Source: Enchytraeus crypticus (taxonomy: Eukaryota > Annelida > Clitellata > Enchytraeida > Enchytraeidae). From it: 64,000 bases of DNA. The notes beneath the pieces were generated by a model that did not search any database, was not told the DNA's origin, and saw nothing but the letters and a program-made list of their open reading frames with translations. The position numbers and the translations under genes are program-made. The stretch covers positions 92,501 to 156,500 of the forward strand of contig CAJHZI010000821.1 of NCBI GenBank assembly GCA_905160935.1, written 5' to 3'. Shown here in pieces: positions 1 through 64,000 of this stretch. Positions within the stretch are counted from its first letter, which is position 1; each line of letters begins with the position of its first letter.

Positions 1-51
1 TATATATATATACTTGCATGTATATATGTATATACATGTATATGTATATAA
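1..51. repeat. (TA)n microsatellite
   Basis: Imperfect TA dinucleotide tract with interspersed ACATGTA units. It abuts the 5' truncation point of the RTE-like copy that follows. Confidence 0.9.
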
Positions 52-618
52 TATTTGGGTCATACCATAACCGATGACGGGAATTGTGAGACTGAAATAT
101 GCTATAGGATTGCACAAGCAAAAGTGGCCTTCGGTAATAGAAAAGAACATTTAACAAAAAGTCCAAGAAAGACACAAAGATAAAAGTAATGAAAACCTTG
201 GTTTGTACCACGCTATTGTGTGGATGTGAATCATTGACCTTAAGGAAGGAATATATTAGGAAACTGGAGGCATTACAAATGTGGATTTTGAAAAGAATGG
301 AGAGGATTAGCTGGACTCCAAAGGGTACAAATGAGGAAGTTCTGGAGAGAGTTGGTACGAATAGACAGATTATAAATGCATTAAGTAATAGGAAGAGGAA
401 CTGGATAGGACACATTCTAAGGGAAAAAGTCTAATAAAAGAGGTCATAGAAGGTAGAATGAAAGGAAAAAGAGGCAGAGGCAGGCCGAGATTAGGTATGT
501 TATATAATTTAAAGACCCACTCATGTGTGGACAAGAAAAGGAAATCGGAAGACAGAGAAGAGTGAAGGTGTTATATACCATGAACCTGCCAATAGGCAGT
601 GAACTATGAGAGAGATGA
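52..618 (+). mobile_element. RTE-A LINE fragment, 3' end of ORF2
   Basis: This is a degenerate copy of the window's main LINE family, called RTE-A here. The translated sequence shows the carboxy-terminal region typical of RTE-type endonuclease/reverse-transcriptase proteins: a LGHTITDDG-like block, a CGCES..TLRKE block, MWILKRMERISW, then RNRK..WIGHILR. The reading frame is broken near 435 and again in the GKRGRGRPRL segment. The copy ends with the family 3' terminus, a CCTGCCAATAGGCAGTG motif followed by ACTATGAGAGAGA. The 5' side is truncated inside the reverse-transcriptase coding region at a TA tract. It is not a functional element. Confidence 0.85.
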
Positions 619-646
619 TAAATTATCTGTCCATATGATATTGACA

Positions 647-780
647 CTGGCTCCAGCCAGTAACGATGACGGTAAGATATTCGACAGCGGATCAGTATGC
701 GCCGGGTTCAAATCCTGGGCTCACCCGTCACTGACATCGTTTTTGAGTGAGAAAATTGTCGTTAACATTAGCGTTTTTAT
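647..780 (+). mobile_element. SINE-1 copy (tRNA-derived)
   Basis: Near-complete member of the SINE-1 family. An A-box-like segment is followed by CGACAGCGGATCAGTATG and a B box, GGGTTCAAATCC. Next come CCCGTCACTGACATCG and a tail ending GTTAACATTAGC. The B box matches the tRNA/Pol III consensus GGTTCRANNCC. The tail resembles the 3' end of the CR1/L2-like LINE near 26600. It lies directly downstream of the RTE-A fragment. Confidence 0.75.
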
Positions 781-1500
781 ATGCCTGAACTAGTACATAT
801 TTATTTATTCAAATTTGTGATATGATATGACGTATGAAATAACTTAATTTTCATTAATTACTTGTTTTAACCGAACTTCTGTTGAATCGAAACAAATACA
901 TAAAGGCAAGTATACCGATAATGAGAACTAAGCTATAATTTTTATTTACGGACAAAAAGTAAAGCCACAAGCCACAAGTAATTCTTCCCTTATGGAAATC
1001 GGACAATAGGCTGCGTAGATTCTGCTGACGTCAGACCCAGCTGACCACATGGATAGGGATAACAAACAACTCCGCCTCTGAGCGGGGAATGGGGAGAGGA
1101 TGGGAATCAATGGGGAGAGGATGGGAGTTTACTGGGGGTGGGATGATTTCATGGGTCAATGGTTGCAGTGTCGGTGGAATCGCTGTACTGAGATATTGTT
1201 TTATATTCCTTGTATTTGATGATGAGCTGGGAGAGCGACAAGAATAACAATTAGATAGGAGTGGTACCATGGATCAGAGCTTGCCTGATACTGTAGTAAC
1301 AACTTTACAAAGATCGTTGATTTTTTTTCTTATCTGGCAGCATCTGTTTAGATGCATTCCGACACAATGCTAGCAAAACGAATAATGTAAAACTCTATCT
1401 GTATGTGTATTTATTTATATACGTGGGGCATTATCTAAACACCTAGCATACTTTTAGATTTAGAACAGGTATGCACGTAAATTACACACATTGGTTTACA
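781..1500. other. Intergenic, no recognised feature
   Basis: AT-rich unique-looking sequence. A short direct duplication of AATGGGGAGAGGATGGGA lies near 1088-1127. No gene or repeat family was recognised. Confidence 0.4.
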
Positions 1501-1626
1501 CGGCTGGAGCCAGTGACGGTAAGATATTCGACCGCGGATCAGTATGTGCGGGGTTCAAATTCTGAACTCGCCCGTCACTAATATCGATTTCGAGTGAGGA
1601 AACTGACGTTAATACTAGCTTTTGGC
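1501..1626 (+). mobile_element. SINE-1 copy (tRNA-derived)
   Basis: Nearly full-length SINE-1. It opens with CGGCTGGAGCCAGTGACG, continues through GACCGCGGATCAGTATGTGC and the B box GGGGTTCAAATTC, and ends with a GAGGAAACTGACGTTAA tail. It is in the same orientation as the copy 850 bp upstream. Confidence 0.8.
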
Positions 1627-1861
1627 ATATTTATCACTGTATATTCGTAGTAGATAGTATAATACAAATCAATCAAGCATTGTTTTTTTAAATTCATTAA
1701 TTCTAAAGTTTGTTATTTCGCAATTTTCCTATTCCTGTAATCTTATGATAATAGCAATAGAAGTGGCTACATGTACAGCTATCAATGATTTGATATTTTA
1801 TAGGCCAAACCATGTAAAGACCTATCTGCTGTAATTAACCTCCTGCTAAATAACTTCTAAA

Positions 1862-2062
1862 AGTGGCTACACACGATCAAATTTATCTGAACAGATATCT
1901 GTTCAGATAAATTTGATTCGTCCACACACGGTCAAATTTTTCTGTTCAGATCTGAGATCTGAACAGATATTTTGACCACACACGGTCAAATTTATCAGCA
2001 GATAAAACTGATGATCGCCCACACACGATCAAATTTAACTGTTCAGATATCAGATCAGTTAT
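1862..2062. repeat. Palindromic module cluster 1
   Basis: Four tandem modules of about 45-58 bp each begin CACACGATCAAATTT or CACACGGTCAAATTT. Each is itself an inverted repeat. The core CTGTTCAGATC-TGA-GATCTGAACAG is perfectly palindromic, and the outer arms pair GATCAAATTTATCTG with CAGATAAATTTGATT. A second cluster of the same module lies at 3511-3846. The pair resembles the subterminal inverted repeats of a DNA transposon, but I found no convincing target-site duplication. Confidence 0.8.
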
Positions 2063-2384
2063 GTTAATTAGCTGACAATCATTTCCAGGCTGCAGCGCGT
2101 GTGACTGGCGTTGTTATTACTACAGTCAATCAATATATTTTTGAGTTATTTAAACTACTAATTTGAGAGCTACCCATCTCCTGATTGATGGTGGCTGTCC
2201 AAATGATGGAAGTATCATTTAATGATTTAATAGGTTCATTTTTATTATTTTATTTTTTAATCTCAATTTAAAATTAAACCCCTGCATATTTTGTATGCAC
2301 AAGTTCAACTATTATCATTAGTTTTATTTACGTTCACCATTCATGTAGATCACATTTAGTCTGTGTTTCTTCAGTGTTTTGCGT

Positions 2385-2452
2385 GTTTGAATCCAGGCCA
2401 ATTGCATGCGAGGCGAACACTCTAACCGTTACGCCATATCCACCCAATACTT
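2385..2452 (-). mobile_element. tRNA-like sequence, probable SINE relic
   Basis: On the minus strand, TGGCGTAACGGTTAGAG fits a Pol III A box and, about 35 bp later, GGATTCAAACA approximates a B box. Between them is GTTCGCCTCGCATGC, resembling an anticodon arm. The arms do not pair well enough for a functional tRNA, so a tRNA-derived SINE or tRNA pseudogene is preferred. Confidence 0.4.
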
Positions 2453-3217
2453 CACTCTCAATACAACAGTATAATATAATACTAGTTATAGTCTGTACTC
2501 CCACATGGTAGGTATTCTACATCATTAAGTATTCTGCATCATTGTCACTATTTAGTTTATATTTCTGCATCCTCGTATAGGCAAAGTCTCATACATGTAG
2601 GCCTATAATATTATATAACATAACATAAAATAACGGCACACTGAGTCAGGAAGCACAGATGCTTGTTTAATGCCCATTTCCTCCTTCTTCTCCATGGTTA
2701 TTAGTAATCGTTTCCTTTTGGTGGCGCATTAATTGCAGCCGACACGGATTTATGAATAACCTTCCATCACCTTGGAATTTTTTCCTTCCTAAGCTGTCAA
2801 CACTCGGTCTTTCAAGGTGGTCACTCACAAAGTACTAACTAAAGTCGGTGTAGCTTAACTTCGATAGTTTACGCGCAACTAAACCAAGTGCGCTAAATCC
2901 CGCCAAACGGCCTGTTGATGAAGTGTCATTATCGTGGGAGATTGTGAAACACTGGATAAATTGCGCATGGCATTTTTATTGTTGATAAATACAATAGAGA
3001 TTGACTATAAACAAAATTGTTATTCTTTGTTCGTAAAATTTTAATTTGTCAAGCGAAGGTGTTCAATATTGAATTTAAAAACGCCGTTTAGCATCCCCTA
3101 TGTTCCTACTCGGGGTCGAAATGAAAGGGTCAATATAGGAATGAGAACATTAAAGTCGCGTATATATACCGATTTGGCGTATATAATGTTTGCACGACTA
3201 TTTTTTTATTTTTCACG

Positions 3218-3290
3218 TCGCAACGCAGTCCCGAACTCGCGACCTCTCGTTCTAGAGGCGAGCTCTTTATCACTGCACCACTAGTCATGC
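3218..3290 (-). mobile_element. tRNA-like SINE head
   Basis: Minus-strand sequence begins TAGTGGTGCAGTGATAAAG, which is A-box-like. It then has a CCTCT/AGAGG stem and GCGAGTTCGGGACT, which is B-box-like, followed by an A-rich run. The organisation fits a tRNA-derived SINE. No second clear copy was found here, so the family is uncertain. Confidence 0.4.
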
Positions 3291-3510
3291 AATTTATTTT
3301 AAAGTCAATATTGAAATTTAATAATGATATTTAATTCGGTAACGCTTATATCTGTATGTCAAAAGCATCTTTGTGATTTATAATACTTTTATTTTAACTA
3401 CTCAATTAGGAAATTAATGTCTCCTTAGAATGCTCAAATTAAAATAAGTTTAGTCCGACAAGTGCGCCAAAAGTCTTTGTGAGCGGGACAAGTCTTCAGA
3501 TCTGAATACT

Positions 3511-3846
3511 GACGCGGCCACACACGATCAGATTTATCTAAACAGATATCTGTTCAGATGAGTTTGATGGTTTTCCCATCAGGTTTGAAAACTGACACTC
3601 GTCAGTTTTCCTATCAGTTTTTGCCCACATACGATCAAATTTATCTGTTCAGATATCTGAACAGATATCTATTCAGATAAGTTTGATCAGTTAAATTTGA
3701 TCGTGTGTGGAGAAACTAGGTCATCAGTCCTCTCGTCAGTTTTCAAATCTGACGCGGCCACACACGATCAAATTTATCTGTTCAGATATCTGAACATATA
3801 TCTGAACAGATGAGATTGATGGCAAAACTGATCGTGTGTGGCCACT
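3511..3846. repeat. Palindromic module cluster 2
   Basis: Repeats the module of 1862-2062 in both orientations. CGGCCACACACGATCA occurs at the left end and near 3756, and TGATCGTGTGTGGCCAC closes the right end. The left end of cluster 1 (GTGGCTACACACGATCA) and this right end are inverted repeats of each other, matching at 16 of 17 positions. The two clusters could therefore be the ends of one element of about 1985 bp. The flanks do not show a matching target duplication. Confidence 0.75.
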
Positions 3847-3894
3847 GTTAAGCAGTATTGGGGAGCGAATTAACCATTATTGAGTTCCGGCATT

Positions 3895-4302
3895 AGATTT
3901 AGTGTATACTATTCATCATCATCATCATCATCACCACCATCATCATTATTATCATCATCATCATTTTCGTTATCATCTTCATCATCACCACCATGCATCT
4001 TATTATCATCATCAACATTTTCATCCTCAACATCATCGTCATCATCATCTTCCCTTGAATCTCAGTTTAGCAAGAGTCGGGATACTAATAGACCTTTGCC
4101 ATTTCTCTCTGTGGGGTGATGAAAGTTTCTATTGGTTTTTGAAAATTTTCTATCAATTTCTGGAGCCATGGCGCTCTTCAACTGGATACCCTTTCTGATG
4201 TTGGTCTAGATCTTAGTGCGTTAGTCTCCTTATACGACACGTGTCATAAAGTCAACGGTTTGTCTATTCTTCAGCAACCCGGACACAACACGGGTACTCT
4301 CA
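3895..4302 (-). mobile_element. SINE-2 copy with (ATG)n tail
   Basis: Read on the minus strand, this copy starts at CGTGTTGTGTCCGGGTT, the same 5' point as the copies at 48412 and 48983. It passes through ACACGTGTCGTATAAGGAG and CATCAGAAAGGGTATCC, then reaches a 3' region with GTATCCCGACTCTTGCTAAA. It ends in a long ATG-type trinucleotide tail (3914-4045 on the plus strand reads TCA/CAT). The 3' region matches the end of the RTE-type LINE at 7795-8345. Confidence 0.7.
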
Positions 4303-4709
4303 TACGCCACAAATGATACTTAGTTAAGGAAATAGTGTCATCCGGACACCAGTAAACGCATCGATTTGCATCAAAATGCCAAATTACTAAAGAGTCTACT
4401 ACTTATAAGAGCAATTACACAACCTCTATTGCTATGTATGGTGCGTTGTTCTATTTATTTTTCAATTTGTATTTTGTAAAAATGGTAAAGACTTGTTCCT
4501 AGAAAGGCCACTTAGTATGGCCGACTGTCTCACGCAGAATACACGCACACAAGTGGTCGATGCGCAGCTGAGAGATAGAGATGAAAGGAGTGACCGACCG
4601 GGCCGCATCACGAAGCCATGCCAGCTTCGTGACTTTGTTCATTCTGAAGTGCCTCTTTATCCTAACATCTGAAGCTTCTCTCATCATCCTCTGCAATTCC
4701 ATCCTATAC

Positions 4710-4767
4710 TACTACTGCTACTGCTGCTACTACTACTACTATTACTACCACTGCTAATACTACTACA

Positions 4768-4802
<35 letters not shown>

Positions 4803-4935
4803 AACAACTACTACTAATAATAATAATAATAAAAATATTATTATTATTATTACTATTATTATTAATAGTAATGATAATAATAATAATAACAATAAAAATA
4901 AACATATTATTATTATTATTATTATCATCATTAGT
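4710..4935. repeat. (TAC)n / (TAA)n trinucleotide tract
   Basis: About 225 bp of ACT and ATT trinucleotide repeats. They open several reading frames with homopolymeric Ser, Val or Ile runs that are not genes. Confidence 0.9.
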
Positions 4936-4948
4936 AATTTATTATAAA

Positions 4949-5140
4949 AAATGAAGCGTTTAAAATAAACAGTATACACTCTGGGAAGCCGCATTTACCA
5001 ATAGTTCCACCAAAACAGACAGCACTGAATCCATGGAGAGAAATAGATAGTAGCTGCCAAGCTTTTCAAGCCGATCACCAGCAGCAGCGCTGGTCGGCCC
5101 TAGGCCCTAGGCTAAACATAAGATAAAAGTCATTCTTAAA
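4949..5140 (+). repeat. Dispersed repeat family R, copy 1
   Basis: Shares CACTCTGGGAAGCCGCATT, a GCCGATCACCAGCAGCAGCG-like block, and GCCCTAGGCTAAACATAAG with copy 2 at 5845-6095. Minus-orientation relatives lie at 16040-16280 and 16325-16450. The class is not recognised. Confidence 0.55.
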
Positions 5141-5844
5141 CGATCAGAGATGTGATGGTCCTCTGACTCAATCTGCTTGTATGAAGTAACTATCGCAAGA
5201 TCTGTCGACATAGTTGTTGAGCTGCTCTTGCGCATCTCGTGACCACATTCGGGTGGTCTTAGATCCAAGCTAGATCCCTCACACTGAAAGACAAACGGAA
5301 TCTCAGGGGGAGGGGGGATGGAAGACCAGTGGTGATGTCACTGTGAGTGCCTGACCGGATTTAGGTGGTTCGCTGCTGACGACTATTAGCGGCGTGCTGA
5401 TCACGTGATTGTAGTCTCGTTTAGTCATGGAATAATCCTTACTGAGAACAGAGGCTCCGCCCTCTCGTGACGAAAATCTGAGGCACAAATTCCCACAAGT
5501 TCCTGAACAGCCTGGTTGTACATCCGCAGAAGATTTCGGACTGAGTGGACGTACCCTGTAGGGGGACAATATCCGGATGCGTCACGGATCTATATTGGAT
5601 GGACAGGACGCAGAAGTGGAGCGAAGGAGTGGGGTGGTGGTGGAGAGATGTCGACTCCTGGAGGGGCTCGCCTGGAAGTTGTTCCTCATCTGGTCGTCGC
5701 AGACTGTTCTACCATTAGACTTCTTTGGGCAGTTTAAAAGATGATGATGCTGCAGTTCATAAATGTCATCATGGATTACTTCAACCGGTACTCCATTGTC
5801 AATCGCCAGAAGTGTCTTTATGTGTTATTATTATTATTACTATT
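5141..5844. other. GC-richer spacer, no supported gene
   Basis: This segment is richer in G+C than its surroundings and is flanked by two family R copies. Short open frames exist on both strands, but none shows a recognisable domain or a codon pattern that excludes the others. It may be the interior of the family R element. Confidence 0.35.
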
Positions 5845-6095
5845 ATTATTTTTGCCCTGGGCTGTAAAGGGCCCTGGGCTAAAAATAAGATAAAAGAGAC
5901 TTTGTTTAATTAAAAGTTTTAAAAGAAGCGATTAAAATAATTCCTCTACACTCTGGGAAGCCGCATTAGCCATAGTGCCACTGACACATACTGCATTGAA
6001 ACGCTGGAGAGCAATTATAGACAGTCGCTGCCAAAGAATAGCTCTTACCCGCTGATCACCAGTAATGGCGTTGGTCCTCCTGCCTACTTCGTGAT
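5845..6095 (+). repeat. Dispersed repeat family R, copy 2
   Basis: Contains GGGCCCTGGGCTAAAAATA, then CACTCTGGGAAGCCGCATT, a TGCATTGAAACGCTGGAGAG block, and CGCTGATCACCAGTAATGG. The order of blocks here defines the unit of about 250 bp. It is preceded by an ATT trinucleotide tract. Confidence 0.6.
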
Positions 6096-7790
6096 GCGAC
6101 AGAGTTGATGGGGCCCATGGTCTCAAAGGCAATAGGCATGAAGAAATAGTTGCTAGAGAATTCGGCATACTTCAGAGTTTTCCGATTAGCCGCTGTCTCT
6201 GCAGCAGCACCAGCAGCAGCGCAAGATAGGCCGAGATTACTTACTGAGAAAGTGTCAGTAACGGTGACGTCCCAGGTAACACACTTGCCCTCTGCCTATG
6301 GAATTTGTGAGACACCGTCCGGACGCTTCCCATCAGTGCGGATCAATCCCAGGGGCTCTTTACTATTACTATTATTGTTATTATTACTATTATTATCATC
6401 ATTATCATTATTTTTCCAATATAATTCGTCATGAAAATACTTGGGTACAAGTCAAATGATACCCTCTTTAGCGTCACAACCCAACATTTTTAAATATAAA
6501 GCATTGTATCGCTGAATACATTGGTAGAGTTTTACTTATCTATTTTTATTTTAAGTAGCAGGCAATTGCTGAAATCCCCGTAAGCTTTGTCAAGCCCGGA
6601 GTTTTAAATTAGAATTATAGGCTTCGCTACATAATCAACAGATATTATCCACACTAGTGTCTCTTTGACACGTATTTAAATAACTTATGTGTGGAATCAC
6701 GTCAATTGATAATTCTAAATTTTGATCATCTGCCTATGGCCATGCAAAAAGTCTCCGCGTTATTCGGAATTGAAACTTTTAGATTATCATCTTTGGTTAG
6801 AAATATGTAGGTACAGTAGTCGTACACCAATACCTTCTGATGCCAACAAATTAAATGAAGTGTTACAGGCTACATTTAATGGAGATAACGATAGCTCCTT
6901 TGTCAATAAGACGCTAGGCCCGTTTCTCCAAAAGTGGCAGTCATTCATTGTGATTGAATGTAGACAAGTCAAGTCCGTACTCAGTTAGCAATTTTTCATA
7001 AAATGATCAAAAAAGTTAAAATTTAGTAATGTATAGTGAGTTTAATTGAGACATTTAAAGGTAAAAGACAGACAGGGAAAATAAGCAGAAAAGGTATAAC
7101 TCGACTTGTACTGCATGTATTTAAATGGAGTTTTTATAAATTCGCAAAATTTGGCAAGGAATATTTCTGAAAATTTATATAAGAAACAGACATAATTTTC
7201 TCTAGGGGTATGGTATAGGGGTAAGTCCGTTTAAGAACATGTACATGTACATATAATTTTGATAATATTTTATAAGTGTATATGCATTGCCAGTTCGTAT
7301 TTAGGTTTCCCATACTACAAGTAAGCAAACATTGCAAAAAGCATCGAAACTAGACATTTAAGGCAGGAACCACCTTAACACTTTTCTATAACACATGTAT
7401 TTTTAATAAACAATTAATTACATTTACCGGTTTGGGTCCTTTTATATATTTTAAAAAAAAAAAAAAAATATCTGGAAAGTTCTAGATAAGTTTAGAAAGG
7501 AATGTCAGTATTAATGAGGAGGTATTTGATTACATTATCCATTTGTCAATGATTGCTAGGGTTCATTTCAGATTGATCATTTGGCATTATACATGTATAC
7601 GTACACTGTAGACCTACTTCACAAATTAAAATTGTAAATAAATCTCTGTGATAAAGCAACTGTTGGGGATTTTGAGTGAACATTATTTTTGAACTAAATT
7701 GTATGTAATCATATGGTCATTTAAATTGGATTCGATTGTTGATCGAACCAAAGTGTATAATTAGCTATTTTGTGCACTAATTAGTTTATT
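6096..7790. other. Intergenic, no recognised gene
   Basis: Includes a (TTA)n tract at 6360-6415 and a 16-bp A run near 7450. An 88-codon plus-strand frame at 6722-6988 has no recognisable domain. Nothing else was identified. Confidence 0.35.
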
Positions 7791-7794
7791 ATGA

Positions 7795-8345
7795 CATCAA
7801 CATCCCTTAGATCCCAGTTTGACCAGGGTCGGGATACGAATAGGCTTTCTCCACTCCTCTCTGTCCTACACCATATCATCAGTCAATAACCTATTTTTCA
7901 TGTCATTCTTAATTACCGCATCCAACGTCAATTTTTGTCTACTACTCTCTAGCTTAATATCCAGTTTTTCCCTCCAAACTCTTTTCACTACATCCTCCTC
8001 TGCCTTTCTCACCATATGCCCATACCATCTCAATCTCGACTGAGCCAACCTATCCCCGATCCCCTCAACATTCAAATTCATCCTCACATATTCATTTTCC
8101 ATTCTGTCCTTCCTAGTTTTCCACACATTAGACGTAACATTCTCATTTCTGTCACATGCAAACTCTGCAAATGTTCCCTTTTTAATGCCCAACATTCCGA
8201 GCCATACATAATTACTGGCCTTACCACAGAACTATAAAATTTGCCTTTCAGTCTTGGTATTTTCCTATCACACAGCACACCACTAGCTGCCCTCCACTTT
8301 GCCAACCCAGCCTGAATCCTACTAGTAACCTAATTTTCAAACTTC
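7795..8345 (-). mobile_element. RTE-B LINE 3' end
   Basis: Minus-strand translation gives carboxy-terminal RTE/BovB-like blocks in several frames: KFYSSVVRPVIMYGSECWAL, EMRMLRLMCGK, RLRWYGHMVRKAEEDVVKRV, and near the end DREEW..PIRIPTLVKLGSK. The 3' terminus reads GTATCCCGACCCTGGTCAAA followed by a short GATGTTGATG tail. This LINE family (RTE-B) is distinct from RTE-A. Its terminal 90 bp is shared with SINE-2. The frame is interrupted and no endonuclease or polymerase core is present, so the copy is dead. Confidence 0.8.
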
Positions 8346-8940
8346 CCAAATCAATCAAATGGATTGGTTTATTATATATATATTTATTATTATGCACTAC
8401 ATGTAATAACTTATCTTTTAAGATAAATTCATAGACATAAACTACAAATCTAACTATTATTCATTGACTCTTCGCGACCAATTCTATTGAAGACGCTCTT
8501 TGAATGCCATTAAAAACTATGCCAAATCTAAAATAAGGACAGCCCCTACAAAGTCTATGACTTAAAACATTACCATCTGAAGCATTAGCTTACATTTTGC
8601 CAGATCATTTTTCCATGCATTTTCAATGCATTTTGCATGAGATTTAACTTAACTTCGATAAAACATACTGAAGAATAGCAAAATTAGTGAGCTTTCATTA
8701 AGGAAGATTGTGTTCCTGTTTATGAATAATAACTACTGCAAATTTATCGAGCCAGGCGGTATTGGAAGGCTTGGTTGTCACGTGTCAGGTTGCATAACCA
8801 TGAAATGCTGCACGAGATAGTATTGCTTTACTTATGTGAGTGAAGAATGAATAGCGAAATGCTGAAATATATAACCGTGAAATCTTTAGGCAGGGGATCA
8901 CAATCAGCGGCATGGCCAATGACGGAGCAAATGCATTTGA
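8346..8940. other. Intergenic, no recognised feature
   Basis: AT-rich sequence with no recognisable coding region or repeat. Confidence 0.4.
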
Positions 8941-8944
8941 ACAC

Positions 8945-9345
8945 TGATTTAGTTAATGATATAGCTCACAACCACTTATTGATTAATGCTGTAGCGCATA
9001 TAACCTCTGAGAGATTAATATTATAGCTCATAACCACTAGTAGATTATTGTTGCAGCAAATAACCACGGATAGATTAATGTTGTAGTTCATATAGACACT
9101 GATATATTCATATTTTAACGCATTTAACTACTGATAGATTAATTTTGTAGAGCACATTATCATTGATAGATTAACGTAATTGCTCATATAACCATATATG
9201 GATTAATGCTCTCTCTCTTAGTGCACTGCCTACTGGCAGGTCCATGGTACATAACGCCTCCACGCTTCATTAATGCTATAGCGCAGATAAATACTGAGAG
9301 ATTAATGGTGCAGCACGTATAACCACTGATTGATTGATTAATGTT
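8945..9345. repeat. Degenerate tandem repeat (about 38 bp unit)
   Basis: Repeating segments share GATTAATGTTGTAGC, TCATATAACCACTGATA and variants. Copies are strongly diverged, indicating age. The array is interrupted by an RTE-A terminal fragment at 9211-9270 and then resumes. Confidence 0.65.
9211..9270 (-). mobile_element. RTE-A terminal fragment
   Basis: Only the last 60 bp of the RTE-A family: CTCTCTTAGTGCACTGCC, TGGCAGGTCCATGGTACAT and AACGCCTCCACGCTTC. It lies inside the tandem array. Such extreme 5' truncation is common for target-primed LINE insertion. Confidence 0.75.
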
Positions 9346-9624
9346 TTATGGATTAACAAATCCATAACAAATGATACCTTACTACTGTAGAGCATAAAAT
9401 AATGTGTTGCCACTACTTAGCGACTGAAAAAGGTGGGGGTTACAAATATTCATTTTATAAATTTAAAAACTTAATTTAATGACAAAATTAGACAATTTCA
9501 TTGCTGGATAATTAAGTTAGTGGTGAAGCAGTTAATTTTATAATTTTGTACTTGTAGAAGATCAGAGAGTCCACAAGCAGCCTGAGCTAGTTCTGCTTGA
9601 AAGCCTTGCAGTTCTGGTCCCTTC

Positions 9625-9905
9625 TTCTAGCGCATTGCCTAACAGTAGATTCATGGTATATAACTTTAACTCTTCCAACCAATTCTATCCTCAGCCTTTC
9701 TTTACATCATTATATGTATATATGAATATGTTATAAGATGATCCAACATCCCAGGTCTTGGTCCTTCTCCAACTTTCTTTCTTTGTATTCTTTCTTCTAT
9801 TACTTCCTTTATCCAACCTTTGCGCTCTTAATATTTTCTATTCAGCTTTTCATTCTATTTCTTACCCAATTAACTGTTCCTACATAAAATAGCGTAGTGA
9901 TAGAT
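9625..9905 (-). mobile_element. Highly degraded RTE-A copy
   Basis: Minus-strand sequence still aligns with the RTE-A carboxy terminus: a VGT..W.RNR block, then a charged linker corresponding to GKRGRGRPRLGMLDDL, then the CATGAATCTACTGTTAGGC terminus. It carries many stops and indels, so it is older than the other copies. Confidence 0.5.
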
Positions 9906-11425
9906 AATTAGTAGGTTTAAAGGTCAAATGTTACTCAGTCTTCTGCTTATCTCAACATTTCAATGAACGTAAAATCACTGGCGCATAAAAATAGAAATGA
10001 TTATAGAATTATAAATGAATAGCTGTCATAACACCATCAGTTTTATTCCACATATGTATTACAAACACACACATTTACAGAAAACACAGATGAATCAAAA
10101 TTAAGATAATTACTCTTGTCCATATAGTAAGGACGTTAAATTTGATAGGACTTAACTATATCGCAATTAATATCAGAATCAAAGTGCATGAAAACTGAGT
10201 ACAATCGATGCTTTTTTAATATCATACTGATATCTGTATCATTTTTCTATCATGCCAATGCTATATTAAATGGCCGACCCAATGATCAAATTCCTACTCC
10301 CATACGTTTTGGCTTTCTTTTGAAAGTATTATATCGACTTACAAGTTGATACTAGCAAAAGCCATTATCTATTAAGTTTCAAGTTGTCCTTTAGTTTTGG
10401 TGCAGTATGGCTTCTGAGCATTCCCAGTCACATATTTTCTATAACTTTATATCGCTACGAGGACCATGAGCGTGGAAATAGCACAGTTGTAAAATGAGCC
10501 AACTGGTGTAGGGGATTGACTAGTCAATTCTATTGCACCGGTTGTGGTTTAGAGGAGAGATAGTGTTATACGGAGACTAATGGCCTGTCTTTAAAACCCA
10601 GAGCAGTAAATACATTTTGGACACTTTATTTTGTATGATTCCAACCTATAGAAGGTTAATCATGTATGGGAGGTTGCTACCAATTAGTGCCTTCAATAGC
10701 GAGATATGATTAACCATGAAAATAAATTCTAATCATTATTTTTATTTTTATATATTTCTTAAATTATACTTTTTACATTTTATTTTATTTTTTGATTTGC
10801 TGTCATAATGTTATCATCTTCATCAAGTTGCACTTGGAATGTGTGAAGCTTGCGATCTACTTATTTATGACAGGAATTATGTTATCTCAATATTTCCATT
10901 TAAAAATTCTGTGATGTTTCAGGAGAAAAATATATAAGTTATAAAGTGGATTTTAGTCCTGCGAGTTTGCATTGAGAGAGCTCAGAAATTGAAATCATAC
11001 ATCAGCTCTTCGCATGAGTGTCTATTAGACAGAAATAATTTCATACACAAATAATTTAATAATTCATCTTACTGAGAATATAAAAATCAACACGCCTCAT
11101 ATTAAAAATGCTATTTACATAGGAACCCTTTCTGCCAACCGTTAAAATTTAAAGATTGGAAATGCTACATTGTTGCATCTCGTCTCACGCTGGAACGGTG
11201 ACAATGAGTTCAAATTTGACTCAGACAATTTCAGTTGTTAGTCAAATACAATACCTATTTTTCAATGCTTGTTTTAAATAGGAAGTTTTAGGAACTGCTT
11301 TGGCAATATTTACAGTAATCGACAATATAGCTTTACACATAATAATTACAATTTCATCAGAAGTAAATTATATGTTCAGTGATGTAAAGTGGATGATAGA
11401 CATTAATTTCTGTTAAATGCTTAAA
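9906..11425. other. Downstream flank of IRF2BP
   Basis: AT-rich sequence 3' of the IRF2BP coding exon on the minus strand, expected to hold its 3' UTR and polyadenylation site. I could not pick one polyadenylation signal with confidence. No other gene was seen. Confidence 0.35.
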
Positions 11426-13486
11426 TTAAGCAATTCGTTCTTTCTTAATTTTCAAATCTCGACTGTCTTCACCGAGAATTGTCGCAATCTCGTTCTGCAT
11501 GAACGCCCACGGTATGACTGAACCGAGTAGGGGGCATTTCTTACCACTGGGACAGTAGATCTCTGCCCCCGGGCTGCCCCCTGCTTGACGCTTGATGCTC
11601 TCCTTCGAGCAGGGAAAACAGAACTTGTGATCAAGTGCTGATGGACACTGAACGAAGTGCGTGTCCTCCAGACGTTCTCCACACAGTGAACACCTCAACA
11701 GCTCAACGGGTGGAACTCCAGAAGAGAGGAGAGGGGATGCGGGGAGTTCACTCAGGGTGCTGCCCCGGCCAGGCGGTGAACCCTCGGAGCGGCCGGAGTC
11801 TCTGACCAAACGACTAGAGAGATTCCGAGGTACTGAGCTGGATCTATCCATGCCGTCCTCGATCCTGGAGCTCTCGGTGGCGTTGCCTGGCTGAGAGCTG
11901 CCGTTGCGGGTCTCAGAAGATCTTGGCGATGTGTTGACAGGATCTATGTTTGTAGGCGATATTGATGACAAGCGCTGAAGTCTATCCGTACCATCTGCTG
12001 TTGGTGATTTCATCAATTCCGTATCGGAACAGATGGCTCCAGAATTCGCCCCAGCTACTGAAATATTCAACAACAATCTTTTCGAAAACGCTTCCATCTC
12101 AGTATCAATACTGTGACGCTTTGCAAAAAGAGAATCAATTTCTGTGTCTGATGACTTACGCTTAAGAGGATTTGTACCTGGCAAGTAGCGGAATGGAGCC
12201 GGAGTGAATGGAAGATTCCCTCGAAATGGAAAAAGAAATCTGGGATTTGCGAACCCACTGACTGCTGCAGACATGCTGCGGGAGAGAAGGGCTGTGGCTC
12301 CGGCCAGAGCGTTGGTAACATCATCTGATATGGGAGTGGGGAGCAGTTCTTTGTTGATCGATGCCCTGAAGTACCGTGCTTGCTCAGGTAGAAGATCGCC
12401 AAGAATTTTCCAATCATCATTCCCAGGTCTCATTAAATATTCAATATATTTGAATCCAGAAGAAAGTCCTTTTCCGAGGTCCTTAGAGGTCTCGCTATAC
12501 ATTTGTCGCGCTACGCCAGATGCGCTGTTGTAGACACATCCAGATCCAACCGGATACTCGATGAATATCTTCAGCTCGTATTCATTTCCCGGAGGCTTGG
12601 TAGCTGCATCGAAAGCCAGCACCCTGCCGACTAGACTGTGATCTTTTTTGAATCTAATATCGAAAGGTGTAACAGATCCAAGAATAGATAGTGTGTCCCC
12701 GACCAGACCAGGTTTAGGACCACATTCCGAATCTTTACCCCTTCCATCGTTGCCTAAGTTAGACGAGTCCGAGTCCTCTTCTCCATGCCCATCACCATTA
12801 GTAGAGGAACCCTGGTCATCCACTCTCTGTCCATTGATCCGTGGAGAAGAGGTCGTGACCTTGTTTATTCGAGAGCTACCTGACATTTGTGGAGGTGCTA
12901 GGGAAGTATGGAGAGGAGGAATAGAATGAAAGGGAGTCAAACCCATTCTGAGTGGCAGAGCTAAGCCAAGAAGTCCATGTAAACCTGACGGATCGTCACC
13001 CCTCGCGCCATGCTCTACTGATAGCCGGCTGGCCAAGCCAAAGTCTAAGAGAGTAGCAGGAGCCGAGGGGCGGGGCATGGGTCCCGGGTGAGATCGTATG
13101 TCGTGCGTAGCTGGAACAGGACGTCCTAATCTGGGATCTGGAGGATCATTGGAACTTCGCGTACTTCCTAGAGCACCCTGAGCAGTGGATATCAATCCCT
13201 GACAGTTTGGTTTGGACTGAGATGACGCAGTGTATCCAGAGCGAGGTGTGACCTCCAGGAGTCCGTGGATTCTCTTCAGTTGTCTGGCTGCCTCCAGTAC
13301 CAACTCCACCCTGTCTGGCCCCTCGTAGTTGACACATCCTCTGCAGACAGGCTCCGTGTAGTCATGCAGCATAGCCCAAGGAGCCCTGGGCAGGTCACAC
13401 AGGGCACAGTGCTGCCTCTGACTCCTCTGCTGTTGTTGTTGTTGTTGTTGCGCAGAATGCTGCTGATGTTGACTGGGCATCGGCAT
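11426..13486 (-). CDS. IRF2BP-like: IRF2BP-family transcriptional co-repressor
   Basis: Encodes 686 residues in one uninterrupted exon. Residues 26-75 form the family's amino-terminal zinc finger, with cysteines at 27, 30, 48 and 51 in the context CALCDLPRAPWAML and VCRGCVNYEG. An ELVLEAARQLKRIHG helix follows. Residues 599 to about 672 form the carboxy-terminal RING-type finger, starting CSLCGERLEDTHFVQCPSA and ending CPLLGSVIPWAFMQNEI. The middle is low-complexity, rich in Ser, Pro and Gly, with a basic LKRKSS patch that may aid nuclear import. Vertebrate IRF2BP1, IRF2BP2 and IRF2BPL are nuclear co-regulators with this same two-finger plan and intron-poor coding regions; their lengths are about 580-800 residues. 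An in-frame TAA at 13499-13501 lies just upstream, so ATG 13486 is the first usable start. A glutamine run follows at residues 13-20. Confidence 0.95.
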   Translation of the reverse strand: MPMPSQHQQHSAQQQQQQQQRSQRQHCALCDLPRAPWAMLHDYTEPVCRGCVNYEGPDRVELVLEAARQLKRIHGLLEVTPRSGYTASSQSKPNCQGLISTAQGALGSTRSSNDPPDPRLGRPVPATHDIRSHPGPMPRPSAPATLLDFGLASRLSVEHGARGDDPSGLHGLLGLALPLRMGLTPFHSIPPLHTSLAPPQMSGSSRINKVTTSSPRINGQRVDDQGSSTNGDGHGEEDSDSSNLGNDGRGKDSECGPKPGLVGDTLSILGSVTPFDIRFKKDHSLVGRVLAFDAATKPPGNEYELKIFIEYPVGSGCVYNSASGVARQMYSETSKDLGKGLSSGFKYIEYLMRPGNDDWKILGDLLPEQARYFRASINKELLPTPISDDVTNALAGATALLSRSMSAAVSGFANPRFLFPFRGNLPFTPAPFRYLPGTNPLKRKSSDTEIDSLFAKRHSIDTEMEAFSKRLLLNISVAGANSGAICSDTELMKSPTADGTDRLQRLSSISPTNIDPVNTSPRSSETRNGSSQPGNATESSRIEDGMDRSSSVPRNLSSRLVRDSGRSEGSPPGRGSTLSELPASPLLSSGVPPVELLRCSLCGERLEDTHFVQCPSALDHKFCFPCSKESIKRQAGGSPGAEIYCPSGKKCPLLGSVIPWAFMQNEIATILGEDSRDLKIKKERIA

Positions 13487-13518
13487 ACCGATAACTGGTT
13501 AAGTGATGAACGATGGCA
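13487..13518 (-). other. 5' UTR piece with upstream splice acceptor
   Basis: On the minus strand a pyrimidine-rich stretch, ATTCTATTTTCAG, ends at 13519. This predicts an intron acceptor 32 bp before the start codon. The gene would then have at least one upstream noncoding exon, with its promoter further right. The acceptor is inferred from sequence only. Confidence 0.5.
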
Positions 13519-14215
13519 CTGAAAATAGAATTTTTTTAAAAAATGTAAACTATAGTAAACGATGTACATAGTTTTGTTCACGGAGTCTGTGAAGTTATAC
13601 ATAAAATATTTATTATATTAGAGTCTAGCCTTAATTAATAATTTTATAGTTATTTCCCATTTCTTTCCTCAGTATCAGCGTAAATTAAGTGCTTAGGCCT
13701 ATATCATATTATAGTTATAGTATCTTCAATTTTTACGCAACTCCTATGAAATAGGGACTACCAATATAGCATGCATACTATATACAAGCAAGCAAAATAA
13801 GCATTTGTGAAACGCAAATAAACTCAAAATTAAAATTTGCAGTGTAAATATTTTACAGTAAAAATTGAATAAATTCGAGATTAAATGTGTTTATGGCAGC
13901 CAAACTTATAGCCAACAAGGATAAGACATATTGTATGTTGACCTATGAGATCGAGAATTTAGAGCAATAGAGTTACTACACTTTGTAGACTCATAGATTA
14001 GGATCTATATTTGAAATGTGGAACATAACGAGAGAGCGTGTCTCGAATGACCGATTATTGTCGCAAGTGCTTCGAGCGCATAACAAACCAAGTTAACAAG
14101 AGAATTAAGTCGATTTGATAATGCACAATCATTCCTGGATAAGCGTAAGTTCGATAATACCACACATGCATATCAATTATACACTTAGGTCTTATGTACT
14201 TCATCTATGTCTGTC
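13519..14215. other. Probable IRF2BP 5' UTR intron, no other feature
   Basis: AT-rich noncoding sequence upstream of the predicted acceptor. No coding or repeat signature was seen. Confidence 0.35.
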
Positions 14216-14283
14216 TAACTCTCACTCTCTCTAAATTTCTTTCTCTCTCTCTCCCTCTGCTTATTTATCCTTATCTCTCTCTC

Positions 14284-14358
<75 letters not shown>
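14216..14358. repeat. (CT)n then (TA)n compound microsatellite
   Basis: About 105 bp of CT-rich dinucleotide repeat passes directly into about 35 bp of TA repeat. Confidence 0.95.
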
Positions 14359-14360
<2 letters not shown>

Positions 14361-15430
14361 ATATCCACCATCCATCTATCCATCCAATGGTTTATCATTA
14401 TTTCCTTTAGCTTATGTGTATGATTTGGTTTTTAAGATAAAATAAATTTGCTCTCGCTCCCCAGTTAGGATGAGCTTTTTCGTAGTTTTAAATTATTCTT
14501 AACTCTTAATGCACAGCACATTTGATCTAATTTTCAGTGACAACGACATCAAAAAGGTAAATTTCCACTTTCCACTGTAGGCGCGATAAAATATAATCCA
14601 CTAGCAATATTACGAGTACACAATTGTAACCATTTATTGTTAATCAAATGATTTATAAAAATTAAATTTAGAAAATCTTCTGTGAACCAAGTGTGATTAA
14701 AAATTGCTATAATATCCTTAGCACTGAAAGTTGAAAACATAGAGCTAAGACATTTTATCTATCTAATTCAATAGTACTAAGAAACTATTGAATTTTAGAG
14801 ATATTCAATAAAACCGTGGAGTCTTGCATGCAATAAAGCTGTTATCCCAATTTTAATTTCTGTTTCTAAATTCCAATTTTCATTGACAGATATTATTTGT
14901 GGGTTTTTTAATTCCTAGGTCATTGTCTAGCAAGCATATTCCTGGCCAATTCGCTTGTCATTCAGTTATGGTATAATGAGCAGAAGAACGCCAACAAGAT
15001 TAAAGTGCGTAGAGTATCCAGGAAAAGCGGAGAATCTACTACACCGAAAATGATACCAGATCTGAACTAGCATGGAGCTTCAAATATATGAGACGTCTGA
15101 TGGAAAGTAAGAGGCGAAAAGAAAATATTTTGCTGAACAGGCAAAACGGGGCTTCTGTAACAGGAAAGAATAATTCAGCTAAAATGTTCTATGGTAACTC
15201 GAATCTTCAAACAGCAATCTTATTGTAAGAACATTTTTGGATCGCATTCCTTCAAGAAAGTGGCGCTTGGGTGGTAACAAAGTAATTATTAGGATAGGAG
15301 AAATTTAGGAATTGTGGTTATGTAGAAGGATATCATTATCTGGACTTAACAAAATTACAAATAAAAACACTCTTAATCAAGTTGATGCATATACAAATTA
15401 CTAAATGGATATTTAGTTATTTACTAACAA
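14359..15430. other. Intergenic, no recognised feature
   Basis: No gene, RNA or transposon signature was recognised in this stretch. Confidence 0.4.
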
Positions 15431-15596
15431 ACATGGACCTACAGGTAAATCCATGTTATATAACGCCTCCACTCTTCTCTGTCTTCCGTTTTCCTATGTT
15501 GGCATGAATGAAGACGAAAACGGAAGACAGATAAGAGTAGAGCGTTATATGCCTTGGACCTGCCAGTAGGCAGTGCACTACGAGAGAGCTGATATA

Positions 15597-15643
<47 letters not shown>

Positions 15644-15655
15644 ATATATATGTAA
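15431..15655. mobile_element. Foldback pair of RTE-A ends plus (TA)n
   Basis: Two RTE-A 3' fragments lie tail-outward. The minus-oriented arm is 15433-15493 (AACGCCTCCACTCTTCTCTG) and the plus-oriented arm is 15514-15565 (CGGAAGACAGATAAGAGTAG). The loop is about 20 bp. The plus arm ends GGCAGTGCACTACGAGAGAG and runs into a TA microsatellite at 15592-15655. Confidence 0.75.
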
Positions 15656-16039
15656 TTTTTCGATGGTTGGGTACAAAGTAATTAGGAAATTGAATACGTG
15701 ATCATGAAGCTTTTAGTGAGATTTTGACTATAGGCCTAAGGATAGTCACGTACAAAGGTAAGGCGTAGTAAAAGTTATTTAATTATGGTTAAAATGACTG
15801 CTACAAAAAGCGACAAAATTGAACAAATATAATCACGTTCAAAAAAGTCAAATTGGCTGTAGAGCATGATCCACAGAGAATAAGCAATAGGACAAAGCCC
15901 AGAAAGCAATGCATAGGCTCATGCATTGCTTTCATATACATTATATGAATCAAGTAAATACAAAGGTGTAAAAGTTCGATATTCTTGCATTATTTTAATA
16001 ATAATAATAGTATAATAATATTTTTAATATATAATAATA

Positions 16040-16188
16040 GTCTTTCTATGACTTTGCAAAGATTTAATGCAGTCTGCTTCAGCTATTCTTTTAAGCAGCT
16101 AGAAGACCTCGAGTGGACGGGCGGCGATTCAGCATGTAGTGCTCGAATCGTTTTTATCAAACCTCGGGTTCTCTATACAATGGGGTAA

Positions 16189-16221
<33 letters not shown>

Positions 16222-16280
16222 CTTATTTTTATCCCAGGGCCCAATATAGCCCATAGCATTAACAAATAAAAATAAAAATT
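16040..16280 (-). repeat. Dispersed repeat family R, copy 3
   Basis: Minus-strand relative of 5845-6095. It carries the TTTAATGCAGTCTG block and TATTTTTATCCCAGGGCCC, separated by an expanded (AAT)n tract at 16190-16222. Confidence 0.5.
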
Positions 16281-16324
16281 GCAGTATGTAATCATAATAG
16301 TGATATAAAGATTCTACTCTAGCG

Positions 16325-16450
16325 CTAAAATGCTGTCTGCTTCATTTCATATTGCAGAGGATTTATTTTAAAAGCATTTACTTAAACTTTTAGTATAGTA
16401 AAATCACTCTTATATTTTAGCCCATAGGTCTTTAAATCCCAGAGCATTAA
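16325..16450 (-). repeat. Dispersed repeat family R, copy 4
   Basis: A second minus-oriented relative next to copy 3. It shows ATGCTGTCTGCTTCA, GAGGATTTATTTTAAAAGC and TATTTTAGCCCATAGG in the same order as copy 3. Confidence 0.45.
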
Positions 16451-17025
16451 AACTAGCAATGCAAGAATTTCTAACAGTTACACCTTGTGTTTTTAATTAT
16501 TATCAATATTGTTAAGCTGTCGAAAATAGGGACAATAAAATCTAATTTCTATTTACCCGTAAAGCCTTACAATTAGGTAGGATTAAATATCTTAAATAGT
16601 CTTTGGATTTCACTTCAATTGTGTTACCATTTTCGATTTCATGGTGAAATTAGTATTTTCCACGATATAAGCCTACGAGTATATAATACATGCCTGAATA
16701 ATTATTAAAAACCAATTCATTGTAATTGACACGTTAGTTTTCGAAAATAATTAATTCATTGTAACTCAAACACCGAAGTTGGTCTTAAAATTTCAATTTA
16801 CAATAATTCGAGATAAAGCATGATACAGTCACATCGTTAAGTGATCTTCTTCGATGAGACCGCACGTCACGATGATGCTAGCACACATTCACGAACATGT
16901 TCTAGCATATAACAGAATAGTATCTATATTAATAATCACCAGATTTCGTGCCGCTGAATAAAAACCATTTTCTTTACGTACATGCAAATATTTGTACGCC
17001 ATTCATACAACCCCTCATTGCTGGA
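16451..17025. other. Intergenic, no recognised feature
   Basis: AT-rich sequence with no supported gene or repeat. Confidence 0.4.
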
Positions 17026-17029
17026 TTAT

Positions 17030-17470
17030 AGCTCAGCACTGTCACGTACTTTTATCATCACGCGCCTAAATCTTTCGCTCTTTCTCTCTCTACGTTTGTC
17101 TGAACGCACACGTAGATATATGTCAAAGTACTTGAGAGAGTTAAGGGACGTGACTTTCGAGGAGAGAGAGAAAGAGAAAATTTGAGGGAGGAAGACTCTC
17201 ACCCTCTTCCTCTCTCTCACTCTCACACTCGCGCGCAAACATGCTAATGAACATCTCTCTATGCCGATCACGATCTCTAATCTCTCTCCATCTACACAGG
17301 CCTTAAACCCCTCGCTCTGCCGCTGACTTAGCCGAGCCTGAATACCGACAAGTCATTTGTATTCCCCAATCGCCGTAGATTTTCCCAGCCACGAGCCTCT
17401 GGACGTGCCCTGAATACCGCTTGCTCGCCGGTAACAGCCTGCGATAACTTTGTTGAGGGACTAGATCAAA
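17030..17470. promoter_or_regulatory. Candidate promoter-like block upstream of IRF2BP
   Basis: This is a local island with more CpG than the surrounding AT-rich DNA, plus CT/GA-rich tracts (17085-17225). It lies about 3.5-4 kb upstream of the IRF2BP start codon, on the side where a noncoding first exon is predicted. No TATA box or splice donor could be fixed. This is a location-based guess. Confidence 0.2.
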
Positions 17471-17940
17471 TTTTGAACTCGCTTTACGCGAAAATAATTA
17501 ATTTTTAAAGCGATGGCTCGCAATGATTAATCTACGGCGTCAACAAGATTTCTGAAGTACTGCTGCAAGTTATTGCTTCATTCAAATTCAGCTCACGAGA
17601 CCCCGGTTAACACGAAATACAGCATTATCCATGCATATCTCAAAAGCTCTTGCACCGACACGCAAGCAAATCTTATTCGAGAGCACAAGTAATATTCATC
17701 CATATCTAATTTCATTAGGGGCCATCACGAATTTCTTTCTAGTCACGTAATTCAACGGATGCTTGATATAGCTGAGGTTATAGTAGATTTATAGAATATT
17801 TAAAGTAATAACTAATATTTATTTTTGCTTCAATTTTACCTTTAATCCTCGAAAACTTTGCGATATTTGTATCCAAAGGATACTCAACAGTATATTGATT
17901 TAAATTGAATTTAATCATGTCTGAAATTAGTCATAAGAGA

Positions 17941-18012
17941 AAATTAATAAATTCCGATATAGGCCTATATATATATATATATATATAGGCCTATATCGGA
18001 ATTTATTAATTT
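17941..18012. repeat. Perfect 72-bp palindrome
   Basis: The sequence equals its own reverse complement over all 72 bases, with 36-bp arms. Arms begin AAATTAATAAATTCCGATAT and include AGGCCT, meeting in a central TA tract. It is followed by more TA-rich DNA to about 18060. Confidence 0.95.
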
Positions 18013-18070
18013 CTATAATTATATATATTATATATATATAAATTATATATATATATATATCGGAATATCT

Positions 18071-18187
18071 TACGAACGTAATATATTTGACCGCGAATTA
18101 GTATGTGCGGGGTTCGAATCCCGAGCTCGCCCGTCACTGACATCGCGTTCGAGTAAGGAAACTGATGTTAACATTAGCTTTTAGCTT
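18071..18187 (+). mobile_element. SINE-1 copy, 5' truncated
   Basis: Starts within the tRNA-like head, then reads GACCGCGAATTAGTATGTGC, the B box GGGGTTCGAATCCCG, CCCGTCACTGACATCGC and GGAAACTGATGTTAACATTA. The 3' end runs straight into a TA tract. Confidence 0.8.
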
Positions 18188-18203
18188 TTATATATATATA
18201 TAA

Positions 18204-18257
<54 letters not shown>

Positions 18258-18306
18258 GAGAGAGAGCGAGAAAGAAATGGGGAGAGAGAACGAGAGAGAG
18301 AGAGCA
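18186..18306. repeat. (TA)n then (GA)n microsatellite
   Basis: About 70 bp of TA repeat followed by about 50 bp of GA-rich repeat. Confidence 0.9.
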
Positions 18307-18406
18307 GAGGTATATGTGTGTGGAGGAGTGTTTTAATGTGGAATTTAAGAAACTATAATATTCGGAAACTAGAAACGATCGAAACGAAGTTATCGAATTG
18401 GGCATG

Positions 18407-18410
<4 letters not shown>

Positions 18411-18460
<50 letters not shown>

Positions 18461-18479
18461 TATATATATATCTAATATA

Positions 18480-18530
<51 letters not shown>

Positions 18531-18573
18531 ATATTTATATAGGGCCGTATCATTCTATATATATATATATATA

Positions 18574-18616
<43 letters not shown>
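18411..18616. repeat. Long (TA)n tract
   Basis: About 205 bp of near-pure TA dinucleotide with short unique interruptions. It abuts the 5' end of the RTE-A copy that follows. Confidence 0.95.
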
Positions 18617-18620
<4 letters not shown>

Positions 18621-19305
18621 GATCAGCCCTAAGATATGGCATGAAGATTAATATAAAAAAGACCAAGGTTACGAGAGTGTCCAATAATAAAGGTGAAGTT
18701 AGTATCACAATAAATGGTACGAAATTGGAACAGGTAAGGAGTTTCAAATATTTGGGTCATACTATAACCGATGATGGGAAATGTGAGACAGAAATATGCA
18801 GTAGGATTGCACAAGCAAAAGCGGCCTTTGGTAGTAGAAAAGAACTATTAACAAAAAGTCTAAAGAAAGACACAAAGATAAAGATAGTGAAAACTTTGGT
18901 TTGGACCACGCTATTATATGGATGTGAAACATGAACCTTAAGGAAGGAAGATTATGGAAACTGGAGCATTGGAAATGTGGATTTGGAGAAGAATGGAGAG
19001 GATTAGCTGGACTCAAAAGGTTACAAATGAGGAAGTCCTGGAAAGAGTTGGTACAGATAGACAGTTAATAAATGTATTAAGAAATAGGAAGAAGAGATGG
19101 ATTGGACACATTCTAATGGGGGAAGGTCTATTAAAAGAGGTCATAGAAGGTAGAATGGAAGGAAAAAGAGGCAGGGGCAGGCCGAGATTAGGTATGTTTG
19201 ATGTTTTAAAGACCCACTCATATGTGGAAATGAAGAGGAAGGCGGAAGACAGAGAAGAGTGGAGGCGTTATGTACCATGGACCTGCCAGTAGGCAGTGCA
19301 CTAAG
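18617..19305 (+). mobile_element. RTE-A LINE fragment
   Basis: Plus-strand translation gives [16 protein letters not shown], a SFKYLGHTITDDGKCETEI block, LVWTTLLYGCET, then after a frame break MWIWRRMERISWT, RNRKKRWIGHI and GKRGRGRPRLG, ending REEWRRYVPWTCQ. These are the thumb and carboxy-terminal parts of an RTE-type ORF2. A stop and frame change occur near 18935-18955. The 3' end is CCTGCCAGTAGGCAGTGCAC followed by TAAGAGAGATATATAT. The element is truncated on the 5' side at a TA tract and is not functional. Confidence 0.9.
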
Positions 19306-20027
19306 AGAGATATATATATAGTTTTATAGATATATAACTTTCCATATGCACAATAATTGTGAAAAAGTATAAAACTCATACATGTTCTAAAAATGTTTAG
19401 AAATCCTACAGCACATGTATAGCAGTTAGAGTGAGAGGAATGATCGATTCAATTAACAAACGATTTTTACATATTTCTGATGTAGTCGCTTCTCACGAAG
19501 ACTTGCAGTTTCTGTAGCTTTCTCTTCCAAGGACACTAATCATTAATAGTAGAAACAGTAGGCCAATGTCACAGTGAAATGTACGCCTACTTTCTACATG
19601 TACTTAAGCATTTTGGAATTTACCTCAGGTCAGTGATTTGATGCGTGTATAGACCACAATGTAGCACCTGCCAGCGGCGTGAATTACTTTCTACTTAAAC
19701 GTATGCAAATAGATAACACTACATATGAAGTATAAGTAATTAATTAAAAAGCAAAATAGATATGTGGTCTTTGTATAGGCCAACTCAGTCGTCATCACGT
19801 GGTGTTTTGACGCCTGTTTGTGCAGAGTTTGCAAGAGAAGTTACTGGCATTACCTTCTGGCGAGGAACATTTGACCGAACATTAAACTCTTATTGATTGA
19901 TTGCTTGATACGTGAGTGATAAGGAGTAAAGCAAACCGCAACAGGATCGTGCCATTGGCTGAGTCTGTATTCTTGGCCGTGTAAACTAAAAATTATTACA
20001 TTTAGTATATATTAAAACAGAGTTTAA
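19306..20027. other. Intergenic, no recognised feature
   Basis: No supported gene, RNA or repeat. Confidence 0.4.
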
Positions 20028-20100
20028 ATCCTAGGCTCATCCATCACTAATGCCAGTTCAAAAAATAAAACTAAAGTTAAACCAAATCTTAGTTAAACAC
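20028..20100 (+). mobile_element. Degraded SINE-1 3' part
   Basis: GAGTTTAAATCCTAGGCTC, CATCCATCACTAATGCC and AAAGTTAAAC follow the B box, middle and tail order of SINE-1, with many substitutions. Confidence 0.45.
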
Positions 20101-20159
20101 TTTTTATATCAACATCATCATCATCATCATAAAAGAAATCACTAAAAGTAAAATTTTAG

Positions 20160-20160
<1 letters not shown>

Positions 20161-20192
<32 letters not shown>
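20161..20192. repeat. (AAT)n microsatellite
   Basis: Ten or so AAT units, preceded by a short CAT repeat at 20110-20130. Confidence 0.9.
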
Positions 20193-20960
20193 TTTGTATG
20201 ATTGGAAATATGTGGACTATTTCATTATCACAGGTATCGATCTATTAATAGAAATTTGATATCTACATGTATTTATCAACCGAATTCTAAAAATGTTAAT
20301 ATTATGCAAATACTCTCCGCCAATTCAAATACATTATATTGCATGAATGAGATTGCGGTGTTGATGGAATAATTAGTTTAGCTAATTTGTAAAGCCTATT
20401 GAGTGCATGTATAATGAATGAAGGAGCATTGCATGCAGAGTCTGTAATTAATGAACAAAAGTTCAAACGGGGCAGGCCTGAATTAATAGGAAGAACGCAA
20501 GAATCCATAATATTTCTAACCGAATAAAGTAATGTGCTGGTTCTTTAGTGGTCCCACTAAATATTAAAGAAACCTTTTTACTTTCATTTCATAAAATGCT
20601 TATATTGGTGTTTAGCTTTGACCTCGGCTAGTGAATTTTTATAGGCTTCGGTACAATAAAGAAGTCGCAATGACACAATTTTTCGAAGTAGTGCATTTCA
20701 ATTACGATCATCTTAACGTTTCGAACATGAAAATTTACATTATTTTTAATTCACTTATTTGCCAGCATATACCCGGTATTACCAAGATGTATTTAATTCA
20801 TAAGCTCTACTTAACAAAGACTAACCATATTGCACAAATGAATCAAAATTAATTTCCATTGCTTAAAACATAGAAGACATCGAAATATTACTAACATTCT
20901 CAATGTTTTATGCAAGGATTCTAAAGATACAGTGATATCAATCTGATTATAATATATTTA
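20193..20960. other. Intergenic, no recognised feature
   Basis: AT-rich sequence. Short frames on both strands have no recognisable domain. Confidence 0.4.
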
Positions 20961-20964
20961 ACTA

Positions 20965-21205
20965 AAGCTCTAAGAAATAGGAAGAAGAATTCGATACGAC
21001 ACATTCTAAAAACAAATAGTTTACTAAAGGAGGTCATATAAGGCAGAATGGAAGGAAACTGAAGCAGAGAAAGACCGAGATTAGGAAAGTTACATTTACA
21101 TGATTTAAAGATTCACTCGTACGTGGACATGAAGAGGAAAACAGAAGACAGAGAAGATTGGAAGCATTATATACCATGGACCTGTCCGTAGGAACTAAGC
21201 ACACT

Positions 21206-21212
<7 letters not shown>
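20965..21212 (+). mobile_element. RTE-A LINE 3' fragment
   Basis: Translates as an LRNRKKN...HIL..LLKEVI stretch and then DREDWKHYIPWTC-like sequence, the last part of the RTE-A ORF. The 3' end reads ACACTAAGAGAGAGAG and merges into a GA microsatellite to 21236. Confidence 0.8.
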
Positions 21213-21236
<24 letters not shown>

Positions 21237-21248
21237 GAGTGCTGCTGC

Positions 21249-21312
21249 AGTTCCTGGGCTCGTGCCTCACTGATATCGCTTTCGAGAGATGAAACTGACA
21301 TTAACATAGGCT
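21249..21312 (+). mobile_element. SINE-1 3' fragment
   Basis: Holds only TTCCTGGGCTCGTGCC, CACTGATATCGCTTTCGAG and GAAACTGACATTAACATAGG. It begins at the end of the GA microsatellite. Confidence 0.7.
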
Positions 21313-21364
21313 TTACGGCTTTTGCACACCAGAAAATTCTTATAATGCTTCCATTCTTATTCAA

Positions 21365-21485
21365 TAGCGTAGGGGTAACGTCATGAAGTTTTAAGTTACA
21401 GATCCTGAGGTGAATTGAACTGTCACGGGTTCGAATCCCAGCCGCGCTGATCTGAGAGTAAAATTTCGGATATTCACTGGACTGG
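21365..21485 (+). mobile_element. SINE-3 copy (tRNA-derived)
   Basis: A second tRNA-headed SINE family. It has an A box TAGCGTAGGGGTAA, then GTCATGAAGTTTTAAG, the B box GGGTTCGAATCCC, and GCGCTGATCTGAGAGTAAAA. Relatives are at 42070-42130 and, inverted, at 56319-56440. The B box is an exact match to the Pol III consensus. Confidence 0.7.
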
Positions 21486-21944
21486 TTATACGGAAAATGG
21501 TCTAAATTGCTTAACGGTTTAAACATGTGGTTTTAAATGTGATAGATATCGACATAGTTGATCATTTCACTATAATGCGTGTTTAATTTTAAAATGAAAA
21601 ACTTAAATGGTTTGACTAAGATATGACTAATAACTTTACTACTAAATTTAAACACTTATCAAAAGTTAAAGTCAAATTGTCAGATTTATATTAGTCGAAT
21701 TTTCCAGAAATTTCGAATTAATAGGTTTTTCTTCAAAAACTTAAAAAAATAACTTTTTCGAGTTTTAGGTTTCTAGTTTTTTTAAACCTTAAAACCTAAA
21801 AAACTATTTTTGCCACTCCTGCTTATTAGTATTTCAATGGCAAAAGTGCTTATATGAAGCCTGTTTAATTAACAGACATTCGTCAGGATTTTACTCTAAA
21901 CTGTATTTGAATAAGTTTTCAGTTTTAAGTTTTGCGTCAGTGAA

Positions 21945-22025
21945 TAAAGCTGGTAAAGCGAACGTCGGTTTCCTTACTTGAAAGCGATGTCAGTGACGGG
22001 CGAGCCCAGGATTTGAACCCCCGAA
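21945..22025 (-). mobile_element. SINE-1 copy broken by (TA)n
   Basis: Minus-oriented SINE-1 3' two thirds: tail, CGATGTCAGTGACGGGCG, and the B-box complement GGATTTGAACCCC. It is cut off at the B box by the TA tract that follows. Confidence 0.8.
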
Positions 22026-22043
22026 TATATATATACATATTTA

Positions 22044-22087
<44 letters not shown>

Positions 22088-22198
22088 TATATATTTATAT
22101 ATATACTGTATATATATATTTTTATATATATGGTCATACTGTATATATATATATGTGTGTGTGTGTGTGTGAGTGTGTGTGTGTATGTGTGTGTATAA
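22024..22198. repeat. (TA)n then (GT)n microsatellite
   Basis: About 120 bp of TA-rich repeat followed by about 45 bp of GT repeat. Confidence 0.95.
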
Positions 22199-23090
22199 AT
22201 GTATATTACTAATATTTTACATTTACTGAACTTACATCAATATTTTATTTATTTACTAACAGTTTTACTGTACTATCAAAAGTAGGCTTCGAATGCGAAA
22301 GCCCAAGATCTAGTGAAAGTTTGAATGTTGTAAATCAAACGAAGATGTTTTTATGCTATAGCTGAATGCTATTACCAAATAGACTATGCCAACAAACTGC
22401 AACATATTTTACTAGTATCTCAGTATTTTGAATGAAACTCAGTAAACTGGCTAAGTTGTCTTAAATATAATTCGAAAATAATTCTTTAATTAAAAATTTA
22501 AAAAATTATAATTTCTGATTACTTACCAACACTTGAATCCGATATGGTAAAATTTCTTCGAAAGTTTTAATTCTCCTTGCATCCGCTTTAATTTAGGCTT
22601 AATCGTTATCCAGGTGGCAATTATGTTAAAGTATAGCTCCACAGTTTTTTTTAAATTAAGAAACATTAGATGTACTATTTGCACACTTTCATTGCAGCTG
22701 TCCAAAATATGCTTATGCCTTTTAATTAAATTACACTGAATTCTTCAGTGTAATTTGTTGTATACAGTTAGCGGTATTAAGATAATATTTAATGAAATAA
22801 AAGTTGTCGATATAGCGGCCGCTTAAATCTTTAAGAAGCTAAAGAGCAGTTTCGTAACGCGATTTCGTTGTACTCTACATACATATAAGTCAATAAATTT
22901 TCCCTCTTAACCAGACACACATTGCATACTACAGTGAAAGAGTTGCGAATAAGCCGTGGCAATTGTAATGCAACTTAGGCCTAAAAACTTTCTTAAAATA
23001 AACTAATCAAGTCCAGAATGAAATCTAGAAAATTCAGTCACTACTCTTCTACAATTCACCTACGCTTGGTTTTAACCATCAAAGAAAAAC
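22199..23090. other. Intergenic, no recognised gene
   Basis: AT-rich. Contains one perfect small hairpin at 22728-22756 (13-bp arms, AAATTACACTGAA). Nothing else was recognised. Confidence 0.4.
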
Positions 23091-23239
23091 TGACTCCTTG
23101 ATTCTAATTTCTTTCACAGGTTGATCTGTCTCTCTTCTCTCCACATGTGCTTTCCATGTAGTTTCTCTCAAACTCTTTGACGAGAAATGAGATCACTTGG
23201 CGACTAAACATCTCTAGCTCGCTCTCATTTTCTCCTCTC

Positions 23240-23310
23240 TTTGTCTCTGCTGATTGGACGGCATATATCAAACAAGAGCGCAGCGCTGACTGAGTCAGTG
23301 AAAGCCACTT
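23240..23310 (+). promoter_or_regulatory. Promoter-like motif cluster
   Basis: CTGATTGGACGG (inverted CCAAT), GCATATATC (TATA-like) and CTGACTGAGTCAGTG (AP-1-like within a dyad) occur within 50 bp. A coding exon downstream was not found, so this could be chance. Confidence 0.15.
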
Positions 23311-23404
23311 CATTGATAAAAGTCTTTCCGTGTAACTTTGCGCCTGTTAGTATGCGTGAAGGCAAACTATTCACCACCGACCAAACATCTGCGAACACTA
23401 GTCG

Positions 23405-23476
23405 CTTCTTTTCCTTCCACCTCTCTTTTCTCTCTCTCCTCTCTTTCTTCTCTCTCTCCTCTCTTTCTCTCTCTCC

Positions 23477-23507
<31 letters not shown>

Positions 23508-23650
23508 CCCTAGAGTCAGAGAGAGTCTATAGGACTCTTGTCTGCCTCTCTTAGCTAATGTACTATCTCTCTAATAATTTCTTTCAGATCTTTGTTCGTT
23601 TCTCTCTCTCTCTCTCTCTATCTATCTCTTTTTTTTCTCTCTCTCTCCTT
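23405..23650. repeat. (CT)n-rich tracts
   Basis: Two polypyrimidine CT dinucleotide tracts (about 23405-23515 and 23597-23650) separated by unique DNA. Confidence 0.9.
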
Positions 23651-24536
23651 CCTTACTTATGTGTGATACTATCTCATTCTTTCAGTATGAATAATTACAA
23701 CCATAATCATAAAAATTATTGTAGTAAATTCGAGGCTACTGAAATTTTAAAGTTATCATTTACTGAAGCAAAAATGCAATAACTAATTTCTATTTAATAG
23801 TGAACAATATAGTACAAATTAAGAGAAAATAATATAGCTTAAATAATGCGATTTCGCCTGTACTTTCCTGATCTCTGATAAACGCCTAAGCCTTTAATTC
23901 TCAATGGTCTTATGAAATTTGCTTAATTTTTCTAATTAAAAATGTTTTCTAAATATATTGATATATTTTATTTTGAAATTTCAAAGTCCGAGATAAATGT
24001 AACCTTCAGAAATTAGGTAATTCACTATCCGGTACTGAAAACCTGCCGCTGAGTCTGAATTTTGTTTGACTGGAAAACTTTTATTTCTCAAAATGTTGTG
24101 CAATATTTTTAGCCACTTGCTAGAATGTCACTCATAGCAAACACAGCATTTTAATCCACAAATATCACCTATTTACTAGCTACGAAAGATTTGCATCATT
24201 TATAAATGGTCTGATGTCTTCTGTTGATCTTATTGCTATTTTTCAAAAAAAAAAAAAAATACATCCCTACCCAAACCCCAAAAACTTGTCAAAACTCCAA
24301 TTATTTTCACAAAACATTTAAGTCCTTTTGAATAGTAATATTTACATCAATTCTGCAAATGTAGATGAAAGTATTTAGTCGTTAAATAATTAAACAGCAT
24401 ATATGAAAACTAAAATATCTATAGCAAGGACCTTTGAGTACGCAGTGGTTTCCTTTTGAATTAATTATTGATTCTGATAAGGGCTGCCTATTTCTATTGT
24501 AAATGTTGTTAGAATAGAAGATGTTCAAAAGTGACT
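23651..24536. other. Intergenic, no recognised feature
   Basis: AT-rich. A run of A at 24246-24259 is the only notable simple sequence. Confidence 0.4.
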
Positions 24537-24705
24537 ATACTTCTACATTTTATTTCTGTTTCACATTTCTCATCTTCTGTTATCGTGTATCCTAAGTATC
24601 TGAAGACTTTTACCTGTTTCAACTTCGTACCACCTATTTCTATTTTAAATCTTCCTCATTTTCTAAACACTCTCATCACTTTAGTCTTCATACTCCTTCT
24701 ACTCT
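24537..24705 (-). mobile_element. RTE-A LINE fragment
   Basis: Minus-strand sequence resembles the RTE-A thumb region: MKTKVMRVFRK, then a GGTKLKQVK..RYLGYTITEDEKCETE-like string with substitutions. It abuts the CR1/L2-like LINE that starts near 24700. Confidence 0.65.
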
Positions 24706-26655
24706 TGCTAGCAATTTTCTTAATTTTTTTGAGGACAAAATTTCCAGACTCTATTTTACACCACCCAGTTCTGAGACTACTGCACATCAGACTATGCCAA
24801 ATCCATCTCTTCTCTAAAATGTTTAACCTGCTTCCCTTGAAGAAATCCGTCATTTAATACTCTGCTCTACCGACTCATCTTGCTCGCTGGATGCTATTCC
24901 AACCAAACCACTTAAATCTTTCATTGATGCCCTCCTTCCTCCGATTACCCATAAGGTTAACCTTTCACTTTCTGAAAGAATTTTTCCTTCTACTTTTAAA
25001 ACTGCTGCTGTTTCTCCTTTGCTTAAAAAGAAGTCACTTCCTAAAGCTCTTTCTAGCTAACGTCCAATTTCCAACTTCCAAAATCTTGGGAAAAATAATC
25101 TACACTCGCTTATGCAGCCATCTTGAATCTTTTCCTTCTTTATTTTGTGTCCAATCTGCATATAGAAAGCTTCACTCCACTGAAACGGCCTTACTCAGCA
25201 TTGATTATGACCTTTGCCTAGCCTTAAACTCTCAAAAGGTATACTACTTGATCTTTCGGCTGCCTTCGACAACATTGATCATAACATTCTCACCAATAGA
25301 CAGAAAATGTGCTTTGGTATCTCTGACTCTGCTTTCTCTATGATCTCCTTCTATCTTTCTGGTCGCACCCAATCTGTTATTATAGATAATGAAAGCTTTC
25401 CTGAACTACCTCTGCTTCGAAGTGTGCACCAAGGATCTGTACTTAGACCTTCACGTTTTCACACTACCCCACTCAGTTACGTTTTTAAACAATACTCCAA
25501 TACAATTTCATTTCTATGCTGATAATACTCAACTGTACATTTCATTTTCTAGCTCAGATTCTAAGTTGAAATTGCAACACCTTTCATCTCTTCTTGACAA
25601 AGTTTAGTCATGGTTTTGCAGCAATCGTCTCTCCGTCAGCCCCTCTAAAACAGAATATAATTTAATCGGCACTCACCAGCAAGAAACCAAAATTTCCAAT
25701 TCTTCCATCTATTTTAAAATCTTGCTAAAAACCTTCGTTTCATATATGATGAAAATCTTGACTTCAGATCTCATATCTCATCTGTCTGTCCTTCATCTTT
25801 CTTCCAGATCCGTCAAATCAGACAGATACGGTCATATCTTGATAAAAATTCATCCATAATTCTTGGTAACTAAATAGTTCATTCTTAACTTGACTACTGC
25901 AATTCATTGCTACATGGCTTACCTTCTTCTTTCCTGTGTTTGCAATGCGTTCAGAATTCTCTAGCACATGTTGTCTATCGATCCTCAAAGCTTCAGGCCA
26001 CCTCTAGTTCATTGCTTAATAATCTTCATTGGCTTCCTGTGGTTTAAAGTATTAAGTATAAAATTGCTCTGTTAACTTTCAAAACACTTCTCTTTGGTAA
26101 ACCTTCTTACCTTTCTGATCTCCTAATTCAATATCAACCTTCTCGTAAGCTTCGTCCTTCCGATGCCAAACTGCTCAAAATTCGTAATATTCTCACATCG
26201 TTAGGTAGACGTTCATTTTATTTCTCCGCTCCTACTGTTTGGAACTCTCTGCCTCCTGATCTTCGCTCATGTTGTACTGTTGGCTAGAGCCAGTGGCGAA
26301 GTCGGTAAGACACTGGACCGCGGATCAGTATGTGCGGGGTTCAAATCCTGGGCTCGGCCGTCACTGACATCGCTTTCGAGTGAGGAAAAGGACGTTAACC
26401 ATAGCTTTACTTCCACTTTTCATTTTAGGTTGAAAACACATCTCTTTCCACCGTAGACTTTTTTCATCTTGCCTGACTGGTTTTTTGATGACCGGACCAG
26501 CACCGTTTAGGATCCTTTTTTTCTCTTCAGCTCAAGTTTTTTCAGATCGTTTGAGGTGAATCGATTTGTAGTGACATGTGATGGAGGACGTCCCTGACAT
26601 CATCCTTGTATGAAGAAACGGATGTTAAACCTTTATTATTATTATATTATTCAGG
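24700..26655 (+). mobile_element. CR1/L2-like LINE, reverse transcriptase to 3' end
   Basis: This is the longest LINE copy in the window. In order, broken plus frames give FLNFFEDKIS, LDAIPTKPLKSF, VNLSLSERIFPSTFKTAAVS and PLLKKKSLPKALSS. These are followed by QSAYRKLHSTETALLSIDYD, LLDLSAAFDNIDHNIL, FYLSGRTQSVIIDN, a polymerase box YADN (normally YADD) near 25518, VWNSLPPDLRS, and LKTHLF after an inserted SINE. These are reverse-transcriptase and post-RT motifs of the CR1/L2 group of LINEs. At least five frame breaks and the YADN box show it is dead. The 3' end is CCTGACATCATCCTTGTATG, GAAACGGATGTTAAACC and a TTATTATT tail. Confidence 0.88.
26281..26410 (+). mobile_element. SINE-1 copy inserted in the LINE
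   Basis: The fullest SINE-1: TGGCTAGAGCCAGTGGCG, a good A box in TGGCGAAGTCGGTAAG, CTGGACCGCGGATCAGTATG, the B box GGGGTTCAAATCC, GGCCGTCACTGACATCGC, and GAGGAAAAGGACGTTAACC. LINE coding sequence stops at its left edge and resumes at its right edge, so the SINE inserted later. The TGG...CAG head resembles an Arg-type tRNA loosely. Confidence 0.85.
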
Positions 26656-26659
26656 ATAT

Positions 26660-27360
26660 TAATTTCTCCGTACTCGAACGATAAAGTTCAAGCCGTCCTC
26701 AAGAGTTTGAAGCCTGGTTTAGCTGAAAACTCTTACGTAACATTTTATTCTATAGCGCGCGTTGAATGAACTACCCATCAGTTGACTACAATCGCATGTT
26801 AAAGTATCAAATAAGTTTATTTTTGTGGCAGTGATTTTGCAAATTCAATCAAATCCACTAAAAAGATGACTGTTGCAGATATACAGAAACGTGAATAGAC
26901 ATTGTTATTATTAAATTTTATATTCTTCCAATTATGTAAATTTATGTTGGAATATCTAACTAAAGTGGAAGAGAATTTATTCCCTCACATTAAATGAGAA
27001 ATTTTGCTATTTTTCATAGAATTGCTGCTTGTAAATATTATTTCTCTAAATTGGCAAATATTCCTCCTATAGAAGGACGGAAAGTTTTACTTTTTTACGA
27101 TTCAGCTGAAGGTGAATATATTTTTCACCCAGCCTATCTGCGAAAGTATCTTATCCGTAGGTGAGCTTTAACAGAAATATTTTCATCGCTGTATTAAATG
27201 TATACTCGTTTAGTTGGAGACAGTAGTTTATCTGTAACTTATTCCTAATGTACTGTAATATATTATTTTTTTAACTGTTTGAATATGGAATCTACGACAC
27301 CATCCCCCGCTGCCTTATGCCACAGCTGATATAAATTTTTCACTGATTCAAATCTCCCTC
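26660..27360. other. Intergenic, no recognised feature
   Basis: AT-rich sequence with no supported gene or repeat. Confidence 0.4.
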
Positions 27361-27361
27361 T

Positions 27362-28018
27362 GTCTTAGTGCACTTCCCACTGGCAGGTCCATGGTACATA
27401 ACGCCTCCACTCTTCTCTGTCTTCCGCCTTCCTCTTTATTTCCACATATGAATGGGTCTTTAAATCATCTAACATACCTAATCTCGGCCTGCCCCTACCT
27501 CTTATTCCTTCCATTCTACCTTCTATGACCTCTTTTAATAGACCTTCCCCCCTTAGAATGTGTCCTATCCATCTCTTCTTCCTATTTCTAAATACATTTA
27601 TCAACTGTCTATCTGTGCCAACTCTCTCCAGGAACTTCCTCATTTGTAACCTTTTGGGTCCAGCTAATCCTCTCCATTTTTCTCCAATCCACATTTCCAA
27701 TGCCTCTAGTTTCCTAATACCTTCCTTCCTTAAGGTCCATGTTTCACACACATACAATAGCGTGGTCCAAACCAAAGCTTTCACTATCTTTATCTTTGTG
27801 TCTTTCTTTAGACTTTTTGTTAATAGATCTTTTCTACTACCAAGGTCCGCTTTTTCTTGTGCAATCCTACTGCATATTTCCGTCTCACATTTCCCGTCAT
27901 CGGTTATAGTATGACCCAAATATTTGTAACTCCTTACCTGTTCCAAGGAGTTTCAAATATTTGGGCCATACTATAATCGATGACGGAAAATGTGAGACGG
28001 AAATATGCAGTAGGATTC
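27362..28018 (-). mobile_element. RTE-A copy with inverted 5' foldback
   Basis: Minus-strand frame 27365-27946 is the longest RTE-A frame here, 193 codons. It runs through KYLGHTITDDGKCETEI, LVWTTLLYVCETWTLRKE, RNRKKRWIGHILRGEG and RGRGRPRLGMLDDLKTHSYV to REEWRRYVPWTCQ. At its 5' end the same segment reappears inverted: arm 27863-27935 (minus) pairs with 27944-28018 (plus), with a loop of only about 8 bp. The 3' end is GTGCACTTCCCACTGGCAGG as seen on the plus strand. Confidence 0.88.
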
Positions 28019-28224
28019 AAATAATTTAAAGATATTGCGCCTTTGTCGCCCAATTGATGATAATTAAGCTGAAAGTTTGTAATTCACAATAGAAAACAAC
28101 TAATTTTCTCAGATCAAAATAACAGTATTAGTACATGTAATAGTAATATAACGTCAGTTTCATCATCTAAAGGTGATGTCAGATTCATCTTCACAGTATG
28201 CATTAACAATTGTAGTGATATTCT

Positions 28225-28320
28225 GTAGTGATATGTGCTGTTGGGGACGTACCTGACATCATCCCTGGATGAGGAAACGGACGTTAAACCTTTATTATTT
28301 ATTATTATTTTTTACAATAA
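28225..28320 (+). mobile_element. CR1/L2-like LINE 3' tail fragment
   Basis: Only the terminal part: GTAGTGATATGTGCTG, CCTGACATCATCCCTGGATG, GAGGAAACGGACGTTAAACC and a TTATT tail. It matches the end of the LINE at 26655. Confidence 0.75.
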
Positions 28321-29170
28321 CCAATTCACCGGAAACGAATCTGCAAAAACATAGTTTAAATTTGTTCTATGATCAACAAAAGCTTTTATAAAGCAGATGT
28401 CATGGAAGTTACCATTAAAACTCGTTTTCGCTTCTTACTTATTTTCACTTGCCAGTTGAAGCTGGAATGTTGAAAGTCTTGTTTAGCGCCAGTTTCAGGT
28501 CCCGAAAGCATGTCAATAGCTTGGTAAGCACTGGTTTTGAACATTGCTTCCACTGATCTGCAGTCGTATGACTTACTGATGCGCTGCTAGTCCAGCATTT
28601 AATTTGTTATGTCTAATATTATGTAACAAATTTTATAACAAAATAGTAACATTTATTTTAAAATAATTGTTAAATTTAGATTACAAGCGACGTTTTATTG
28701 GGCAGCTAGCCACCTTTGCATTTTATAAATCTTATCGGTCCGGTAATTCGGTTTTAGTTGTTGGTTAATTAAGCCATTATTCTTATTATTCTCATTAAAA
28801 GTTTCATATTATTCAGTAGACAAGTTTTAAAGTATTTCAGTAAATTGCACGCTTACGTGATTTTATTATATCAGACTCAACCGCTTACCTTATTATTAAT
28901 ATGAGATGATCCGAAATTATTAGGATACAATTGCGTTCCGTCGTATTTACTAACCTATTAAATCAACATAAATGATCTGCTGTAAACTTAATACTATTAG
29001 GTAGTTTTAAGAGGTAACAAGCTATGAGGATGTAGAATAAATTAATCTTTTAGCTAGTAGAACTTGTATGTTTAAAAGATTTAAGCATAAATCTGATCTA
29101 GCTCTATCAATCTAATATGAATCTATAAAAATATAAATTCAATTAAGCACAGCAAGCTACATTTTACATC
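28321..29170. other. Intergenic, no recognised feature
   Basis: AT-rich sequence with no supported gene or repeat. Confidence 0.4.
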
Positions 29171-29560
29171 ACTGTTTTTCAGTTGTCACCACTGTTACTC
29201 AGTTGTCACTAGTGTTACTCAGTTGTCACCACTGTTACTCAGTTGTCGCCATTATTGGCAGTTGTCACCACTGCTGTTTAGTTGTCTCCAGTGTTATTCG
29301 GATGTCTCCAGTGTTTCTCAGTTGTCACCACTGTTACTTAGTTGTCACCAGTGTTACTCAGTTGTCACCTTTATTTCTCAGTTGTCACCACTGTTACTCA
29401 GTTGTCACCACTGTTACTCAGTTGTCACCTTCATTTCTCAGTTGTCACCATTGTTACTCAGTTGTCACCGCTGTTACTCAATTGTCACCACTGTTACTCA
29501 GTTTTCACCACTGTTACTCAGTTGTCACCACTGTTACACAGTTGAGTTGTCATTTCAATT
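29171..29560 (+). repeat. 20-bp minisatellite
   Basis: About 19 copies of ACTGTTACTCAGTTGTCACC. Because 20 is not a multiple of three and the unit lacks stops, all three plus frames stay open across it, giving cyclic YSVVTTVTQLSPLLLSCHHC-type peptides. Degenerate units continue to about 29625. Confidence 0.95.
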
Positions 29561-29625
29561 GTGTTACTCACTTGTCGCCAGTGATTTGGTGTTGTCGTCA
29601 GCGTTGCACTAATGTCACAGAGTTA

Positions 29626-30570
29626 CTTCTATCACTGACGATCTGTTGTTGTCACTTTAGATTTTGCTGTTGCAATCGATCTTGTATTCACAATCACGTA
29701 CTTTCTGCTCCCCTCCTCACACCTTATCCCATCCATCACCCCCGCCATCACCCCCCCCCCCATCACCCCGCTTCTCGAATCTTTAACCATCCCGTCTCCT
29801 TCAGTGCAGCGGTAAAAATATTCTACTCCTGCTCTAGGTCGAGTTTGTTACACTGATTTTTACTTTTCGCACGTCACATCCAAAAATCATAAGGCTTAAA
29901 AATTTAATTCTGAAAATTGCTAAATCTGAGTGAAGCTTAAATTTCAGAACCGTTAAGTCGCAGTTTTACATATAACAGTAATATTAGGAATCTTACCGGC
30001 CAACAATAGCTTCAACAATTTCATGCAATCAGAAATTCCTCGTTGAATTTAACGGCAGGACGACAGGACAAACATGTGACTATTAATTGATCAATTTTTC
30101 AAAACCTGCATGAAGTGCTGTTGATTACAGCAGTTGAAAGTTTTTGTGGTACTGGTACCGGTTCGTTAAGTTTCATCGTTGGCTTGCATCGTAATATGTT
30201 TGCCTATTAGTTTTAAATAGATATTAGTTGCAGGAATACAGGAAAAGAATTTGTTAGAAATATTCTTGACTCCACCATCTTCGACAGTTATAGTCCAATG
30301 CATAATACATGTATGCTCTTTCAACTAAGGACTAACAGAGAATTTGGTTTGATAGCTGTATAATTATACCAGTTGTTGTATTCTGACTAAACTATTACTT
30401 GACCTGTAATTTTATTTTATTTTCACAATATTAATTTATATAATTAGAGTGTCACACTTATATCTCTTGAACCTTTGTCTTAATTTTAACATTGGACAAA
30501 TATAGGTATGCGTTAGATTATATAAAAGATGTAGCCTTGAAACTAAAATTAAAGCACAGCTACATCTAAG
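29626..30570. other. Intergenic, no recognised gene
   Basis: Contains a C-rich patch near 29735-29770. No gene was recognised. Confidence 0.4.
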
Positions 30571-30715
30571 TTTAACGTTAGTCTTCTGTTCAATAGCATT
30601 TCAGTGGCAGCCTGAAATGCTACTGGATTTGAACCGAGCACATACTGATTCGCTATATAAACCAACAAGCTAAAACGTCACTGGTTCTGCTCAGGAGAAG
30701 ACACTTAACGTCTTT
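30571..30715 (-). mobile_element. Degraded SINE-1 copy
   Basis: Minus-oriented and diverged: the AAGTTTAACGTTAGTC tail, GCATTTCAGTGGC, then CTGGATTTGAACCGAGCAC (B-box complement) and ATACTGATTCGC. The order matches SINE-1. Confidence 0.5.
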
Positions 30716-31670
30716 TATATGCAGAAAATTGCAAATAGTTTAATAACTTGAATAAAACGTTAAATATAGGACCCGCTTTAATTGGTACCAGTGATTTAAT
30801 AATAACAATGAGTTGAATCTACGTGTACATGTACACGTATATGAGAAAAGTTTGACATTCAGTTATAACATAATGCTTAGTTTTAAATAAAGACGCATCA
30901 TAATAATTTGATGTCATTACAAATCCTACACAATTTAAAAGTTTCAGCTTCGGTTTTCTCTCCCACTATGACATATATATAAAGGTGGTGTAGTGGAAGT
31001 AAATGGCTGGGAGGCACTAGTGGGTGGGATGATAGAGAATCCGTGACGAAATCATCGGTAACTTCGTCAAAATTTACATGCAGCGCTCAATATTCGGGTA
31101 ATGCTTTGCCTGACCACGAGTCGAGGTCATGAAATGAAAACAGAAGGTCGGTCGATAAAGTTTACGGGAGTCTGTGAACATTAGTTTTATTATAGTTTTC
31201 GGCTGTGAATGGCACTTTAGCAATGAATCCTGTTTTACAATAAACAACATGTAGTTCTTTTACTAACTTCTAACTTGTCGAATAGAGATGTAAGATGTAC
31301 TTAGATGAGTCAGGATTACGGCTGAATTGTTGTGGCTATAGTATAATTTAACACCTGATGAAGCTAATTGGACAGTGGACTATGACCTACATAAACTAAA
31401 AAATAAAGTGCTAAAATTTGTATGAAGTAAAATAATCAGCAATTGAGGGATTCTGAATGTACATAAGTAAAATGAACTTGAAATATATATATATATATAT
31501 ATATATACATTGAATATACACAGCTATATCTCTCCGAGGTGTTTACATATGTGCATGCTTAAACCCTTGCGCTTTTTACGTTTATGTCGATCATATAATT
31601 GAAATAATGAGTATTTTAGAGCAATTCATAAACTTAAGACGAAGAAGGGACATAAATTTCAGGGATTGAT
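30716..31670. other. Intergenic with short (TA)n
   Basis: TA tract at 31484-31506. No gene was recognised. Confidence 0.4.
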
Positions 31671-31674
31671 GTGA

Positions 31675-32048
31675 CAGGGTCTAGTGAGAGGGTCTAGTGA
31701 GAGGTCTAGTGAGAGGGTCTAGTTAGAGGGTCTAGTGAGAGATCTAGTGAGACGGTCTAGTGAGAGGTCTAGTTAGAGGTCTAGTGAGAGGGTCTAGTGA
31801 GAGGGTCTAGTGAAAGGTCTGGTGAGAGGGTCCAGTGAGAGGGTGTAGTGAGAGGTCTAGTGAGAGGATCTAGTGAGAGATCTAGTGAGAGGGCCTAGTG
31901 AGAGGGTGTAGTGAGAGGTCTAGTGAGAGGTCTAGTGAGATGGTCTAGTGAGAGGATCTAGTGAGAGGGTCTAGTGAGAGGATCTAGTGAGAGGTCTATT
32001 GAGAGGGTCTAGTGAGAGGGTCTAGTGAGAGGTCTAGTGAGAGTGAGA
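31675..32048 (+). repeat. GGTCTAGTGAGAG minisatellite
   Basis: About 27 copies of a 13-15 bp unit (GGTCTAGTGAGAG with optional extra G residues and GATC variants). Confidence 0.95.
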
Positions 32049-32137
32049 GATGGACAGTGAAATCCCGAGGGTGCATTCAACGCACGTCTTGTTTGTAAAG
32101 TACACATCCGGTTCTGTCTTCTACCCAATCTCTCCTA

Positions 32138-32140
32138 TCG

Positions 32141-32173
<33 letters not shown>

Positions 32174-32250
32174 TCTCTTTCTCTCTTTCTTTCTCTCTCT
32201 CTCTCTCTCTTCCTTTCTCTCTCTCTTTCTTTCTCTCTCTCGATCTCTAC
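32138..32250. repeat. (CT)n / (CTTT)n tract
   Basis: Polypyrimidine repeat just downstream of the minisatellite. A shorter (ACTC)n run lies near 32440-32470. Confidence 0.9.
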
Positions 32251-32479
32251 TCTTCTGCCCATCTTTTCCAGAATCGATGGTCTGTTCTCTCTGTTTTTAT
32301 CAAATTCTTTATTTCTATACTACGATATTTCTCCTGTCATCTGTCCCTCGATATCTTTCTTTTAATAGCTCACCTAACGACTCGTCGTGTTCTTTGTAGT
32401 CTCTCTCTCTACTTCTGTCTGTTTTATTAATTACTCACCTACTAACTCACTCACTCATTCACTCACTCACTTTAAGTTT

Positions 32480-34545
32480 CATATGTTCTCTATACCAACA
32501 ATCTCTTATCACCTTTCAAATCTTAGTTTTTCATTTATCAAGATTTCTCTACGATATCTCTCCATACGACGTTTTCCTCTTTCTTACTTCTGTTGCCACA
32601 TCTTGCTTCCGTGCTTTCAGGTGTTACCAATTACTTCCTAAATCATTGCTTAATGAGTGCTCTTGCACTAATCATTGATAAATTTAATCCCTAATTTTTT
32701 ACTTTTACTTTCCCAATACATATGTACATGTATATTTCTTTAAATAACAGGACTCATAGATTTTAAATGATAAACTCTGAGGTTATAAAGTTCCGTACAT
32801 TAAAAAATTTGTCGCTATCACGTATCTACAAGTCGATAATAGCTGCCTGTATTAACTGTAAGCTAATTTTTTTATTATTTGAATTCATTTAGACGTTTTT
32901 GTCACATCCACTAGCTATTAAACAACCTCATTTCTTCTCTGCTTAATCTCGAAATCATGCCAGAGACAGGAAAAGGGATAAATGGATTAAGCATCTGCTG
33001 ATCTACTCCATGGTACTACATAGCGAAATGCTATTCGTTCGGTCTTGTTCTTAATTCTGTGGCTGAATGTGTAAATAGGCCTTTTGATATTTAGAATTAC
33101 TTAAATTCGTTATGCAAATATAGAACAAATAGAGACGGGTCCAATGATAGAATTGTCAAAAATTGAAATACAATCTAATTGTAAAAATGAGCAGTCGTGA
33201 TAAAAAATAACATAATTTCTAACCGGCTATGACTTCGTTTCAAATATCTGAATATGCATAGAAGAATATGTGCATATTCTGCAAAGTTATATTGCACATT
33301 GTTACAACAGCTTGTGATAAGCATTGTTTGAAATTCTTTAAAAAAAACTCCTCTTATAATTTCTGCATGCACGTAAGTATTAATGCTAACATACTATTTT
33401 TTAAATATTATCTATTAATTTTTAAGATAAGAATGCTCTGAGTATTATATCGATGTTGATTAAAAGATTTGAGCAAAACTACATACGTTTTCTGCTATCC
33501 GAGTTCTATGTCTTTTTATATGGTACTTAATGCACTATATTCAGTATAATTATACTGTTTCATACAATATATAAATAGTTTCCATAACTAAGAATTTTCA
33601 TCAATGTATTAATACAAATTATACAGTCGGTAAAATTTCTGCAATAGTTAAGTTGAAACTGTACACTACATCGTACAACATGTAAATAGTAGCATCCGCT
33701 ATAACAAGACAATTTAAACTACAGTATTTTAGTTGGTAAAATTTTAACGAACGACGTCTTAACATCTAACAAGTAAAGCGCTATCACCTTTTACTCGCTG
33801 CGCTCCATCTGTTGATTATTTTCAGCATGATTCTGTCCCGACTCATGTCACCTTGTTTTCACTGAGTCACGTCACTGATTGAGATCCGTACGTGCCGTGT
33901 TCGGACTGCCGGGGTGGAACACACTTCTCAACAGTCATCTCAAACAATTTCACCTTTGTTTTCCGCACGATGCCTCCCGAGTCACGAGCTTGATGAACCA
34001 ATGGTGTTCTGCTCGTAGTAATTTAGCTTAAAATAAGAGCTCAGCAGCTGTATTGCAGTTTCGTAAATTGCTGATATTTAATGAGTCTACTAGAACTTTT
34101 AATCGCTTTTAGAAGAAAAGAGAAGTGCAAGCTAAAACATTATGCTTCTTTCCTTTTTAGAAATAAGAGAAGTACAGGGTTTGAAAATTCTATCTTTAAT
34201 TACATTGACGACAAAAATTATTGTCGAAACATTATCGGATATTAATCCTAGAATTTGTGTACCTAAGAAATTGGCCTCATATTGGTAGGCGCAGCACTCG
34301 GAATCCTAGGCATACAGGTTTGAGAAATTATATCTTAGGCAAGATTAGGTTTTGAACGTGTTGACATAGGGTGTGTATTCCTTGTCAAAGGTCTTAATTC
34401 TGAATGTCTCAATTCAAGGTTGAGATCAATGACTTGTCTCGTGTATTTCTTACTTATATATGAAAGAAATAGTCAACAATGATTTAATTAAAAGATTCTG
34501 CCGAAAGCACCGGCTGCTAGAATTGAATCTACTAAAAAAGAAGGC
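32480..34545. other. Intergenic, candidate regulatory patch at 33800-34010
   Basis: Mostly AT-rich with no gene. At 33800-34010 base composition becomes balanced and includes CTGAGTCACGTCACTGA (overlapping AP-1 and CRE-like sites) and other compact motifs, so it might be a regulatory element. Confidence 0.3.
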
Positions 34546-34549
34546 TGAT

Positions 34550-34690
34550 AAAGCTAATGTTAATGTCAGTTTCCTCACTCGAAAGCGATGTCAGTGACGG
34601 GCAAGCCCAGGATTTGAACCCCGTACATGCATGTACTGATCCGCGGTCGAATAACATAACGACATCGCCACTGACTCCAGCCAGTGACGA
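34550..34690 (-). mobile_element. SINE-1 copy
   Basis: Near full length on the minus strand. It reads tail TAATGTTAATGTCAGTTTCC, CGATGTCAGTGACGGGC, B-box complement GGATTTGAACCCC, TACTGATCCGCGGTCGAATA and CTGACTCCAGCCAG. A short extra CAGTGACGATGTCGCTTTCC follows at 34683-34702. Confidence 0.8.
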
Positions 34691-34702
34691 TGTCGCTTTC
34701 CA

Positions 34703-35405
34703 GTGGCTTAATTGCTAATGCATTCGTCTACTGATCAGTTAGAAGAGAAATTAAAATTCAATGCTCTTCCTTCAATGTTAAGGTAATTTTGTGATATAAC
34801 TGACTTAGTTTTCACTTCTGGCTTCCTCTGGCATCAACGACGTTCACTTTCCTTCTTTTCCATTCTGTAAAAGCTTAACAAAATGGAGTTTTTGAGCTAC
34901 TACATATGGATGTATCATGTACATATGGACAACATATGGATGTCTCAATTTGGTGCATCCCTTGAATTAATGAAGACGCTTGGCATTAAAGTATAATTTT
35001 AAAATTAATAAATATATCCTCGTATTATCAAAGAATATGAGGTCTAATGCGCATATTTCTGTTCATTGTCTGATAGCGCAATCATCATTTTATGCACCGC
35101 CAATCACCTCTGATTGTATCGCAGAATCGAAATTAGATTCACTGAGTGTAAAAATGAAATATCTGACTTCTCCGAAGGTTTCTATTGCCCTCCGTATAAC
35201 TTCCATTAGTCATCTCATACGAGTCATTTGAGGTAGTTGTTTACTCAATTCTTAAATTTATGTAAACCATAAACATATAATAGCTGCGCTACTTGATATT
35301 TCAGAAGCCTCATATATACAGATCAACAACAGGAACTTTGGGACGAGAGTGTTTCTTTAATTTATGTCAATCCATATCTTTATAAGAATTTCAATCAACT
35401 ATATT
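34703..35405. other. Intergenic, no recognised feature
   Basis: AT-rich; an 83-codon plus frame at 34980-35231 has no recognised domain. Confidence 0.35.
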
Positions 35406-35409
35406 AGAT

Positions 35410-35925
35410 CGTGCCTGACCATGACTGTTCGGATTAGTTCGTAGTCCGGCTTTTGCCCTGAGGGTCGACCCAGCTGTGCCCGCTCGACCGCCAGTTCTCC
35501 TTCCCCTCTCCGGGCGCTGACAGATTCATTATACCTCAGTCACGCTCCGCGTCGATCAGTTTTTTTACCGACGGTTTTGTCATCGAGATGTGCGTGACGG
35601 TACGTATAGACTAGCTCTAGACCTAGCTAGCACACACGATCATTCAGACAGACAAGCAGCGATACGGACGTGTAGGGAGCGATACTCTATGCGCTCACTG
35701 GGCTCTGTTAATGTCACGCACTTGCTCGATCGGTTTTTGCGACGACATTTTCTGTTAGGTATAGCGCGTGACAGAAAACCATATCCTTCAAGTATCCAGC
35801 CAGTGCGGGCAGTCACGGGCGGGCCTCAGGGCATGGAACACATCAAACGAGTGGAAGCGCGACGAGACTTAACCGATCTCAAATCTTTAACAGGAACGTG
35901 CCGAGGAAAGCACAGAGAATGAAAA
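35410..35925. other. CpG-rich island with inverted-repeat ends
   Basis: GC-rich block in AT-rich surroundings. TGCCCTGAGGG near 35454 and CCTCAGGGCA near 35824 form inverted ends. Inside, a TCGATC-GTTTTT-GACG motif is directly repeated at about 35528-35575 and 35712-35750. A 110-codon plus frame crosses it without any recognised domain. It could be a promoter, an unusual repeat or a small non-autonomous transposon. Confidence 0.3.
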
Positions 35926-37619
35926 GAATTAACATGAATGCAGATCAGTGCCGGAACACGCAAGTCAGTGCTTAGCTAGAAACAAATAGTGCGACTAAAT
36001 CGTTTACAAATTTCCATTTAACCTGCCAAATAATAGTTTAATTTTACACATTACCTGTGGGAACCTTGCACGCAACGCGCTTATACGTCGTTGTACATGT
36101 AGGCTTTAGAAACCTTGCAAGCAATGATTGCCATGATTTTATATTTTAAAATATACGCCTATTAGTTTAAAACTGTGCAATACTAAATTTAAAATATTCT
36201 ACATGTATTTTAAACACTTCTCAAAAACATTCAGCACCACAATGCGCTTACTGTTAAAGAGAGTTAAATTGAACTTAGGTCTTTATTAGAACAATTATGA
36301 GTGAATATGCCCTTTCCATAAATAATTGCATTATTCTAAAACTAGAATTTGTCCCAATAGCCTATCACAACATCTTAACCTTGTTGTAACAAGGCCACTC
36401 GAGAACTGACCAAACGTAAGCTTCATGAATTTTAAATTGCAAATAAACAAGACACTGAAGCATATGAAATAGGAGACAACTTTTGAATATTCTTCTTTCA
36501 AACCAATGGTTCGGTAAAGGCTTAGCCTAAGAGCAAATGGTCAACTTCATGATCACTGGCGTGCACTTACTGGGCTTGAGGGCCGACTACGATTAGAAAT
36601 ATGCACCTAAATCCGGTCATTTAATGGATCATAACAGATATACAGAGAGAGCTTAAGCATATATCTATATAATAGAGCTTGTAGTAGATCGTATAATTAT
36701 AGATCAATAAAAGAGCTCTAAATAATTTGATTTTTGAATACTTCAATATAAAGAATAATTTATAATTTTCAAAATTAATTACGACAAATGCAATCGATTC
36801 CCAAGTGTTCTCTAGTTGAATTGTGCATCATATTGCATTTTTCCTCTATGTCAGCTGTATTATACTCTCCTGATGTCTGGGATATTTACCCCAGGCTTCT
36901 TTTGCTGAAGTACGACTTCATATGAGATCAACGTTTATAAAATTATAATGTTTAACTAATCAGCATCGCCATTATCAATATCTCTTTATCTTGGATTACA
37001 GACCAAACTTCAAGTTCAGAGTTATGTGTAGTACTTTCTAATGTAGGCAGCAATGTGTGTATGGAAGAAAAACTTTAGTGTAGAAGTGCGTGAGAGAGAG
37101 GAAAAAGTTGAGTAAAGAAGTTTGACTATCACGCCATCGGTTCGCTCAAGTAAAGCACTATCATTAAGGATTGAACCGATAGACGTTATCATGACACGCA
37201 CCTCTAGCATACAATATCGTCTCAAACTTCTTAAATCTCTTCATCCCTCCACGCGCTTTAGTTCTCTCTAATCTTTAACTTCTAGACAGACTTCAAGCCT
37301 ACCTCGTAGTCTGCTGTTTGGCCACCCTTTATACTCAAACTTATCATACAGGACAAATGAGGCTGCAAAATTTATTTCCTACCATTTTCAGCTGTAGTTC
37401 TATTCGTATCATTGAATATCTCTCTTACCGCTGGCGCATTTCTCTATAAGCTGAAGGTTATAACTTACTCACTTCCACTCGCATCTAACATGTCATTGCT
37501 TCAATAGAACAATTTTTATATTTAAGAATAATTTTATTTATTCATTACCAGTTCTATGTTTCTGCGCCCTTTCTTCGTAACATCTTTTGTTTAGCCATAG
37601 CTGCTCAGTACTATTTTTA
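35926..37619. other. Intergenic, no recognised feature
   Basis: Mostly AT-rich, with no supported gene, RNA or repeat. Confidence 0.4.
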
Positions 37620-37627
37620 CTTTCGTC

Positions 37628-38182
37628 CATAGATGAAAAAAACATTTTTTACTTTTTTATATCTTTTAAAAAAACGCGTTTTTTGCGTTTTTTATATTTT
37701 AGAAAATAAAAAACGTAAAAAAACGTAGACCATGGTTCGACGTGAACTGCACATAAATATTGATAAATTATAGCCGTTAGTTTCGTGCCATAAACATCAC
37801 TATATAAAAGATAAATCATTACATTTTTGATTTTCATAGTTAGACAGATGTTCTAATTTTTAAGACATTGTCTATTCTTAATTTCTTACGGATTTAAATT
37901 TTCTTGTATTGATAATTATGAACAACTGACAGTGTGGCTGTTTGTGACCTGAAAGTATTTGTTTATATTTGTATGGAGTCTATGGACATACTTTAGAACT
38001 TTAGATCAAGTCTAGTTGTAATAAAATTGTTTAGTGCTATGGAATGAAGGCATGGTAATATATATGCAAGCTACGTGTACGCTACTAACGTTTTTTCAAC
38101 ATATTTTACGTTTTTATTTTTTGGGAAAAAACGCGTTTTTTAACGTTATTTATTTTTGGTAAGAACGTTTTTTTCATCTATG
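37628..38182. mobile_element. 555-bp non-autonomous DNA transposon (8-bp TSD)
   Basis: Perfect 16-bp terminal inverted repeats (left CATAGATGAAAAAAAC at 37628-37643, right complement at 38167-38182). They are flanked by the perfect 8-bp direct repeat CTTTCGTC at 37620-37627 and 38183-38190. Subterminal blocks are rich in AAAAAACGCGTTTTTT-like sequence at both ends. The 8-bp duplication fits the hAT superfamily. The terminal bases are not the most typical hAT motif, so the superfamily call is tentative. No transposase is encoded. Confidence 0.85.
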
Positions 38183-38190
38183 CTTTCGTC

Positions 38191-40390
38191 ATCAGACTTT
38201 TCAAATATCTTTTGTGTCTAAAGTCACAGGCTTTGTTTACACGAGTTTTGTTGCACAAAATCTCAGAGATTTTGAGTTAGGCTATAATTCGAGATTTACT
38301 TTGTATTCGAATTAAAATCTTTTTCTAAACAATAAGGGCACAAGTCAAATTCGTAAGCCTGCCTTTATTCCTCCTTGTAAAGTTTAACATTTCAAAATAA
38401 ACAGAATTTTCAATGAGAAATATCAATGTTTACTAATATGTGGATATAACTTAGAATTTTACTGTAGTCGATAGGTTAATTATCCTACTCCAGAACCACT
38501 GCCACAATAATCGCAGGACACTGTTTTAGAGTGCGTGAGGAAAGACAGGATTTCGTTAATACTCGCTCAATAAATTCAAGTAGACGCCGGTGATTGATGC
38601 CAGTGCTGCAAGACTAGCGTGACAACATGCGCGAATCTCTGTGCAACTCATAATATCTGCACGACTATGTTTATTACCAATACTTCTCTGCAATTATTAC
38701 AAAAGGCGGATTTCTGAAAACACCAATCTTCAATTTGGCTAATTGCGTTAGATTTCGTGACAAACGGTTTGTCATGCTACACAGCGAGTAATTGAAAGCG
38801 TATAAAACACTGAGAGAAACAGTGCAAATGAATTATTAGTTGCTCGAAGGACATCTAGGCATTCATCTTCAGATGTACAAAATTAATCATCCACATTAGA
38901 TGGGATACTTCAGTTAGCAAAACTTTATTGCGTAGTCTAGCTGAAAAATGGAATAGCTTAATGTAAGATACCTGCATGTTCCAGTTTTTCCATGGACATT
39001 GCATGAAATATACCTGCATTTGTTTACTTAAAATGTATTATTTGACCCTGCTTATATTCGCAAATCTATGCCCTTTACCTTATTAAAGACATTCAAACGA
39101 ACTTATCTGTGTTTGTGAAATTTTTGCTGCTGGTCAAGTCCTGTTATATAAAACGCAGTGTGTCTGTTAAAGTTGAATGCTCAAGTAGAATGTTAAGCAA
39201 ATAAAATAGCAATCATGCATCAAATTGTCACACTAATAGCTAAAATTGGAAGCGGGGTTTGCGCCAGTTGAAATTCATGAGTCTCATGAGCGTCATTAAA
39301 GTAGGTTAATAACTTCAGGTTCGGTGAGTACTTGGATTGGTCACCACTCTGGAAGACCAAGTGCATACGAGTTTGTACAAAACCCGGGGTTCTTCTAATA
39401 ATTTTAGAGGTTATTCTAATTATTAAATTCGCGCTGGTTGCAATCGATACGGTTTCAAAAGGATAAAATTAATAATAATAATCACGGAAAAGCTGAGGAT
39501 ATAATAAAAACTACGAAAACAACAACTAAGCAACTAAATTCCGTATCATATGCGGTTTATCTTGTATGTAAATAAAGGGATATATAAATACAAAAAAAAA
39601 TAAAACAATGGTTTCATGTTTGCTGTTATTTCTTAAGGAACAATTCTATCATTTCTGAGTAGCACATGAAAACTAATAATAAATGTCATGGTAATATAAA
39701 CACGAATCAACAATACCAAATATACGTGTAAATTATCATTACGTGCAAATACAAGTATTCGTTTTATATTTATTAAAAGAAACTGATTTTGTAAATTTTA
39801 CTAAAATCATTTGAATTTACGACTGCTGTGATATTGTTAGTCAAAGATTACAACAAAAGCAGAGCAACTGAAGTTTGAATTGCCAACATTATATGTATTT
39901 AGATAAATTGAAGTTTGGAAACGATTAGAGTGCGTAAGACCAAGTACTTAAACGAAAGAGTTTAGAGATAATGATTGAATCGTTGATTAAAGAGAATTAA
40001 ATTTCGGTTGCCCTATCAATGCCCACTCGAATGACCGGAGATAAATTTCAACGATCAGACTTTGAAGCATTTGACACTATGGCTGACTCTGGTACACTCT
40101 CTTTCTTTCCCTCTCTCTCTCCCTCTATTGCCTCGTTCTTAAAGTCTCTTCATGACCGGAAACGGTCCTCGAGGCCTCTTTAAAAGTGTATTGTTAAGCT
40201 ATATCTCGTTCGGAGAGTTTACAAGATCAGTCCCTGAAAGAGAATTATGTCTACATGGAAACGTGAATACTTAAACCAAGATACTGCAAAATATTTATTA
40301 AATCAGAAGAATAGCCTAATTAAGGCTTAAGTGAAAAATTTAATTTAAAACTATTTCATAAATCCTATTCTGCCAAGACTAATCTATCCC
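38191..40390. other. Intergenic, no recognised gene
   Basis: AT-rich unique-looking sequence. A short polypyrimidine run lies at 40094-40128. No supported gene or repeat was seen. Confidence 0.4.
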
Positions 40391-40750
40391 CTTCCCTTCA
40401 GTGCACCGTCAATGGCAGGCTCAAGGTACATATTCATACTCAAAGTCTGCTTTCGCGCTTCATAAGAGCACTCCTTAGATCAACAAGTTAATCCCTTCAC
40501 AAAGTCTTTTCTTATCCAATCTTATGCAGCCTATAGCTTGGGAAAAGTACAGCTTCTGAGGTGGTTTCCCGTTGCCTTTCTCAAAAAGATGGATTAATTA
40601 CAATTTAATCATGGGGAAATATGTCATGGTGAGGTGGGTCCGCTCTTGCCATCCTCAGCTCCTGCCTTAGTCGCCTCTTACGTACACAAAGTAGATCGTT
40701 TGTGGTTGCTCTATTCTGCAGAGGTCCAATCACACCCGATCACAACTCGG
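40391..40750 (-). mobile_element. SINE-4 copy, full length
   Basis: On the minus strand it begins GAGTTGTGATCGGGTGTG, passes AGAATAGAGCAACC and TACGTAAGAGGCGACTAAGG, then AAAGGCAACGGGAAACCACC, and ends TGCCATTGACGGTGCACTGA. The head resembles SINE-2. The last 38 bp or so resemble the RTE-A 3' end. A 5'-truncated second copy is at 50155-50402. Confidence 0.65.
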
Positions 40751-40894
40751 GATGAATCTATAACAAGTTCTAATAACAAGACGTAGGCCTTACAATGAGC
40801 ATCAAATTTTTAATCGATGAAGTGCTTCCTTGGAACAGTTAAGTAGCTGTGAGTGTAATGTACCTTAATACTGCACTAAATTTTGTAGTACACC

Positions 40895-40904
<10 letters not shown>

Positions 40905-40937
<33 letters not shown>

Positions 40938-40980
40938 GAGAGAGAGAGAAAGAGAGAGAGATAGATAGATAGATAGATAC
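40905..40980. repeat. (GA)n and (GATA)n microsatellite
   Basis: GA dinucleotide tract ending in five GATA units. Confidence 0.95.
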
Positions 40981-41315
40981 AGCAATTATGAGCTAACTGC
41001 TAGGAATGCGCGAAACTGTTCTATGGCGTCATTAAACAATCATGGCACTTAATGACACAGACGTACAGTAATGTAAGTTAACTCGTTAATTAGTCATGAG
41101 CATCGCTTCAAGACGTGTAAACGTATAACTTTAGTATATAATACAAATGTTTTGTGCAATAAAGGGCTAGGCCAGTATTATATCTCAATATCAATCAATC
41201 AATAAGAATCTAAAGTCCGGTTCTTCGCCATATGGAAATGTCAGGGACGTCTCTTGCAAACTCTACTCAAACAGGCGCCAAAGTACCATAAGATGGCGAC
41301 TGGGTAAAGCTGGTA
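40981..41315. other. Intergenic, no recognised feature
   Basis: Nothing recognised. Confidence 0.4.
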
Positions 41316-41441
41316 AAGCTATTGTTAACGTCAGTTTCGTCACTAGAAAGCGATGCCAGTGACGGGCGAGCCCAGGATTTGAACCCCTCACATACTGATC
41401 CGCGGTCGAATAACTCACCGACATTGCCATAGGCTCCAGCA
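41316..41441 (-). mobile_element. SINE-1 copy
   Basis: Minus-oriented, near complete: TGTTAACGTCAGTTTCGTC, CGATGCCAGTGACGGGCG, B-box complement GGATTTGAACCCC, CTGATCCGCGGTCGAATAA and CGACATTGCCATAGGCTCC. It lies just beyond the 3' side of the next LINE fragment. Confidence 0.85.
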
Positions 41442-41524
41442 AATTGCGATATCGAGTACACAATGAGTCAATGAGTACACAGAGACCACAAGAGAAAGCG
41501 AGATCAAAACAGTGCAAATCTTAG

Positions 41525-42570
41525 ATCCAAGGCAAGCGGGTCAAAATCTAGACCTCAGGTGAAAAGAGATGGGTTTTTAGCTTGCCATGGAAAGTACCAA
41601 TACAATTGCAAGATCGAAGGTCTTGTGGCAGAGATTTCCTTTTTGTCGGAACAGAAGTCATGAAAGAACGTCTGCCCATGCTAGATTTATTGTTTGGTAC
41701 AGTGAGAAGATCTTAACTAGAGGAGTGAAGACTATGAGAGGGTTGATAGATTGATAAAAGGTCAGATAGATTATGATGATTTACCATAATTTAAACATCT
41801 GAAAGCAATGGAGGCTATCTTGAATTTTATTCCTTCGGAGGCTAGAAGCCCGTATAGTTTCTTAAGAAGAGAAGAGGTGTGGGATTTTAATATTTTTACA
41901 TTATAGACGACTCAAGAAAGAGCATTTTGCACGTGTTGGAGACGAATTGGAGAAGTTTTCTGGAGAACGTTCAACAAGGAGTTACAATATTCAAGTTTAG
42001 ATTGGACAAGCACATTAGCTACTACTATGGCAGAATTGATATCAATTGGTATAGAATTTCTAAATAGTGTATACCTGTAGGAGTAACGTCATGAAGTTTT
42101 AAATGACAAATCCTCAGGTGAATTTGACGTTATTGACGGATATGAAAAAAAGAGCGACAGACTGATGAAATATGTGTTTTAAAGTTTAGACTTGAATCGA
42201 AAATTATATCAAGGCTACGTGCAAACTTGAGGATAATAAAGAGATATTTCTTAATGTTATGGTTGAGTTAGTTACTTTATTACGCTGCTGTGGGGTACCG
42301 ATACGAAGGTTTTTGAAGTTTTTGAAGGATTGACAACAAGCCTATTGGCGCAAAACCAGGAGTGAACTAGATCTAGGGTAGATGTAATCTTGGACAGAGC
42401 AACAAAAGAATCGGGATTAGAGAACGCGATGTAAATCTGGGTATCAATCCGTATCATCAGCGTAAAAGTGAAATATCAGCGTTGAATCAGTTATCAAGTG
42501 ACTTAAGAGGGTGGTATATAATGTGAAAAGTAGGAACCAAGCACAGAACCCTGAGGGACTCCACAAAGTA
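41525..42570 (-). mobile_element. CR1/L2-like LINE, second copy
   Basis: Minus-strand frames give, in order, FHFYADD with an intact polymerase box near 42470, then QIYIAFSNPDSF, WFCANRLVVNPSKT, EYCNSLLNVLQKTSP, a GLLASEGIKFKIASIAF-like HWLP region, and KLKTHLF near 41560. The order and motifs match the copy at 24700-26655. Frame breaks occur throughout, and a SINE-3 piece interrupts it at 42070-42130. Confidence 0.8.
42070..42130 (+). mobile_element. SINE-3 fragment
   Basis: GTAGGAGTAACGTCATGAAG, TTTTAAATGACAAATCC and CAGGTGAATTTGACG match the SINE-3 copy at 21365-21485, but the B box is missing. Confidence 0.6.
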
Positions 42571-42609
42571 GAGTGCAGGTTGGTGACAAAGTGTTTCAAT
42601 AACCTATAA

Positions 42610-42715
42610 GTTATAAAATGTTTGTAAGATGTCCGACTGTGGACCTGTAGTGCAGGATTCAAATTCAGTGTTCTTCGATCCCTTCCCTTACTGCATTCAT
42701 TCGAGACAAGAAAAG
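42610..42715 (+). mobile_element. Degraded SINE-1-like fragment
   Basis: GTAAGATGTCCGACTGTGGA, GCAGGATTCAAATTCAG and CTTACTGCATTCATTCGAG follow the SINE-1 order with heavy divergence. Confidence 0.35.
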
Positions 42716-42837
42716 TTGTGCAGCAAATGTTTAAGTTGGTTTTAGCCTTATACGAAGAGTTATATGGTAATATATTTGTATAGAGTTGTCTTGCACTTAA
42801 TCGAATTAAGCATGTCACGGTTTAGAAATAGTTACAA

Positions 42838-43775
42838 TGATGGGAGTTGACTAGAAAATTTTAATAGTACTGTTGAATTTGCACATGAATCAGAAAGCCA
42901 TAGTCAAAATTCATCAAGAGTTCTCTGGGGAGGGTGAATAAGGACGCGGGAAAGACAAGGATGCTGCTTTTCATCACTACTATTCAACCTCCCTGCCGAG
43001 ATCGTAATGATTGAGGCGATGGAGAGTATTTCGTAAGATATAATTGCTGGAAGTAATAAGCTGAGAGATTTTGTTTTGGCTTTTAATATAATAGACTGGA
43101 TAATGATGTTAAACATCTTGAGAAGGATTGGAGTTGACTGGAGAGATAGAAGAGTGATTTTAAATTTGTGCATGAATCAGAAAACAATAGTCAAAATCCA
43201 GCAATAGTTCTCTGAGGAGGATGAAATAGGACGGGGATTAATCTCTATGTGAAGGCGGTAATTGTTGAGGCGATGGAAGATTTTGAGGAAGAAATAACTA
43301 TTGGAGGTACATTTGCTGAAAGATGTGAGGTTTGCAGATGATCAAGGTATGCTTGCTAGTAGTGAAATAGGATTGCAAAGGGTTATGGTTGGTCTGAATG
43401 GCACAGCACTGAGATTTAGCATGAAGATTTATATAAAGAAGACAAAGGTTAAAAGGGTGTTTAGGAATGACAGGGATGTAAATATTACATTGAATAACAC
43501 GCAATTAGAACAGGTAAAAAGCTTTATGTATTAGAGCACACCATCACGGGTTATGGGAAGTGTGAAACAGAACTAAAATGTACGATTACACTAGCGAAAG
43601 AGAGAAAAGAACAAAATATATGATAATCCACAAAGACAAAGATTGTGAAAACATTGCTATGATCGATAAGTATAAACCGTTGTGAAACGTGGGCAGTAAG
43701 GAAAGAGGATATTTGGAAACTAGAGATAATGGAAATGTGGTTATGGCGAAAAATGGAAACCCTTGGGGGTTTAGG
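42838..43775 (+). mobile_element. Diverged RTE-A copy with internal duplication
   Basis: Two overlapping reverse-transcriptase segments lie in tandem. A segment with LNLHMNQKAIVKI at 42838-43075 repeats as ILNLCMNQKTIVKI at 43125-43200. After that the element continues in order: VRFADDQGMLASSEIGLQRV (polymerase box FADD near 43331), IKKTKVKRVFRND, QLEQVKSF, then RCETWAVRKEDIW and MWLWRKME. It is more diverged than the other RTE-A copies and has many stops. Confidence 0.75.
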
Positions 43776-44925
43776 GTTTTGATTAGAGATTTTGGCTCAA
43801 ATTTAATCTATATAAAAATTCAAATTTCAAATTCTAAAATTTCAAATCAAGTTACAAATTTCAAATTGAGGATTAGGGGATTTTTATGGCTCAATTAGAG
43901 GTCAAATTTACAGTAAAAATGTGACAATTACAATATACAATAGCAGCAGAGAGGCTGGGCCATTAAGGTTTGGCTCTTTTAGATCGCGCCTGCTATAGTT
44001 TATAAATATGCCGTTGGCACTAAAGCATTGATAGAGACCGTTGAGCCAGGTGCTTTCGACTGAACAACATTGGTGTTTCTACCTACGACTACGGGCCTAC
44101 TGAGCAAGTGAAATATTGGCAAGTTGTTCGACACCGGCTCAGCTGGTGCAGAATTAAACTTCAGTGATCTCAACATCATTTGCATGCAGTAGATCAGAGA
44201 CTGACGTTAAACTTGGTTTTCTGCGGTTTTATCAGTGACAAGACTTCGTTTCACTCTACAGCTCACTGTAGTTTAATGCTTCATAAATTACTAAAAATTA
44301 AGTAATTTTTAGAATTAGTAACTTAACTAAAGTGATTAATTTAGTAATGTAATTAATCAATTGTTTTACATTGCACAGTAATGAAATGTTATATTAGGCC
44401 AATAAATTTAGAACCTCATTTCAATGACGGTGACCTTAATTATCTGCCCATTAACTGACTCGTGTAGTAATCGAGATAGGAATTGCGTCACCACCGGTTA
44501 CATGAGCGAGTTATTGCCTTCAACTGATCTGAGTTTACCTGCTCTCGTTATATCGCTCATTTAGTAGGCTATCTGACTTCAGGTCCTAGGTATGCATGTT
44601 CGGCATATAGTTTCAAAACTTGACTCCACTCACTCTCTCTAAAACACTTTCTGCCATCCAGTAGATCTGTTGGTATCATTAAAAGTCTGTCTTCAATAAA
44701 TATTATTTATAAATCTGCCTAGAAAATATATGGCTTCAAAATTGTATCCTAACTGCCTTTATTAGATATTCCTTAGCCACCGCTTATGACACGCACTGTA
44801 AACGATTGGCTCAATAAGGTTTAGTAGGAACTATTTGCTTAAATCTCGTGACACTTAGGTCATACAAGTAGAAGTTATAGTACAGTAGGAGATACTATGA
44901 CCTAACGTGGTAGAAAGGGCTAAGA
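43776..44925. other. Intergenic, no recognised gene
   Basis: A simple-sequence patch of AAATTTCAAATT-like motifs lies at 43810-43870. Nothing else was recognised. Confidence 0.4.
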
Positions 44926-45072
44926 GCTAATGAGGGCTTAGAGCTGATGAGACAGGAGGGCTAAGAGTTGATGAGACAAGAGGGCTAAGAGTTGATGAGA
45001 CAGGAGGGCTAAGAGTTGATGAGACAGGAGGGCTAAGAGCTGTTGAGGCAGGAGGGCTAAGAGCTGCTGGCG
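44926..45072 (+). repeat. 24-bp tandem repeat
   Basis: About six copies of a 24-bp unit built on GGAGGGCTAAGAGTTGATGA. The last copies are diverged. Confidence 0.9.
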
Positions 45073-45199
45073 CAGGTGCTGCGTAGAATGCGTGTCACGC
45101 TTGTATTAGATGGATATGATTAGAGAGAGAAAGAAGTTGAGAGGGTGAGGCACGCAACAGCCCATTAGTTCTACCATCAATCAATATAATACAAGTCGC

Positions 45200-45440
45200 T
45201 CTCTAACACGCGAGTCCCACACACTGCGCCACCCTTTCCGCTGCAGAAATTATTTCCACTTCCTCTGATACGGTCCACTCCGTTGCGGCGCCACTTAATT
45301 GACGAATCGTATTCAGCTTTATCAATTGTCGTGCTATAAGGTCATCAAAGTTGTTAGGTGTCAATGGATGCTGCCAAAAATGATTAAATACTAATTACCA
45401 TTAGCACGTGACTGCGTTCAATGTCCGGTACCTTGAGCGT
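45200..45440. promoter_or_regulatory. Candidate noncoding regulatory element
   Basis: Compact, non-repetitive, compositionally balanced block. It has several homeodomain-type sites (CACTTAATTGACG, ACTAATTACCATTAG) and an E-box-like GCACGTGAC. It lies in the gene-free interval downstream of OTX. No conservation data are available, so this is a candidate only. Confidence 0.2.
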
Positions 45441-46640
45441 CATTAAGATATTGATCCAGGCTGGAGTCTTATAATATCGCAATTGATAATTTATTGCAAA
45501 ACTTTACCATATATATGAAAAGACTCATTATGTTTAATAATTTTATTTTTAATTACGATTAATATTGGGTCACTTACACTTTTCAACTTTTAATCTTAGC
45601 CCTAACGATAATACGGGCATCCTAGCTGGATATTCAGTTGATTTGAGCATTTCTCCTGTAGCTTTTATCCTTAATATTAGTATTAATATTACGTATTAGT
45701 ATCGATATTGAGATTTTATGTTTAAAACACATTTTAAGTTGGACAAAACAAAAACGTAGTTCCATCTCATATGATTTGCATTTTCTGTGTAAGTCGTTTC
45801 AAGCATTTTCTCATAAACTTTTTTGGAGTGCATTTTATACAAAAATACAGAATCAAAAATTGCTCCCGAAATTTATGTAGCAATCCTAGAGTGCTATAAA
45901 GAGCGTTATCGTTCATTGGAGTGTTTCATCATCGGCGACTATCACAGCTTAATAGATAAAAATAATTCGCAATAGTAGAAAATATAAACAAACATTTATT
46001 CTCAAATGACGATGACAAAGTGACAACAATGACAATGAAAACGTGAGGCACATCTTAATCCAAAATTTCGAAGGTTATCACATAATAAAATAATTATATT
46101 TTAAATGAATGCTCAAAGACGCCATCAAATAAGCATTTAGTTTTGACATATGGACATTTAGATTTGCTAATAGCATTCATGTTGCTGGATGGAATGTGAT
46201 AAAATAAATCAATTAATGTAGAAATTCAGGAGAGACTTGTGCGATATTGAGAAGGAATACTATTCGCACCGTCACGCGACACCTTGCATGCAACATCATA
46301 TAAGATAAAGTATAGCCCAAAGAACTCAAAACATCAACCTATTCAACTAATGATAATGACATAGAGCCAATTATTGGATTGATCTTAATGTATAATGTAC
46401 ATGTACAGAGCTATTTTGCTAGAGTTAATTACAAAGGTGTCTTACGCACCTTCAGTAACAACTTCGGTGTCCCGGAATAAGTGTATATGAAATTCTCTCT
46501 ATAGTATTTTAAGTATAGTGGAGTAGTGGAATGGAGAGAAGGTTTGAGTGAATATATAATATTATGACTACTTGATGAAGTGAAAACATTTAACAATTAT
46601 AACAATTTTATTCTGTATATACAACATTTTATGCACTGTA
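45441..46640. other. Intergenic, no recognised feature
   Basis: AT-rich; nothing recognised. Confidence 0.4.
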
Positions 46641-46654
46641 TTACATATTAGCAA

Positions 46655-46845
46655 TTAGATTATGACACTATAGTATCGTCACTTAGATTATGACTCATAA
46701 TATCAGGCTTAGGTTATAAAACTATATCAACACTTAGATTATGACACTATATCAGTAGTTATTATGACTCTATATCAGCACTTAGATTATGATATTCTAT
46801 CAGCACTGCACTTATATTATGACAATATATCAGCACTTAGATACG
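46655..46845 (+). repeat. Degenerate 25-30 bp tandem repeat
   Basis: Seven or so units share CACTTAGATTATGACACTAT followed by ATCAG. Spacing varies from about 24 to 32 bp. Confidence 0.8.
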
Positions 46846-48411
46846 GTCTAATGCCAGAGTTATTGTACCATTCTGAGTTCAGTAAATTAGATATTAATAA
46901 TAGTATTCTATGCCCACTAACGAAGAGAGCAAACTCGTACAGTATGGACGCAAAGAGTTAGTTATCTAAGAAAGTAATGAGAAAAACTGTAACCCAATTT
47001 GTTAGAAATGCTTATAGTAAATTTGTAGTAAATGCTAAATATATTACGATTTCGTAAATAGCCTACATACTTGTAAGTTTACATATAGGTTTATATGATA
47101 AGATAACCGTCTAGGTCCATATAATATATTTGTTATTGACCATGAAAAGAGATTGTGAGTAGAAATAGTAAGCGATGGGCCCATCATTTGGCAGAAAATC
47201 TAGATTGAGAATTTTTATATCTATCTCTATGTATCAATGTTTAAACGCCGCTATTTATTTGTCCACTGCGACAGAAGTTATTTGAAATGTTTCCCGGACA
47301 ACAGCTCATCGCCGAAGCGATAAAAGCCACGGGGAGTGCTGGTGGGGGTGGGGCTGATTCAAAAGTGCAAGCACTGCCGAGGAAATGCCTCACGGTCGGG
47401 TGGGTTGCCCCTGGTTTCTGTCGCCTTTATTCTGGCGGCGTCGTAGTGAAGAATCGAGCAGAAGACCCGGTGTCCTAGCAACTATATTTAATCTCTGACA
47501 AATATCTCCTGCCATCCTTATTATTATTCCTTTCCTCGTCAAACTATTTGTCTATAAAATTTTTAAAGACTATCTCGGGTAACAGAGTTACAATGCTCAA
47601 GCATATAAATTGTTAAAATTAATTGTTTTATATGAAATGTTGATAGAAAATATAAACAATATGTTTATGATAAATAACATTTGTATATCAAAGAACTGCC
47701 AAGGCTATACAGTAGATTTTCATAATTAACACTCTAGTGGATTTCATCTGTTATACGACATAAACCTACTAATATATTATCAAACACGATGAACTGTCAA
47801 ATATGGGATTGAAGGATGCGATTGTAGCTCAACAACGTAAGCAATACATTCACTTGAAACTTTAGTATTATTTGCTAACAATTAATATAATTAATCAGTC
47901 AACTAATCAATCAAGTAGCCAGTTATTCGCGAAATTAATGACGCACTTACAAACTCAAAGTAGTTATTTTATCCTGTGACACGAAAGATTGTCTAATAAT
48001 GTTAAATTAATATTAACCGCACTCTGTATTACTTGCTATTGATTTTAAATTCCTTTTTTCAATGCATAGACTACGTTTCTCGTTACATACATGTACACTC
48101 ATAATATCACAGATGACTAGTAATATTGTTAAGAAAACAAAGCATGTTTCCAGTATAATTGCTTTGTGAAATCATTTGACAGTCGTAAATCGCTTTTCAC
48201 TTATTGATATTTCTGTCATCCCTCCCTGTGCTTAACTCTGAGACTAATTCATCTTCCTCCTGTGTCACATCTTTTTGGGCTCCATATTATAATTATCAGC
48301 ACAATTATCAATGGTTATTCTGAAAAACCTTCCCCAGAACTTTTGAAGCTTAAATATTTGCAAGTTCAATTATTTTTTAATTTTCGTTCAATGTTACATT
48401 ACATCTTCGTG
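46846..48411. other. Intergenic, GC-richer patch at 47270-47480
   Basis: Unique-looking DNA. The 47270-47480 patch is GC-richer than its surroundings and carries a 63-codon plus frame without a recognisable domain. Confidence 0.35.
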
Positions 48412-48695
48412 TTGTGTCCGGGTTATTTGAAGAATTGACAAACCGGTGACTGCACGTGTCGTAGAAGGCGACTAAAGCACTAAGATCCATGCCAACGTCA
48501 GAAAGGGCATTCCGTTGGTGAGCGCCTAGGCTCCAGAATTTGCTACAAAAATTTTAACGAATGGATAACTCTCAAATAGGGGATTGGCTGGTGGTGTGGT
48601 TTAGGACAAAGAGAATTTGAGGCAGTCAACTTGTATCCCGACCCAGGTTAAACTGGGATTCAAGGGAGGATTATGATGATGATGATGATGTTACA
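48412..48695 (+). mobile_element. SINE-2 copy, full length
   Basis: Starts TCGTGTTGTGTCCGGGTT, then GAAGAATTGACAAACC, CGTGTCGTAGAAGGCGACTA, CGTCAGAAAGGGCATTCC, and a 3' region GTATCCCGACCCAGGTTAAA, ending in (GAT)n. The last 90 bp match the RTE-B LINE end at 7795-7885. No clear Pol III boxes were found in its head, so the origin of the head is open. Confidence 0.75.
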
Positions 48696-48982
48696 TTATA
48701 TTTCAACTCTTCAAGTTTCTAGTATAAGCACTCTTTAACGTCCGTGCTTCACACTCGTTTGAGCATGTTGGAGCACAAAACCTAACAGAGGTTTTCCATC
48801 GTGTCTCTTTTGAGACTTTAGTCAGAGGATTTTTTTAATACCGATGACATTATAATCTGTGGTGGGTCTTCTTTTGCGATGATGTCAAATCTCATAGCAT
48901 TTGTTTTGAGGTGATGTAAATATTTGCAGTTTTTTCTCCTTTTACGTTTTTTAATATATTCTGATATTAATTTTAATAAATC

Positions 48983-49262
48983 AGTGTTGTGTCTGGGTTA
49001 CTGAAGACTACATGTAGACCAACAGTGGACTGTACGTGTCGTAAAAGGCTACAAGGAGCTAACATCCAAACTAACGTCAGAGAGGGCATTCGATTGTTGA
49101 TATCCTATAGGTTCTAGAAATTGTTACAAAATTGTGTAAACCGAATGGAAAATATTGTTTCAGACCCTGATTAAACTGAGATTCAATGGAAGATGATGAC
49201 GACGATGACGATGATAACGATGACGATGATGATGATGATAATGATTGTGATGGCGATGATGA
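48983..49262 (+). mobile_element. SINE-2 copy, full length
   Basis: Starts at the same 5' point (CAGTGTTGTGTCTGGGTT) as the copy 570 bp upstream and that at 4302. It contains TACGTGTCGTAAAAGGC and CGTCAGAGAGGGCATTCG, and ends with a long GATGAC/GATGAT tail at 49192-49262. Confidence 0.75.
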
Positions 49263-50154
49263 GAATGTGATATTAATTTTCCTCCCTCTATGATTGCCAA
49301 TATCAATCTCCGATGCTGACCTCCTTATTTTACTCCAATACCTTAACGCTCAAGTCACACCAAGCAATAATTATTAGCAAGCTAAGCTGTTGAAGCATAG
49401 GTATTTACTCATTGGTGGCGAGTGTAAATGATAAATCCCATTCACAGCTCTAGGCTTAGGTTTAAATCTCAGTTCAGTTAGCAATGACAATCAGGAGTGA
49501 GTTATAATTCTTAGTAAATAGACATCAGCATAAATTATACGTTACCAAAATCAACGATATTGAATAATGAAGCACCTAGCAGAAAATGACGAAACGTACA
49601 CAAGTGGCTTCAAGTTAACAAAGAAATTAGATAAATGTGGAGAGAGAATGGTAGAGTATCATATATAACCAGACGAACAAAACTGTAGTCTGTTAAGCAT
49701 CAGCCTAAGCTAGGATTAATTTTAAAATACCGCTATATCAACCTAATTTTTACAGCTTAACCATAAAAAGATATATAGTATGACGTCAGCAGTAGCAATG
49801 CCCTACACCCCCGCCCCGTCCGCTGCCTGACCCCAGGGGTCGCTGATGTGATGCCGCACAGAGGCTCGGTTGTCCGGGAGCTCTCTGTTCACTCATCTCT
49901 TCCATTAATCACTTGCAATCATCGGCTGTGAAACTTCGCCACCAAATCCGCTGCAAAACTCCTTAGCACCATATTTACTTGTAGTTAAGATAGAATATTT
50001 GTCTGCTATACACGAGGCTGCCCGTTCACTTCGTAATCGAAATCTCATACCAAGCAGCAGGTTGAGATTATAATTTTATAGTAGAAATACCGTAATATTT
50101 AAACTGCATATATACACATTAAACATATACATATACCTAAACAAATATCTTCTT
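49263..50154. other. Intergenic, GC-rich patch at 49795-49960
   Basis: Mostly AT-rich. The patch at 49795-49960 is compositionally distinct (CCCCGCCCCGTCCGC, GCTCGGTTGTCCGGGAGC) and may be regulatory. No gene was seen. Confidence 0.35.
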
Positions 50155-50402
50155 TTCTTTAGTGCACTGCCAAGTGGCAGGTTCAAGGTACATATTTATA
50201 CTCAAAGTCTGCCTTGTCGCTCCACAGGAGCACTCACCAGATCAACAAGTTAATCCCTTCACATAGTCTATGCCTTATCCATACCTTATGTAGCCTATAG
50301 CTTGAGAAAAATATGGCTCCTGATGTGGTTTCCCGTTGCCTTCCTCAGTTAGGTGGATTAATTATCATTTAATCCTGGGGGAAATATTTCATGGTGAGGT
50401 GT
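50155..50402 (-). mobile_element. SINE-4 copy, 5' truncated
   Basis: Matches 40391-40650 throughout: TTTAGTGCACTGCCAAGTGG, GATCAACAAGTTAATCCC, GGTTTCCCGTTGCCTTCC and TTTCATGGTGAGGTG. It stops before the head. Confidence 0.75.
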
Positions 50403-50429
50403 TAAGAGCACAACACGGGGTTAAGGTAT

Positions 50430-50430
<1 letters not shown>

Positions 50431-50483
<53 letters not shown>

Positions 50484-50538
50484 CTATATATATATACATA
50501 TACATATATATATATATATATATATAATATATATCTAT

Positions 50539-50576
<38 letters not shown>

Positions 50577-50580
50577 TGTA
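50431..50580. repeat. (TA)n microsatellite
   Basis: About 150 bp of TA repeat with a few variant units, starting 28 bp from the truncated SINE-4 end. Confidence 0.95.
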
Positions 50581-51018
50581 CATGTATAATTGTATATGCT
50601 ACAATATCACCATAATTGCTACAGCTTAACCATAATGAGGGTATAGACTATATGTATATATTATGAAAGGAGGATATTAAAATCTGGAAGACTACTACAT
50701 GTACAGTAAGTATCTAGAGCTAAAAACTTAGACTACAACAATAATATAGACGATATTAAAATCACATTGTATGTCAATTGACCAGAATATTTTTTCCAAC
50801 CAAGCTTGACGATTTCGTGCAATACTGCGTAGTAGTGTCATCTTCTGACTTGTTACAAGTTTATTTCAGTTAATAGAAATGCTTCTTCAACATGCAAATC
50901 TTAACGATTAAAACTGCGGATTTACAAGCAAATCAAAAGCTTACTTGTTAATCTGCAGGTTACGCACGTTGTTTAAGCCCATCAAGCGAATTTGAGGTCT
51001 AAAATGGCACGGTTGAAC
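50581..51018. other. Intergenic, no recognised feature
   Basis: Nothing recognised. Confidence 0.4.
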
Positions 51019-51115
51019 GTTAATTTACTGCTCGAATAGCATGTCAGTGAGGGGAAAATAACTGAATTTAAACCCTGAGCCTACTAATTCTATGTCGAAC
51101 AACTTGCCAACACAC
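51019..51115 (-). mobile_element. Degraded SINE-1 copy
   Basis: Diverged minus copy: GAACGTTAATTTACTGC, GCATGTCAGTGAGGGG, GAATTTAAACCCTGAGCC (B-box complement) and TATGTCGAACAACTTGCC. Confidence 0.5.
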
Positions 51116-51224
51116 CACCGCTTCAGCCTAGTGGAATAACGCCTTGATGCTTATAGATCTTTAAAATTATGGACTCTTGCATTGTTTAGGACCCTATTTC
51201 TCATCAGAATATGCCTTTTGTAGG

Positions 51225-51338
51225 TCTGTTTGGTGAATTGATTTGTAATGGTAAGTGTGGAGACGTCTCTCACATCATTCTCGTATGAGAAAACGGACGT
51301 TTAACCCTTATTATTGTTATTATTATTAAATTTTTCAT
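51225..51338 (+). mobile_element. CR1/L2-like LINE 3' tail fragment
   Basis: GAATTGATTTGTAATGG, GACGTCTCTCACATCATTC, GAGAAAACGGACGTTTAACC and a TTATT tail. It is the third copy of this LINE end in the window. Confidence 0.7.
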
Positions 51339-53831
51339 CCCTAAAGTTGCCAGTACAAATCTTGCTCAACTCAATTGTAACCGAAACAGTTCGATTGGAC
51401 AACGCACAGACAGAAAGAAGTAAAGGAGTGATTATTTATTGTAGAGGATGATGAACTAGCGAAGATAGACTGTTACTGATTGGTGTGTCTTTATGAAGTA
51501 GTGGAGACAGGTGAAATTGCGTGATAAGTGATAGTAAGTATGTCAAGTCTAATGTCTCTTTAGCGTGTGATTGTCTATAATGTACAATACACAATGATTC
51601 AAGCTGTCTTCATCGCGTCAGGCCCCAGGTTCAGAGAAGAAAACTTGCATTTCAACTGCGTTATGTTCCAGCTTTAGTATGTAACTTTACTAACTTTACA
51701 GAATTAACAACAACATATTGTCGTAAATAAAAGCACAAATATTAACTATTCTTGCGTAGCATTAATAAAAGATATATCGAATTGCTGTAACTTTTGGCAG
51801 TAAATTACTGTAAGATTTTACTATTGCATATATACTATATAAAATCTGTTGACAAATATATGTATTTAGTAAACATTTATTCGTAGCAAAAATTCCAATA
51901 AAGTGTTTCAAAAAGCTTTATGAAATGTTTCATTTTCTGTTATTCTTCAAACAGCAGGTCTTAGGCATAGGCATATCTTAGTACTTTGGTCCATGTACGA
52001 TCTTCAATGATCACTTTATCCAAATAAACTTGTAACTCTTTACCTGGACTATACTTTTATCAAACTTTCGGATGGCCTCAAACTTACGAAGTTACTGAAA
52101 ATGTATGTATGGCTTCAGTTCTGATTTTCCTTACCATCCTCTATTAATGTGAATAGGCAATTCACTACAAGCGCAGTAATTTGTCGGATTTTCTGCTGGT
52201 GATCGAAGGTATCTTGGATAAGTTAGTGTTCCTATTGCTTTATATTGTTGCATAGCTTCTATAAGCCTTATCTTTTTAAATCCCTGTATCAGTACACATA
52301 TGGTATAGATACTAACGTTAAACTTAGCTTAATAGCGTTCTATAAAATTGCTTTTAAAAACCAACTAGGCGATGCTAGGGATCAATTGTTTGCTGATAAT
52401 TAAATGAAATGCACGCGACCATCTCATTTCCCGTTCTGTATAATATCGCTTATAAGCACACATTCACGATAAAGTGTTAGAATCTGTCGTGAGAATTCGC
52501 TTATTCAAATTTTCAATACAGGCAACTGAGAGAAACTGCGTTAAGTCTAAATTGAGGATCAAATCGATCCTATGCTGCTAACCAGCTTAATGAATTTATT
52601 TGGTGTTTGCACTAACATGAAATATTTATAGGCATATTAATTAAAGTTTTCTATCACTTTTATCAAGCTCTCGCTCATATACTACACATTTAATTTTGTT
52701 TAATATTAGGCAAAACGTTTAACAATCAGTGGCCTTAAAAATAAGATACAAAATACTAGAAAATTTGCCTTTTAAATTGCATGACTCATACGGCAAATTA
52801 GTTAATGTTTTGAATTTGGATTCTACTACCTTTTGAGGTAACTCTCATTTTGATCAATAATTGAGTCGTTTTTTAATTTTTAAAAGATACTTATTTTTAA
52901 AGCTACAAAATTTAAGGAATAAGACTTTAAAAGTAAACCCTCGCATTATCCAAATAGAAAATTTAAAAATTCTTTACAAATTTATATTGGAAGATTAAAA
53001 GGAAACGAAATCTATAACATTCTAAAATAATTGACATGTTATAAAATTTGACGGATTTAAAATTTCCAATAAAGTAAGATTTAGCAACTGGAATTTCTTT
53101 TTTAATTTATTGGCGTAATTTAATGTCGAATTTAATGTTGTGTAATTTAATGTAATTTATAGTCGAAATTTATTGTCCCCCACACTACACAGTTTACTAA
53201 TTCATAGTTTGATTAAGAACCTGTTTTCATTTTTGGAAAACAGTTCCAAACTCTTCTTGATCATCTTAAATATTTCTGGCTGAGCTCTGGAGAGAACTGA
53301 AGTCTGAAGTAATCAAGTCTCGCAATCGATGGATGAGATAAATTAATATTTGTCACGTGAACGTCTGTCACGTCATGCCAAGGTTGCTATTTCAATACCA
53401 ATCCTCTAATTATATGTAGTATGTAAGGGGCATCTTTACGGTATCTTTTCGTGTCCGAAGTAAAAACGGCTTACTCCAGTAAGCATGGGTCGACTCTGTG
53501 CGAAGGAGTAATAGCGCCACATAGGATAGGCCCCTTTTTATTTGTTATGGGTATTCCAGAATCTGCAGGAGAATTTAAAAGAATTCAATAAACAATTCAA
53601 GAGTCTTAATGTTTTCAATTTTTGCCTAGATCGGCAACATAATCTGGTAGTTATGTGTAGTTTAAGATATAATTCACACTAAATCTCGAATCGCAAAAAT
53701 CTCATTTGCAGCGTAAATAGTACAACTTTTCAATTTTATGGCTACCAACGGTCAGACTGTATTTGTTAATGTAATAGAAATATTTATTATTTCAGACTCA
53801 AGTAGACTCTGCGTTAGCTGCTAAATATGGT
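51339..53831. other. Intergenic, no recognised feature
   Basis: About 2.5 kb of AT-rich unique-looking sequence. No gene, RNA or repeat was recognised. Confidence 0.4.
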
Positions 53832-53839
53832 ATTCAGGT

Positions 53840-55299
53840 TAGAGATAGGAATCGAACCGAACCCGAACCGAACCCTAAAATCTAAAATTTTGACCGAACC
53901 CGAACCGAACCCAGACTCTGGCTGAACCGAACCGATCCCGAACCCTGACTCTGGCCGAACTCGAACCGAACCCGAACACAGACTTCGTCCAAACCGAACT
54001 GAACGAACCTCTTGGAGTTCCTTTCTTCTTCACCAGCCTGACATTAAATAAAGATAGTTAGAACAATACAAATATACTGTATATTAGTTTTTGCGTTTAC
54101 ATATCTTACAGTATCTAACAGCATATATTCAAGTAAGGCTGGTTCCGACACAAATTTTATAATGGTACGGTACAAAGGAATGGTAGCGGGAAGCGAGGCG
54201 GGCCTACAGAAGATAATGGATAGTCAGAATGATATGGCATTGAAGTATGGAATGAAGACTAACACCAAAGAGACAAAAGTGATGAGAGTATCCCATAAAA
54301 ATCTGAAAATGCTTGACTCAATCTAGGCGTATTTGTTCTTGTTAAATTCAGATTTTGATTTTTTTTCTAATTTTAGTGTGCTACCTTAATATTTTTCCAG
54401 CCAGATTTACAAATAATTATATATGACATTCTATATATGTGTTATGGCTATATGGAGTAAATAATTTTGCACCATAGCGATGCAATAATTTCATAACTAT
54501 TTTCGTAACTTCAGAATTGATCTGAGAGTTTCAAATTTGAAACCCTAAGGTAAATTATGAAGCTTATTATTGGTCAGTTGATAGCAAACGGTGTATATTA
54601 TGATCATTTTTCTATGGAAGTACACGTGTTTACCAAATCATCTTTATTTGACATTTATATGTTACTAAATTGTACTTTGTCTCTGAAATATTGCATCAAA
54701 TTTTTGCAAAGACATTTCCACTTAATTATAAACGTATTTAATATATAGGCCTATAGTGACAATAAATATGTAAAAATTGATGAAGCATTCTATTTGCACG
54801 TTATAATGAAGGAAAATATTTCAGATACAATAATAAAGCTAATTATCTATATTACGAACATTTGTTGGTCAACTAACAATATTTTAAGAAATGTACAGGA
54901 ATAAATACCACTTCTCTCCTTTATTCATTGTCATATTTTTACCCAGGTGAAAAAATGTGGCAGCTATTTTGACTTCATGAATTTTTAAGCATATTTACCT
55001 TAAACCATTTTAAACATGCTGGTCATAACCATGACTAATATAAGTAAAGTTAAACAATTGCAACATTATCCAAACCAAATCTTTTCGAACTTAAATCGAA
55101 CTCTTGCGAGTTGGAAAGCAAGCCGAACCCGAACCTAACCCGAACCCTTGTTAGAACCGAACCCGAATCGAACCGACCTTTCATTTTCAACGAACCGAAC
55201 CGAACTCTCAAATTGTCAACTGCTAACCGAACCCAAACCGAAATTTCATTTTCAACGAACCGATCCGAACCTTGGAAATTCATAAAATTCCTATCTCTA
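53840..55299. mobile_element. hAT-type non-autonomous transposon, 1460 bp
   Basis: Perfect 13-bp terminal inverted repeats (TAGAGATAGGAAT at 53840-53852, complement at 55287-55299) are flanked by the perfect 8-bp direct repeat ATTCAGGT (53832-53839 and 55300-55307). An 8-bp duplication plus a TAGAG terminus fits hAT elements. Subterminal arrays of GAACCGAACC-type repeats lie at 53853-54010 and 55082-55280, both in the same orientation. A small RTE-A fragment is carried inside. No transposase frame was recognised. A 63-codon frame at 54557-54748 is unassigned. Confidence 0.9.
54178..54325 (+). mobile_element. RTE-A fragment nested in the hAT element
   Basis: GGAATGGTAGCGGGAAGCGA, ACAGAAGATAATGGATAG and AAGTGATGAGAGTATCC match 58990-59110 of the best RTE-A copy. 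It lacks both ends, so it arrived by truncated insertion or was captured. Confidence 0.7.
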
Positions 55300-55582
55300 A
55301 TTCAGGTATTACCACACAGAGCTCTGGCTCTTTTATGGTAGCCTCTTTCGTACTATTGCTTGTTTATCTAACTACATGCACGTTCCTATTGCTTGTATCT
55401 TCTGTGCTGTGATGCATAAATAATCGATATGAAAGAAGAAGAAAAAACTGCAATATTTGGTACTACTTGTTAACGAATTCATTATGTTTAAATACTACAA
55501 AATTATATAGTGTAGGCTATATAGTATATACTGTATAATATATATTTAACCTAACCTTTGACTATCAGCGTCCTCTATATGC

Positions 55583-55663
55583 ATCTCTCTTAGTGCTCTG
55601 CCTAATGGCAGGTCCATGGTATATGATGCCTCCACTGTTCTCTGTCTTCCGCTTTCCTTTTCA
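55583..55663 (-). mobile_element. RTE-A terminal fragment
   Basis: Plus strand reads CTCTCTTAGTGCTCTGCC, ATGGCAGGTCCATGGTATA and CTCTGTCTTCCGCTTTCC, the last 80 bp of the family. Confidence 0.75.
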
Positions 55664-56318
55664 TGTTTACATTGTAATATACCATTCTTTCTTGGGGTTA
55701 TGCTTTTTGCCTCTTTTTTATCTATATGTATATGAATGTTTTTTGTTTAAACAATATCCTATTACTAAAATCTAATCTTTAATAGCAGCACTTTGCTACA
55801 ATGCTCTCTCGATAATCTTCTGCATTCTTCTTAAATATACACAAGAAAAATGTCAGGTCAGTATTGCTAACTCTATTTAAGATCTTTTTCATATTTTGTA
55901 CTCTTATTTCCACGTCTCTAAATATGATTTTCATAAAATTTTGTTACGATTGCGAAACTATGTAAAATTAAACTTTTGGTTCTCATTTAGTTAGTGAAAG
56001 AAAAAAATAGTAATAAAATATATTTATGTATCTAACTTCTTTAAAAGAGAGTGTACTTTTTATCGACTTCATATTGTCAATTATATATGATTGAATTATG
56101 GTGTAGGTTGTTTGCGAAAAGTATAACATTAAATGTATTAGTCTCGAAGCATGTAACATATTTGTTAGCTTACTTAAGTAGTAGCGATGTATTAAATAAT
56201 ATTGTTAATAATGCAACGACACGCATTATAATGAACTGATCAATTCTATTGACACTATCACTTTTACAACAAAACAAGTTGAAACCGTTGGGCAATTAAT
56301 TCCATTTTTCAAATAATC
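55664..56318. other. Intergenic, no recognised feature
   Basis: AT-rich; nothing recognised. Confidence 0.4.
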
Positions 56319-56440
56319 AGTCCGAGATTTTATTCTCAGATCAGAGCCGGCGAGAATCAAACCCAAGAGAGTACTATTAACCCCAAGATCGGTCATTTAA
56401 AATTGCATGACTTTACCTGACGTCTCTAACCACTACACTT
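56319..56440 (-). mobile_element. SINE-3 copy (tRNA-derived)
   Basis: Minus strand: an A box in TAGTGGTTAGAGACGTC, CATGCAATTTTAAATGACC, a B-box-like TGGGTTTGATTCTCG and GGCTCTGATCTGAGAATAAA. It matches the copy at 21365 across its length. Confidence 0.65.
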
Positions 56441-57165
56441 TTGAGACATACTAAAATAGTTTTAGCCTGTGATGGTTCTTGTTCCATCGTAGGGTATTGA
56501 TTGTTAGCAAGACTTCCAAATGCAATTTACGATATAATTTTATTTGAACCGTGCAATGGTTGTCATGTGAACTCCAAAGTTGCCGATACATCTATGCTAA
56601 TCTTGCCAGTCCTTTACACGATGTAGACATTACACATTATTTTCAAATATCTGTACAATATACATGTATAACTTGAAACAAGAGCAGTGATATTGCGGAC
56701 GGACCTATAAAAGAAGGAATTGATTAAAACGTTGATAGTTTATAGTCACGTGATTAGCACATATTCCAACATTAAAAGTGTTACCGACATGCAAATTATC
56801 ACTTAATAGTAACTCTAATGGTGGCAAGGCACACGAAATTCTAGACTGCCACGCGACTGAATGCAATGGAATAGATTAGTTATCAGATAAACGTTGTTAT
56901 TTTGCTTACGCTTATTATAAGAGAGCTTTTAGGCCAAATGTTGTGCTCAGAGTTTTTGCGTAAACTGACGAAGGTTGGTCAGTAGATTGAAATTATTTCA
57001 CACAGTCGGTAACTTAAATTTAGGTAACACACTATAAATGATTGTTTGCTTATATCGTGATATTTATCTAAAGGAAAGTGAGCTATTCATTGAACTTTGA
57101 ATTTGTTTTAGCAACTTCAAGTTAACTTTATTTCTCGTCTAAAGCAAAGCCCGTGATAAGATATG
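56441..57165. other. Intergenic, no recognised feature
   Basis: Nothing recognised. Confidence 0.4.
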
Positions 57166-57169
57166 TTTG

Positions 57170-57290
57170 TGCTTTCGTACCAGAAATGTGCGACCATAAA
57201 CGGTTCGGCTAGGAATTCGAACCAGTGGTCCCTTGGATATCCGTTATGGGTGCTACCACTTCGATTGCCAGTACTATGTGCGTGAATGCC
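57170..57290 (-). mobile_element. tRNA-like SINE relic
   Basis: On the minus strand, TGGCAATCGAAGTGGTAG is A-box-like. About 45 bp later CTGGTTCGAATTCCTAGCC gives a good B box. The family is not matched elsewhere in the window. Confidence 0.4.
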
Positions 57291-57905
57291 CGCAAAAAAT
57301 GCAAGAACGTGTACGAAAAAAACTGAAAAGAAGTTACCTAGAACTGCAAGGAAGCACATTATCGTTTTTTATTTTTATTTTTATGTCACAGTATATGACT
57401 TGCTATACTTTTGAGCAACGCATAGGCCTATTGACTTGGCATATTTAACTATTATTTGTAACAATTTTGCTCTGTAGATATCCATAAAATGTTTGAAAGT
57501 CATTTCTTGCTACAGTCTGCCTTAAAGCAATCCAGTAAATACATATTTCGAAAGAAAACAGGTTCAAAAATAGTTAATTTGCATAGTAAATCGAATTAAC
57601 TGAGTTAAATAAAGTTAAATTCTACAATGATAATGATAAAAGAAGCTCAAAGCAAATTAATGGATCAATTTAGAAAATGGAAAACTTTATATTTAATCCT
57701 TAGCAATCAATCAATGAACAGTGCGATTTATTAAGTTAACAGGAGACAACGATGATTTCAAGATTGCAGTTGCTCCATCTCATGAACAATTAAAATTCCT
57801 TCAGAGATAATATCTGCACTGGACCTTCAAAATAGTAATTGAAGCGTTTCACACAACTATTATTTTAAATATTTTCGAAGATCGATTTCAGGCTATTTAT
57901 AGTCT
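57291..57905. other. Intergenic, no recognised feature
   Basis: AT-rich; nothing recognised. Confidence 0.4.
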
Positions 57906-57911
57906 TAATTA

Positions 57912-58558
57912 GATTAATATTAGTATTAGCATTAGTATTAGTATTGGTATTTGTATTGGTATTTGTATTGGTATTTGTATTGGTATTTGTATTGGTATTT
58001 GTATTGGTATGGGTATTGGTGTTAGTGTTAGTGTTAGTGTTAGTGTTAGTGTTAGTGTTAGTGTTAGTGTTAGTGTTAGTGTTAGTGCTAGTGTTAGTGC
58101 TAGTGTTAGTATTAGTATTAGTATTAGTATTAGTATTAGTATTAGTATTAGTATTAGTATTAGTATTAGTATTAGTATTAGTATTAGTATTAGTATTAGT
58201 ATTAGTATTAGTATTAGTATTAGTATTAGTCTTAGTATTAGTATTAGTATTAGTATTAGTATTAGTATTAGTATTAGTATTAGTATTAGTATTAGTATTA
58301 GTATTAGTATTAGTTAGTATTAGTATTAGTATTAGTATTAGTATTAGTATTAGTATTAGTATTAGTATTAGTATTAGTATTAGTATTAGTATTAGTATTA
58401 GTATTAGTATTAGTATTAGTATTAGTATTAGTATTAGTATCAGTATCAGTATCAGTATCAGTATCAGTATCAGCATCAGCATCAGCATCAGCATCAGCAT
58501 CAGTATCAGTATTAGTATTAGTATTAGTATTAGTATTAGTATTAGAATTAGTATTAGC
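57912..58558 (+). repeat. Mosaic hexamer array (ATTAGT family)
   Basis: About 650 bp of hexamers in homogeneous blocks: ATTGGT/ATTTGT alternation (57946-58014), GTTAGT (58018-58110), ATTAGT (58111-58438), ATCAGT then CAGCAT-type units (58439-58500), and ATTAGT again. One phase slip is seen near 58313. It is stop-free in four of six frames, so frames of over 200 codons across it are artefacts. Confidence 0.95.
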
Positions 58559-58869
58559 AAAACTTTTGTCTTGTTTCTGTTTCAATAAGTGCTGCCATCG
58601 CGTGATTACAACTTTTCTCCTGTTTTGTTACTGTTTTAAAAGTGCTGCCATCATGCGATTAAAAGTGCAGCAGAGCGCTGATACTACTGTTAAAGGCTCG
58701 AAAAAGTTGTTACTTGTCACCTTGTTGAATTCTCTACTGCTCGGTAATACAAAATCCTGCGCTTGCCCGATAGGTAGGCAGGCAAGACATTAAATAAATT
58801 TTACTAATTTGCACAGTGCTACCATTTAAATTTAATAGTTCTGAATTAACATTTACGCTGAGGCAAATA

Positions 58870-59728
58870 TTAAACTGCTGTTTAACATTTACGCTGAGGC
58901 AATGATGGAGGAAGCCATGGAAGACTTGGAAGAAAGAATAAAAGTAGGAGGGAATTTGTTACAAGATGTACGATTTGCAGATGACCAAGGAATGGTAGCG
59001 GGAAGCGAGATTGGATTGCAGAAGATAATGGATAGGCTGAAAGATACGGCCCTAAGATATAGCATGAAGCTTAATATAAAAAAGACCAAGGTTATGAAAG
59101 TGTCCAATAATAAAGGTGAAGTTAATATCACAATAAATGGTACGAAATTGGAACAGGTAAGGAGTTTCAAATATTTGGGTCATACTATAACCGATGACGG
59201 GAAATGTAAGACGGAAATATGCAGTAGGATTGCAAAAGCGGACCTTGGTAGTAGAAAGGAACTATTAACCAAGAGTCTAAAGAAAGACACAATGATAAAG
59301 ATAGTGAAAACTTTGGTTTGGACCACGCTATTGTATGGATGTGAAACATGGACCTTAAGGAAGGAGATATTAGGAAACTGGAGGCATTGGAAATGTGGAT
59401 TTGAAGAAGAATGGAGAGGATTAGCTGGACTCAAAAGGTTACAAATGAGGAAGTCCTGGAGAGAGTTGGCACAGATAGACAGTTGATAAATGTATTAAGA
59501 AATAGGAAGAAGAGATGGATAGGACACATTCTAAGGGGGGAGGTCTATTAAAAGAGGTCATAGAAGGTAGAATGGAAGGAAAAAGAGGCAGGGGCAGGCC
59601 GAGATTAGGTATGTTAGATGATTTAAAGACCCACTCTTATGTGGAAATGAAGAGGAAGGCGGAAGACAGAGAAGAGTGGAGGCGTTATGTACCATGGACC
59701 TGCCAGTAGGCAGTGCACTAAGAGAGTT
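58870..59728 (+). mobile_element. RTE-A LINE, best-preserved 3' half
   Basis: Opens EEAMEDLEERIKVGGNLLQDV, then the polymerase box FADD (58974-58985) in VRFADDQGMVAGSEIGLQ, IKKTKVMKVSNNKGEV, FKYLGHTITDDGK, LVWTTLLYGCETWTLRKE. A one-base shift near 59370 moves the frame to KRLQMRKSW, and another near 59535 leads to GRMEGKRGRGRPRLGMLDDL and REEWRRYVPWTCQ. The 3' end is CCTGCCAGTAGGCAGTGCAC followed by TAAGAGAG. Blocks after the FADD box are those of the RTE clade thumb and carboxy terminus. The endonuclease and early fingers are absent. This copy gives the best reference for the family in this window. Confidence 0.92.
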
Positions 59729-59808
59729 CTAAATTCTCAGATACAGTTTTAACTGCATGAGATTATTCATACACTGTGACAATTCTAAAATGAAAACTGC
59801 TTTGATGC

Positions 59809-59998
59809 TATGAATGACTGATGACGTTATGAATGACTGATGACGTTATGAATGACTGACGATGTTATGAATAAATGATAATGTTATGAATAAGTGATGA
59901 TGTCATGAATGAGTGATGACGTTATGAATAAGTGATGACGTTATAAGTAAGTGATGATGTTACGAATGACTGATGATGTTGTGAATGACTGATTGTGA
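59809..59998 (+). repeat. 19-bp tandem repeat
   Basis: Ten units of TATGAATGACTGATGACGT with mutations, beginning about 80 bp after the RTE-A 3' end. Confidence 0.95.
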
Positions 59999-60424
59999 TA
60001 TTTAAACTTTTACCTGGTCCTTGGCGTAAATATTTGTTTTAACCTCAATTCATCCCAAATTGAAACCATATTCGTTTTTACCTGTTTACTAAATTGTATT
60101 TTTTACCAAATTTATCAATAAATCTAGCTTTTAACATTTGAAAGCAATGTTTTATATAGGTTTAATAACGGAATACATAAGTGCTATGTGCATAGCCTGA
60201 GTTTTCAGTTTCACTACATCTTTACATCGTTGTGAATGCTTCTTTTATTTTCTGCATTGATTATGTGCCTAAATGATCTTGTTATGGTATATGGTGATAA
60301 ATGTAAATAAATACAATGCTATGGTTATATAATTCAGACTGGCTTTAAAATCTTAGTAGCACATTACATATTCTAAGCTTTATGCATGTAGGCCAGTGAC
60401 AAAATCCTAGTATTTGTCAATTTC
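59999..60424. other. Intergenic, no recognised feature
   Basis: Nothing recognised. Confidence 0.4.
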
Positions 60425-60500
60425 ATGTCTCAAAAGCATATTAGTGATGGGCGAGTAAACGATTTGAATCCGGCAGCTACTGATCAGATGACGAAAACCT
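60425..60500 (-). mobile_element. Degraded SINE-1 fragment
   Basis: Minus-oriented: CATATTAGTGATGGGCGAG, ACGATTTGAATCCGG (B-box complement) and CTACTGATCAGATGACG. Confidence 0.45.
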
Positions 60501-62225
60501 AACTTTCATGCCTTACTTGTACACATTTTAGCTATTAGCAAGACTATAGTTACTATATAATTTAGCAATTTTCTTTTACATACTACTTGATATAAACTAT
60601 AATGTATTGCTTATGACAATGTAATACTTGCATTGAAAGGCTGACACCATTTTCTACTATTTATTGAAATTAATACTAATGCATTGAATACAATCAAACA
60701 GAGACTACAGCGATAATGCATGACAAAATCAGTTATCATAATGAATTGCAAGAAGTGTAGATTATATAAACAAAACTTTGAAAAGTCTCTATAATTATAT
60801 ATCATTACCCTGTTTCATACCTACATGCAATCAGGTCGTTGACTAGTACGCAAAACAAGCAGACAGTTTTCAATGTATATTTAAATTTCTCACAAATTCA
60901 AATAAAACTTTACGGACCGTTATAGTAATGAAGTACTTATTGATTTAGGCTATGAATTTTAAAGGAATGTTTAAAATTGGAATGGTAAAAACACCATAAG
61001 GTCAGCAATTACTTAAAATTAATAGAAAATAATTCAATTTTACGAGAGTAATATAAAATAATCATCACAACAAACTAATTAAACGCGTAATTATATATCA
61101 ATTAATTACTAGTTAATTAATAATCATTAGTCAATCATTTTTCAACTAAATACAGTAGCAGCTAAGAATTCAAAGTTCAATCAATTCAGAAGCAAATAGA
61201 TAGATCATCTATCATCTAATTAATCAAATCTGAGGTTCCATTGCTGAAAGCAAGTAGTAATAAATTAATTAAGATTTCATTATCAATTAACATGATCATA
61301 GAGGATCATCATAATAGATTAGTAGTATCATCACTTATTATCTTTATCAGCGTCATGATCCGTGTTATCAGAAGTATCATCATTATTTGGTATCATAATA
61401 AGTACGTATCATCATATGTATTATCATCACTTTCATCAACATTTAGTTTTATTATCATCATCATTGAGTATTATCATTATTTAATATCATCACCATTTAG
61501 TAGTATCATCAGTTTTAGATCATAACATCGTCAGTTAACTTAATTGGTTAATTATAGTCACGCTGATATTGTCAGGACTCTCCTTGTTATAATGCTTGCA
61601 TTGTGGCTTTGAAAATTTAGAGTTTCGATTCCAATAGCAACTCGAGAGGATATCAGCAAATCAATTTACTTCTAATAACAGCACACAACAAAATACCTGT
61701 TGAGTGCCATTCTCTTCTAATATGACATCTAATCGACTATATATCCAACGGTCAACCAGTTTCTAAAGATTAAATTTTTTATTTCTCTATTGATAGGCCT
61801 ATAGGATTAGATACCTTTCAGGTAGACAATCTATTAAAGTGAGCAGATTTTGTGAAGAAATTCCGGTCTGAAAGTAACTTTCTCTCCCTTAGTTCAACAA
61901 GGAAACGTCGTCATTTAGAAATGTACACGAGGCTCACATTCGTTGTAACATTTACCAAAAGAAACTCAGAATCAGAGATATCTATTCTCTAAACCAAATA
62001 AGGATATTATAAGTCCCTTAACAATATTTGTTATAATACAGGATGAATGGCAACTCTTTTGTCATGTAACTTGCCTTTTATCATCTAACAAAAATTGTAT
62101 TATCTTCATAATATATATGCATATTTTCAAATTCGAATTTTTAATTAAATTCTTATTTCTATTTGAGTTCTGATGAAGCTGCGAAAATATGAGAATTGTC
62201 ATCTAGAAGCGACGTCGAGCGTCCT
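60501..62225. other. OTX 3' flank, (ATC)-rich patch at 61295-61525
   Basis: Sequence 3' of OTX. A degenerate TCATCA-rich patch lies at 61295-61525. The 3' UTR and polyadenylation site of OTX should lie near the right end but were not pinned down. Confidence 0.35.
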
Positions 62226-63068
62226 TCAGAGAAGCTGAAACTTTGTCCACTCCTTGCTGTCGATATAGTCCGCTGCCGCTATGGGCGTTGAACCTCTGCC
62301 ACTAATGTACGGTGCGCCGTCGATGCTCGAATAAGACATCATGTGACCAGTCATGTGATTGGACATGGGTCCAACGGGTCCAGAGGTCATGTTCATACCA
62401 CCGAGCACCGAGCTACCGTACGGAGAGTTTGCCGAATTGACCGGCGTCCTGCTTCCTCCCGTCAACTGCTGGATAGGAGACATGTAATCAACCATCCCGT
62501 TACCATAGTAGCTAGATGAAGAATAGCCTCCCTGTCCTTGTCCCAAATAGCCGCTGTTCATAGTGGGGGATTGATTGGGCGCCATGTTGGCGACGTTGTG
62601 TGTAGGGTAGGCGTGGTTAACTCGTTGTGATGGGTAGTGGGAGGCGCTACCTGTCATGATATCATTCATCGACGGATGCATGGACGCAGGACTCCACATG
62701 GATGGGGAGGTCTCGTATGAGGATCGGCCAGAGAGGGATGATAAGGTTGGACTCTTGATGTAACTCAAACTGTCTGATATCCCTGGTACCCCTCTTGATG
62801 ACGAAGAGCCGATTCCAGCCCTACCACCCCCGCTCAGGGTTATCGAGCTTCCGCTCTCGTCACTTGTCTCAGCCGGTGATATCTTGCCGCACTTCCCCTT
62901 CGCTCCAGGCGTTGGAGTCAAAGTCCCGGTGGAACTGACGGAGGCAGGACGCTTGCACTGCTGGAGATGAGAGCTACTGCCTCCGCTGCTGCTGCTCGAG
63001 TTCTTTATGACTTGCTCTGCTGCCTTCTGCTGCTGCCGGCACTTAGCTCTTCGGTTCTTAAACCACAC
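62226..63068 (-). CDS. otx: OTX/orthodenticle homeobox, last exon
   Basis: Terminal coding exon of 280 codons plus a TGA stop at 62226-62228. It begins in phase 0 at homeodomain residue 47 with VWFKNRRAKCRQQQ. The lysine at position 50 and CRQQQ distinguish OTX from other lysine-50 classes such as Pitx and Goosecoid. OTX genes commonly have an intron exactly here. The acceptor TTATGTTCAG ends at 63069. Downstream are a Ser-rich linker (residues 24-33), a SMWSPASM block (residues 123-130) like the conserved WSPAS motif, SYYGNGMVDYMSPIQ (186-200), and a carboxy terminus DYIDSKEWTKFQLL corresponding to the family's WKFQVL tail. OTX proteins bind TAATCC-type sites and pattern the anterior nervous system and endomesoderm. 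The first 46 homeodomain residues and the start lie beyond the window. Confidence 0.94.
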   Translation of the reverse strand: MWFKNRRAKCRQQQKAAEQVIKNSSSSSGGSSSHLQQCKRPASVSSTGTLTPTPGAKGKCGKISPAETSDESGSSITLSGGGRAGIGSSSSRGVPGISDSLSYIKSPTLSSLSGRSSYETSPSMWSPASMHPSMNDIMTGSASHYPSQRVNHAYPTHNVANMAPNQSPTMNSGYLGQGQGGYSSSSYYGNGMVDYMSPIQQLTGGSRTPVNSANSPYGSSVLGGMNMTSGPVGPMSNHMTGHMMSYSSIDGAPYISGRGSTPIAAADYIDSKEWTKFQLL

Positions 63069-64000
63069 CTGAACATAATCCATAAACAGCTGATAAGTCA
63101 AACAGAACAAGACTGAACCAAGGAATTGTCTAGATGTTACCGCTCACCACTATATCAGCTCTTTAAAGCCAAAATATTTGATGTTACTATGATAACGAAA
63201 CGTTCAAAGGATTACAAAATAATAACAAACAGAAAGGGTAAAAATGTTACAAATTATGTTGAAGCTTCTACGAAGTCTACAGGGAATGTTGGCTTCAGAG
63301 TCGTCCAATGAGCTCAAGTCAGTCGAAGAGCTTTTCTTCTCGCTATTTGGTTCAATAATGTCTAACTTTCTCTTGAAATCTTTGCAAAAATCAGGATGAT
63401 ACATTCTAAAATATAAAAAATTATATTTTATTGAATCTGTATTTTTAGTACAACTTAATACTCTAAGAAGTTAACAGGAATGACAGCAACGTCCTTTTTT
63501 TCATTTTCGTGAATTAGGTTAGGGACATGTCATAACATTATTAACTTATGCATCTATGTAAAAGGATTCATTCAGAGTAAATTTAAGTTATATTCAAAAT
63601 CAGTTCTGGAGCGAAATGTGTTGAAGGTGGAAGTTAACCGCACTAATTTGGCAAAAATTTCATAACTGAACGATTACTAGAGCCATTCAAATATAGATCT
63701 CATGTCGCTAATGGAAATATTGCATAACTCCCGACATCATTCGAGCAAATTAGAGTTGTGAACTGAACACGCGAGAGGCGCAGATCAAGTAAATCGACAA
63801 ACGTGCTAATAAAGTGCTATTGTAATCTAGACGTAACTGACTTTAGACAGGGTGGTTCAGAATAAATGAACTATTTTGAAGGCTAATAACTTACAATTTT
63901 TATCCGAAACGTCTCATATGATACATTAAATTAAATACAATTCCCCTTTCTAACTTTTTACTTGATAAATATCTACGAGATATTCCTACAAATGTTTGAG
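63069..64000 (-). other. OTX intron
   Basis: Runs from the homeodomain acceptor to the window edge. It should be the intron that splits the homeobox between residues 46 and 47. No upstream homeobox exon is visible. A minus open stretch at 63204-63404 follows an acceptor-like TTTTATATTTTAG but has no recognised domain. Confidence 0.6.

Follow-up and report, generated by a model that had tools for sequence, protein, structure and literature searches.

SINE-2 and SINE-4, two families of short repeats with copies in the window (the whole stretch of 64,000 nucleotides that was analysed), are in our judgment probably short, non-coding, internally deleted derivatives of RTE-type LINEs that keep the 5' and 3' ends of a LINE. 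The head that the two families share is the 5' terminal segment of the LINE RTE-B, and not a SINE promoter that recruits new tails. In SINE-2, 172 nt from the 5' end of RTE-B run straight into ~117 nt from its 3' end. SINE-4 is RTE-A-like directly past the head and at the tail, and its 92-nt head is of RTE-B type. An earlier note on this DNA had read the two families as the outcome of SINE tail exchange. Its observation of one head with two LINE tails stands; the exchange is very unlikely, because SINE-2 is a deleted RTE-B and the swap or loss in SINE-4 lies at the 5' end.

The heads common to SINE-2 and SINE-4 cover 75-92 nt at the 5' end, and both family consensuses begin CCCCGTGTTGTG. Aligned to each other, the two heads have a local score of 46, compared with a maximum of 33 among dinucleotide-shuffled sequences (0 of 2000 shuffles equal or better), and their first 12 bases are identical. 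The bodies do not match (local score of 15; 1892 of 2000 shuffles equal or better). Both the alignment of the heads and the divergence past them, as described in the earlier note, were thus borne out. The SINE-2 consensus was built from 28 copies (8 loci and 20 of the other 32 rows listed), which represent at most 27 insertions since L006 and L007 have flanks in common, and the SINE-4 consensus from 30 copies among the best 40 matches listed; these copies are the best matches to the copies in the window and are not a random sample.

All eight of the RTE-B 5' ends that we fetched start at the first base of the head and span the whole 172-nt head and body of SINE-2. Of 40 genome matches listed, 29, the copy L101 among them, pass without a break from the head into sequence found only in RTE-B; the other 11 begin later than the head. 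SINE-2 is therefore RTE-B minus its middle. RTE-B was read from end to end in one copy, L101, which is 3.18 kb long, is flanked on both sides by TTGCACTTATGCAT, and has a GAT tail. Its 5' end matches SINE-2 3-172 at 89% and its 3' end matches SINE-2 170-276 at 86%, so both ends of SINE-2 are colinear with one LINE, with AAA common at the deletion junction. In the window, the SINE-2 copy at 48405..48690 (+ strand; 5.8% from the consensus, gaps excluded) lies between the flanking repeats ATGTTACATTACAT and ATGTTACATTATAT. Its shared head (consensus 1-76; 48405..48480) is the part that matches the SINE-4 head, the equivalent of the RTE-B 5' end (consensus 1-172) occupies 48405..48576, and the equivalent of the RTE-B 3' end, identified from tail alignments and ending in a GAT repeat tail, occupies 48574..48690, all on the + strand. 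Two further copies are more diverged, one at ~48980..49262 (+ strand; 14.7% over consensus 5-170) and one with a long GAT tail at ~3916..4295 (- strand; 17.4%; 3' bound approximate).

SINE-4 draws on two LINEs. Its 92-nt head matches the RTE-B head (score of 28.5; shuffle maximum of 16), and it has no match to the RTE-A 5' end in the one copy compared, L105 (7.5; 723 of 1000 shuffles equal or better). Positions 93-175 match the RTE-A 5' UTR (29.0; shuffle maximum of 16.5) and not RTE-B (7.0; 881 of 1000 shuffles equal or better). Compared with the ends of RTE-A, SINE-4 thus matches at 93-163 and at the tail, and not at the head. Positions 93-150 recur at ~170-235 as an internal repeat (24.5; shuffle maximum of 13.5); 170-235 itself is weakly matched to RTE-A (19.0; shuffle maximum of 21; 2 of 1000 shuffles), and no source was demonstrated for 236-305. 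Because SINE-4 is RTE-A-like past the head and at the tail, its tail was not moved onto a foreign body. The misplaced part is the 92-nt head, and the exchange or loss between LINE lineages was at the 5' end. The SINE-4 copy in the window (40393..40752, - strand; 8.8% from the consensus; no clear target-site duplication) has its RTE-B-like head (consensus 1-92) at 40661..40752, the segment resembling the RTE-A 5' UTR (consensus 93-163) at 40590..40660, and the tail resembling the RTE-A 3' end at 40393..40433 (bounds approximate), all on the - strand.

Each family has its 3' end in common with a LINE. The SINE-2 tail matches the RTE-B copy in the window over 102 nt (84%; 7896-7795), and for the SINE-4 tail the window offers seven matching RTE-A 3' ends, each aligned over 42-45 nt (83-89%), which agrees with the pairing given in the earlier note, with tails slightly longer than claimed there. 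Target-site duplications (10 nt or longer, no more than 1 mismatch) flank 26 of 28 SINE-2 copies and 19 of 30 SINE-4 copies, compared with 17-18% of mismatched flank pairs used as a control. Several of the duplications detected are low-complexity, and the support is weaker for SINE-4 than for SINE-2.

The two LINEs are distant from each other, with 27% identity between their reverse transcriptases across 338 aa; Pfam recognizes RVT_1 in both and Exo_endo_phos in RTE-A, and one RTE-B N-terminal piece (151 aa) had no Pfam match. The names RTE-A and RTE-B rest on the label in the earlier note and on this domain layout. Another short family, SINE-5, also carries the head. The heads of its four insertions match those of RTE-B and SINE-4 (0 of 1000 shuffles in each case), and its four independent copies (one from the L089/L140-L147 group, and L014, L038 and L095) are 71-77% identical pairwise. 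SINE-5 is an older family in which a head of this kind precedes a SINE-4-like body. Nine apparent near copies (L089 and L140-L147) have common flanks and are a single insertion inside another repeat.

How did an RTE-B-type head come to precede RTE-A-like sequence? The head may have been present in an ancestor of the A lineage and later replaced in present RTE-A, or it may have passed between lineages by template switching. The first of these, in which the head goes back to the 5' end of the lineage that gave rise to RTE-A and RTE-B and was kept by SINE-5, SINE-4 and RTE-B, has in our estimate close to an even chance of being right. It fits the head and SINE-4-like body already seen in SINE-5, and the finding that the RTE-A 5' end is intact in 9 of 28 stretches (5 of 16 loci and 4 of 12 stretches) and in all nine is of the L105 type, GGGTAAACAGGATAG or a close variant. 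However, heads that are still alignable between lineages with such different reverse transcriptases would require strong constraint, and an RTE-A-type LINE with the head was not found. With a probe of SINE-4 1-163 plus RTE-A, 0 of the 40 places listed held a LINE with the SINE-4 head (the list was filled by the main RTE-A subfamily), and a start-codon motif search aimed at a LINE parental to SINE-4 gave 70 places, two of them exact (C617:1346308-1346327 and C625:556009-556028), which may be LINEs or mutated SINE-4 copies.

Alternatively, an RTE-A-type element could have gained the RTE-B-type head when reverse transcription switched templates from one RNA to another, a possibility that we take seriously without expecting it to be correct. 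The homology to RTE-A begins abruptly: in all 40 places listed with the same probe it sets in at SINE-4 position 90-95; in a free alignment of SINE-4 1-175 with RTE-A, the best match extends back to position 59 and gains just 0.5 in score. SINE-4 is also patchy, with 93-150 repeated, and the accessible text on the insect SINE chimera HaSE3 likewise invokes template switching (PMC3272025). Against this, SINE-5 is already so arranged, so any transfer must be old, and no intermediate was caught. More generally, and only tentatively, we suggest that a 5' cassette of ~80-90 nt might move between these RTE lineages independently of the coding region. If so, the front ends (promoters) and tails of LINEs would be modules that evolve separately, and a non-coding derivative with the front end from one lineage could use the reverse transcriptase of a different one.

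The remaining alternatives fare less well. It is improbable that RTE-B LINEs acquired their 5' end from SINE-2. Sequence alone leaves the direction unfixed, and the SINE-2, SINE-4 and SINE-5 consensuses have GTTGTG where RTE-B copies mostly have GTTGGG. However, the SINE-2 3' end is also that of RTE-B, and a single internal deletion with an AAA junction accounts for the whole element. The recruitment of RTE-A and RTE-B tails by one SINE head and body, suggested by the identical head type with different tails, is very unlikely: the copies of RTE-B that bear the head contradict it for SINE-2, whose first 172 nt and last ~117 nt are the ends of RTE-B, and the RTE-A-like sequence directly past the SINE-4 head and at the SINE-4 tail speaks against it there. 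Chance similarity of the heads, for which we found no supporting point, is effectively eliminated by the dinucleotide shuffles, the identical first bases and the recurrence of the head in RTE-B and SINE-5.

We rejected a small RNA as the source of the head. ARAGORN found no tRNA in the window or in six loci, and Rfam at E<=1 gave 22 matches in the window, all to miRNA models and none on SINE-2 or SINE-4; the comparison with tRNA, 5S and 7SL proposed in the earlier note thus yielded nothing. The same note had seen no obvious Pol III boxes, and we agree: matches to the box consensuses (taken from general knowledge) are partial only, as expected of a LINE 5' UTR. An HDV-like ribozyme was not supported. 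Rfam at E<=10 on L101, L105 and L113 gave nine matches, none to a ribozyme, and a custom scan for the HDV fold, with rules from general knowledge, gave one match in SINE-2, 18 in the RTE-A copy L105 and none in SINE-4, L101 or L113, with shuffles at 3-7 of 50. A conserved fold of the three family consensuses (-14.7 kcal/mol) was unsupported by 66 copies (-0.6, 3 pairs). A 16-base head motif occurred in 18 stretches of viral contigs with no head in the surroundings, which we take as chance. Searches of paper text with four 13-mers of the head found nothing, and the matches listed for a 9-mer were unrelated.

We suspect that the head is a putative 5' module that would let expression of a copy begin at the very first base of that copy (through an internal promoter, perhaps with 5' processing), and that each 3' end would be recognized by the reverse transcriptase of its own LINE. 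The short elements may retain both LINE ends because both functions are needed. By title, a 1998 paper of Malik and Eickbush reportedly traces many SINEs to RTE LINEs. The nearest parallel to the head is the Pr77 hallmark of trypanosomatids, a 77-nt 5' terminal segment that, in the accessible text, is common to LINEs and the short elements derived from them by internal deletion (L1Tc/NARTc and ingi/RIME) and is reported to act both as a Pol II promoter and as an HDV-like ribozyme (PMC4035085, PMC4748587). Here too a 5' terminal segment is common to LINEs and short derivatives. In contrast to Pr77, the LINEs are RTE-type, the genome has IRF-2BP1/2 genes, and the segment spans lineages with the divergence given above; the promoter and ribozyme roles are those reported for Pr77 only, and a Pr77-like promoter role for the head is an analogy that may or may not hold. 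SIDER2, a short trypanosomatid family, carries the Pr77 segment twice (PMC4035085, PMC4748587, accessible text), loosely like the internal repeat of SINE-4.

Other systems are similar in part. RTE of Lepidoptera, as described in the accessible part of the report, is ~3.2 kb long with an endonuclease, a reverse transcriptase, target-site duplications, a 5' UTR of a few hundred nt and a very short simple-repeat 3' UTR; it is alike in layout, and short derivatives retaining the 5' end are not described in that part (PMC2887409). HaSE1, HaSE2 and HaSE3 of Helicoverpa are SINEs with one common part and another that differs, and the HaSE1 tail is from RTE, but in the text available their heads are related to tRNA or 5S and have Pol III boxes, unlike the head of SINE-2 and SINE-4 (PMC3272025). 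A literature search, with most subscription papers outside it, found no RTE derivatives with a common 5' head.

An apparent SINE tail exchange thus becomes a case in which both ends of short elements are LINE-derived, and the question shifts to the 5' end: why do LINE lineages so far apart share a front of 80-90 nt? Should the head prove to be a portable promoter, animals would have their own equivalent of the Pr77 hallmark of trypanosomatids, and the continued transcription of non-coding LINE derivatives that lack Pol III boxes would be accounted for. Annotation of SINEs by size and tail alone can misread the origin of such elements.

The window holds one additional SINE-4 copy (50156..50420, - strand) with ~100 nt of the head missing; its junction occurs at one genome place, allowing at most 3 mismatches, and does not define a subfamily. 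Lastly, 3' parts of the LINEs themselves are present, one of RTE-B (7795..8231, - strand) and two of RTE-A (27358..27952, - strand, and 58845..59726, + strand, the latter including the 3' end).

The head common to the short element families SINE-2 and SINE-4 is, judged by sequence comparison, the 5' terminus of the RTE-B LINE. The genome containing the window (C718:92501-156500) comprises 524 Mb, and the window holds three copies of SINE-2, one of SINE-4, one head-deleted SINE-4, and fragments of the RTE-A and RTE-B LINEs. Consensuses were built from the 28 SINE-2 and 30 SINE-4 genome copies that best matched the window copies; because of that choice, their median divergence (3.8% and 3.4%; n=28 and 30) is biased low. 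The consensuses share their first 12 bases, CCCCGTGTTGTG. The earlier note's observation of one head before different bodies holds: local alignment of the two heads, taken as the first 85 and 95 nt, scores 46 (maximum of 2000 dinucleotide shuffles, 33), and the bodies do not match (score 15, equalled by 1892 of the 2000 shuffles). Target-site duplications of at least 10 nt flank 26/28 SINE-2 and 19/30 SINE-4 copies, compared with 17-18% for mismatched flanks, and both families therefore look like retroposition products. The head-deleted copy (window 50156-50420, minus strand) jumps from its first 15 nt to about consensus position 117, a junction that, with up to 3 mismatches allowed, has a single genomic occurrence. 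Partial head-like letters lie immediately upstream of the SINE-4 start at three loci (L013, L019, L035); those of L035, and apparently those of L019, are inverted.

The earlier note explained the two families by tail exchange; both are better explained in other ways. An RTE-B copy of 3.18 kb (L101), read end to end, is flanked on both sides by TTGCACTTATGCAT. Its 5' end matches SINE-2 positions 3-172 (152/171) and its 3' end positions 170-276 (92/107), with the two pieces joined in SINE-2 at an AAA present at both LINE sites. When the first 500 bases of L101 were used as a genome query, in which the SINE-2 part ends near base 173, 29 of 40 listed matches, one of them L101 itself, began no more than 14 bases into the query and reached at least base 295; the other 11 began later. 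All eight 5' ends fetched from those 29 begin with CCCC at the same column as SINE-2, span its full 172 nt, and then continue into sequence found only in RTE-B. This colinearity indicates that SINE-2 is an internally deleted RTE-B, an internally deleted RTE with the same 5' region being the alternative that the earlier note had itself raised. At another locus (L100), SINE-2/RTE-B sequence starting at position 66 follows an RTE-B 3' end within a few bases, on the same strand.

SINE-4 has a mixed make-up. The tail aligns with seven RTE-A 3' ends within the window. Positions 93-175 match the 5' UTR of an RTE-A copy (L105; score 29.0, against 16.5 for the best of 1000 shuffles); they do not match RTE-B (7.0, equalled by 881/1000). 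For the first 92 nt the match is with the RTE-B head (28.5, shuffle maximum 16.0) and not with the L105 5' end (7.5, equalled by 723/1000); between the RTE-B and RTE-A 5' ends themselves there is no match (6.0, equalled by 976/1000). SINE-4 thus appears to be an RTE-A-type derivative carrying an RTE-B-type head. Positions 93-150 recur at about 170-235 (24.5, shuffle maximum 13.5), and this second unit is weakly RTE-A-like (19.0, shuffle maximum 21, equalled by 2/1000). A source for positions 236-305 was looked for and not found.

How an RTE-B-type head came to precede RTE-A-type sequence has two possible answers, and the reverse transcriptases of the two LINEs share only 27% identity over 338 residues. 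The head may have moved between LINE lineages, for example by template switching, as favored by the patchwork make-up of SINE-4 and the sharp edge near its position 92. Free alignment of SINE-4 1-175 with RTE-A extends back to position 59, adding only 0.5 to the score. A probe for a SINE-4-headed LINE (SINE-4 1-163 plus the continuing RTE-A sequence) gave 40 listed matches that all start at probe positions 90-95, so none includes the head; the list is dominated by the main RTE-A subfamily, and rarer LINEs may carry the head. Alternatively, the head may be an ancestral, strongly kept 5' end that was replaced in present RTE-A. The age of the head, already carried by SINE-5, favors ancestry. Four insertions whose flanks differ (L014, L038, L089, L095) make up SINE-5; they were selected by prior BLAST flagging, and each has a head of the shared type and a SINE-4-like body. 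Each head exceeded 1000/1000 shuffles against both the RTE-B and SINE-4 heads, the margin being narrow in one comparison, L014 against SINE-4 (17.0, shuffle maximum 16.5). Pairwise, the four are 71-77% alike, so the head has preceded a SINE-4-like body for a longer time than one would judge from the young SINE-4 copies. A further eight copies (L140-L147) have the flanks of L089, and these nine represent one SINE-5 insertion carried by another repeat. No head is recognizable in four additional fragments of this body (L029, L035, L080, L093).

LINEs that have lost their interior but retain a 5' hallmark are already known; the part worth following is a hallmark common to distant RTE lineages. RTE-type LINE proteins recognize the 3' end of their template during target-primed reverse transcription. 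SINE-2 retains the RTE-B 3' end and SINE-4 an RTE-A one, each presumably recognized by the protein of its own LINE. We suspect that the head acts as a promoter that initiates transcription at its own first base, which would explain why the 5' ends are constant and why Pol III boxes are missing. In trypanosomatids, the Pr77 hallmark is a 77-nt 5' segment common to the LINEs L1Tc and ingi and the truncated NARTc and RIME, and is described as a Pol II promoter and an HDV-like ribozyme (PMC4035085, PMC4748587). The head resembles Pr77 in being a 5' segment common to LINEs and their truncated versions, and by analogy could share the promoter role. At E<=10, the Rfam matches to L101, L105 and L113 included no ribozyme, and a home-made HDV scan matched SINE-2 and L105 at close to the shuffle rate (3-7/50), giving no support for one. 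A conserved fold predicted from three consensuses (-14.7 kcal/mol) was not supported by the 66 individual heads (-0.6).

The RTE-A 5' end was intact in 9 of 28 stretches (16 loci and 12 further stretches), and all nine have GGGTAAACAGGATAG or a close variant. In two RTE-A copies whose 5' end begins GGGTAAACAGG (L105 and L113, each from 932), HDV-like threading under the same rules works in L105 and fails in L113, with 3/50 shuffles succeeding for each. In L124 the RTE-A 5' end is partly duplicated in tandem. At G000:C575:1428290-1428709 and C342:714582-714995, the open frames reported over an RTE-A endonuclease extend to 2077 and 2046 aa, far exceeding the element length. A third RTE-like reverse transcriptase, at window 42822-43765 (plus strand), is 43-51% identical, in pieces, to that of RTE-A. 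Elsewhere in the window, a long tandem repeat (57865-58790) has LVLVLV and SISISI frames on both strands. For 11426-13498 and 62226-63143 (both minus strand), the domain search also returned IRF-2BP1/2 domains that pass the cutoff and a partial homeodomain that narrowly misses it (20.6 versus 22.9 bits), in a frame that looks Otx-like.
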